Shown here one piece after another: positions 1 through 35,496 of a DNA stretch of 35,496 nucleotides. A program made the translations under genes and the position numbers. Below the pieces are notes generated by a model. The model did not search any database. It was not told the DNA's origin and worked only from the letters and a program-made list of their open reading frames with translations. Positions within the stretch are counted from its first letter, which is position 1; each line of letters starts with the position of its first letter. Source of the stretch: Treponemataceae bacterium. GTDB taxonomy: Bacteria > Spirochaetota > Spirochaetia > Treponematales > Treponemataceae. The stretch spans positions 1-35,496 of the forward strand of contig JAKSTR010000022.1 of the NCBI GenBank assembly GCA_024402495.1. Direction: 5' to 3'.

Positions 1-21
1 CCGTGTTTTTACCGATTTATG

Positions 22-44
22 AAGTGAGTAGTTTTTCACTTTTT
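22..44 (+). terminator. Terminator-like hairpin at window edge
   Basis: AAGTGA (22-27) pairs with TCACTT (36-41) around an 8-base loop and is followed by a short T run. It may terminate a gene left of the window or form the 5' leader of the peptidase gene that starts at 61. The stem is only 6 bp, so the call is weak. Confidence 0.35.
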
Positions 45-60
45 GAATTTAGGGTGTTTT

Positions 61-3000
61 ATGAAAAAATCTTCAATTATATTAACAGGGGCAATCGCAT
101 TTATGGCGACTTTAGTTTTGGTTGGCTGCCAAAGCGGCGGCAAAAGCAGCAGTGTGTCAGCTTCTTCAGTTTTGCACGGCGCGCAAACCCGCAAAGTTAC
201 TGCTGCAACATTTAACAATAACGGTTTTAGATTAATTGAAAAAAGACAAATTGCCGCGGTTGACGGAACTGCGTATATTCTGGAGCACGTTCAAAGCGGC
301 GCGCACGTATATTACGTTGCAAATGACGACAAAAACCTTTCGTTTGACATAACTGTAAGCACTCCGCCGGAAAACGACAACGGCGCAAACCACGTTCTGG
401 AACATATTTGCCTTGCTTCTACAAAAAGCTACCCCGGCAAAGAAGTTTTTAACGGCGCGGCAAACACCACAATAAACACATACATGAACGCCGCAACTTC
501 AAACACTTACATTGAGTTTCCGTTTGCAACAACAGACCAGCGCCAGTATCAGGCTTTGGCAGATTATTATCTTTCGGCGGTTTTTGAACCGAGCCTTGAA
601 GAATTTGCCTTTATGCGCGAAGGCTGGCGCTACGAAATGGCAGACGAAAATTCGCCGCTTACAATAAACGGCATTGTTTATAACGAAATGAAAGGCGCAA
701 ATGCCAATATTCTGCGCGTGGCAAGCAAAGCCGTAACCGAAACTCTGTTCTGCGACACGCTTGTAAAAAACGATTACGCCGGTGACCCTGAAAATATTCC
801 AAGTCTTTCCGGCGAACAGCTGAAAGCGTACCACCAGAAATATTTTGTGCCGTGCAATACAATTATTGGCATTTACGGCGATGTTGAAATTGAAAGTTTC
901 CTCGAATTCTTAAACGGAAAATGGCTTAGCCGTTACCATAAAACCGGCGACCTTGCCAGAATTGAACAGCAAAAGCCCTTTGAAAAATCAAAATATATTT
1001 TCCGCCAGCTGCCGGTAAGCGCAAATACGCCTACAGCCGGCAAAAGTGCAATTTCAAAAGGCTATGCGCTGACCGGCATAAGCGACAAGGATTTGCCCGT
1101 AATGCAGCTTGCCCTGCGAATCCTGAACAACCAGAATTCGCCGCTTATAAAAAGCCTTAACAAAAGCCGCGTTGCCGACAGCTATTCGGTTTTTGCAAAT
1201 ATTGCCACACGCCAGCCGCAGGTTGAATTTGTAGCCGAAAACATAAATTCCGCAAAAGCCAGCACTTTTGAAAAACTGGTTTTAGACGCGCTGACCCAGA
1301 TTGCAAAAAACGGCGTTGACAGCGACCTTTTTGAAAGCGAAAAAACAAACTTTTACGCCTCTGCCCTTCTTGCCCGGGAAAATACCGAAGTTGGTCTTGA
1401 TTTGCTTAGCGGCATGGCTGCCGACCAGATTACGATTGGCTACCGTTATGCCAGCGCCCAGGCAAGCTATGCCGTGCAGGACGTAACGGTAGAAGATGTT
1501 AAAAACTTTGTAAAAAAATATTTTATAGAAAACAACCACAGTGCGCTGGTAATTGTTGAACCCAAAGCCGGGCTTGCAGAACAGAAAGAACAGGAACTTG
1601 CTGAAAATCTTGCAAACCTTAAAAGCCGGATGAGCGATGCACAGAAAAAATCGGTTGTAAAGAAGACAAAAGATTTTAAAGCCTGGCTTGAAGAAGAAGA
1701 TACGGTTGGCGCAGAAAGCGTAAAAAAATTGCAGGTTCTTACGCCGCAAAACTTAAACCCGGCTTTGGAAAATTACCAGATTGCAGAAACTACAGAAGAC
1801 GGCGTGCGCTATTTAAGCACGAATGCTTCGGAAAAAGCTTTGCTTACCCGTTTTATGCTTAATGTTTCGCACCTTGATAATGAAGAGCTGCAATATGCAA
1901 AATTGTATACCAGCTTAATCGGCGGCTTGCCGGCAGGTACTTACACCGAAGACCAGATTGACTACCAGCTGAGTATGCTGATTCTGGGCATGACATCCCG
2001 CGTGCACGCCCAGTGCGACAATTACAAAACCGAAAATTATTACCCGGTTTTTGATTATTACTGGTTTACCGAGCCTAAAAATGCCCAGAAAGCCGAAAGC
2101 CTGATGACCACAATTCTGTATGATTCAGTTTTAGACCCTAACCGCCTGAAAGTGCTGGTTGCAATGGCAAAAACCAACAGCGAACGCGCCATGCAGAATT
2201 ATGCATATTCCTTTGCGGCAACAAGAGCGCGTGCGGCGTGCTTTGACGGCTATATTCTGGACGATTATTTAAGCGGCGTGCCGTATTATCTGTTTTTGCA
2301 GAAAGTTTACAAGGATATGAACAAAAATCCTTCAGTTGTAATTGAAAAAATACTGAACGTGCGCGACAAGATGCTTTGTGCAAACCAGCCCGTGGTAATG
2401 TACTGCGGCGGCAAGCAGAATCCGCTTGTAAAACCCGGCAAAACTTTGGTCAGCCGCCTTAATTCTTATAAGGGAAAATCTGCCACAAATTATACCGGGC
2501 TGCCAAAACCGGCAAAAAAAGAAGCATTTATCATCAACGATTCGGCTTCAATTGTTTCTGCCGTTACTTTGGACAGCAGCAGGGAACTTGCATATTCAAT
2601 TGCGGCGGATATTTTGACAAACGAATATTATACGCCGAAAATTCGCCTTGAAGGCGGCGCTTACGGCGCAGGTGCAAGCATTAACCGCCCCAATGCCCGC
2701 GCCTATCTTGCCTACAGTTTCAGGGATCCGCAGGCAGATAAAACCATAAGCACTTTTAACATGGTTCCGTTTTTTGCAAAAAGCGCCGGAATAACAGACC
2801 AGAGTATTGCGCCGTACCTGATTGCGTATTATGGTCGTCGCACTGCACCAAACGGTCACTACGGCGAAGCTTTGCTTCATTTCAACAATTACCTTATTGG
2901 CTACACGCCCGAAGCCGAGCTGCAAAATTTGCAGGCGATTGGTTCAGTTAAGGCAAAAGAAGTAATTGAAGCAATGCAGAATATTAACGCACGCAGCCAG

Positions 3001-3084
3001 TACACGGTATTTTTAAGTGAAAGCGAAAAAAAGACGTGCAAGCTTGAGTTTGATCAGGTAATCAGTTTGATAGAAGGAAACTAA
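61..3084 (+). CDS. M16C family zinc peptidase, predicted lipoprotein
   Basis: This is a large insulysin-type metalloprotease of about 1007 residues, the size usual for the M16C (presequence protease, PreP/Cym1) group. The inverted zinc motif HVLEH lies at residues 111-115 (H111, E114, H115), and the downstream EGWRYE segment (187-192) supplies the expected distal glutamate ligand. The family degrades unstructured peptides inside a two-half chamber. The N-terminus MKKSS is followed by a hydrophobic stretch and LVGC, a good lipobox with Cys23, so the protein should be lipid-anchored in the periplasm or on the outer surface. PreP relatives in organelles are soluble, which makes the anchor notable. 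I chose ATG 61 because it gives a proper signal peptide; an in-frame TTG at 43 is less likely. The stop codon abuts the rsmG start, so the two are probably cotranscribed. Confidence 0.88.
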   Translation: MKKSSIILTGAIAFMATLVLVGCQSGGKSSSVSASSVLHGAQTRKVTAATFNNNGFRLIEKRQIAAVDGTAYILEHVQSGAHVYYVANDDKNLSFDITVSTPPENDNGANHVLEHICLASTKSYPGKEVFNGAANTTINTYMNAATSNTYIEFPFATTDQRQYQALADYYLSAVFEPSLEEFAFMREGWRYEMADENSPLTINGIVYNEMKGANANILRVASKAVTETLFCDTLVKNDYAGDPENIPSLSGEQLKAYHQKYFVPCNTIIGIYGDVEIESFLEFLNGKWLSRYHKTGDLARIEQQKPFEKSKYIFRQLPVSANTPTAGKSAISKGYALTGISDKDLPVMQLALRILNNQNSPLIKSLNKSRVADSYSVFANIATRQPQVEFVAENINSAKASTFEKLVLDALTQIAKNGVDSDLFESEKTNFYASALLARENTEVGLDLLSGMAADQITIGYRYASAQASYAVQDVTVEDVKNFVKKYFIENNHSALVIVEPKAGLAEQKEQELAENLANLKSRMSDAQKKSVVKKTKDFKAWLEEEDTVGAESVKKLQVLTPQNLNPALENYQIAETTEDGVRYLSTNASEKALLTRFMLNVSHLDNEELQYAKLYTSLIGGLPAGTYTEDQIDYQLSMLILGMTSRVHAQCDNYKTENYYPVFDYYWFTEPKNAQKAESLMTTILYDSVLDPNRLKVLVAMAKTNSERAMQNYAYSFAATRARAACFDGYILDDYLSGVPYYLFLQKVYKDMNKNPSVVIEKILNVRDKMLCANQPVVMYCGGKQNPLVKPGKTLVSRLNSYKGKSATNYTGLPKPAKKEAFIINDSASIVSAVTLDSSRELAYSIAADILTNEYYTPKIRLEGGAYGAGASINRPNARAYLAYSFRDPQADKTISTFNMVPFFAKSAGITDQSIAPYLIAYYGRRTAPNGHYGEALLHFNNYLIGYTPEAELQNLQAIGSVKAKEVIEAMQNINARSQYTVFLSESEKKTCKLEFDQVISLIEGN

Positions 3085-3786
3085 ATGCCGAACAATAATT
3101 TAGACAATGCCGGTGCACAGCTGCAAAAGCTGGGCATCGACCCGAAATATCTGCCCAAACTTCTGGCTTATGCCAAAGAACTTAATATGTTCAACAAAGC
3201 CTACGATCTGGTTGGCGCAGATAATATAGAAGACATTTTTTACAAGCATATTCTGGACAGCCTTGCGCCTTATGCCCGGATAAAAGAACTTGTGGAAAAA
3301 CTTGGTGCCGCCGGGGCAGAATCTGCAATTGTGCATGCTGCGGACGTAGGTTCTGGCGGCGGTTTGCCGGGCATTCCCCTTGCCATCGTTTTTGAAAACG
3401 TGCATTTTACGCTTATTGAAAGAATGAGCAAGCGCTGCGCATTTTTGGAAAACTGCAAGCTGCTTTTGGGCTTAAGCAACGTAGATATTTTAAATACTGA
3501 AGCCGAAAAAGCGCCCAAAAAAGCTTTCGATTTGGTAGTTTTCCGCGCTTTCCGCCCGCTGGATGAAGCAATGACAAAAACGCTTTTGGCTTTGCCTAAA
3601 GATACCGGGCTTTTGGCGGCGTACAAGGCAAAAAAAAGCAAAATTGAAGAAGAAATGAAAAATATTTCGGCGCTTGTACCAAAATGGCAGGCGCTGAAAA
3701 TAGAAGCCCCGTTTTTGGGCGACGGCAAGGAAGAACGGGAACGCCACCTTGTGCTGATAGCCCAGAACGCCTGCAATATATTTTAA
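3085..3786 (+). CDS. rsmG: 16S rRNA (guanine-N7) methyltransferase RsmG (GidB)
   Basis: RsmG methylates N7 of a conserved guanine in the 530 loop of 16S rRNA (G527 in E. coli) using S-adenosylmethionine. The SAM-binding loop DVGSGGGLPG begins at D87, and the N-terminal segment with HILDSLAP at about residues 56-63 is typical of the family. The 233-residue length fits. The start codon follows the stop of the peptidase gene with no gap, and the ribosome binding site GAAGGA lies inside the end of that gene, so translation is probably coupled. Loss of RsmG gives low-level streptomycin resistance in several bacteria. The transcript ends at the hairpin from 3804. Confidence 0.94.
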   Translation: MPNNNLDNAGAQLQKLGIDPKYLPKLLAYAKELNMFNKAYDLVGADNIEDIFYKHILDSLAPYARIKELVEKLGAAGAESAIVHAADVGSGGGLPGIPLAIVFENVHFTLIERMSKRCAFLENCKLLLGLSNVDILNTEAEKAPKKAFDLVVFRAFRPLDEAMTKTLLALPKDTGLLAAYKAKKSKIEEEMKNISALVPKWQALKIEAPFLGDGKEERERHLVLIAQNACNIF

Positions 3787-3803
3787 CGCTTTTTACCCGA
3801 ATG

Positions 3804-3831
3804 CCCTGCACTACCACGTGCAGGGTTTTTT
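3804..3831 (+). terminator. Rho-independent terminator after rsmG
   Basis: CCCTGCAC (3804-3811), a 6-base loop and GTGCAGGG (3818-3825) are followed by six T. The same hairpin with one loop change recurs at 4832-4853, after the M48 gene. Confidence 0.85.
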
Positions 3832-3833
3832 AT

Positions 3834-3855
3834 AAAAAAGCGCAGTTTGCGGTCT
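3834..3855. repeat. Possible fragment of the 185-bp repeat
   Basis: The segment reads AAAAAAGCGCAGTTTGCGG and resembles the left end of the repeat copies at 5387 and 9179 (AAAAAAGCAGCGCAGTTTGC) with a 3-base deletion. It is short, so chance similarity is possible. Confidence 0.3.
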
Positions 3856-3900
3856 TGCGCAATATATTTTGCCCGAATGCTATGTTTACATACCGTTAAC

Positions 3901-3930
3901 TTGATATTTATCTGTTTTTCTGCTTATAGT
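3901..3930 (+). promoter_or_regulatory. Sigma-70-type promoter for the M48 peptidase
   Basis: TTGATA (3901-3906) and TATAGT (3925-3930) are separated by 18 bp. The predicted transcription start near 3937 gives a leader of roughly 67 bases before ATG 4004. Confidence 0.55.
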
Positions 3931-4003
3931 AAAACTCTGATTAATTTCTGTAATGTGCAGAATTATTCAATCTCAAAAAAAAGTTTCATTAGGAGTAGAG
4001 AAA

Positions 4004-4822
4004 ATGAAAGTTAGGGTATGTAAAAAAGAGAACGTTCTTTTTGCACTGAAAGTGATTTTTACGCCGGTTGTATTGTTCGCAATAATTATTGGTTTTGCTT
4101 TTTGTGTAATGGATACAAATCCGGAAGAAGTGTCGCCGCTTGCGGTTCTTCCTGTGTTTATTTTTTATTTCCTGCTGATTGCTGTCTGGGTTTATTTTAG
4201 AAAAATATTTCTTGTCGGTTATTTAAAGGGCAATGGTGTAGAAATAAATCAGGAACAGTTTCCAGAATTTTACGTGTTTTATCAGAAAATGGCAGAAGAA
4301 CTGAATATGAAAAAACTTCCGCCGCTTTTTGTCTTGCAGGAAGGTGGCTCGCTGAATGCTTTTGCAATAAGATTTTCCTGCAAAAACTACATAGCCATTT
4401 TTTCTGATATTTTTGAATTGTACGACACGGAACCGGAAGTTGTTAAGTTTGTTCTTGCCCATGAACTTGGTCATGTAAAAAGAAACCACTTGCAGAAACG
4501 TTTTTGGACTGGTCTTTCTTCGCTCATTCCGTTTTTGGGTGCCGCATATTCGCGTGCCTGCGAATACACCTGTGACAACATTGGCTGCGATCTTTCGGAA
4601 AATGGCGCAGAAAAAGGCCTTTTGGTACTTGCAGCCGGTAAAAGTCTTTATGCCAAAATGAATGCGGCAAAATATATTGAAAATGCAAAAAAATCCAGAA
4701 GCGCGTCCGTTGTGTTTTCAGAATTATGTTCAAGCCATCCGTATTTGCCAAACAGAATTAAAAACATTCAAAACGCACCTAAAGTCGAAACTGCCGTAGC
4801 AGGTGAAGCACAGGAAAACTAA
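4004..4822 (+). CDS. M48 family membrane zinc metallopeptidase
   Basis: The 272-residue protein has two N-terminal membrane segments (about residues 10-35 and 45-65) and then a gluzincin catalytic domain. The motif HELGH starts at H153 (zinc ligands H153 and H157, catalytic E154). The third ligand is probably E187 in the segment CEYTCDNIGCDL, which corresponds to the family's E-x3-D helix. The architecture is that of HtpX/Ste24-like peptidases, which cleave damaged or specific membrane proteins. The cytoplasmic or periplasmic orientation of the active site cannot be decided here. ATG 4004 is preferred over ATG 3953 because AGGAG lies about 8 bases upstream and the membrane helix then starts sensibly. 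The gene stands alone between two nearly identical hairpins. Confidence 0.86.
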   Translation: MKVRVCKKENVLFALKVIFTPVVLFAIIIGFAFCVMDTNPEEVSPLAVLPVFIFYFLLIAVWVYFRKIFLVGYLKGNGVEINQEQFPEFYVFYQKMAEELNMKKLPPLFVLQEGGSLNAFAIRFSCKNYIAIFSDIFELYDTEPEVVKFVLAHELGHVKRNHLQKRFWTGLSSLIPFLGAAYSRACEYTCDNIGCDLSENGAEKGLLVLAAGKSLYAKMNAAKYIENAKKSRSASVVFSELCSSHPYLPNRIKNIQNAPKVETAVAGEAQEN

Positions 4823-4831
4823 CCACAAACG

Positions 4832-4853
4832 CCCTGCACCACCACGTGCAGGG
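4832..4853. terminator. Hairpin after M48 gene, copy of the one at 3804
   Basis: CCCTGCAC (4832-4839) pairs with GTGCAGGG (4846-4853). The T run is only three bases on the plus strand, and the hairpin sits one base from the end of the converging gene at 4855, so it may serve both directions. Confidence 0.65.
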
Positions 4854-4854
4854 T

Positions 4855-5361
4855 TTACGTACACAATTTGATTTCAACGTGTTTGTGGGTTGTGCGCACA
4901 AACCGAAGGAATTTTTTCATGTCGCTGTCGTTTGGCGTTTTGTCCAAAAATACTTCAAAAGGTTTTCGGTCATAAAAATCAAATCGCCACGAATATTCGG
5001 TATTGGTGTTTAGCCTGCCTCTGTAACGTGAAAAAAAATAAATTTCGCCGTAAACCTGCGTAATCGATTTTAAGTTTGAAAAATTATTCTTCAAAGTTCT
5101 GATTCTGCTTTTAAGAATCAGCTTTTCGCCGTCGTATTCAATAGAATTTCTTCTGTTGATTATGATTTTTGCGGCGACAAAGATTATTACAAAGTTAACG
5201 GCTGCTGCAAACTGAAACAAAGGGTTTGTTATGCCGAATTTTTCATCATTCGGTTCTGCTGCAAGCAAAACAAAGGCGCCGTTTATAATCAGCAGGTAAA
5301 ATGCAAAAATGGCATACACGGCATAATTCCATTTGCTTTTAGGCGCACAAATTTTTTTCAT
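4855..5361 (-). CDS. Small membrane protein of unknown function
   Basis: The protein has 168 residues. Two hydrophobic segments lie near the N-terminus (about 13-34 and 49-69) with a short loop between. The soluble part after residue 75 is rich in beta-type sequence, with the pattern EYDGEKLILKSRIRT followed by aromatic strands. This resembles the bacterial PH-like domains found behind two membrane helices in small bacterial proteins, but I cannot assign it to a named family. It converges on the M48 gene and shares the hairpin at 4832. No strong ribosome binding site is visible, only an A-rich stretch. No function can be proposed. Confidence 0.65.
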   Translation of the reverse strand: MKKICAPKSKWNYAVYAIFAFYLLIINGAFVLLAAEPNDEKFGITNPLFQFAAAVNFVIIFVAAKIIINRRNSIEYDGEKLILKSRIRTLKNNFSNLKSITQVYGEIYFFSRYRGRLNTNTEYSWRFDFYDRKPFEVFLDKTPNDSDMKKFLRFVRTTHKHVEIKLCT

Positions 5362-5386
5362 ATTTCAATAATACAAAAAAACCGGC

Positions 5387-5571
5387 AAAAAAGCAGCGCA
5401 GTTTGCAGGTTTCGTACACCAAGTAATAGTTAGAGACAAAGCAAACAGCAAAAGCAAGTCATGCTGAACTTGTTAGCCTTCGGCGGCTGAACACTGTATT
5501 TGTCATGCTGAACTTGGTTCAGCATCCGATTTGTTATTAAAACCAGATTCCGAAACAAGTTCGGAATGACA
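5387..5571. repeat. 185-bp dispersed repeat, copy 1
   Basis: This copy is identical to 9179-9363 except for one base in the segment CCGAAACAAGTTCGG. It contains nested dyads: TGCTGAAC-TTG-GTTCAGCA and ATTCCGA-N6-TCGGAAT. It lies just upstream of the gene ending at 4855 and downstream of the DUF4177-like gene. Reading frames inside it give SELVSES-type peptides, which mark such repeats and not genes. Confidence 0.93.
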
Positions 5572-5674
5572 GTTTGTCCGGTTAGGAATGACAAAACTTA
5601 AAAACCCGGCATTTGATCTGCAAAATATTTTCTTCCTTCTATTAAAAAGCTTTTTTGGGAAAAATTTTGCCATT

Positions 5675-5702
5675 AAAAAAGCCAAGGTTGAGGTCTTGGC
5701 TT
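5675..5702 (-). terminator. Terminator of the island's minus-strand operon
   Basis: On the minus strand AAGCCAAG (5702-5695), an 8-base loop and CTTGGCTT (5686-5679) are followed by a T run (5680-5675). It lies just after the DUF4177-like gene and ends the three-gene minus-strand run. Confidence 0.85.
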
Positions 5703-5708
5703 AATGTG

Positions 5709-5975
5709 TCATATTATTTTTTCAAATATCATAGTAGCTTGTATTTTGTCGCCTCCAAAGAATCCTTTGGAATCAGAAGATGTGGTTGAAATTGTGTGTA
5801 GTCTATACCCTTTGGCAGCTTGTTCGTTAATAGTTCTTTGAAGGTTTGTAAGGCTTGATACACCAGAACCGGTGCCTAAAAATTTTTCTGTTAACACAAC
5901 CTGAAGAACTACGTACATATCGTTTTTTCTGCCTTGTGCTGCAATAACACCTGCATCAAATCCAAATCCTGCCAT
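5709..5975 (-). CDS. DUF4177-like small protein
   Basis: The 88-residue protein resembles the DUF4177 pattern: a hydrophobic strand around YVVLQVVLTEKFLG, a helix containing NEQAAKGYRL (members usually have LN..a..GW.l here) and the C-terminal strand ATMIFEK. The family is small, probably cytoplasmic, and has no settled function. A clear ribosome binding site AGGAG precedes the start. It is the last gene of a minus-strand set with the ankyrin lipoprotein and the DUF975-like gene, 53 bases below the former. The AT-rich composition matches those neighbours. Confidence 0.68.
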   Translation of the reverse strand: MAGFGFDAGVIAAQGRKNDMYVVLQVVLTEKFLGTGSGVSSLTNLQRTINEQAAKGYRLHTISTTSSDSKGFFGGDKIQATMIFEKII

Positions 5976-6028
5976 TAAAAAACTCCTGTTTGTGGTTTAC
6001 TTTTTTACGGATATGCAAAAATAATTTA

Positions 6029-7837
6029 CTACCAATAATATCCATGCGGTGCAGCATCATACAAGATTTTGTATGTTGAATAATAATTATTTTTTATAGT
6101 TGAATTACAATATTCATATGGGTATGAACCATCGTATTTTTCTGCTTTGTTTGCGCCGTTATTTAGTAATACTTTTATTACACTGTCATTTTGGTTTTTA
6201 TAACAAGCTGCAAATAAAGGAGATACTCCGTCTTCATCTTTTGCGTTTACTTTTGCACCATTTCTTATAAGTAGTTCTACAATATCTTTTGAGGGATATG
6301 ATTTGTAGCATTGTGCTAATAAAGGAGTTCGGCTTTTTTGAGATGAACAGATTGTATTAACATCAGCATTTTTACTTATAAGAATTTTTACTGCTTCGTA
6401 ATTATTATTTTCACAGGCAGCATATAAAAGAGTTCTTCCTTCTTTATCTTTTTGAAAAACATCAATAAATTTACCATTCAAAAATAATCGTAGCAGGTCT
6501 TTGTCTTTACAATTTGTTAAAATCCGTGTTTGTTCAGTTATTTCCATTTCACTAACGTGCGGTAGTAAATATTCTGCGGCTTTTTTTGATTCGAATCGAA
6601 TTGCATTAAAAAACTGGTCGTTAAAGTCGTTTTCTGTTTTTGAATTTAACAGTTCCAGCTTTTTTACATTGTCAAATGCAATTAAAATTGTTTTGCCCAA
6701 ACTATAGTCTGAATCAAAAGATTTTATAGATGTAATTAAGTCTTCAAAATTTTCATCAGAAGAAAAGCATGCTGTCCAAAGTGCATTTGTTTTTGTATCT
6801 TCACTTGCATATTTTAAAAGAACTTTTAAATGGTGATTCTTCCCCTCTTCTCTTAAAGGGTTCAACTGCTTTAGTTGCTGCAAATTAGAAAAATCAGAAA
6901 AGAAGTCTTCTGCTTTTTTGTTCCATTTAAATGATGGAGTATTAAGTAGAGCCCAATCTAATGCATGCCAAGTATAATTATCAGTTGCAGCAACATCTGC
7001 ACCAAGTTTACACAAACGTTCTGTTATGTCTGCATTTCTGTTGCAGCGTACAGCCCAAATTAGCGGCGAATAGCCGTCTTTATGTCTTTTATCGTTAATG
7101 TCTGCACCATTATTTTTAAGAACATCAATTACATTCGGATTTGAGTTATACATTGCAGCCCACATAATCGGGGTTGTTCCAAATTGGTTCTGTTCATCAA
7201 TATTACCGCCTTGCTTGCACAAAAAATCAATAATTGATGTATTAGGATTTGTCATGCAGGAAATGCTTAAAAGGCTTGTTGGGTATTGAATTGTAATGGT
7301 GTCGTTAATATTTGCACCTGCGTTTTTTAATTCAGAAAGAACAGTTACATCATTTGCAAATAACGCAGCGTAAACAAAGACAGGTCTTTCTGACCTGTCT
7401 TTAAGTTGAACGTTTGCACCTTTTTTTAACAGGTAACTTACAGCTTTTGTGTTTGATTTTACGTCAGGAACACTATCTAATGCAGCATACAATTCTTCAT
7501 CGTTATCATTAATAAGTGCAATCCTGAATTTAGAAAGACTTTCTGCATACGCAGAAGGGTTTCCGCCTAAAACTGCATAAAACAAAGGCGAATAACCTTC
7601 CGAGTCAAGTTCGTTTACGGATTGTCCCTTTTTTATGAATTTTTCAATTTCAGAAACTTTTCCGTATGCACATGCTTTATAAAAGTCATTAGAAAATTCA
7701 TCTGCTTTTATTGCTGTATTATAGTTTTTTGTTGCAGCCTGACTATTGGGCATTTTTAATGCGTTCTGCATGTTCTTTGTACAAGAAACAGCAAAAAAAC
7801 TTAATGCTAATAATGATAGAATGTATGCCTTTTTCAT
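6029..7837 (-). CDS. Ankyrin-repeat lipoprotein
   Basis: The 602-residue protein starts with MKKAYILSLLALSFFAVSC, a signal peptide ending in a plausible lipobox with Cys19, so it should be lipid-anchored outside the inner membrane. Most of the rest is ankyrin repeats. Clear units begin near residues 80 (YSPLFYAV), 217 (FGTTPIMWAA), 252 (DGYSPLIWAV), 463 (EGRTLLYAAC), about 500 and about 535 (DGVSPLFAAC); helix pairs end in motifs such as NNGADIND and RNGAKVNA. The region around 310-450 is more divergent. Ankyrin stacks bind other proteins, so an envelope-associated binding or inhibitor role is an inference. Only 7 bases separate it from the upstream DUF975-like gene; its ribosome binding site overlaps the end of that gene. 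It is strongly AT-rich. Confidence 0.85.
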   Translation of the reverse strand: MKKAYILSLLALSFFAVSCTKNMQNALKMPNSQAATKNYNTAIKADEFSNDFYKACAYGKVSEIEKFIKKGQSVNELDSEGYSPLFYAVLGGNPSAYAESLSKFRIALINDNDEELYAALDSVPDVKSNTKAVSYLLKKGANVQLKDRSERPVFVYAALFANDVTVLSELKNAGANINDTITIQYPTSLLSISCMTNPNTSIIDFLCKQGGNIDEQNQFGTTPIMWAAMYNSNPNVIDVLKNNGADINDKRHKDGYSPLIWAVRCNRNADITERLCKLGADVAATDNYTWHALDWALLNTPSFKWNKKAEDFFSDFSNLQQLKQLNPLREEGKNHHLKVLLKYASEDTKTNALWTACFSSDENFEDLITSIKSFDSDYSLGKTILIAFDNVKKLELLNSKTENDFNDQFFNAIRFESKKAAEYLLPHVSEMEITEQTRILTNCKDKDLLRLFLNGKFIDVFQKDKEGRTLLYAACENNNYEAVKILISKNADVNTICSSQKSRTPLLAQCYKSYPSKDIVELLIRNGAKVNAKDEDGVSPLFAACYKNQNDSVIKVLLNNGANKAEKYDGSYPYEYCNSTIKNNYYSTYKILYDAAPHGYYW

Positions 7838-7844
7838 TTTTATG

Positions 7845-8684
7845 TTATTCCTGTTCTGCTTCTGCTGTTGATTCTACTGTTGCTGTTTTCTGTTCTTGTT
7901 CTTTATTTTTTTCATTCAGGGTTGAAGTTCTTTCTTCGTTTTCTTCGTCTGTTTCTGCATCTACAGTTTTGCTAATTTCTTTAAAATACATTGCAGATAC
8001 AACTTCGTGATATCCAACAGCAAAAATAAGGCCTAATCCGCAGGTAACAATTCCTATAATGAACCAGCCAAGGAAGCTTAAATCAAGGTTAAATAAAATA
8101 CCTCTGTTTCCGATTGTGTATTTTTTAGAAATTTCAATAGCTTCTCCGGCTGTAATATCTTCTTTTGTAGCTAAAACATATCTTGAATAACTGAATTTAT
8201 AATGAGCCATAACGCCAGGAACAATGAGGAGTAATGCCCATAAAAGAGTAAATAAATAGATTTCTACACCACAGATAGCATATTCAATAAAATATCTTGC
8301 TTTAGAAATTGGCTTAAAAATTGCATTTATTTTAATTTTTTCATTATTTACAATCATTAAAGGTATAGTTGCTAAACATACATAATATGGAAAAATCAGA
8401 GCTGCAAAAATTATAGATCTAAAAAACATGTAAATGCCCCAGCAAATCCACTCAACATCCAGTGTAATGAATGTTAAAGGCAATGTAATTTGTGTCCAGT
8501 TTTGGGTGTAAATAAAATTTGTTAAAACTTTTTCTAAAGGATTGGGAATAAAGAAAACAAAACTAGCAAGAGCAATTGTTATAAGCAGAAAACATAAATT
8601 ACATAAACACAGTATCCATGTCTTTCCGTCTAGCATTTTTTTTGCTTCTTTTTTGAATTTTATTCTGTCAATTGTTACATCCAT
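7845..8684 (-). CDS. DUF975-like integral membrane protein
   Basis: The 279-residue protein has about five hydrophobic segments (near residues 22-46, 85-120, 130-155 and 200-230). The second half, with PGVMAHYKFSYSRYVLA, then AIEISKKYTIGNRG, then LDLSFLGWFIIGIVTCGLG, matches the DUF975 pattern, whose members have several membrane spans and unknown function. A charged tail rich in Glu and Lys fills the last 40 residues and probably faces the cytoplasm. The ribosome binding site AAGGAG is strong. It is the first gene of the minus-strand set with the ankyrin lipoprotein and is transcribed away from the XRE gene across a 171-base spacer. Confidence 0.78.
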   Translation of the reverse strand: MDVTIDRIKFKKEAKKMLDGKTWILCLCNLCFLLITIALASFVFFIPNPLEKVLTNFIYTQNWTQITLPLTFITLDVEWICWGIYMFFRSIIFAALIFPYYVCLATIPLMIVNNEKIKINAIFKPISKARYFIEYAICGVEIYLFTLLWALLLIVPGVMAHYKFSYSRYVLATKEDITAGEAIEISKKYTIGNRGILFNLDLSFLGWFIIGIVTCGLGLIFAVGYHEVVSAMYFKEISKTVDAETDEENEERTSTLNEKNKEQEQKTATVESTAEAEQE

Positions 8685-8735
8685 TTAGGACTCCTTGGTA
8701 ATATAGTTTTTAATAGCTTGAAATTCGGTATTTAT

Positions 8736-8759
8736 TTACGCCTTATGTACTTGGCGTAA
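8736..8759. promoter_or_regulatory. Candidate operator dyad between DUF975-like and XRE genes
   Basis: TTACGCC (8736-8742) and GGCGTAA (8753-8759) form a perfect 7-bp inverted repeat with a 10-base spacer in the divergent intergenic region. A TATACT box (8836-8841) lies just before the XRE start. The arrangement fits repression of the membrane-protein operon, the regulator or both by the XRE protein; no binding is shown. Confidence 0.45.
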
Positions 8760-8855
8760 TACGAAAATCGCTATTAGTTTGTTAATTCACATTATCAGAT
8801 AATTGTTGTTAGGTCAAACCGACAGTAGTGTTTTATATACTATTGGTGATTTTAT

Positions 8856-9179
8856 ATGACAGAAAAAGAAATCAGAGATGTTTTTTCTCAAAATCTGAAA
8901 CTTCTTAGAGAAAAAAAAGGGCTTTCTCAGATGGCTTTAGCTTCTAAAGCCGATTTAGCTACAAACTTTATTAACGATATTGAAAATGGCAAGAAATGGA
9001 TTTCTCCGGCTACGCTTTCTAAATTAAGTGAAGCACTTGAAGAAATGCCGTATTCTTTCTTTGTGCCGGTACAGATTCCGGCTGTAAGTTCAAATGAAAT
9101 GATTAATCAGTTTTGTACAGAGATTTCCAATGAGCTGTTGTATACAATTAAGCAAATTTCCGAAAAATATGTTCAATAA
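8856..9179 (+). CDS. XRE-family HTH transcriptional regulator
   Basis: The 107-residue protein carries a Cro/C1-type helix-turn-helix at about residues 10-70. The motif runs LKLLREKKGLSQMALASKAD, then FINDIENGKKWISPATLSKLSEAL, the usual five-helix pattern. The C-terminal 35 residues may mediate dimerisation. The ribosome binding site is GGTGA. It diverges from the island's minus-strand genes and is their likely regulator; the candidate operator is at 8736. Its stop codon coincides with the left end of repeat copy 2. Confidence 0.88.
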   Translation: MTEKEIRDVFSQNLKLLREKKGLSQMALASKADLATNFINDIENGKKWISPATLSKLSEALEEMPYSFFVPVQIPAVSSNEMINQFCTEISNELLYTIKQISEKYVQ

Positions 9180-9363
9180 AAAAAGCAGCGCAGTTTGCAG
9201 GTTTCGTACACCAAGTAATAGTTAGAGACAAAGCAAACAGCAAAAGCAAGTCATGCTGAACTTGTTAGCCTTCGGCGGCTGAACACTGTATTTGTCATGC
9301 TGAACTTGGTTCAGCATCCGATTTGTTATTAAAACCAGATTCCGAAACGAGTTCGGAATGACA
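9179..9363. repeat. 185-bp dispersed repeat, copy 2
   Basis: It matches copy 1 (5387-5571) at 184 of 185 positions and has the same orientation. Together the copies bracket the AT-rich island. Its right flank does not match copy 1 but matches the right flank of copy 3, including a piece of a GH35 gene. Confidence 0.93.
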
Positions 9364-9381
9364 TTTTGGGATTTTTGTATT

Positions 9382-9414
9382 TTACCAGCTGTCGTTTTCG
9401 TCAAGCGTTATAAA
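9382..9414 (-). pseudogene. 3' terminal scrap of a GH35 beta-galactosidase gene
   Basis: Positions 9372-9414 match 11863-11905, the end of the intact GH35 gene and its downstream bases, at 42 of 43 positions. The minus strand reads FITLDENDSW and a stop; the intact gene ends FITLDESDSW. Nothing else of the gene remains. It records a former second copy or a recombination event beside repeat copy 2. Confidence 0.8.
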
Positions 9415-9437
9415 GCAGCCTGGGGTGCTTTTTTTTT
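9414..9437 (+). terminator. Rho-independent terminator before the chemoreceptor
   Basis: AGCA-G-CC pairs with GGTGCT (9424-9429) across a 3-base loop with one bulged base and is followed by nine T. It would stop transcripts coming from the XRE gene through repeat copy 2. Confidence 0.6.
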
Positions 9438-9449
9438 ACTTAGTAAAGA

Positions 9450-9478
9450 TTGGCAAAAAATTCCAGTTGATATAAAAT
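9450..9478 (+). promoter_or_regulatory. Sigma-70-type promoter for leader ORF and chemoreceptor
   Basis: TTGGCA (9450-9455) and TAAAAT (9473-9478) are 17 bp apart, each 5 of 6 matches to consensus. The predicted start near 9485 precedes the leader ORF at 9511. I do not see a well-spaced sigma-28 promoter here. Confidence 0.5.
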
Positions 9479-9510
9479 CACTGCATCAAAAGGAATAAAT
9501 AAAAGGAAAC

Positions 9511-9603
9511 ATGGTTTTTAAGGATGTTCTGAAACCTGGCAACGGAACATTCGTTCTAAACTTCTCAAATACTGGTTTGAGAAAGCGGAAGGTTATTTTA
9601 TGA
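9511..9603 (+). CDS. Candidate 30-residue leader ORF coupled to chemoreceptor
   Basis: ATG 9511 follows AAAAGGAAAC, a good ribosome binding site. The frame runs 30 codons and stops at TGA 9601-9603, which overlaps the chemoreceptor ATG (9600) as ATGA. The peptide begins [10 protein letters not shown] and ends LRKRKVIL, so its C-terminus is basic. I recognise no family. The overlap and ribosome binding site suggest real translation and coupling to the receptor gene, but such a short frame could arise by chance. Confidence 0.45.
9562..9583 (+). promoter_or_regulatory. Hairpin just before the chemoreceptor ribosome binding site
   Basis: TTCTCAAA (9562-9569) and TTTGAGAA (9576-9583) form a perfect 8-bp stem with a 6-base loop. 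The ribosome binding site GGAAGG follows within 10 bases. It lies inside the leader ORF, whose translation would melt it. Confidence 0.5.
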
Positions 9604-11657
9604 AATCACTAAAAACCAAGCTGGTTCTGATAATTTCAATTCTTATGGCTGTTGCTGTTGGCATTATTGGAATGCTTGCGACAGAAACAGTAATTATGCA
9701 TCTGGATACCCAGATAGAAGCTACCCTTTTGGAAACGGCGGAAAACGCTGCCGAACAGGTAAATGCTGCCATTCAAAGTGAATTTGAAGTGCTGCACACC
9801 CTTTCACTTCTTCCGAACATCATTGATGAAAACGTACCGTTGCAGGAAAAATGTACTTTTCTTGCAACTTTAAGGCGCGATGACCGCAACATTGCCTTTT
9901 ACGACGTAGAAGGCCGTTTTATAAACGCGGCAGGCAAGCCCGTTCAGGCAAAAGTAGACGAAAGCGAATACTTAAAGCCAACCCTCAGGCAGGGCATAGA
10001 TTATTCTACCGACCCGCAGTTTTCTAAAATAGGAAACAGGGTTTTGATGTTTTTAAGCGTGCCGGTAAAATCGAAAGACGGAAAAATTATCGGCTGTGCA
10101 GTATCTGCAAAAGACGGTTCAATTGTAACAAGCATTGCCGACAGCATTTCTGTTGCAGAAAACTTTCATCCGGTTATTATCAGCAACAAGACCGGTGAAA
10201 TCCTTTCTAATGTTGAAGAAGAAATTAAAAGTAACGAAAAATCTTTTGCGGAATATACAAAACTTATGCAGGATATTGCAAAAGACCAGAAAATGAAAAC
10301 TTATACCGATTCCATTACTGGTCAGAAAATGATTTCTGTTTCTGCATCTGTACCCGGCAAGGACTGGAAAGTAGTCTGCTCAATTCCGTACAGTTACTAT
10401 TACAGTTCGGTAAACGCACTGCGTCTTATCATTCTTCTTATTGGTTTTGCTGCCGACCTGCTGAATACTTTTATAATTTATTTCATTATAAGCAAATCGC
10501 TTAAGCCGCTTGTAACGGTTAAAAAATCATTTGAAAAAATTTCAAGCGGCGACGCAGACCTTACCCAGCGTATTGAACTTAAGTCCGAAGACGAAATTGG
10601 TCAGATTATCAGGGAATTCAATAAGTTTACCGAAAAACTTCAGGTTATTATTGCCGGAATTAAGAATTCCAAAAAAACGCTCGAAGCCGCCGGTACGCAG
10701 CTGCAAAATTCTACCATGAATACGTCTTCGGCAATTACCCAGATTTCTGCAAACATCAGTTCTACCCACGAACAGATAAATACTTCTTCAAATGCCGTTG
10801 TAGAAACTGCGTCTACGCTGAACGAAATTTCTGAAAAAATCAATTCTTTTGACAGGATTATTGAAAATCAGGCTGGCAGCGTAAATTCGGCTTCGGCTGC
10901 AACTGAAGAAATGATAAGCAACATTGCATCCGTAAAGCATTCAATGGATATTCTTGCTTCTTCGTTCCGCGATTTGTACGATTTGCTTTCCGGCGGTATT
11001 GAAAGCCAGAAGTTCATCAACGAAAAGATACAGAAAATTGAAACCCAGTCTAAGGCGCTGGAAGAAGCGAACAAGGTTATTAACGGCATTGCAAGCCAGA
11101 CCAATCTTCTTGCAATGAATGCCGCAATTGAAGCGGCACACGCTGGAGAAGCCGGTAAGGGTTTTTCTGTTGTTGCCGACGAAATCAGAAAATTAAGCGA
11201 AAATTCAACTTCCCAGTCTAAGTACATAAAAGACAATTTGAGCGATATTTCCAAAACTATTGGAGAAACGGTTGCCGTAAGTAACGATGCCAACAGCAAG
11301 TTCAGCAGTATTGGCGAAAAAATTAAGGATACTAATGATTTTGTTGCCCAGATGAAAGAAGCGCTTGAAGAACAGAACAAAGGTTCGCAGCAGGTTAGTC
11401 AGGCTCTTCAGTCCATGCTCAATGACAGTTTGCAGGTTGAAACTTCTTCCGTTGAAATTGCAAAAAACAACGAACGTATCATGCAGCAGATTCAGAATTT
11501 GCAGGTTATTACCAAAGAAATTACCCAAAACATGAAAGAAATGGATATTGGTACAAAACGCATTAACGACAGCGGCATGGAACTTGAGACCGTTTCTAAA
11601 CAGATGGCAAAATCCATTGACGACATCGGTTCGCAGATTGATAAATTCAAGGTTTAG
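9600..11657 (+). CDS. Methyl-accepting chemotaxis protein, Cache-type
   Basis: The 685-residue receptor has a membrane segment at about residues 6-28, a periplasmic sensor of about 245 residues with the look of a double Cache domain, a second membrane segment at about 274-297, a HAMP domain at about 298-350 and a long coiled-coil signalling domain. The conserved hairpin tip, with [20 protein letters not shown], lies at about residues 500-520 and binds CheA and CheW. Such receptors control flagellar rotation in response to small ligands; the ligand is unknown. The C-terminus ends in DKFKV without a CheR-binding pentapeptide. It is translated from an ATGA overlap with a leader ORF. The unit lies between repeat copies 2 and 3, next to a GH35 gene, which hints at sugar or plant-polymer cues. 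Confidence 0.92.
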
Positions 11658-11685
11658 CCAGCATTTCGCGTAACAAAAAGGGGCG

Positions 11686-11709
11686 TAGTTTTTGTGCAAG
11701 CAAAAACTA
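11686..11709 (+). terminator. Hairpin after the first chemoreceptor gene
   Basis: TAGTTTTTG (11686-11694) and CAAAAACTA (11701-11709) form a perfect 9-bp stem with a 6-base loop. The following bases GGGGCTTTTG are not a clean T run, so termination is uncertain. The segment replaces the left end of the repeat in copy 3. Confidence 0.45.
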
Positions 11710-11719
11710 GGGGCTTTTG

Positions 11720-11856
11720 CGTACACCAAGTAATAGTTAGAGGCAAAGCAAACAGAAAAAGCAAGTCATGCTGAACTTGTTAGCCTTCGGCGGCTGCGCA
11801 CAGCATCCGATTTGTTATCAAAGCACGGATTCCGAAACGAGTTCGGAATGACAGTT
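11720..11856. repeat. Dispersed repeat, copy 3 (shorter)
   Basis: It matches copies 1 and 2 from CGTACACCAAGTAATAG onward with a few changes but lacks about 30 internal bases around the second TGCTGAAC dyad. It ends 16 bases before the stop codon of the GH35 gene. The orientation is the same as copies 1 and 2. Confidence 0.88.
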
Positions 11857-11872
11857 CTGTTTTTTTTGTATT

Positions 11873-13606
11873 TTACCAGCTGTCGCTTTCGTCAAGCGTT
11901 ATAAAATTGCCGGCTGTGCCTTCGCTTTCAAACAGGATTATGGTATTTTTGCCCGGTTTTAAAAGCGGCGCTGGCAGGTAAAGTTTTTTCTGCGGTCCAA
12001 TCTGCCAGTAGCGCCCAAGATTAAAGCCGTTTATAAAAGCGCAGCCTTTTTCAAAGCCTTCAAAGTTTAAAAAAGTATCGCAGGGTTTTTCTACGTTAAA
12101 AACGAATTCGTAAAAGGCGGGCAGCCCTTTTGCAAAACCAGCGTCAAAATCAATTTTGGCAATTTGTTCCGGGGTAAAAGGCAGGTTGAAAATGCTGAGA
12201 CCCTGATGTTTTTTGCCGTTGATTTTTATGCTTTCTATGCCTTTGCGCTGGCCTGCGATTTTTTTGCCAAAGTTAATTCTGCCCAGATTTTCGCACAAAA
12301 GGTCAATTTGCGTATTTTTTTCACCTTTGCCAATTGAAAATTTGTTTTTAAGGCTTTTGCCAAAAGCAGTTTTTACCGGGTTCTGGTCTGCAAAAATATT
12401 TACGCGGTCAAAAGCGTTCTGCATTTGCAGTGTTTTTGCGTTTTGCGCGTTCAGGCGGTACAAAATATAGCCGTAATTCTGCCCGTTTTCTTCCATACAA
12501 CCGGCATTTGCCTGCTGCTTCGGTACGGCAATTTTTTCCAGCGTGCTGAAAAGGTCAGTTTTCCGGCTTACTTCAATTCTGCCGAATTTTTTATATTCTA
12601 TATCTGTGCTTAAGTTTTCTTCGCAGCCGCCTTTGTAGGAACGGATTATTTTCTGGAATTCCCGGTATTTGGGCGTAATTTTTCCGTCCTGAGTCAGAAT
12701 TCCGTCGTAATCGTAGCTGGTGGTGTCGCCGTACAGGGTCGTAACGTTCCGCCCGTTCATAAAGCCAAAGTTCGTGCCGCCTTCAAACATATAAAAGTTT
12801 ACGTTGCCGGTACGCATAATTTCATCAAGGTCTTTTTTGTTCTGCTCAAGGTTCGAAGTGTGGTGACTGTCGTTCCATGCGTCAAACCAGCCGCACCAGA
12901 ATTCCATTACCATAAGCGGGCGGTTTTTGCCTATTTTCTTTTGCATTGCGCCAAACTGAAGCTTCACTTTGCTGCCAAAATTGCCGGTCGGCAGGGCGTT
13001 GGGCAAACTGCCGCGTTTTATAGCGCTGCCCCACGGACCGTCGCTGGTTACAAACGGCACGGTTATGCCGTTCTGGCGCATCAAATCGGCGTAAAACTGC
13101 AAATATTTTTTGTCTTTGCCAAAATAGCCGTATTCGTTTTCAATTTGAACCATGATGATTGTGCCGTTTCGGTTTATCTGGAAAGGCGCGATTTTGGGCA
13201 GAAGAATTTTGTACCAGTTCCGCACCGCCTGCAAAAACGGTTCGTACATGCAGCGTACTTTCATGTTTTTGTCTGCAAGCAGCCATGCCGGCAAGCCGCC
13301 CCACTCCCATTCGGCGCAAATATAGGGCGAAGGGCGAATTATTACAAAAAGCCCCAGATCTTTTGCAGTTTGCAGGAATTTTTCCAGATTGTGCATGCCT
13401 TCAAAATTGTATTCGCCTTTGTTTTCTTCGTGAAAATTCCACGGAACGTAGGTTTCTACCGTGTTGCAGCCAAGATTTTTCAGTTTTTCCATCCGGTCGC
13501 GCCAGTATTCGGGCACGGTTCTAAAATAGTGAAAGGCGCCGGAAATAATCTGAACCGGTTCGCCGCTGATGTAAAACTTGTCTTTGATTTCAAAAGTTTG
13601 TGCCAT
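11873..13606 (-). CDS. GH35 family beta-galactosidase
   Basis: The 577-residue enzyme belongs to glycoside hydrolase family 35, retaining exo-acting beta-galactosidases with a TIM barrel. The opening GAFHYFRTVPEYWRDR, the segment ETYVPWNFHE and RPSPYICAEWEWGGLPAW are family hallmarks. The acid/base should be E158 in QIENEYG and the nucleophile E235 in VMEFWCGW. The C-terminal half has the beta-sandwich pattern, with FINGFNLGRYWQIGPQ near the end. No signal peptide is present, so it probably cleaves imported galactosides in the cytoplasm. I start it at ATG 13606 because the longer frame to 13645 adds 13 residues outside the domain; the ribosome binding site is a modest GGGGGC. A duplicate of its last 10 codons survives at 9382-9414. 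Confidence 0.92.
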   Translation of the reverse strand: MAQTFEIKDKFYISGEPVQIISGAFHYFRTVPEYWRDRMEKLKNLGCNTVETYVPWNFHEENKGEYNFEGMHNLEKFLQTAKDLGLFVIIRPSPYICAEWEWGGLPAWLLADKNMKVRCMYEPFLQAVRNWYKILLPKIAPFQINRNGTIIMVQIENEYGYFGKDKKYLQFYADLMRQNGITVPFVTSDGPWGSAIKRGSLPNALPTGNFGSKVKLQFGAMQKKIGKNRPLMVMEFWCGWFDAWNDSHHTSNLEQNKKDLDEIMRTGNVNFYMFEGGTNFGFMNGRNVTTLYGDTTSYDYDGILTQDGKITPKYREFQKIIRSYKGGCEENLSTDIEYKKFGRIEVSRKTDLFSTLEKIAVPKQQANAGCMEENGQNYGYILYRLNAQNAKTLQMQNAFDRVNIFADQNPVKTAFGKSLKNKFSIGKGEKNTQIDLLCENLGRINFGKKIAGQRKGIESIKINGKKHQGLSIFNLPFTPEQIAKIDFDAGFAKGLPAFYEFVFNVEKPCDTFLNFEGFEKGCAFINGFNLGRYWQIGPQKKLYLPAPLLKPGKNTIILFESEGTAGNFITLDESDSW

Positions 13607-13865
13607 ATTTGCCCCCGCAAAAATACCTGCAAATTTTACATTCAATCCGGTAAAAAGTCGATATTTTCTGCTTTTACCCCGAATGCCGCGCTATCAGTAT
13701 TTTTTGTGCCAGCGGTTTGGGCGCCGGGCAAAAAAAATGGTATATTTTTAGTATCAAAGTGCCGTAAATACCTGAGTTTTAAATATCAGCCTGAAAATTG
13801 CAGGATGATTTTATAAATTTTTAACTTGGCATTCGGGCAAAGTAATAAAATTGGGGGCAAAAAAA

Positions 13866-14291
13866 ATGAACGAAATGCAGCAGAAAGAAGTAAACGATGC
13901 GCTGCGCGTAATTGACGAAATCTTACCGATGCTTGGCGAAGCTGAACGCAAATTCAGCAGTGCGCGTAACTGGGGATTTTTTGATATTCTGGGTGGCGGC
14001 TTTATTACCGACCTGATAAAGCACAGCAAGCTGGACGGCGCGGCGCGGCTGATGAACCAGATAAACTATAAGCTTGGCGAATTGCAGCGCGAACTGAAAG
14101 ACGTTCAGTTTGGAACGGATTATTCCATGAACACAATGACTTTTGCAACTTTTGCCGACTTTGTGTTTGACGGCGCAATTGCAGATATTTACATGCAGTC
14201 TAAAATCATGTCCAGCCTCAGCCAGGTGCGCGACCTTCAGAACCGCCTGATGAATTTAAGAAGTTATTTGATTAACCTTATGCGCCGCTAG
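13866..14291 (+). CDS. Conserved small helical protein of unknown function
   Basis: The protein has 141 residues, is almost entirely alpha-helical and has no membrane segment or signal peptide. It carries the conserved-looking core SARNWGFFDILGGGFITDLI (about residues 33-52), followed by KHSKLDGAARLMNQINYKLGE and a final helix rich in Leu and Arg. Similar small proteins with an ILGGG core occur in Firmicutes and spirochaetes to my memory, without an assigned function. I prefer ATG 13866, preceded by GGGGGC, over TTG 13851. It diverges from the GH35 gene and is followed by two hairpins. Confidence 0.72.
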   Translation: MNEMQQKEVNDALRVIDEILPMLGEAERKFSSARNWGFFDILGGGFITDLIKHSKLDGAARLMNQINYKLGELQRELKDVQFGTDYSMNTMTFATFADFVFDGAIADIYMQSKIMSSLSQVRDLQNRLMNLRSYLINLMRR

Positions 14292-14327
14292 ATAAAAAAA
14301 ATACGGCAAAATGCAGTGCGTTTTTTA

Positions 14328-14374
14328 TGCTGAACTTGTTGCCCTTTTGCTGGCAGGTTCAGCATTTTATTTTC
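14328..14374 (+). terminator. Hairpin from a repeat fragment, possible terminator
   Basis: TGCTGAAC (14328-14335) and GTTCAGCA (14357-14364) pair and are followed by the T-rich TTTTATTTTC. The left arm ATGCTGAACTTGTT is shared with the dispersed repeats, so a repeat remnant may serve as terminator of the gene ending at 14291. Confidence 0.55.
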
Positions 14375-14399
14375 TTTTAATAACACGATTTTTTAACAG

Positions 14400-14439
14400 A
14401 TACCGCCGGCAGAATGAATGTTTTGATGGCGGTATTTTT
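14400..14439 (+). terminator. Second hairpin downstream of the small helical protein gene
   Basis: ATACCGCC (14400-14407) and GGCGGTAT (14428-14435) form a perfect 8-bp stem with a 20-base loop followed by T. It backs up the hairpin at 14328. Confidence 0.6.
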
Positions 14440-14693
14440 CACTTTCAATTCTCAGGCTTTATATCAGTTACCTTTAAAATCTCTAAAAAAATCTCCAAAA
14501 TCTACATTTTGTAGCGTTTTGTTTATTGCTAATTCTGTTATTGTACATTATGATTTTGTTATTGGCTGTAAATTTTTCAAATAAAACGCTTTAAATTAAA
14601 AGTTCTTTTGAAAAATATACGGCAAATTTCGTGCAATTTAGAAAATTTACAAAGTTTTTCTGTTTTGCAAGCAGAAAAAACTATATATCATAG
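14440..14693. other. AT-rich non-coding spacer
   Basis: I see no gene in this stretch between the double hairpin and the second chemoreceptor leader. The only structure noted is a long-range inverted repeat, AGCGTTTT (14513-14520) with AAAACGCT (14583-14590), 62 bases apart, and a TATATATC stretch near 14682-14689 that could hold a -10 box. Confidence 0.5.
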
Positions 14694-14733
14694 CCTTTAC
14701 AAATTCAATTTGAACTTGTAAAGGCACTTTTTT
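14694..14733 (+). promoter_or_regulatory. Terminator-like hairpin in the second chemoreceptor leader
   Basis: CCTTTACAA (14694-14702) and TTGTAAAGG (14716-14724) form a 9-bp stem that extends through TTCAA/TTGAA, followed by CAC and six T (14728-14733). The ribosome binding site GAGGGG follows directly and ATG is at 14746. It may be an attenuator, a 5' stabilising hairpin or a terminator of an upstream transcript. Confidence 0.55.
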
Positions 14734-14745
14734 GAGGGGAAATTT

Positions 14746-16830
14746 ATGGCTGCCGGTAAAAAAGCAAAAATTGCAAATGGCGTTGTGCCGTTTGTAGGAC
14801 TGATTGTTTTTGTTGTCTGCGTTTTGCAGGGCGTTCTGGTTTACAGAACCGTAAAAAGCCGTCTGGTTGCAAGCGCAGAAATTGAATATCTGAATCTTGC
14901 CAAGGCTTATACTTCGTTTCTGGAAGAAAACCTTCGCCGTTACAGCAGCGAACTTGAGCGCTACGTAAACAGTCAGGCTGCAATCATGACGAAAGACCCG
15001 GCGGCAATCGTTGAATGGGCGCGTTCAGAACCGAATATCCGTCCGGCGGACTATGACTATGTTGGCATTATTGACATGAACGGTAATTTTGAAGCCGATA
15101 ACGGTTCCAGCGCAAAGGTTGCCGACCGCGATTACTTTCAGGCAATTATGCTGGAAGGCAAAGATTTTTACGTTGACAATCCGGTAATTTTGCGTACAAA
15201 CGGCAAGCGCATCGTTCATGTTTGCCGCCCTATAAAAGTGCGCGGCCGCGAACTTATTGGTATGGTTACCGGCGTTGTTTTTGCAGACAATTTTGGAGAA
15301 ATCCTTAAGGAAGTTAAAGTTGGTGAAACTGGTTTCGGCATTCTTATCGACGGCAACGGCGAAGTTATCAATACAAGCGGCGACTACGATACGATTGCAA
15401 AAATTTTAGCCAGCAATGAAACCAGTTCAAAAAACGTTGATGTCGGCGGTCACGAATGTACGACTTCATGGCTGAAAACGGAAGAAGGCGTCCGCTACCT
15501 TTCTGCTCTTGCGCCGATTAGCAATACGCCGTGGAAAATCGGTTTTGTTATTGAAGAAAGCGAAGTTTTGACGCTGGTTGGCAAGTTGCAGACAATTCTG
15601 GTTTATGTCGGCATTTTCCTTGCGGCATCGCTTGTTTTTACAATCGGTACATTGATTGTTTTTGCATTGCGCCCGCTTGCAATGGTTGAAGATTCAATTG
15701 AAAAAATTGCTACCGGCGAAACCAGCCTTGCAAACAAGATTACCCTTAAAACCAAAAATAATACCGAAGTTGGCAGAATTGTAAGTGCTTTTAACGATTT
15801 TACCGGAATGCTTCGCAACATTATTATGGCAACAAAGGAATCTAAAAACGAACTTGTTGAAGTTGGTTCAAAACTTGGCGAAACGACTCAGGATGCCGCT
15901 TCTTCAATTACCGAAATTATTGCCAATATTCAGAGCATGGAAAATAACATTAACCGCCAGAGTACCAGCGTAAACGAAACGGTTGGCGCGGTTAATAAAA
16001 TTGCTTCAAGCATTCAGTCGCTTGACAAAATGATTGACAATCAGGTTTCAAGTATTTCTCAGGCAAGTACCGCAATTGAACAGATGATTGGAAACATTGA
16101 TTCTGTTTCAACTTCGGTTACGACTATGGCTAATTCTTTTGGCGGGCTTGAAGTTAAGGCAAGCGAAGGCGTAAAAACCCAGAACGATGTAAGCGAAAAA
16201 ATGAAAGTTATCGAAACCGAATCGAAAGCTTTGCAGGAAGCAAACACTGTAATCAGCAGCATTGCAAGCCAGACCAATCTTCTTGCAATGAACGCCGCAA
16301 TTGAAGCTGCACACGCCGGCGAAGCTGGTAAAGGTTTCAGCGTTGTTGCAGACGAAATCCGCAAACTTTCAGAAACTTCTGCGGCGCAGTCTAAAAATAT
16401 CGGTGAACAGCTTAAAAAAATCAATACAAGCATCGGTCAGCTGGTTGATTATTCAAAAACGGCTTCAAGCGCTTTTGAAAGTGTTTCTTCCGAAATTAAC
16501 AGCACCGGCGCTCTGGTTCAGCAGATTAAAAAAGCCATGTACGAACAGGGCGAAGGTTCAAAGCAAATTTCGGTTGCCTTAAACGAAATGAACAAAAGTT
16601 CCAGCGCGGTTAAAGCTGCAAGTGAGGAAATGGAACGCGGCAACCAGTCTATTTTGGACGAAGTTAAGAATTTGCAGCAGGCAACTTTGATTATGAAGAC
16701 CGGCATGGAAGAAATGTCGGTTGGTGCAACGCGCATTAACCAGAGCGGCTCAAATCTTTCAACCCTTTCCAGACAGATGGAATCTTCGATTCAGAAAATC
16801 GGCGAACAGGTTGACCGCTTTAAGGTTTAA
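14746..16830 (+). CDS. Methyl-accepting chemotaxis protein, Cache-type
   Basis: The 694-residue receptor has a first membrane segment at about residues 12-33, a periplasmic Cache-like sensor (about 34-280) with the PAS-like phrase DYVGIIDMNGNFEADNGSS and YFQAIMLEGKDFYVDNPVI, a second membrane segment at about 282-307, HAMP and a coiled-coil signalling domain. The tip sequence [20 protein letters not shown] falls at about residues 509-528 and is identical to that of the receptor at 9600. The C-terminus ends DRFKV, again without a CheR-docking pentapeptide. The sensor halves of the two receptors differ, so they probably read different ligands while sharing one signalling array. The leader contains a strong hairpin just before the ribosome binding site. 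Confidence 0.92.
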   Translation: MAAGKKAKIANGVVPFVGLIVFVVCVLQGVLVYRTVKSRLVASAEIEYLNLAKAYTSFLEENLRRYSSELERYVNSQAAIMTKDPAAIVEWARSEPNIRPADYDYVGIIDMNGNFEADNGSSAKVADRDYFQAIMLEGKDFYVDNPVILRTNGKRIVHVCRPIKVRGRELIGMVTGVVFADNFGEILKEVKVGETGFGILIDGNGEVINTSGDYDTIAKILASNETSSKNVDVGGHECTTSWLKTEEGVRYLSALAPISNTPWKIGFVIEESEVLTLVGKLQTILVYVGIFLAASLVFTIGTLIVFALRPLAMVEDSIEKIATGETSLANKITLKTKNNTEVGRIVSAFNDFTGMLRNIIMATKESKNELVEVGSKLGETTQDAASSITEIIANIQSMENNINRQSTSVNETVGAVNKIASSIQSLDKMIDNQVSSISQASTAIEQMIGNIDSVSTSVTTMANSFGGLEVKASEGVKTQNDVSEKMKVIETESKALQEANTVISSIASQTNLLAMNAAIEAAHAGEAGKGFSVVADEIRKLSETSAAQSKNIGEQLKKINTSIGQLVDYSKTASSAFESVSSEINSTGALVQQIKKAMYEQGEGSKQISVALNEMNKSSSAVKAASEEMERGNQSILDEVKNLQQATLIMKTGMEEMSVGATRINQSGSNLSTLSRQMESSIQKIGEQVDRFKV

Positions 16831-16860
16831 TTCTGCGCCCGGCATTTGCCGGTAAAATAT

Positions 16861-16892
16861 AAAAAAGGCACTTCGCTTGAAGTGCCTTTTTT
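16861..16892. terminator. Bidirectional terminator, chemoreceptor / HAD gene
   Basis: GGCACTTC (16867-16874) and GAAGTGCC (16879-16886) pair around GCTT, with six A before and six T after. It can end both the receptor transcript and the converging HAD gene. Confidence 0.92.
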
Positions 16893-16909
16893 GTTTGCAG
16901 AAAACGCTT

Positions 16910-17497
16910 TCATCCCGTTATTTTATCAATTTCTTTTTGCAAATCTTCCGGGCTTGTAAAATGTATTGCCTTTATGCCGGTTCCGGCGGCGCTTTCAACA
17001 TTTTCAATACGGTCGTCAATAAATACGGTGTTTCGGGCTTCGGCTTCTTCTGCCAGCAGGATAAACCTGTAAAAAGCCGGGTCCGGTTTTGCAACGCCCA
17101 TCAGGCACGAAGCGTAAGTCTGGTCAAAAAACGCATAGTCGCCGTTTTCTACGTGATTCTGGTAATGTCCGCTTATGGTATTTGTGCCGCACACTACGCG
17201 ATGCCCGGCTTTTTTTAAGTTTTCAATAATTTTTACGGTTTTTTCGTTCATTACCGGGTGAAACAGAAAATGAAACCAGTCGGTATTTACGTTCATTCCG
17301 CTGGCTTTGTTGAACTCTTTCCAGAAAACGCTTGTATCTATCGTTCCTTTTGTGCAGGCGGCAAAAAGGTCGTTTTCCGTTTTTTTGCCGTAAAAACGTT
17401 CAAAATCTTCTTTGGTTATGCCCAAAACTTCACAGATACGGTCTGTGCCTTTCCATGTGTTGCAGCAAACGCCGCCCATATCAAAAATAAACAGCAT
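16910..17497 (-). CDS. HAD superfamily hydrolase (subfamily IA type)
   Basis: The 195-residue protein begins MLFIFDMGGV, the first HAD motif, with nucleophile D6; the second acidic residue is replaced by Gly, as in YihX-like and related subfamily members whose start reads FDxGGV. Motif two is likely CGTNTISGH (T), motif three is GVAKPDPAFY with its lysine, and motif four is VFIDDRIENV. This suggests a small phosphatase acting on a sugar phosphate or similar substrate in the cytoplasm; the substrate cannot be told. ATG 17497 has the ribosome binding site GGGAG about 6 bases upstream and starts right at motif one. The gene stands alone. Confidence 0.82.
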   Translation of the reverse strand: MLFIFDMGGVCCNTWKGTDRICEVLGITKEDFERFYGKKTENDLFAACTKGTIDTSVFWKEFNKASGMNVNTDWFHFLFHPVMNEKTVKIIENLKKAGHRVVCGTNTISGHYQNHVENGDYAFFDQTYASCLMGVAKPDPAFYRFILLAEEAEARNTVFIDDRIENVESAAGTGIKAIHFTSPEDLQKEIDKITG

Positions 17498-17549
17498 ATT
17501 TTCTCCCAAATCCGCGCCGCAAAAACGCGTGCCGCGGTTTTTTTATATT

Positions 17550-18383
17550 TTACAGTCCGCTGATATCAAGCAGAATGTCGGCTTTTAGGTTGGCGGCGGA
17601 AACTTTTATGCTTACCAGATTGCCCGTAACCTGTGTTTCTATTGGCGAAATTTGCGAAAGCCCGTACAAAGGCGAAGATGTGTCTTCAAAATCCTGCAAA
17701 AGACTTATTTCGCACAAATACCGGCGGGAAGAAATCTGGTTTACGCTTATGTAAAAGGTTTCGGTGTTTGCATTTTCGCCGGACTGGTTTTTGTGCTGGG
17801 CGGTTAAAAAAAAGCTGCCGTCGTCTGCTTTATTTGAAAAATAAATGTCGGTGGTTGCGTTCAAAAGGTTTTTGCCGTTTGCCCAAAACCGGATTATTTT
17901 TCCGTTCTGATTGATTACCGGCGTATTCTGGGCTGTTTCAAGTTTTTCAATTTTTTCTAAAACCTGCTGCAGCAACAGATTTGTGGAATTATTTGCACCG
18001 TTTGCGCCGTAATTTGCATAAGCGCTGTTGCCGCCCAAAAGTGCATTTAAGGTTGCCATGTCGCTGCCGCCCATCAGCCCGCTTGTAAAATTGGAAAGCA
18101 TATAGGCTTCGCTGTTTACGCCGGTTTTGGTATTTGCGCTGGCTGCTGGTTTTGTATTTTCGGTTTTAGTGCCTGCCGTTTGGCTTTGGGCGCTGTTTTG
18201 CGGCGCGGCGTTTTTATTTTGCGTTTCTGTACTGACGGAAGGAAAACTTGACATTGAAGGCATTTGCGGCGCGCTTGGGCTGCTTATGCTTGGCATTGAA
18301 ACGCCGGGCATTTGGCACCATGCAATACCTGAAAAAATAAAAACGGCAGAAAATATAAAAACTTTTTTTGCTGTAAAACGCAT
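17550..18383 (-). CDS. Exported protein of unknown function
   Basis: The 277-residue protein starts with a signal peptide (MRFTAKKVFIFSAVFIFSGI, cleavage likely near AWCQ). The next 70 residues are low in complexity, rich in Ser, Pro, Met, Asn and Gln, and probably unstructured. After residue 130 comes a structured domain with a short leucine-rich helix (LLLQQVLEKIEKLETAQ) and then beta-type sequence to the end. Cys23 follows Ala-Trp, which is a poor lipobox, so periplasmic or surface location is more likely than lipidation. I recognise no family. It lies downstream of flaB but two terminators separate them. Confidence 0.62.
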   Translation of the reverse strand: MRFTAKKVFIFSAVFIFSGIAWCQMPGVSMPSISSPSAPQMPSMSSFPSVSTETQNKNAAPQNSAQSQTAGTKTENTKPAASANTKTGVNSEAYMLSNFTSGLMGGSDMATLNALLGGNSAYANYGANGANNSTNLLLQQVLEKIEKLETAQNTPVINQNGKIIRFWANGKNLLNATTDIYFSNKADDGSFFLTAQHKNQSGENANTETFYISVNQISSRRYLCEISLLQDFEDTSSPLYGLSQISPIETQVTGNLVSIKVSAANLKADILLDISGL

Positions 18384-18443
18384 GACAGTATTTTACTTTT
18401 TAGCGCCAGTTTGGGCAATGCCGCTTTGTACCGCTTTAAAAAT

Positions 18444-18468
18444 AAAAAATCCGCCCAAAACTGAGCGG
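18444..18468 (-). terminator. Second minus-strand terminator after flaB
   Basis: On the minus strand CCGC (18468-18465) and GCGG (18454-18451) close a 10-base loop and are followed by ATTTTTT. The stem is short but flanked by complementary A and T runs. Confidence 0.5.
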
Positions 18469-18497
18469 TTTTTTCTGCTTTGTATAAACTGAAAAAG

Positions 18498-18533
18498 TTA
18501 AAACAGCCTAAAATCTTTTTCAAAACTTTAGGC
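18498..18533 (-). terminator. Terminator after flaB
   Basis: On the minus strand GCCTAAA (18533-18527) pairs with TTTAGGC (18512-18506), followed by TGTTTTAAC. It lies 23 bases after the flagellin stop. Confidence 0.7.
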
Positions 18534-18555
18534 AATTTTTGCTTTCGCCGTTTTA

Positions 18556-19416
18556 CTACTGCAAAAGTGAAAGTACGTTCTGTGTGCTCTGGTTTGCCTG
18601 AGCCAGCATTGCTGTTCCAGCCTGCTGAAGAACCATATCTTTTGTGAAGTTAACCATCTGTGCAGCCATATCGGTGTCGCGGATGCGGCTTTCGCTAGCC
18701 TGCAAGTTTTCTGCACCAATATCCAAACCGCTGATTGTGTATTCAAGGCGGTTCTGGTATGCACCAAGGTCAGCGCGCTGTTTGTTAATCTTTTTAAGTG
18801 CTTCATCAAGAGTATTGATAGCGCGGTTTGCGTCGTCTGGAGTTTCCAGAGAAATGATGGCTTCGTTGCCCAATCCGCGTACGCCAAGAGCTGTAGCTGT
18901 CATTGTGCCGATGAAAGCCTGAATGCGCTGGTCCATGTTTGCACCAACGTGGAACCACATTGAAGAAGTAACTGTGTTGTCGCCTGTTTCTTTTGCAAAA
19001 CGACCAGTAAGCATATTCATGCCGTTAAACTGAGCGTGGCTTGCGATGCGGTCAACTTCTGCAACAAGCTGTGAAACTTCAACCTGAATCTGCATGCGGT
19101 CTTCAGCTGTGTAAATACCGTTAGCTGACTGAACAGCAAGTTCGCGGATGCGCTGCATAATATCAGTTGTTTCCTGCAAATAACCTTCTGTTGTCTGAAT
19201 GAAAGAAATAGCGTTCTGTGCGTTTTCAGATGCTTTATTCAAACCGCGAATCTGTGCACGCATTTTTTCAGAAACTGCAAGACCAGAAGCGTCGTCGCCG
19301 GCACGGTTAATCTTCATTCCTGAAGAAAGTTTTTCCATGTCTTTCTGTGCCTGACCGTTTGTAACGCCCAAAGTTCTGTTTGCATACATTGCGCTAAGGT
19401 TGTGATTGATAATCAT
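18556..19416 (-). CDS. flaB: Flagellin FlaB, periplasmic flagellar core protein
   Basis: The 286-residue protein has the size and sequence of spirochaete FlaB core flagellins. The N-terminal D0/D1 segment starts [14 protein letters not shown] and includes [20 protein letters not shown]; the C-terminal part ends [12 protein letters not shown]. The short variable middle (about residues 125-170, with [11 protein letters not shown]) is typical of FlaB and replaces the large exposed domain of enterobacterial flagellins. FlaB subunits form the filament core in the periplasm. ATG 19416 has GGGAG upstream; a frame extension to 19443 is not needed. The exact paralogue (FlaB1, FlaB2 or FlaB3) cannot be told. 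The upstream promoter looks like sigma-70 and not sigma-28. Confidence 0.95.
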
Positions 19417-19466
19417 TTTATATCTCCCTTTGTTTAGCCGCATTAGCCGGCCCCCAAAGCCGTCTA

Positions 19467-19494
19467 ATTACAAGTTCTGTCTTTTATCTGTCAA
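19467..19494 (-). promoter_or_regulatory. Promoter of flaB
   Basis: On the minus strand TTGACA (19494-19489) is a perfect -35 and TGTAAT (19472-19467) a 5-of-6 match -10, 16 bp apart. The predicted leader is about 45 bases. A sigma-28 reading in the same region has wrong spacing. Confidence 0.55.
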
Positions 19495-19584
19495 TTTTTA
19501 GCTGACAGTTTAAATGTCGACTTTCAAAAAACCGACTTTAGCGTTTTTTAGAATTTTTTTGAAAATTCTGCATGTTTGTTTCGT

Positions 19585-20013
19585 TCAGCGTTTGCGGTGG
19601 CATTCGGTACAGCCCAGAATATGCACGTGGTGGCTTTTGTCGCTGCGCAGAAACATCATTGCAACCAGATGCCCGGTTTTGGGTATTTCTTTCCGGCAGA
19701 CCGGGCAGAGCCTTTTTTTTACGGAATCTGCCGAAAGGCAGTGGACGCAGCCGTTTATGTGGCAAAGCCGCCCTTCCCGCTCGTTTCCGCCTTCAAAAAC
19801 TACGCTCTGCACTCGTTCCGGCTTTACCAGCGGCGTGCCGCAGATTGGGCAGCAGCCGGGTTTTACTCCGTCCGGGTATTGCTTTTGTGCTGCGCTTGCC
19901 GCCGCTTTTTTAGCTTTCTGCTTTTTTTTCTTGCGCCTGGAAGAAAATGAAAAAGCCTGAATTACCAAAAAAATTCCAATGCCCAAAAACAGACAGATTA
20001 TTAAAAGGTTCAT
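19585..20013 (-). CDS. Membrane-anchored zinc-ribbon protein
   Basis: The 142-residue protein has one N-terminal membrane helix (about residues 2-22), a very basic linker (RRKKKKQKAKK) and then a cysteine-rich domain. Metal-binding candidates are CPICGTPL (about 55-62), the C/H cluster CHINGCVHC (about 84-92), CPVCRKEI (about 102-109) and HILGCTECH near the end. The pattern suggests two zinc ribbons in the cytoplasm tethered to the membrane. No function is known to me. No clear T-tailed terminator is seen; a hairpin AGAATTTT/AAAATTCT lies at 19550-19569. It is divergent from rsmI. Confidence 0.7.
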   Translation of the reverse strand: MNLLIICLFLGIGIFLVIQAFSFSSRRKKKKQKAKKAAASAAQKQYPDGVKPGCCPICGTPLVKPERVQSVVFEGGNEREGRLCHINGCVHCLSADSVKKRLCPVCRKEIPKTGHLVAMMFLRSDKSHHVHILGCTECHRKR

Positions 20014-20094
20014 AAAATCTGTATCGGCGCGTAATTTTTCAAATTAAATAGAAAGAAAATGCGTGTTTCATCTAATTTGTTTTAAAACAAAGAC

Positions 20095-20123
20095 TTGAAA
20101 GCCTTTAAAATAGGCTGTATAAT
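20095..20123 (+). promoter_or_regulatory. Consensus sigma-70 promoter of rsmI
   Basis: TTGAAA (20095-20100) and TATAAT (20118-20123) are exactly 17 bp apart. The predicted transcription start at about 20129-20131 coincides with the GTG start codon of rsmI. Confidence 0.75.
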
Positions 20124-20129
20124 TTTATT

Positions 20130-20837
20130 GTGTCGGTTTTATATATTGTAGCAACGCCTATTGGCAATCTTGGTGACATTACTTACCGTGCTTTGGAAAC
20201 GTTAAAAAACGCAGACGTAATTGCGTGCGAAGATACCCGGCATACTTTACAGCTGTTAACGCACTTTGAAATACGCAAGCCTTTGGTTTCCTGCCGCTCG
20301 CAGAATGAACTTGCTGCGGCACAGAAAATCGTTCAGCTTCTGGATCAGGGGCAGAATGTTGCGTATGCAAGCGATGCCGGTACGCCGGGTGTAAGTGATC
20401 CGGGGGCAGTGCTTGTAAGCGAAGCCCGCAAAGCCGGTCATACGGTAAGCCCGATTCCGGGTGCAAGTGCGTTTGCTTCATTATTAAGCGTTGCGGGGCT
20501 TTCTTCAAAAACCGTAATATTTGAAGGTTTTTTGTCTCCCAAACCGGGGCGCCGCCGCAGCCGCCTGCGCGAACTGATTGCAACGGGCGATTCATTTATT
20601 TTATACGAATCACCCTTCAGAATAGTTAAGCTTTTGTCTGATATTGCCGAAATTAATAATGAACGGCGAGTGGTGGTAGGTCGAGAGCTTACGAAATTGC
20701 ATGAAGAAATTCTTGAAGGCGTTGCAGGCGACTTGAGAGATGATTTTGCGGCTAGGTCAAAGGTTCTTGGAGAATTTGCTGTTTTTGTAGCTGGCGAGAA
20801 AAAGCTAAAAAAAGCAGAAGAAGATGCCGATACTTAG
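20130..20837 (+). CDS. rsmI: 16S rRNA 2'-O-ribose C1402 methyltransferase RsmI
   Basis: RsmI methylates the ribose of C1402 in the decoding centre of 16S rRNA. The 235-residue protein opens with LYIVATPIGNLGDITYRALE, then CEDTRHTLQLL, and has the SAM-binding region SDAGTPGVSDPG and PIPGASAF, all hallmarks of this tetrapyrrole-methylase-like family. The family N-terminus requires the start at GTG 20130 or very near it. There is no Shine-Dalgarno sequence, and the promoter -10 box ends 6 bases upstream, so the mRNA may be leaderless. The FlgM-like gene follows after 24 bases, probably on the same transcript. Confidence 0.94.
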   Translation: MSVLYIVATPIGNLGDITYRALETLKNADVIACEDTRHTLQLLTHFEIRKPLVSCRSQNELAAAQKIVQLLDQGQNVAYASDAGTPGVSDPGAVLVSEARKAGHTVSPIPGASAFASLLSVAGLSSKTVIFEGFLSPKPGRRRSRLRELIATGDSFILYESPFRIVKLLSDIAEINNERRVVVGRELTKLHEEILEGVAGDLRDDFAARSKVLGEFAVFVAGEKKLKKAEEDADT

Positions 20838-20861
20838 TGTAAGTGAAAAAGGTAGGTTATT

Positions 20862-21149
20862 ATGGTAATCAATCGACTTGGTGGAATGGATCCATTGCAG
20901 GATGTTCAGGGTTCTAAAAGAACGCAGGATAAACTGCCTACAATCAATACAGCTGATTCTATCAATGTTTCTGATGAAGCAAGAGAACTTGCAGAAGCTT
21001 ATTATGCTGCCGAAGTTGCTGCTGTAACACCAGATGTTCGTGCTGACCGTGTTGCAGAAGTTAAAGAAAAAATGAAAAACCCGGCTTATATCAATCAGGC
21101 TGTTATTAACGTAGTAGCAGAAAGAATTATGGACGCTTACGGAATTTAA
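20862..21149 (+). CDS. flgM: FlgM-like anti-sigma-28 factor
   Basis: The 95-residue protein has the FlgM layout: a disordered N-terminal half, the phrase DSINVSDEARELAEAY, then PDVRADRVAEVKEKMKN, and a C-terminal helix ending IAERIMDAYG-like (here VVAERIMDAYGI). FlgM holds the flagellar sigma factor FliA inactive until the hook-basal body is complete; in the classical system it is then exported. The ribosome binding site is AGGTAGG. It follows rsmI on the same strand and is closed by the terminator at 21200. No sigma-28 gene is in the window. Confidence 0.82.
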   Translation: MVINRLGGMDPLQDVQGSKRTQDKLPTINTADSINVSDEARELAEAYYAAEVAAVTPDVRADRVAEVKEKMKNPAYINQAVINVVAERIMDAYGI

Positions 21150-21199
21150 TTCTGTTGCGTTGTTTAGAGAATTTTGAAAGAAATTTTTTTAACGGTTAC

Positions 21200-21227
21200 A
21201 AAGGCGGGTATTTTTATCCGCCTTTTT
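21200..21227 (+). terminator. Terminator after flgM
   Basis: AAAGGCGG (21200-21207) pairs with CCGCCTTT (21218-21225) and runs into five T. The inner bases ATA/TAT can extend the stem. Confidence 0.88.
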
Positions 21228-21345
21228 CTATTTAAGGTATACATCTAACCTTAAAAACGGCGAAGTTAAGGCTTTAAGGCAGCCGGAAGCGGACGTACCT
21301 TGACTTTGGCGTATTTTAGTTTCCTTTGTATAAAAGAGGCATTTT

Positions 21346-22494
21346 ATGGGCGATTTTTCAATAAAAATTTCACCAAATATTTTAATTGGTACACAGACAA
21401 CTTCGCGTTTAGGTTCGCTTGCAGCACCTTTTGGCAACCGTTTCTTGCTTATTATTGACCCTGCTACCGACGAAGTTTCGGCGAAGCAGAAAATTGGTGA
21501 ATCGCTGAAAGGAATGAACCTTGATTATATTTTGTACGACGATTTGCCGGATCACCCGGATACAACAACTCTGGAAAGCATTCTTAAAATCGCCCGTGGC
21601 GGCCGCATTCAGGGCGTAATTGCCTGCGGCGGCGAAAAAGCCATGAATATTGGCCGCGGTGTTGCGTCTCTGTTCAACGAGGACGACCGTTCGGTTTATG
21701 ATTTTGCAGACGGGGATTATTCTACAAAACCTGCCCTGCCCTTTTTCGGCATTCCTACTTCAATACGCGATACTTTTGCTTTTTATGAACGATGCGGAAT
21801 TATCGACGGTCGTTCAAACCAGTTCCGCCTTATAAAAGTTCAAAAAGATATTACGAAAGCTTTGATTTTTGACGTTGCTTTCTGTTCTAGCCTTACCAAA
21901 AACCAGATTGCTTCGCTTAGCCTTAACGTTTTGACTTTGGCGCTGGAGTCTTATTTTTCTTCACGCTCTAACTTTTTCTCGGATGCGGTTGCAGAAAAGA
22001 TTTTTGAACTTTTGGCGCCGTCTGCAAGTTTAACAGACCCGCTGGCAAGTCAGGCTGCCGTAGACAACGACCTGCTTCAGTGCGGCTGTCTTGCTTCTCT
22101 TGCGGCGCAGCTAAGTGCCCCGGGACCTATTACGGCTTTGTCTTTTGCGGCGTATTCGCGCTACAAGTTGCCGCGCCCGATTATTTCTGCAATTTTGCTG
22201 CCTTATTTAATTGAAGATACAGTTTTTGCGCCGGAACGTATTAAAAAAGCCGCTAAACTTCTTGGCGCCGCAGATGAAAACTGCACGCCGGAAACTGCTG
22301 CAAGCCTTTTGGCAGAAGATATTCGCGGTCGTATTGCCCGTGCCCAGCTGCCGGCGCGCCTAAAGGAACTTTCTGTTTCAATTGAACAGCTTGCGGTTGC
22401 CGTAAACGACGCTTCTCAGCTTGACTTTGTGCCGTTCTATGCAAAACCAGTTTCGGCTGACGTTTTGTTCAATCTGGTAAAACAGGCTTACTAA
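21346..22494 (+). CDS. Iron-alcohol-dehydrogenase-like protein, active site lost
   Basis: The 382-residue protein aligns by eye over its full length with group III iron-containing alcohol dehydrogenases: an N-terminal Rossmann-like half (VIACGGEKAMNIGRG for the usual GGGS..D.AK) and an all-helical half. The usual PTTxGTGSE becomes PTSIRDTFAF. The four metal ligands of the family (Asp, His, His, His in FucO) are replaced by N194 (SLNVLTL), L198, T263 (GPITALS) and R277 (KLPRPI). Surrounding residues such as SAILLPYLIE are well kept and the frame is intact, so it looks like a selected pseudoenzyme and not a decaying gene. The stop abuts the start of a SpoU methyltransferase gene, indicating coexpression. 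Its function is unknown. Confidence 0.82.
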   Translation: MGDFSIKISPNILIGTQTTSRLGSLAAPFGNRFLLIIDPATDEVSAKQKIGESLKGMNLDYILYDDLPDHPDTTTLESILKIARGGRIQGVIACGGEKAMNIGRGVASLFNEDDRSVYDFADGDYSTKPALPFFGIPTSIRDTFAFYERCGIIDGRSNQFRLIKVQKDITKALIFDVAFCSSLTKNQIASLSLNVLTLALESYFSSRSNFFSDAVAEKIFELLAPSASLTDPLASQAAVDNDLLQCGCLASLAAQLSAPGPITALSFAAYSRYKLPRPIISAILLPYLIEDTVFAPERIKKAAKLLGAADENCTPETAASLLAEDIRGRIARAQLPARLKELSVSIEQLAVAVNDASQLDFVPFYAKPVSADVLFNLVKQAY

Positions 22495-23325
22495 ATGATT
22501 TCGCCAGACAAACTTTTTCAAATTGAAGGCGGTCAGCGCCGGAGAAAGCTGGCGCTGTGTTTTGGCGCTTTGGAACGTGATATTTGCGGAACTGCCGAAG
22601 CTGGCTGCGGCTACGATTTTAAGCAGATGCCCCGCGCCGAATATACAAAGCGCATTGCGGAAGTTCTGCTGACCGACCCGCTTTTAAGCGCAGAAGCAAA
22701 GGCTGATATTGAATCCAATATAAAAGCCGTTCCGTTTGACGAGCTGCGGCTTTGCAACTGCGCCCGGCATCATCTTCTGGCAATAATCGGTACTTTGCCG
22801 GCAGAATGGGACTTGATTATTGCGCCCCACTCTGCCCCGCGGGATGAAAACGGCACTCTTTTGCAGCGCAAGTTTTTTGAAGGACTTTGGGTTTATGCCG
22901 AAGACATCCGTTCGCCCTTTAATCTGGGTTCAATTTTTAGAACGGCTGAAGCCTTCGGTGCAGAAAAAATGCTTTTGTCGCCGTTTTGTACAGATCCCAT
23001 GCATCCGCGCTGTCAGCGTTCGGCAATGGGCTGCATAGATTCCTTGCCGTTTGAACGTACTTCGCTTGAAAACTTGCCAGCTGATATGCCGGTTTTTGTA
23101 CTTGAAACCGGCGGTACGCCGATTGCCGATTTTAAATTTCCTGAAAAAGGTATTGTAATTCTGGGTTCTGAAGAATTGGGCGTAAGCCCGGCGGCTTTGG
23201 AGCGCGGAAATTACGGCAGGGTAACAATCCCGATGACGGGAATAAAAGCTTCACTGAATGTTGGCGTTGCTTTTGGCATTTTGATGAGCTATTGGACAGA
23301 ATATTTATCAAACCTGAAAAAATAA
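22495..23325 (+). CDS. SpoU/TrmH family RNA 2'-O-methyltransferase
   Basis: The 276-residue protein has the three SPOUT motifs in its C-terminal half: RSPFNLGSIFRTAEAFGA (about residues 139-156), VILGSEELGVSP (about 221-232) and IPMTGIKASLNVGVAFGIL (about 246-264), which form the deep trefoil knot that binds SAM. It methylates a ribose in tRNA or rRNA; the target is unknown. The N-terminal 110 residues are Cys-rich in places (CNCARHH) and do not match the usual L30e-like substrate domain that I know. It starts directly after the stop of the dehydrogenase-like gene (TAA then ATG). Confidence 0.88.
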   Translation: MISPDKLFQIEGGQRRRKLALCFGALERDICGTAEAGCGYDFKQMPRAEYTKRIAEVLLTDPLLSAEAKADIESNIKAVPFDELRLCNCARHHLLAIIGTLPAEWDLIIAPHSAPRDENGTLLQRKFFEGLWVYAEDIRSPFNLGSIFRTAEAFGAEKMLLSPFCTDPMHPRCQRSAMGCIDSLPFERTSLENLPADMPVFVLETGGTPIADFKFPEKGIVILGSEELGVSPAALERGNYGRVTIPMTGIKASLNVGVAFGILMSYWTEYLSNLKK

Positions 23326-23328
23326 ACG

Positions 23329-23355
23329 AAGCCCGCGAGATTGCGGGCTTTTTTT
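23329..23355. terminator. Bidirectional terminator, SpoU gene / dCMP deaminase gene
   Basis: AAGCCCGC (23329-23336), GAGATT and GCGGGCTT (23343-23350) are followed by a T run. It lies between converging genes and overlaps the stop of the deaminase gene by two bases. Confidence 0.9.
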
Positions 23356-23863
23356 AATATCCGAAAACGCCTTCCATCGATTCGTCGTTTTTTATCCAGT
23401 CTTCAACGTCTATAACGCGGAAATTGTCTTTGTCGCTGCGGATATAAACGTATTTTATGCCGGCGTTTATAACCAGCCGCTTGCACATTGAACAGCTTGA
23501 AGCGTTTTCAATATACGAACCGTCAGAAACTTCCGTACCGCACAAATACAGGCTTGAACCCAGCAGTTCTCCGCGGCTGGCAGAAATTATGGCGTTTGCT
23601 TCGGCGTGTACCGAACGGCAAAGTTCATAACGTTCTCCGCGGGGAATGTTCAGTTTCTGGCGTATGCAAACGCCCATATCGGTGCAGTTTTTGCGCCCGC
23701 GCGGCGCGCCGACATACCCGGTAGAAATTACTTCGTCATTCTTTACTATTACGGCACCGTAACGGCGGCGCAGGCAGGTGCCGCGCTGGGCAACAACTTC
23801 TGCCAGATCGAGGTAATAATTGTGTTTGTCGCGTCTCTGTTGATTTTCCATTTTAGCAGACAT
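23354..23863 (-). CDS. Deoxycytidylate deaminase family protein
   Basis: The 169-residue protein belongs to the zinc-dependent cytidine/dCMP deaminase family. The motif SVHAEANAII holds zinc ligand H86 and catalytic E88, and SCSMCKRLV holds the two cysteine ligands. The N-terminal TCLRRRYGAVIVKND and GYVGAPRGRKNC match dCMP deaminases (ComEB type), which convert dCMP to dUMP for thymidylate synthesis. The start at 23863 has AGGAAAAC upstream, inside the end of the preceding gene, which it overlaps by 11 bases. The two are therefore one operon. Comp-type competence roles of ComEB homologues are not implied. Confidence 0.88.
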   Translation of the reverse strand: MSAKMENQQRRDKHNYYLDLAEVVAQRGTCLRRRYGAVIVKNDEVISTGYVGAPRGRKNCTDMGVCIRQKLNIPRGERYELCRSVHAEANAIISASRGELLGSSLYLCGTEVSDGSYIENASSCSMCKRLVINAGIKYVYIRSDKDNFRVIDVEDWIKNDESMEGVFGY

Positions 23864-24182
23864 GTTTTCCTACAAAGCAGAAAGTTGGAATTGAACCGTT
23901 TTCGTCAATTTCGCCGTTTACGTCGTCGTTAAAAAGCGAAAAACCGCCCAAAATTAAGCCAACGTCTTCGTTATATGCTTTTGGTTTGCGCAAAATAAAT
24001 AGTTCTGAAGAAGAAAGAACCGTGTCCCACTTTATGTTATTGTATGCTTCGGTTAATTGTTCGTTTGTAAACGGAAATTCGTTGCCAGCTTCCAGGCTGA
24101 TGTATGCGATTGGCGGCATATCAGAAGTGGTAAAAGGCAGCATCATGCGAAAAATCCGTTGCACGACTTCATCTAATTGCAT
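23853..24182 (-). CDS. Small protein of unknown function upstream of dCMP deaminase
   Basis: The 109-residue protein is soluble, acidic and has no recognisable motif. It begins MQLDEVVQRIFRMMLPF and contains a strand-rich middle (SELFILRKPKAYNEDVGLIL, then GGFSLFND). The frame overlaps the deaminase start by 11 bases, which supports it as a real gene translated together with that enzyme. The ribosome binding site is weak. I recognise no family. Confidence 0.55.
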   Translation of the reverse strand: MQLDEVVQRIFRMMLPFTTSDMPPIAYISLEAGNEFPFTNEQLTEAYNNIKWDTVLSSSELFILRKPKAYNEDVGLILGGFSLFNDDVNGEIDENGSIPTFCFVGKHVC

Positions 24183-24265
24183 AATTTCAAGTTTATATTG
24201 TCATGTCGCAAAAATCAAGCAGAAACTTTACGGGCGATTTAAGCCGTAAAACAAAACTGAAAACC

Positions 24266-24310
24266 AAAAAAAAAGCCGCCGGCGTTTTTTTGGTTCGCCT
24301 GCGGCTTTTT
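24266..24310 (-). terminator. Terminator after fabV
   Basis: AAAAGCCGC-C-GGCG pairs with CGCC-T-GCGGCTTTT (arms 24271-24284 and 24296-24309), with an A run on the left that gives a T run on the minus strand. It separates fabV from the small gene that starts at 24182 and could act on both strands. Confidence 0.85.
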
Positions 24311-24333
24311 GTAAATCATTTACTTACAGCAAC

Positions 24334-25587
24334 TTAAATCTGGTCAAAACGTGCAACATCGGCAGTGTAATCTACACCGGCAATGTCAAAACCGTTTGTT
24401 GCATAAAAGTCGTGTCTGTAACCTTCAAGGTCGCAGATTTCTGCAATGTTTTCGTTGTTAACTTTTGCCATCAGTTTGTCAACTTCAGCCTGAACGTCAG
24501 CCTGCATTTCCCAGTCGTCAACGCGGATGCGGTTTTCTTCGTCAACCGGCACTTTTCCGGCAGAAGCATTTTCGCCCGTGTACAGACGTTCTGCAAAAAG
24601 GCGTTCCATCTGTTCAATACAGCCTTCGTGCGTGCCTTTTGCCTTCATAACCTTGAACAGAATTGAAAGGTAAAGCGAAATAATCGGAATAACAGCCGAA
24701 GAACGTGTTACGAGGCCTTTGTTTACAGAAACATAAGCCGCGCCGTTCAGTTCTTTTGCCAGTTTATCGTTCAAAGTGTGAGCGGTAGCTTCAAGGTGTT
24801 TTTTAGCCTGACCGATTGTACCGTCGCGGTAAATTGCATGGCTCAGTTCCGGTCCGATGTAAGAATATGCAACTGTGCGGCATCCTTCAGCAAGAACACC
24901 GGCAGCAGCCAGCTGGTCAATCCAGAGCTGCCAGTCTTCGCCGCCCATTACTTTTACGGTATTTGCAATTTCTTCGTCGTTTGCAGGTTCGGCAGCAGAT
25001 TCTTTTAATGTGCTTGTAAGAATGTCGATGCCCTGACCGGCGTAAGTTTTGCCGATTGGCTTGATTACAGATTTATAAAGAATGTGTGCGCCGTCGTTGC
25101 TGTTCGGGTCAATTTTGTCCGGGTCAGAACGAACCGGTGAAGCCAGCGAATAAACTACAAGGTCGAATTTTTTTCCGGCTTTTTTGGCTTCTTCAATAAT
25201 CATTTTGCGTGTTTCGTGGCTGAAAGCGTCAGCACTGAAAGTTTCAGTAAACAGACCGGCGGCTTTTGCAGCGCGGTCAAAGGCGAGGTTGTTGTACCAG
25301 CCCGGTGTGCCGCCCTTAGTTTCGCTTCCGGCTTTTTCAAAAGAAACGCCGATTGTATCTGCGCCGTATTCAAATGCGGCAGAAATGCGGCTGGCTAAGC
25401 CGTAACCTGTAGAACAGCCCAAAACCAAAACGAATTTCGGACCGTTTCCGCCTTCTTTAAGGCTTTTTGTGCCGCGCTTGGCTTTTTGTGCTTTTACATA
25501 TTCAATCTGATTTTCTACTTCTTTAGCGCATCCAATTGGGTGAGCATTAAGACACATGTTAGAACGTACCATTGGTTTAACAACCAT
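24334..25587 (-). CDS. fabV: Trans-2-enoyl-ACP/CoA reductase (NADH) FabV
   Basis: FabV carries out the last reduction of each fatty-acid elongation cycle with NADH and replaces FabI or FabK. The T. denticola homologue (TER) is a known crotonyl-CoA reductase. The 417-residue protein begins MVVKPMVRSNMCLNAHP, the family's usual N-terminus, has the dinucleotide loop LGCSTGYGLASR, and the catalytic Y-x8-K pair Y253 and K262 in IYRDGTIGQAKK. The segment YSYIGPELSHAIY is typical. The ribosome binding site GGGGG is modest. It lies downstream of fabZ in the same direction, but a TATAAT box and a strong hairpin lie between, so it is probably a separate unit. Confidence 0.95.
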   Translation of the reverse strand: MVVKPMVRSNMCLNAHPIGCAKEVENQIEYVKAQKAKRGTKSLKEGGNGPKFVLVLGCSTGYGLASRISAAFEYGADTIGVSFEKAGSETKGGTPGWYNNLAFDRAAKAAGLFTETFSADAFSHETRKMIIEEAKKAGKKFDLVVYSLASPVRSDPDKIDPNSNDGAHILYKSVIKPIGKTYAGQGIDILTSTLKESAAEPANDEEIANTVKVMGGEDWQLWIDQLAAAGVLAEGCRTVAYSYIGPELSHAIYRDGTIGQAKKHLEATAHTLNDKLAKELNGAAYVSVNKGLVTRSSAVIPIISLYLSILFKVMKAKGTHEGCIEQMERLFAERLYTGENASAGKVPVDEENRIRVDDWEMQADVQAEVDKLMAKVNNENIAEICDLEGYRHDFYATNGFDIAGVDYTADVARFDQI

Positions 25588-25617
25588 AATTTCCCCCAGA
25601 ATATTGCCGCTACGGGC

Positions 25618-25666
25618 AAAAAATGAAAGGAAAGCCAGAAAGTGTTTAAGCTTCCAGCTTTCCTTT
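25618..25666 (-). terminator. Hairpin between fabZ and fabV
   Basis: AAAGGAAAGC (25627-25636) pairs with GCTTTCCTTT (25657-25666); further pairing is possible inside. On the minus strand six T (25623-25618) follow after three bases. It may end the fabH-fabZ transcript or form the 5' end of the fabV mRNA. Confidence 0.75.
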
Positions 25667-25673
25667 AGTATTT

Positions 25674-25679
25674 ATTATA
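25674..25679 (-). promoter_or_regulatory. Candidate -10 box of fabV
   Basis: The minus strand reads TATAAT just after the fabZ stop codon. No convincing -35 is seen. The predicted start near 25667 coincides with the 5' base of the hairpin ending at 25666. Confidence 0.4.
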
Positions 25680-25689
25680 CAGAATAAAC

Positions 25690-26127
25690 TTAGTTTGCGT
25701 TACCTACAAGACACATCCAGGTTGCTTCTGCGGCAATTTCGTCGCCAACATAAGCTACGCCAGACTGTTTAATCATCTTTGGCGAAACCCGAAGGTTTGT
25801 AATTTCAAGGCGAACTTTATCGTTAGGGCGAACCTGACGGCGGAATTTTACCTTGTCTACGGTGCCCAAAAAGAAAAGTGAACCTTCGGCAAAAACTTTC
25901 TGGTAACTTAAACCGGCGCCGCCGGCCTGTGCCATTGTTTCTACCAGAATTACACCTGGAACAACCGGATATTCCGGAAAGTGACCTTTAAAGAAGAATT
26001 CTTTGTCGGTAAATGTGCGTTCTGCAACGATTTTTTCATTGTCGGCGCTGATAATGCGGTCAACAAATTTGAAAGGATCGCGGTGTGGAAGCAGTGAATC
26101 AATATTTTCTGTCAAAAAACCGCTCAT
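25690..26127 (-). CDS. fabZ: 3-hydroxyacyl-ACP dehydratase FabZ
   Basis: FabZ removes water from 3-hydroxyacyl-ACP to give trans-2-enoyl-ACP. The 145-residue protein has a hot-dog fold; the catalytic histidine is H49 in GHFPEYPVVPGVILVE and the partner glutamate is in that segment's VE. LLPHRDPFKFVDRI at the N-terminus is also typical. The ribosome binding site is GAGG. One base separates it from the stop of fabF, so it is the last gene of the fabH-D-G-F-Z operon. Confidence 0.95.
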   Translation of the reverse strand: MSGFLTENIDSLLPHRDPFKFVDRIISADNEKIVAERTFTDKEFFFKGHFPEYPVVPGVILVETMAQAGGAGLSYQKVFAEGSLFFLGTVDKVKFRRQVRPNDKVRLEITNLRVSPKMIKQSGVAYVGDEIAAEATWMCLVGNAN

Positions 26128-26128
26128 T

Positions 26129-27385
26129 TTATGCCTCGTATTTCTTGAAAATTACAACGCCGTTGTGGCCGCCAAATCCCAAAGAACCGGAAGCTGCGCA
26201 GTTAACTTCCTGCTTGATTCCTACGTTCGGAACGTAGTTCAGGTCACAGCCGTGTTCAAGGTCTGGTTCGTCAAGGTTGATTGTCGGCGGAATGAATCCG
26301 TCCTGAATTGTTTTTACACAGATGGCGGCTTCAATTGCACCAGCTGCACCAAGACAGTGACCTGTCATACTTTTTGTTGAAGAAATTTTCAGTTTGTATG
26401 CGTGGTCGCCGAATGCGGTTTTTACCATCTGGGTTTCTGCCGGATCGTTAATCGGTGTACTTGTTCCGTGTGCGTTGTAATAGTCTACAGTTTCCGGTGC
26501 AATATTTGCATCTTTAAGTGCGTTCTTAATTGCCATTGCACCGCCACGGCCGTCTGGTGCCGGGCTTGTTGTGTGGTATGCATCCGAAGAAGCGCCGTAA
26601 CCGGCAAATTCTGCGTAAATTTTTGCGCCGCGAGCTTTTGCGTGTTCAAGTTCTTCCAGAATTAAAACGGCAGAACCTTCGCCCATGATGAAGCCTTCGC
26701 GGTTTTTGTCAAACGGGCGGCTTGCTTTGGTCGGGTCGCCGTTGTAAGAAGATGCCAGGGTTTTTAATACGCTGAAAGCAGAAATGCCGTAGCCTGTAAC
26801 AGCTGCTTCTGCACCGCCGGCAACACAAACGTCAATGCGTCCGCTTCTAATCATATCCAAAGCTTCGCCCAGTGCGTCTGTACCAGAAGCACAGGCAGTT
26901 GCAATTGCACGTGACGGTCCGCGGATGTTGAAAAGCATGCTTACGTTGCCAGGTGCTTCGTTTGGAATGAGCATCGGAATAGCCAGCGGTGGAACGCGGG
27001 TAGGACCGGCTTCAAAATATTTGCCCATAGACTGTTCAAGAATTTCAAAACCGCCAATACCGATACCAAAAATACAGCCTGTGCGGTCGCCCAAATCGCC
27101 GTCAAATTTTTCTTTTGAAAGACCAGCGTCTTCAATAGCCATTGCACTTGCAGCTGCGGCAAATTTTGTAAAACGTGCCATTTTGCGGGCTTCCTTGCTG
27201 TCTACCCATTTGGTAACGTCAAAATCTTTTACTTCGCCTGCAATCTGAACTTTATAATCTGTGCAGTCAAAATTGGTAATGTTGCCAATTCCGCTTTTGC
27301 CGCTGCAAACGCCCTGCCATGTTTCATCCATGCTGTTTCCAACTGGTGTAACAGCACCAAGACCAGTTACTACAACTCTTTTCAT
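26129..27385 (-). CDS. fabF: Beta-ketoacyl-ACP synthase II FabF
   Basis: FabF condenses malonyl-ACP with the growing acyl chain. The 418-residue thiolase-fold protein carries the catalytic triad of the KAS I/II class: C165 in ATACASGTDALG, a histidine in YNAHGTSTPIND and a histidine in KSMTGHCLGAAG. The C-terminal glycine-rich phrase SLGFGGHNG is standard. It is preceded by GGGAG and is one base from the stop of fabG. No second KAS (FabB) is in the window, so FabF may be the main elongating enzyme. Confidence 0.96.
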   Translation of the reverse strand: MKRVVVTGLGAVTPVGNSMDETWQGVCSGKSGIGNITNFDCTDYKVQIAGEVKDFDVTKWVDSKEARKMARFTKFAAAASAMAIEDAGLSKEKFDGDLGDRTGCIFGIGIGGFEILEQSMGKYFEAGPTRVPPLAIPMLIPNEAPGNVSMLFNIRGPSRAIATACASGTDALGEALDMIRSGRIDVCVAGGAEAAVTGYGISAFSVLKTLASSYNGDPTKASRPFDKNREGFIMGEGSAVLILEELEHAKARGAKIYAEFAGYGASSDAYHTTSPAPDGRGGAMAIKNALKDANIAPETVDYYNAHGTSTPINDPAETQMVKTAFGDHAYKLKISSTKSMTGHCLGAAGAIEAAICVKTIQDGFIPPTINLDEPDLEHGCDLNYVPNVGIKQEVNCAASGSLGFGGHNGVVIFKKYEA

Positions 27386-27386
27386 T

Positions 27387-28133
27387 TTATGCTCCCATGC
27401 CGCCGTCTACGCCAATAACTTGTGCGGTAATATATGATGATAAATCTGAACCCAAGAAAACTGCGGTGTTTGCTACGTCTTCGGTTTTGCCGCCGCGTTT
27501 TAATGGAATTGATTCAAGCCATGTTTTTCTGGCTTCTTCGCTGATTGCATCTGTCATTTCGGTTTCGATATAGCCAGGTGCAATTACGTTTACGCGAACG
27601 CCGCGGCTGCCGGTTTCTTTTGCAAGGCTTTTACTGAAACCGATTAAACCGGCTTTACTTGCAGAATAGTTTACCTGACCGCCCTGTCCGTGAAGACCAA
27701 CGATGCTTGCCATGTTGATGATTGAACCTTTGCGCTGTCTGATCATGTCGCCGGAAATAATCTGGCAAACGATGAATGCGGCGGTTAAGTTTACGGCAAT
27801 TACATCGTCCCAGTCCTGCTTTTTCATGCGGAAAGAAAGACCGTCGCGGGTGATGCCTGCGTTGTTTACCAAAATGTCAAAAGAACCGGCTTCGGCAAGA
27901 GCAGCTTTTACGGTTGCTGCAAGTTCTTCTGTATTGCCGCAGTTTGCATAAATTTCGTGAAACTTTGTGCCGTTCTGGGCTGCGTAAGCTTCAAGTTCTG
28001 CTTTGTTTGCCGAAGGTTTTGTACAAAGACCCCAGACTTCGCAGCCTTCCTGCATATAGCGCATTGCAATTGCTTTACCAATTCCGCGTGAAGAACCGGT
28101 AACTAATGCTTTTTTATTTTCTAATAAAGCCAT
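27387..28133 (-). CDS. fabG: 3-oxoacyl-ACP reductase FabG
   Basis: FabG reduces 3-oxoacyl-ACP with NADPH. The 248-residue short-chain dehydrogenase has the cofactor loop TGSSRGIGKA near residues 11-20, NNAGITRDGL, and the catalytic Y156 and K160 in NYSASKAG, with the catalytic serine in NMASIVG. ATG 28133 is chosen because a perfect AGGAGG lies just upstream; the frame could extend 9 residues further. It follows fabD by 43 bases and precedes fabF by one. Confidence 0.95.
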   Translation of the reverse strand: MALLENKKALVTGSSRGIGKAIAMRYMQEGCEVWGLCTKPSANKAELEAYAAQNGTKFHEIYANCGNTEELAATVKAALAEAGSFDILVNNAGITRDGLSFRMKKQDWDDVIAVNLTAAFIVCQIISGDMIRQRKGSIINMASIVGLHGQGGQVNYSASKAGLIGFSKSLAKETGSRGVRVNVIAPGYIETEMTDAISEEARKTWLESIPLKRGGKTEDVANTAVFLGSDLSSYITAQVIGVDGGMGA

Positions 28134-28176
28134 TCTTTCCTCCTGTAAATATTCGGGCACTAAACGTGCGGTATTT

Positions 28177-29121
28177 TTAAGCTAAAACCGGGCTTTCTTC
28201 CCACGGTGTTGCAGGAATCTGTTCAATATAGCCTGTATCTTTCCACAAACCGCTGAGAACTTTACCTGGACCTGTTTCCAGAAGCTGCCATTCGCTGCCG
28301 TCTGCATCACAAAGGGCTTTAATTGCAGATTCTTCGCTTGTCCATAAAACCGGGCTTGTAATGTGCTTGATAGCGTTTTCCTTGGCTTCGGCACCGGTTG
28401 TCATTTCTTTTCCGGTAACGTTGCTGAAAACGTGAAGGGTAGGGTTGTTGAAAGTAATTTCGTCCAAAACTTTTGCAAATTCGTCTGCGGCTTTCTGCAT
28501 TAAAGGTGAATGGAACGGACCTGCAACCTTTAGCTGAACGACGCGGCGTGCGCCGGCTGCTTTCATCTGTTCTTCTGCCCATGCCAGACCGTCTGCCGTA
28601 CCGGCTGCAACTGTCTGGCGAACGCTGTTCATGTTTACGGCAAAAACATCGTCGCGGCCTTTCAGAATGTCTAAAATTGTTTCCGGCGCAAGACCCAGAA
28701 TTGCAGCCATTCCCGGTGCCTTGCCGTTGGAACTTGCTGCAATTTCTTCGCAAACTTTCTGCATGATTGCGCCGCGTTTTGTTACGGCATAAACGGTTTC
28801 TTCAAAACTAAGAATACCTGAAACGCAGAGTGCGCTCCATTCGCCAAGGCTGAACCCGGCAACAATGCTCGGGCTGATGCCCTTGGCTTTCAAAATTTCA
28901 ACTGCGGCTAAAGAAGCTGCGGTAATGGCTGTCTGGCTGTTGTCGCTGCGTGCCAAATCTTCTGCGGTAGAATTCCACAAAAGGGAAGGAATATCGATAC
29001 CGGCAACTTTTGAATATTTGTCCAGAAGGGCTTTGCCTTCGCCAAATTTTTCACAAACGTCTTTAATCATACCCGGTGCCTGTGCGCCCTGACCGGGAAA
29101 AGCATAAATATATTTTACCAT
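28177..29121 (-). CDS. fabD: Malonyl-CoA:ACP transacylase FabD
   Basis: FabD moves malonate from CoA to acyl carrier protein. The 314-residue protein starts MVKYIYAFPGQGAQAPGM and has the nucleophile S91 in GFSLGEWSAL; the catalytic histidine is in AGPFHSPLM. ATG 29121 overlaps the end of fabH by 7 bases, which indicates translational coupling. GGGGAGG is 12 bases upstream, a little far. A longer frame to 29217 would add 32 residues that do not fit the family and lie inside fabH. Confidence 0.94.
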   Translation of the reverse strand: MVKYIYAFPGQGAQAPGMIKDVCEKFGEGKALLDKYSKVAGIDIPSLLWNSTAEDLARSDNSQTAITAASLAAVEILKAKGISPSIVAGFSLGEWSALCVSGILSFEETVYAVTKRGAIMQKVCEEIAASSNGKAPGMAAILGLAPETILDILKGRDDVFAVNMNSVRQTVAAGTADGLAWAEEQMKAAGARRVVQLKVAGPFHSPLMQKAADEFAKVLDEITFNNPTLHVFSNVTGKEMTTGAEAKENAIKHITSPVLWTSEESAIKALCDADGSEWQLLETGPGKVLSGLWKDTGYIEQIPATPWEESPVLA

Positions 29122-30071
29122 GTTAATGTACATCCTCCCCATGTTAATCCTGCACCAAATCCGGCAAGCAGAAGCTTGTCGCCTTTTTTGATTTTGCCTT
29201 TTTCCTGCAAATCGCACAAAGCAATTGGAATTGATGCACTTGATGTGTTTGCATATTGTTCAATGGTTACTGCAAATTTTTCCATCGGATAGCCAAGGCG
29301 TTTTGCAGCAGCCTGAATAATACGTTCGTTTGCCTGATGGCAGACAATCATGTCAACGTCGTCAATTGAAAGGCTGTCTTTTTCCATCAGGGTTTTTATA
29401 ATTTCTGCCATTTTGCCAACTGCAAAATTATACACGGCTCTGCCGTCCATTTTAAGCAGATATTCTTTAGGATCAATATAAAGGTATTCGCCGCCGTTGC
29501 CGTCTGCACCAAGCACAAACGACCCGAAAGCTTCTTCTCCTTCGGCACTGCGCTGCAAGATTGCAGCACCGGCGCCGTCGCCAAACAATACGCAGCTTGA
29601 ACGGTCGTTCCAGTCGGCAATTTTGCTTAACTGTTCTGTTCCTACAACCAGAGCTGTAGACCAGTTCATCTGGTTAAGCAGCGCACTGGCTGTCTGCAAG
29701 CCGTAAATAAAGCCAGAACAGGCGGCTGTAAGGTCAAATGCTGCGGCGTTTTTTGCGCCCAGTTCTTTTTGAATCAGACAGGCATTTGAAGGAAATCCCC
29801 AGTGGTCTGCGGCGGCAGTTGCGCATACAATCAAATCAATATTTTCCGGCAGAACGGTTATGCCTTTGGCGGCACAGTCTGCAAATGCGTTTTTGGTTGC
29901 AGCAACGCCAAGACTTGTACCGTTTTCGCCTTCTTCACAAATATAACGCTGACCAATGCCTGTGTGTGACCGAATCCATTCGTCAGAAGTTTCAAGTTCC
30001 TTTGGCAGTTCGTCGTTTTTTACAACTTTTTTCGGAAGTCCTTTGCCGATTCCAGCAATGCGTATTGGCAT
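29115..30071 (-). CDS. fabH: Beta-ketoacyl-ACP synthase III FabH
   Basis: FabH starts fatty-acid synthesis by condensing acetyl-CoA or another short acyl-CoA with malonyl-ACP. The 318-residue protein has the catalytic cysteine C118 in TAACSGFIYG, the histidine in VCHQANERI and the asparagine in YANTSSASIP. A strong AAGGAG ribosome binding site precedes ATG 30071. It is the first gene of the fab operon, and the 357-base upstream region holds several dyads that may be operators. Confidence 0.95.
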   Translation of the reverse strand: MPIRIAGIGKGLPKKVVKNDELPKELETSDEWIRSHTGIGQRYICEEGENGTSLGVAATKNAFADCAAKGITVLPENIDLIVCATAAADHWGFPSNACLIQKELGAKNAAAFDLTAACSGFIYGLQTASALLNQMNWSTALVVGTEQLSKIADWNDRSSCVLFGDGAGAAILQRSAEGEEAFGSFVLGADGNGGEYLYIDPKEYLLKMDGRAVYNFAVGKMAEIIKTLMEKDSLSIDDVDMIVCHQANERIIQAAAKRLGYPMEKFAVTIEQYANTSSASIPIALCDLQEKGKIKKGDKLLLAGFGAGLTWGGCTLTW

Positions 30072-30110
30072 AAAATCTCCTTTTTTATATAGAATAAAAA
30101 ATTAGAATGA

Positions 30111-30202
30111 GATTTTATCTGCATTTTGCAATTTGTTTGACACAAATTAAAAGAAATGGTTGCAAGATAAAATCATTTTGACAAAATTAGTGAAATTGTC
30201 AA
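30111..30202. promoter_or_regulatory. Dyad-rich control region upstream of fabH
   Basis: Three inverted repeats overlap here. GATTTTATCT (30111-30120) mirrors AGATAAAATC (30165-30174) across 44 bases. Between them AATTTGT (30130-30136) and ACAAATT (30142-30148) are 5 bases apart. To the right TTGACAA (30178-30184) mirrors TTGTCAA (30196-30202). Their position before a fab operon suggests a lipid-responsive regulator, but none matches a site I can name. Confidence 0.45.
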
Positions 30203-30278
30203 TTTTTATGATGATACAATGAACAAAAACACAAAAAATGTCAACATGAAATCGGCGCATTTATCATTTCTTCACGTA

Positions 30279-30335
30279 TATAATAGAAGAAAGTTGAATG
30301 TTTTTACGCCGAAACATTGATTTTTCAATTGAAAA
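30279..30335 (+). promoter_or_regulatory. Candidate -10 and palindrome upstream of the aldolase gene
   Basis: TATAAT lies at 30279-30284 without a clear -35. A perfect 14-base palindrome, TTTTCAATTGAAAA, lies at 30322-30335, inside the leader if that promoter is used. The leader would be about 160 bases. Nothing else is seen between 30336 and the gene beyond AT-rich sequence. Confidence 0.35.
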
Positions 30336-30449
30336 TTTGTGAAGGCGGCTGAAAGTGCAAAATTTATTCTTATTAATAGAAACGGACACTTTATTTAAAA
30401 TAGTAAAAATGATAAATTAAATCACACTATGAAAAGGACACAACCTCCA

Positions 30450-31424
30450 ATGAAAGAAATTTCAAAGCTTTTAGATTTCCGCCCACAGATTAGGGTTTTG
30501 GATGCAACCATGCGCGATGGCGGCCTGGTTAACAATTTTATGTTCAGCGACGAATTTGTACGCGATTTGTATCATGCCAATATTAAAGCCGGGGTTGATT
30601 ATATGGAATTCGGTTATAAAGCCGACCCGGATATGTTTAAAGAAACCGATTTTGGTAAGTGGAAGTTTTCAAAAGACGAAGACATTCGCGCCATTGTTGG
30701 TGAAAACAATACAGACTTAAAAATTTCCGTAATGGCTGATGTCGGACGCACAAACTACAAACGCGATATTTCTCCAAAAGCAGAAAGTCCTGTTGATATG
30801 ATTCGTGTTGCCTGTTACCTTCACCAGATTCCGGGTGCAGTTGAAATGATTGAAGACTGCCACGCAAAAGGCTACGAAACAACCTGTAACATTATGGCAA
30901 TTTCTACCAGCGGCGAAAACGACTGGCGCGCTGCCCTTGATATTGTTTGCCGTTCAAGCGTTGATGCCATTTACATCGTAGACAGCTACGGTTCGCTTTA
31001 CCCGGAACAGATTCAGCGCATCTGCGCCTTGTACAAAGAATACGGCGACAAATACAATAAAGAAATTGGCATTCACGCCCACAATAACCAGCAGCTTGCT
31101 TTTGCAAACACAATTGAAGCCTGCGGCGACGGCGTAAACTTTCTGGATGCAACTTACGGCTGCATGGGCCGCGGTGCAGGTAACTGCGCTATGGAACTTC
31201 TGCTGGGATTCTTGAAAAATCCGAAATACAATATTTTCCCGGTTTTGCAGTTCCTTGAAAAATACATTCCTCTGTTAAAGGAAGAAGGCAATGTCTGGGG
31301 CTACGATGTTCCGTACCTGCTTACCGGTCTTTTGAACCAGCATCCGCGCAGTGCAATTGCCTATATGGCAGACAAACGCACCGATTATGCCGAATTCTAT
31401 AATGAATTGACTGGCCGCGACTGA
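30450..31424 (+). CDS. DRE-TIM metallolyase (aldolase-like / HMGL-like)
   Basis: The 324-residue protein is a member of the HMG-CoA lyase, isopropylmalate synthase and 4-hydroxy-2-oxovalerate aldolase superfamily. The signature near the N-terminus is RVLDATMRDGGLVNNF (usual form: D.TLRDG). Metal ligands are the HAH of IGIHAHNNQQLAFANTIEA and the aspartate of MRD; the asparagine of GRGAGNCAMELLLG is also conserved. This supports a divalent-metal carbon-carbon lyase or synthase, closest in look to the 4-hydroxy-2-oxovalerate aldolase type, but without the usual partner acylating dehydrogenase nearby. ATG 30450 is favoured by AAAAGGA upstream; ATG 30429 has no ribosome binding site. It is transcribed away from the fab operon. 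Confidence 0.8.
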   Translation: MKEISKLLDFRPQIRVLDATMRDGGLVNNFMFSDEFVRDLYHANIKAGVDYMEFGYKADPDMFKETDFGKWKFSKDEDIRAIVGENNTDLKISVMADVGRTNYKRDISPKAESPVDMIRVACYLHQIPGAVEMIEDCHAKGYETTCNIMAISTSGENDWRAALDIVCRSSVDAIYIVDSYGSLYPEQIQRICALYKEYGDKYNKEIGIHAHNNQQLAFANTIEACGDGVNFLDATYGCMGRGAGNCAMELLLGFLKNPKYNIFPVLQFLEKYIPLLKEEGNVWGYDVPYLLTGLLNQHPRSAIAYMADKRTDYAEFYNELTGRD

Positions 31425-31449
31425 TTTTAGAAACATTCAGTTTTTATAA

Positions 31450-31497
31450 GGTTCTGCCGGAATGTAAAAGTTTTCTTTTGGATAGAAGCGCAGAACC
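31450..31497 (+). repeat. Inverted repeat in the 3' region of the aldolase gene
   Basis: GGTTCTGC (31450-31457) and GCAGAACC (31490-31497) are perfect arms 32 bases apart; the loop holds AAAAGTTTTCTTTT, which can pair too. It precedes the terminator at 31501. Confidence 0.5.
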
Positions 31498-31500
31498 AAT

Positions 31501-31552
31501 AAAAAAGCACTGAAAAACGGCAAATATCTGCCATATTTTTCAGTGCTTTTTG
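31501..31552. terminator. Bidirectional terminator, aldolase / pyrG
   Basis: AAAAAGCACTGAAAAA (31502-31517) pairs perfectly with TTTTTCAGTGCTTTTT (31536-31551). The inner GGCA and TGCC can also pair. It ends both converging transcripts. Confidence 0.92.
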
Positions 31553-31584
31553 TTTTTAAAGCGTGTTTTTGCACTTTATGGTTT

Positions 31585-33195
31585 TTACAGTACGCGTTTT
31601 TTCAGGCTTGCTTCAACCAGACCGATAAAAAGCGGGTGGGGCTTGTTAGGGCGGCTTTTAAATTCCGGGTGAAACTGAACGCCGATATAAAAATCGTTTG
31701 GCGCATATTCTACGGTTTCTACAATTGTGCCGTCTGGCGAAGTGCCGCTTATCGTTAAGCCGTTTTGCAACAGCAAATCGCGGTATTCGTTGTTGAATTC
31801 GTAGCGGTGGCGGTGGCGTTCGCTGATTTCTTCTGCCTGATAACATTTGAACATCTGGGTATTTGGGGCAATTTTGCACGGATATGCACCAAGGCGCAAA
31901 GTGCCGCCCATGTTGATTTTTGCGTTCTGGTCTGGCAAAAAGTCAATTACCTTGTGGCTGCCGTTTTCATCAAATTCGCCGCTGCTTGCGTCTGTAAGAC
32001 CGCATACGCTGCGCGCAAAGGCAATTACTGCAAGCTGCATGCCAAGGCAAATGCCCAGATAAGGCACGTTGTTTGTGCGGCAGTAATCCGCGGCAGCAAT
32101 TTTGCCTTCTACGCCGCGGCCGCCAAAACCGCCTGGAACAATTACGCCGTGACAGCAGCCCAAAACCTGCGCCACGTTTTCTTTCGTTATTTTTTCACTG
32201 TCAATCCATTCAATGTTTACGTATGCGCCCAGTTCGTAGCCCGCGTGGCTTAAAGCTTCGGCAACAGAAAGATATGCGTCGTGCAGCTGAACATATTTTC
32301 CAACCAGCCCGATGGTAACTTTACGCGTGCGGTTCTGGATTTTGGCAAGCATCGTATTCCATTCGGTTAAATCGCATGGCGGCGGGTTCAGCTGAAGCTC
32401 GCGGCATACGATTTCTGAAAAATTATTTTTTTCAAGCATGATTGGTGCCTGATAAAGAACCGGCAAAGTCTGGTTTTCAATTACGCAGTCGCTTTTTACA
32501 TTGCAGAACATTGCAATTTTTCTGAATATGCTGTCTTCAAGTTTTTCGTCGGCACGCAGAACGATAATATCCGGCTTGATGCCCATCCCCTGCAATTCTT
32601 TTACGGAATGCTGGGTTGGCTTTGTCTTGTGTTCGTCTGAACCGTGCAGGAAAGGAACAAGGGTTACGTGAATGAAAAGTGCGTTTTCCTTGCCGACTTC
32701 AAGGCTAACCTGACGGATGGCTTCGAGGAAAGGCTGGCTTTCAATGTCGCCGGTTGTACCACCAACTTCGGTAATAACGATGTCAGCATTTGAAGTGCGA
32801 CCAACGTTGTAAATAAAAGACTTGATTTCGTTTGTGATGTGCGGAATAACCTGAACGGTTTCGCCCAGATATTCGCCCCGGCGTTCCTTGTTCAAAACAT
32901 TCCAGTAAACCTTGCCGGAAGTAAGGTTTGAAAATTTGTTCAAATCTTCGTCAATAAAGCGTTCGTAGTGACCAAGGTCAAGGTCGGTTTCTGCGCCGTC
33001 GTTTGTAACGTAAACTTCGCCGTGCTGAAACGGGCTCATCGTGCCGGGGTCTACGTTGATATACGGGTCAAGTTTTTGTGCCGCAACTTTAAAGCCGCGG
33101 GCTTTTAAAAGCCGTCCGAGAGAAGCGGCGGTAATTCCTTTGCCAAGACCGGAAACTACGCCGCCGGTAACAAAAATATATTTTGTGGTTTTCAT
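31585..33195 (-). CDS. pyrG: CTP synthase PyrG
   Basis: PyrG makes CTP from UTP, ATP and glutamine. The 536-residue protein has the N-terminal synthetase domain, starting [17 protein letters not shown] with its P-loop, and the C-terminal class I glutaminase domain with nucleophile C383 in GICLGMQ and the partner histidine and glutamate in FHPEF near the C-terminus. The length is standard. The ribosome binding site is GAGGTG. It follows purF by 33 bases and is probably on the same transcript. Confidence 0.97.
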
Positions 33196-33228
33196 GTTTT
33201 CACCTCTTTTTGCTGAAAGATAAGAAAT

Positions 33229-34671
33229 TTATAAAATAGGGTATGTGCCGTTAAAGCAGGCGGCGCAAAATGTGTTTTTGCCAAAATTGTTCGCAATTTT
33301 AAGCGCGTTTTCTATTGATAGATAGCCAAGCGAATCTGCGCCGATAATTTCCTTAATTTCTTCAATTGAATTGTGGCAGGCAATAAGGTTTTCCTGCGAA
33401 TCTACGTCTGTGCCGTAATAGCACGGGTACAAAAATGGCGGTGCCGAAATGCGCACGTGAACTTCTTTTGCGCCGGCTTCCTTTATAAGCTTTACAATCA
33501 GCGCGCTGGTCGTTCCGCGCACAATGGAATCGTCTACCATTATAACGCGCTTGTCTTTTACCGTATTTTCAACGGCGTTCAGCTTTATGCGCACTTTGTC
33601 GGTACGTTCTTTTTGCTGCGGCGCAATAAATGTACGTCCGATATATTTGTTTTTTACAAAACCCAGCCCGTAAGGAATTTTTGACTGCATTGCATAGCCT
33701 AAAGCGGCATCCAGACCGGAATCTGGTACGCCGATTACTACGTCTGCGTCAACCGGATGTTCGTCTGCAAGAAACATTCCGGCTTTTTGCCGCGCCTGCT
33801 GCACGCTTACGCCGTCAATAACAGAATCCGCCCGGGCAAAGTAGATATATTCAAATACGCAAAGGGCTTTTTTAGGCACTGCCTGTGGCGGAATGTTTTT
33901 TAGTGTCTGGATTGAATCGATTTTTATCTGGTCAAAGGTTTCGCCGCGGCTGAAAACCACAATTTCGCCGGGTTCAACGTCGCGTACAAACTGGGCTTTT
34001 ATCGCGGTTAAAGCGCAGCTTTCGGAAGAAACTACGTAAGAACCGTCGCCGGTTTTGCCGATGCAAAGCGGGCGCATTCCCAAAGGATCGCGTACTGCAA
34101 GCATTTTATCCTGCGTCATTATCGCCAGCGAATATGCGCCTTTTATCTGTTTCATGGCTTTCTGTACCGCGTCTTCAATGCAGTCGCAGCTGAGGCGCTG
34201 TTTGATTATTGCATTGGCAATTACTTCGCTGTCGCTGCTGGTGTGAAAAACCGAACCTTCAAGCTCAAGCCGGGTACGAAGGTCGGTGGTGTTGGTCAGG
34301 TTTCCGTTGTGACATAATGCCAGCGAACCTTTTATATGGTGAACTTCCAGAGGCTGGCAGTTCAGGCGGTTAGTTGCGCCGGTCGTTCCGTAACGCACGT
34401 GTCCAACCGCGGCAGTTCCTTCGCCCAGATTTTCCAAAGTCTGCTGGTTGAAAACTTCGTTTAGCAGCCCTAAATCTTTATAGGAAGAGAAAATGCCTTT
34501 GTCGTTTACGCAGATGCCGCAGCCTTCCTGTCCGCGGTGCTGCAATGCAAAAAGCCCGTAAAAAACGCTTTTTGCAACGTCCGTTTTGCTGCTGCTGAAA
34601 ATGCCGAAAACGCCGCATTCTTCGTGAAGCTTGTCGCTTTGTAAGTTTTCTGGTGATTGTAAAGTTTTCAC
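33229..34671 (-). CDS. purF: Amidophosphoribosyltransferase PurF
   Basis: PurF carries out the first committed step of purine synthesis, PRPP plus glutamine to 5-phosphoribosylamine. With the GTG start at 34671 (AAGG 8 bases upstream) the protein has 480 residues and an 18-residue propeptide before C19 in HEECGVFGIF, the N-terminal nucleophile exposed by autocleavage in Bacillus-type enzymes. The PRPP site is VIMVDDSIVRGTTS. The final segment FCAACFNGTYPI holds a CxxC pair typical of the [4Fe-4S] cluster form. The longer frame to 34740 crosses a terminator-like hairpin and is unlikely. The leader carries a promoter and that hairpin. Confidence 0.95.
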   Translation of the reverse strand: MKTLQSPENLQSDKLHEECGVFGIFSSSKTDVAKSVFYGLFALQHRGQEGCGICVNDKGIFSSYKDLGLLNEVFNQQTLENLGEGTAAVGHVRYGTTGATNRLNCQPLEVHHIKGSLALCHNGNLTNTTDLRTRLELEGSVFHTSSDSEVIANAIIKQRLSCDCIEDAVQKAMKQIKGAYSLAIMTQDKMLAVRDPLGMRPLCIGKTGDGSYVVSSESCALTAIKAQFVRDVEPGEIVVFSRGETFDQIKIDSIQTLKNIPPQAVPKKALCVFEYIYFARADSVIDGVSVQQARQKAGMFLADEHPVDADVVIGVPDSGLDAALGYAMQSKIPYGLGFVKNKYIGRTFIAPQQKERTDKVRIKLNAVENTVKDKRVIMVDDSIVRGTTSALIVKLIKEAGAKEVHVRISAPPFLYPCYYGTDVDSQENLIACHNSIEEIKEIIGADSLGYLSIENALKIANNFGKNTFCAACFNGTYPIL

Positions 34672-34713
34672 TTTTTTGCCTTTGCTTTGTAAAAGCCAAA
34701 TTGGTTTAAAAAT

Positions 34714-34749
34714 AAAAAAGCCGCAGACAAGAATACTCAAGTCTGCGGC
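34714..34749 (-). terminator. Terminator-like hairpin in the purF leader
   Basis: GCCGCAGAC (minus strand, 34749-34741) pairs with GTCTGCGGC (34728-34720) around a 12-base loop and is followed by six T (34719-34714). It lies downstream of a good promoter (34804-34776) and 43 bases before the GTG of purF, so it may be an attenuator of purF or a terminator of the LysE-type gene. Confidence 0.8.
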
Positions 34750-34775
34750 GCCATTGTCGCTAAAATATGTTCTTA

Positions 34776-34804
34776 TTTTTACAAAAAACTATTCCGAATG
34801 TCAA
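34776..34804 (-). promoter_or_regulatory. Sigma-70-type promoter upstream of purF
   Basis: On the minus strand TTGACA (34804-34799) is a perfect -35, with TAAAAA (34781-34776) 17 bp downstream. The predicted start is near 34769, upstream of the hairpin at 34749-34714. Confidence 0.55.
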
Positions 34805-34807
34805 CGC

Positions 34808-34855
34808 TTTTTCAGTTTAAATTGAAAAATTGCGCTTTAGCAGAAAACTGAAAAA
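34808..34855. repeat. Inverted repeat between the LysE-type gene and the purF promoter
   Basis: TTTTTCAGTTT (34808-34818) and AAACTGAAAAA (34845-34855) are 11-bp perfect arms 26 bases apart. It lies 13 bases below the stop of the exporter gene and could terminate it, although no T run follows on the minus strand. Confidence 0.4.
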
Positions 34856-34867
34856 AATGCCGTTTTT

Positions 34868-35461
34868 TTACAGAATTTCCAGCATGCGCAGTACGCACCA
34901 CAGCAGCAGAATTGCCATAACTACGTTTGCGATTTTGTAATATTTTTCGTAAAGCGGCTTTAAAAAACTGCCTGCAAACGCCCAAAGCAAATTGCCGGTT
35001 GCGCTGAAAAATACCAGATAAAATGCCATTAAAATTACCCAGAGTGCGCCGCTTACATTTGGCAGAATAAAGCTTGAATACATTGAAATTGCGTAAACGA
35101 TTAATTTTACGTTCAAAACCTGAAGCATCATGCCTTCAAAAAAAGTCGGAATCGTTCCGGCGGTGCTGTCCTGCGGCGGTTTGCGGATAATGGTTTTGTA
35201 GGCAAGGTAAATCAGATATGCCGCGCCGAAATATTTCATTACAGGCTGAATGCGCGGCACGAATGTTGCCAAAGTCTGGCACAAAAAGCCCGTAAAAACT
35301 GTCAGCAAAAGGCAGCCGGTCCAGATGCCGAGCAGATATTTTATGTTCTTTTTGGCGCCGTATTTGCCGGCAAGGGCTAAAAGCATAACGTTGTTCGGAC
35401 CGGGTGTCCAAACGCTCAGCATGGCGGTAAGTGCCATGTTTAATAAAATTGAAATTGTCAT
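34868..35461 (-). CDS. LysE/RhtB family amino-acid exporter
   Basis: The 197-residue protein has five to six membrane helices and the family motif WTPGPNNVMLLALAG after the first helix. Members export amino acids or their analogues by proton antiport; the substrate is not evident. I prefer ATG 35461 (MTISILLNMALTAM), which starts at the first helix; the frame continues upstream to 35485 near the window edge. Its ribosome binding site is weak. It is upstream of purF in the same direction but separated by an inverted repeat, a promoter and a hairpin. Confidence 0.85.
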   Translation of the reverse strand: MTISILLNMALTAMLSVWTPGPNNVMLLALAGKYGAKKNIKYLLGIWTGCLLLTVFTGFLCQTLATFVPRIQPVMKYFGAAYLIYLAYKTIIRKPPQDSTAGTIPTFFEGMMLQVLNVKLIVYAISMYSSFILPNVSGALWVILMAFYLVFFSATGNLLWAFAGSFLKPLYEKYYKIANVVMAILLLWCVLRMLEIL

Positions 35462-35496
35462 AATTTGCGGTATTTTGCGGCACAATTTGGTGCCAG

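Follow-up and report, generated by a model that had tools for sequence, protein, structure and literature searches.

The window analysed here, 35,496 bp of a Treponemataceae genome (contig JAKSTR010000022.1), contains a short run of AT-rich genes enclosed by two nearly identical direct repeats, which raises the question of whether the repeats are the ends of a unit that moves. The source is a MAG of 2.97 Mb in 202 contigs. Sequence comparison confirms the pair reported in a preliminary description of this DNA: the left copy, R1 (5387–5571), and the right copy, R2 (9179–9363), both on the plus strand with a spacing of 3792 bp, match at 184 of 185 bases with a single mismatch, and the ungapped match extends to 5576/9368. 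R2 begins at the stop codon of a gene for an XRE-family regulator, also as described. A third, diverged copy, R3 (11675–11853, plus strand), was missed in that first reading; it adjoins an intact GH35 gene (11873–13645, minus strand).

The enclosed segment deviates in composition from its surroundings, as expected of a horizontally acquired accessory island. Positions 5572–9178 have a GC content of 32.3%, against 44.0% for the rest of the window, and none of 248 other 3607-bp segments of the genome is as low (mean 42.6%, sd 2.5, minimum 36.4%). GC at third codon positions is 21–28% in the four island genes and 34–53% in most neighbours. The preliminary description had called the island AT-rich and proposed comparing its GC content and codon usage with the flanks; the island deviates in both, the codon test being a small one with its background taken from the window itself (mean log codon probability −1.01 to −1.16 for island genes versus −0.83 to −0.98 for neighbours). 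Immediately left of R1, an open frame at 4855–5361 encodes a 168-residue protein with no Pfam match and no homologue in seven congeneric genomes.

The four genes are those named previously, as judged by Pfam. Three lie on the minus strand: an 88-residue DUF4177-like protein (5709–5975), scoring 24.7 bits and so just under the cut-off of 25; a 602-residue ankyrin-repeat lipoprotein with a signal peptide and the lipobox ...AVSC (6029–7837; Ank, 3e-57); and a multi-spanning membrane protein of the DUF975 family (7845–8684; PF06161, 1e-20, above the cut-off). The fourth encodes the XRE-family regulator (8856–9179, plus strand; HTH_3, 7e-12) and is divergent from the DUF975 gene. A candidate intrinsic terminator at 5679–5702 on the minus strand (consensus match, 8-bp stem, T run) lies 3′ of the DUF4177-like gene, and together with the gene spacing suggests that the minus-strand genes form one operon. 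The divergent promoter region contains a candidate operator, the inverted repeat TTACGCC-N10-GGCGTAA (8736–8759), whose 7-bp arms could arise by chance. From this weak inverted repeat and the gene arrangement, the XRE protein probably represses both the operon and its own gene. The predicted structure of the DUF975 protein had a mean pLDDT of 48 and was not used, and the model of the lipoprotein supports stacked helices only. That the two proteins form a membrane-anchored surface complex is a guess prompted by the lipobox, the repeat domains and the conserved partner. A role as a defence system was rejected, the PADLOC matches being to generic ankyrin and HTH proteins.

R1 and R2 are local members of a dispersed, hairpin-forming repeat family and not unique island ends. 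A search of the whole genome with the repeat yielded at least 80 matches, a lower bound with 40 of 197 candidates scored. Most copies share a common right end (...GGAATGACA, at 5571, 9363 and 11853 in the window); a left end near 9177 is common to several others. The element is built of two modules. The right module (about 5458–5571 in the intergenic R1) has inverted ends and is also present in congeners, whereas the left module is not palindromic. R2 folds into long hairpins, much more stable than those of shuffled sequence (z −3.9). Since the R1/R2 identity ends at the ends of the element, and copies elsewhere are likewise defined, the stretch of identity coincides with the dispersed element. 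Nevertheless, no other pair compared is as similar as R1 and R2; a tandem pair on contig 112 comes next (97.5%), and the remaining top-scoring pairs are at 72–88%. Genome-wide, 15 of 67 copies lie within long open frames versus 17% at random, a figure that is uninformative on gene avoidance. The short length, high copy number, defined inverted ends, strong hairpins and tandem clusters resemble REP-, BIME- and MITE-type repeats; the family differs from these in its non-palindromic left module, and neither a target-site duplication nor a mobilising transposase was identified. A structured RNA was rejected for want of an Rfam match. The repeat was also rejected as an attC site: its core sites do not fit, and a pattern scan of the window found no attC-like site.

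A second contig bears on the near-identity of R1 and R2. L118 (JAKSUT010000149.1, 3484 bp, from horse faeces) matches window positions 5319–8846: it begins in the left flank, of which it has 68 bp, runs through R1 and stops within the island at 8846, before the XRE gene; it thus supports the left junction alone. It differs from the window by 10 substitutions outside R1 and by four substitutions and a 44-bp indel inside it; the clustering of the substitutions in R1 has a P of about 0.002. The L118 copy of R1 is a 141-bp version without 5458–5501, the 44-bp deletion lying between 15-bp direct repeats. At every one of these differences, the four substitutions and the indel alike, window R1 is the same as window R2. 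The left end of the L118 copy and its flank also complete a 9-bp inverted repeat (ACCGGCAAA/TTTGCCGGT) that is broken in the window at 5407, which suggests that the L118 version is the older. The simplest reading is that window R1 took on the sequence of R2, either through gene conversion or during assembly, and the near-identity of the pair probably reflects this rather than recent insertion.

The L118 copy is 97.2, 96.5 and 92.6% identical to window R1, R2 and R3, respectively, closer than to most other copies (one partial match, on contig L056, is 93.8% identical over 129 bases). This makes it probable that the three copies here are related locally. L118 was binned with a different species, one with 65–70% DNA identity in rpoB and about 30% GC, and apart from L118 nothing in that bin matches the window's first 16 kb. 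L118 is therefore probably mis-binned strain DNA, the alternative being a second, recent transfer.

The region to the right of the island bears traces of further rearrangement. Beside R2, a 60-bp remnant of a GH35 3′ end (9372–9431, minus strand; it reads GCFITLDENDSW, stop) is 87% identical to 11863–11922 and duplicates the end of the intact GH35 gene at 11873, next to R3. GH35 tails are thus found beside both R2 and R3, and the MCP gene at 9600–11657 likewise lies between repeat copies with such tails. Repeated recombination at the repeats would explain both the tails and the MCP segment.

The closest relatives of the ankyrin–DUF975 pair lie outside the genus. The ankyrin lipoprotein was found in four of 274 family genomes, each from a different genus. 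The ankyrin–DUF975 pair, with the lipoprotein following DUF975, is present in G158 (contig L120) and G014 (contig L121), where the proteins are 68% (ankyrin) and 62–65% (DUF975) identical in amino acids to those of the window. The sampled contigs of these two genomes mostly have 30–34% GC (one has 37.6%), so in composition the module matches these AT-rich genomes and not that of the window. The DUF975 protein of the congener G006 is itself closer to those of G158 and G014 (69–70%) than to that of the window (57%). This distribution, patchy against the species grouping, is consistent with an acquired accessory island, and the reading of the module as foreign accessory DNA is supported by its GC content, by the patchiness and by the location of its closest ankyrin–DUF975 relatives in AT-rich genomes of other genera. 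Carriage of DUF975 or the lipoprotein by viruses was rejected, viral contigs having no DUF975 relative and one distant ankyrin match; so was carriage by plasmids, where distant DUF975 relatives occur in other phyla only. The window contains no tRNA gene, and a tRNA-targeted island was rejected on this basis.

In G158 and G014 the pair forms part of a larger unit. DUF975, the ankyrin lipoprotein and a HigBA-like toxin–antitoxin pair lie on one segment (L120:208–3606 and L121:122–3583) that is 95.5% identical between the two genera and ends at the core of a 64–66-bp attC-like site. Reported attC sites of T. denticola measure 63–68 bp, and the reported maximum is three genes per cassette (PMC3607928). 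In the match of its terminal site to these lengths the segment looks like an integron cassette, although with four genes it is unusually large and exceeds that maximum. The island in the window differs in having no attC-like site, and in carrying the XRE and DUF4177-like genes in place of the toxin–antitoxin pair. No match to the window repeat was found on L120 or L121. The contig breaks upstream of DUF975 in L118, L120 and L121 were considered as a shared recombination site, and this was rejected, since the window shows no alignment to L120 or L121 upstream of the gene.

The preliminary description held that the module has its own regulator. This is partly supported. In its favour, the divergent XRE–DUF975 arrangement recurs in two congeners, G005 and G006, and is seen on contigs L119 and L122; against it, the regulators are just 19–29% identical. 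The DUF975 proteins of this subgroup are set apart within PF06161 by the conserved N-terminus IDRxxFKKEAKKxLDGK and are trailed by dissimilar lipoproteins in different species; of those behind DUF975 in G005 and G006, one has EYDSKGN (RHS-like) repeats and one is FliF-like. On L119 (3379–4246) the lipoprotein behind DUF975 has YscJ/FliF domains, and its C-terminal tail (EWFEYTFWKDGTKKSCVVYETE) is encoded in a different frame, such as a frameshift or fusion would produce, and resembles the tail of the G005 lipoprotein. Two consecutive EYDSKGN-repeat lipoproteins are encoded on L122 (6921–9160), and the motif SC.K...AL.MP that follows their lipobox is also present in the ankyrin lipoprotein.

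The DUF4177-like gene has a different distribution. It occurs in five of 274 family genomes and was never found beside DUF975 in the contexts read. Across phyla, the protein is 62–66% identical, over 86–93% of its length, to proteins of streptococcal temperate and satellite phages (phrog_22683, 6e-32), whose genes belong to the lysogeny region and, in the two phages inspected, adjoin the integrase gene or lie one gene away. The island differs from that region in lacking an integrase or any other recognised phage gene, and none of the nine proteins encoded in 3953–14291 has a Pfam match to an integrase or recombinase. A DUF4177 protein of Clostridium tyrobutyricum has been reported to be bacteriocin-like (PMC11322243). 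By its distribution and its relationships, then, the DUF4177-like gene travels separately from the ankyrin–DUF975 module. The suggestion that the island was inserted as one unit is accordingly not demonstrated, this gene being absent from the other modules and alone elsewhere.

How the island came to lie between R1 and R2 can be read in several ways. It could be a discrete mobile unit ending at the repeats, a one-repeat circle that enters through one crossover with a repeat already in the chromosome and is released when the same step runs backwards. The placement of the closest repeat pair compared in the genome exactly at both ends, in the same orientation, favours such a unit, as does the MCP segment, which has R2 on one side and R3 on the other and a GH35 3′ end next to each, as repeated events would leave. 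However, none of the four genes matches a recombinase, relaxase or replication family in Pfam. The repeat has many copies in the genome and its right module occurs in congeners, but no match to it was found on the cassette-like contigs L120 and L121; the near-identity of R1 and R2 is probably secondary, and modules elsewhere lack DUF4177. We regard this reading as unlikely, and R1 and R2 are not enough on their own to delimit a mobile element. Somewhat less probable still is a contig misjoined through the repeats, with the island belonging to a different part of the genome or coming from a second organism in the same sample. A fragmented MAG, repeats at both joins, an island GC content unlike the rest and the binning of L118 into an unrelated 30% GC genome would all fit such an artefact. 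Yet L118 independently joins the left flank, R1 and the island, and the divergent XRE–DUF975 pairs of the two congeners indicate that the XRE gene belongs to the module, so that the stretch from XRE through R2 is the only join for which this assembly is the sole source.

We consider it improbable, and the least likely of these readings, that the island entered by another route and that the hairpin repeat was later inserted on both sides. Insertion of this kind would agree with the many copies, with identity that stops at the element ends and with a right module that has inverted ends and folds strongly. Against it, no target-site duplication was recognised by eye at R1 or R2, and the genome's single Y1/RAYT-type transposase gene, the only type searched for, has no such repeat adjoining; mobilisation by that transposase was rejected for this reason.

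In the reading we favour, and think reasonably probable, the XRE, DUF975 and ankyrin lipoprotein genes, together with a phage-type DUF4177 gene, make up an accessory module that was acquired and lies at a chromosomal spot where several copies of a dispersed hairpin repeat have collected; the island is an ordinary accessory one, and what is unusual is its repeat setting. An AT-rich relative would have been the donor, with entry by homologous recombination at a repeat or by insertion beside one, and the local repeat copies would be duplicates later homogenised by gene conversion. Assemblers err at 185-bp repeats, and the homogenisation could be an assembly effect. Once in place, DUF975 and the lipoprotein would be expressed from one minus-strand operon, with XRE as its repressor at the divergent promoter. 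Crossing over of R1 with R2 would excise the module and leave a single repeat. Loss by this route is plausible; gain, loss and a circular form are unseen. No island-free genome with a single repeat was found among the genomes compared (one per species); within the genus the flanking genes do not keep a common order.

This locus is a warning that neither the age nor the limits of an insertion can simply be read from nearly identical repeats on its flanks in a draft genome: L118 shows one of the two copies to have been rewritten compared with the DNA around it. The locus also brings to light an undescribed DUF975/lipoprotein pair that moves between spirochaete genera, partly on integron-like cassettes. 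Tentatively, and with low confidence, the pair may be an exchangeable two-protein surface system in which DUF975 is conserved and the lipoprotein is swapped (ankyrin, EYDSKGN or FliF-like), travelling by integron cassettes in some Treponemataceae and by dispersed-repeat recombination here.
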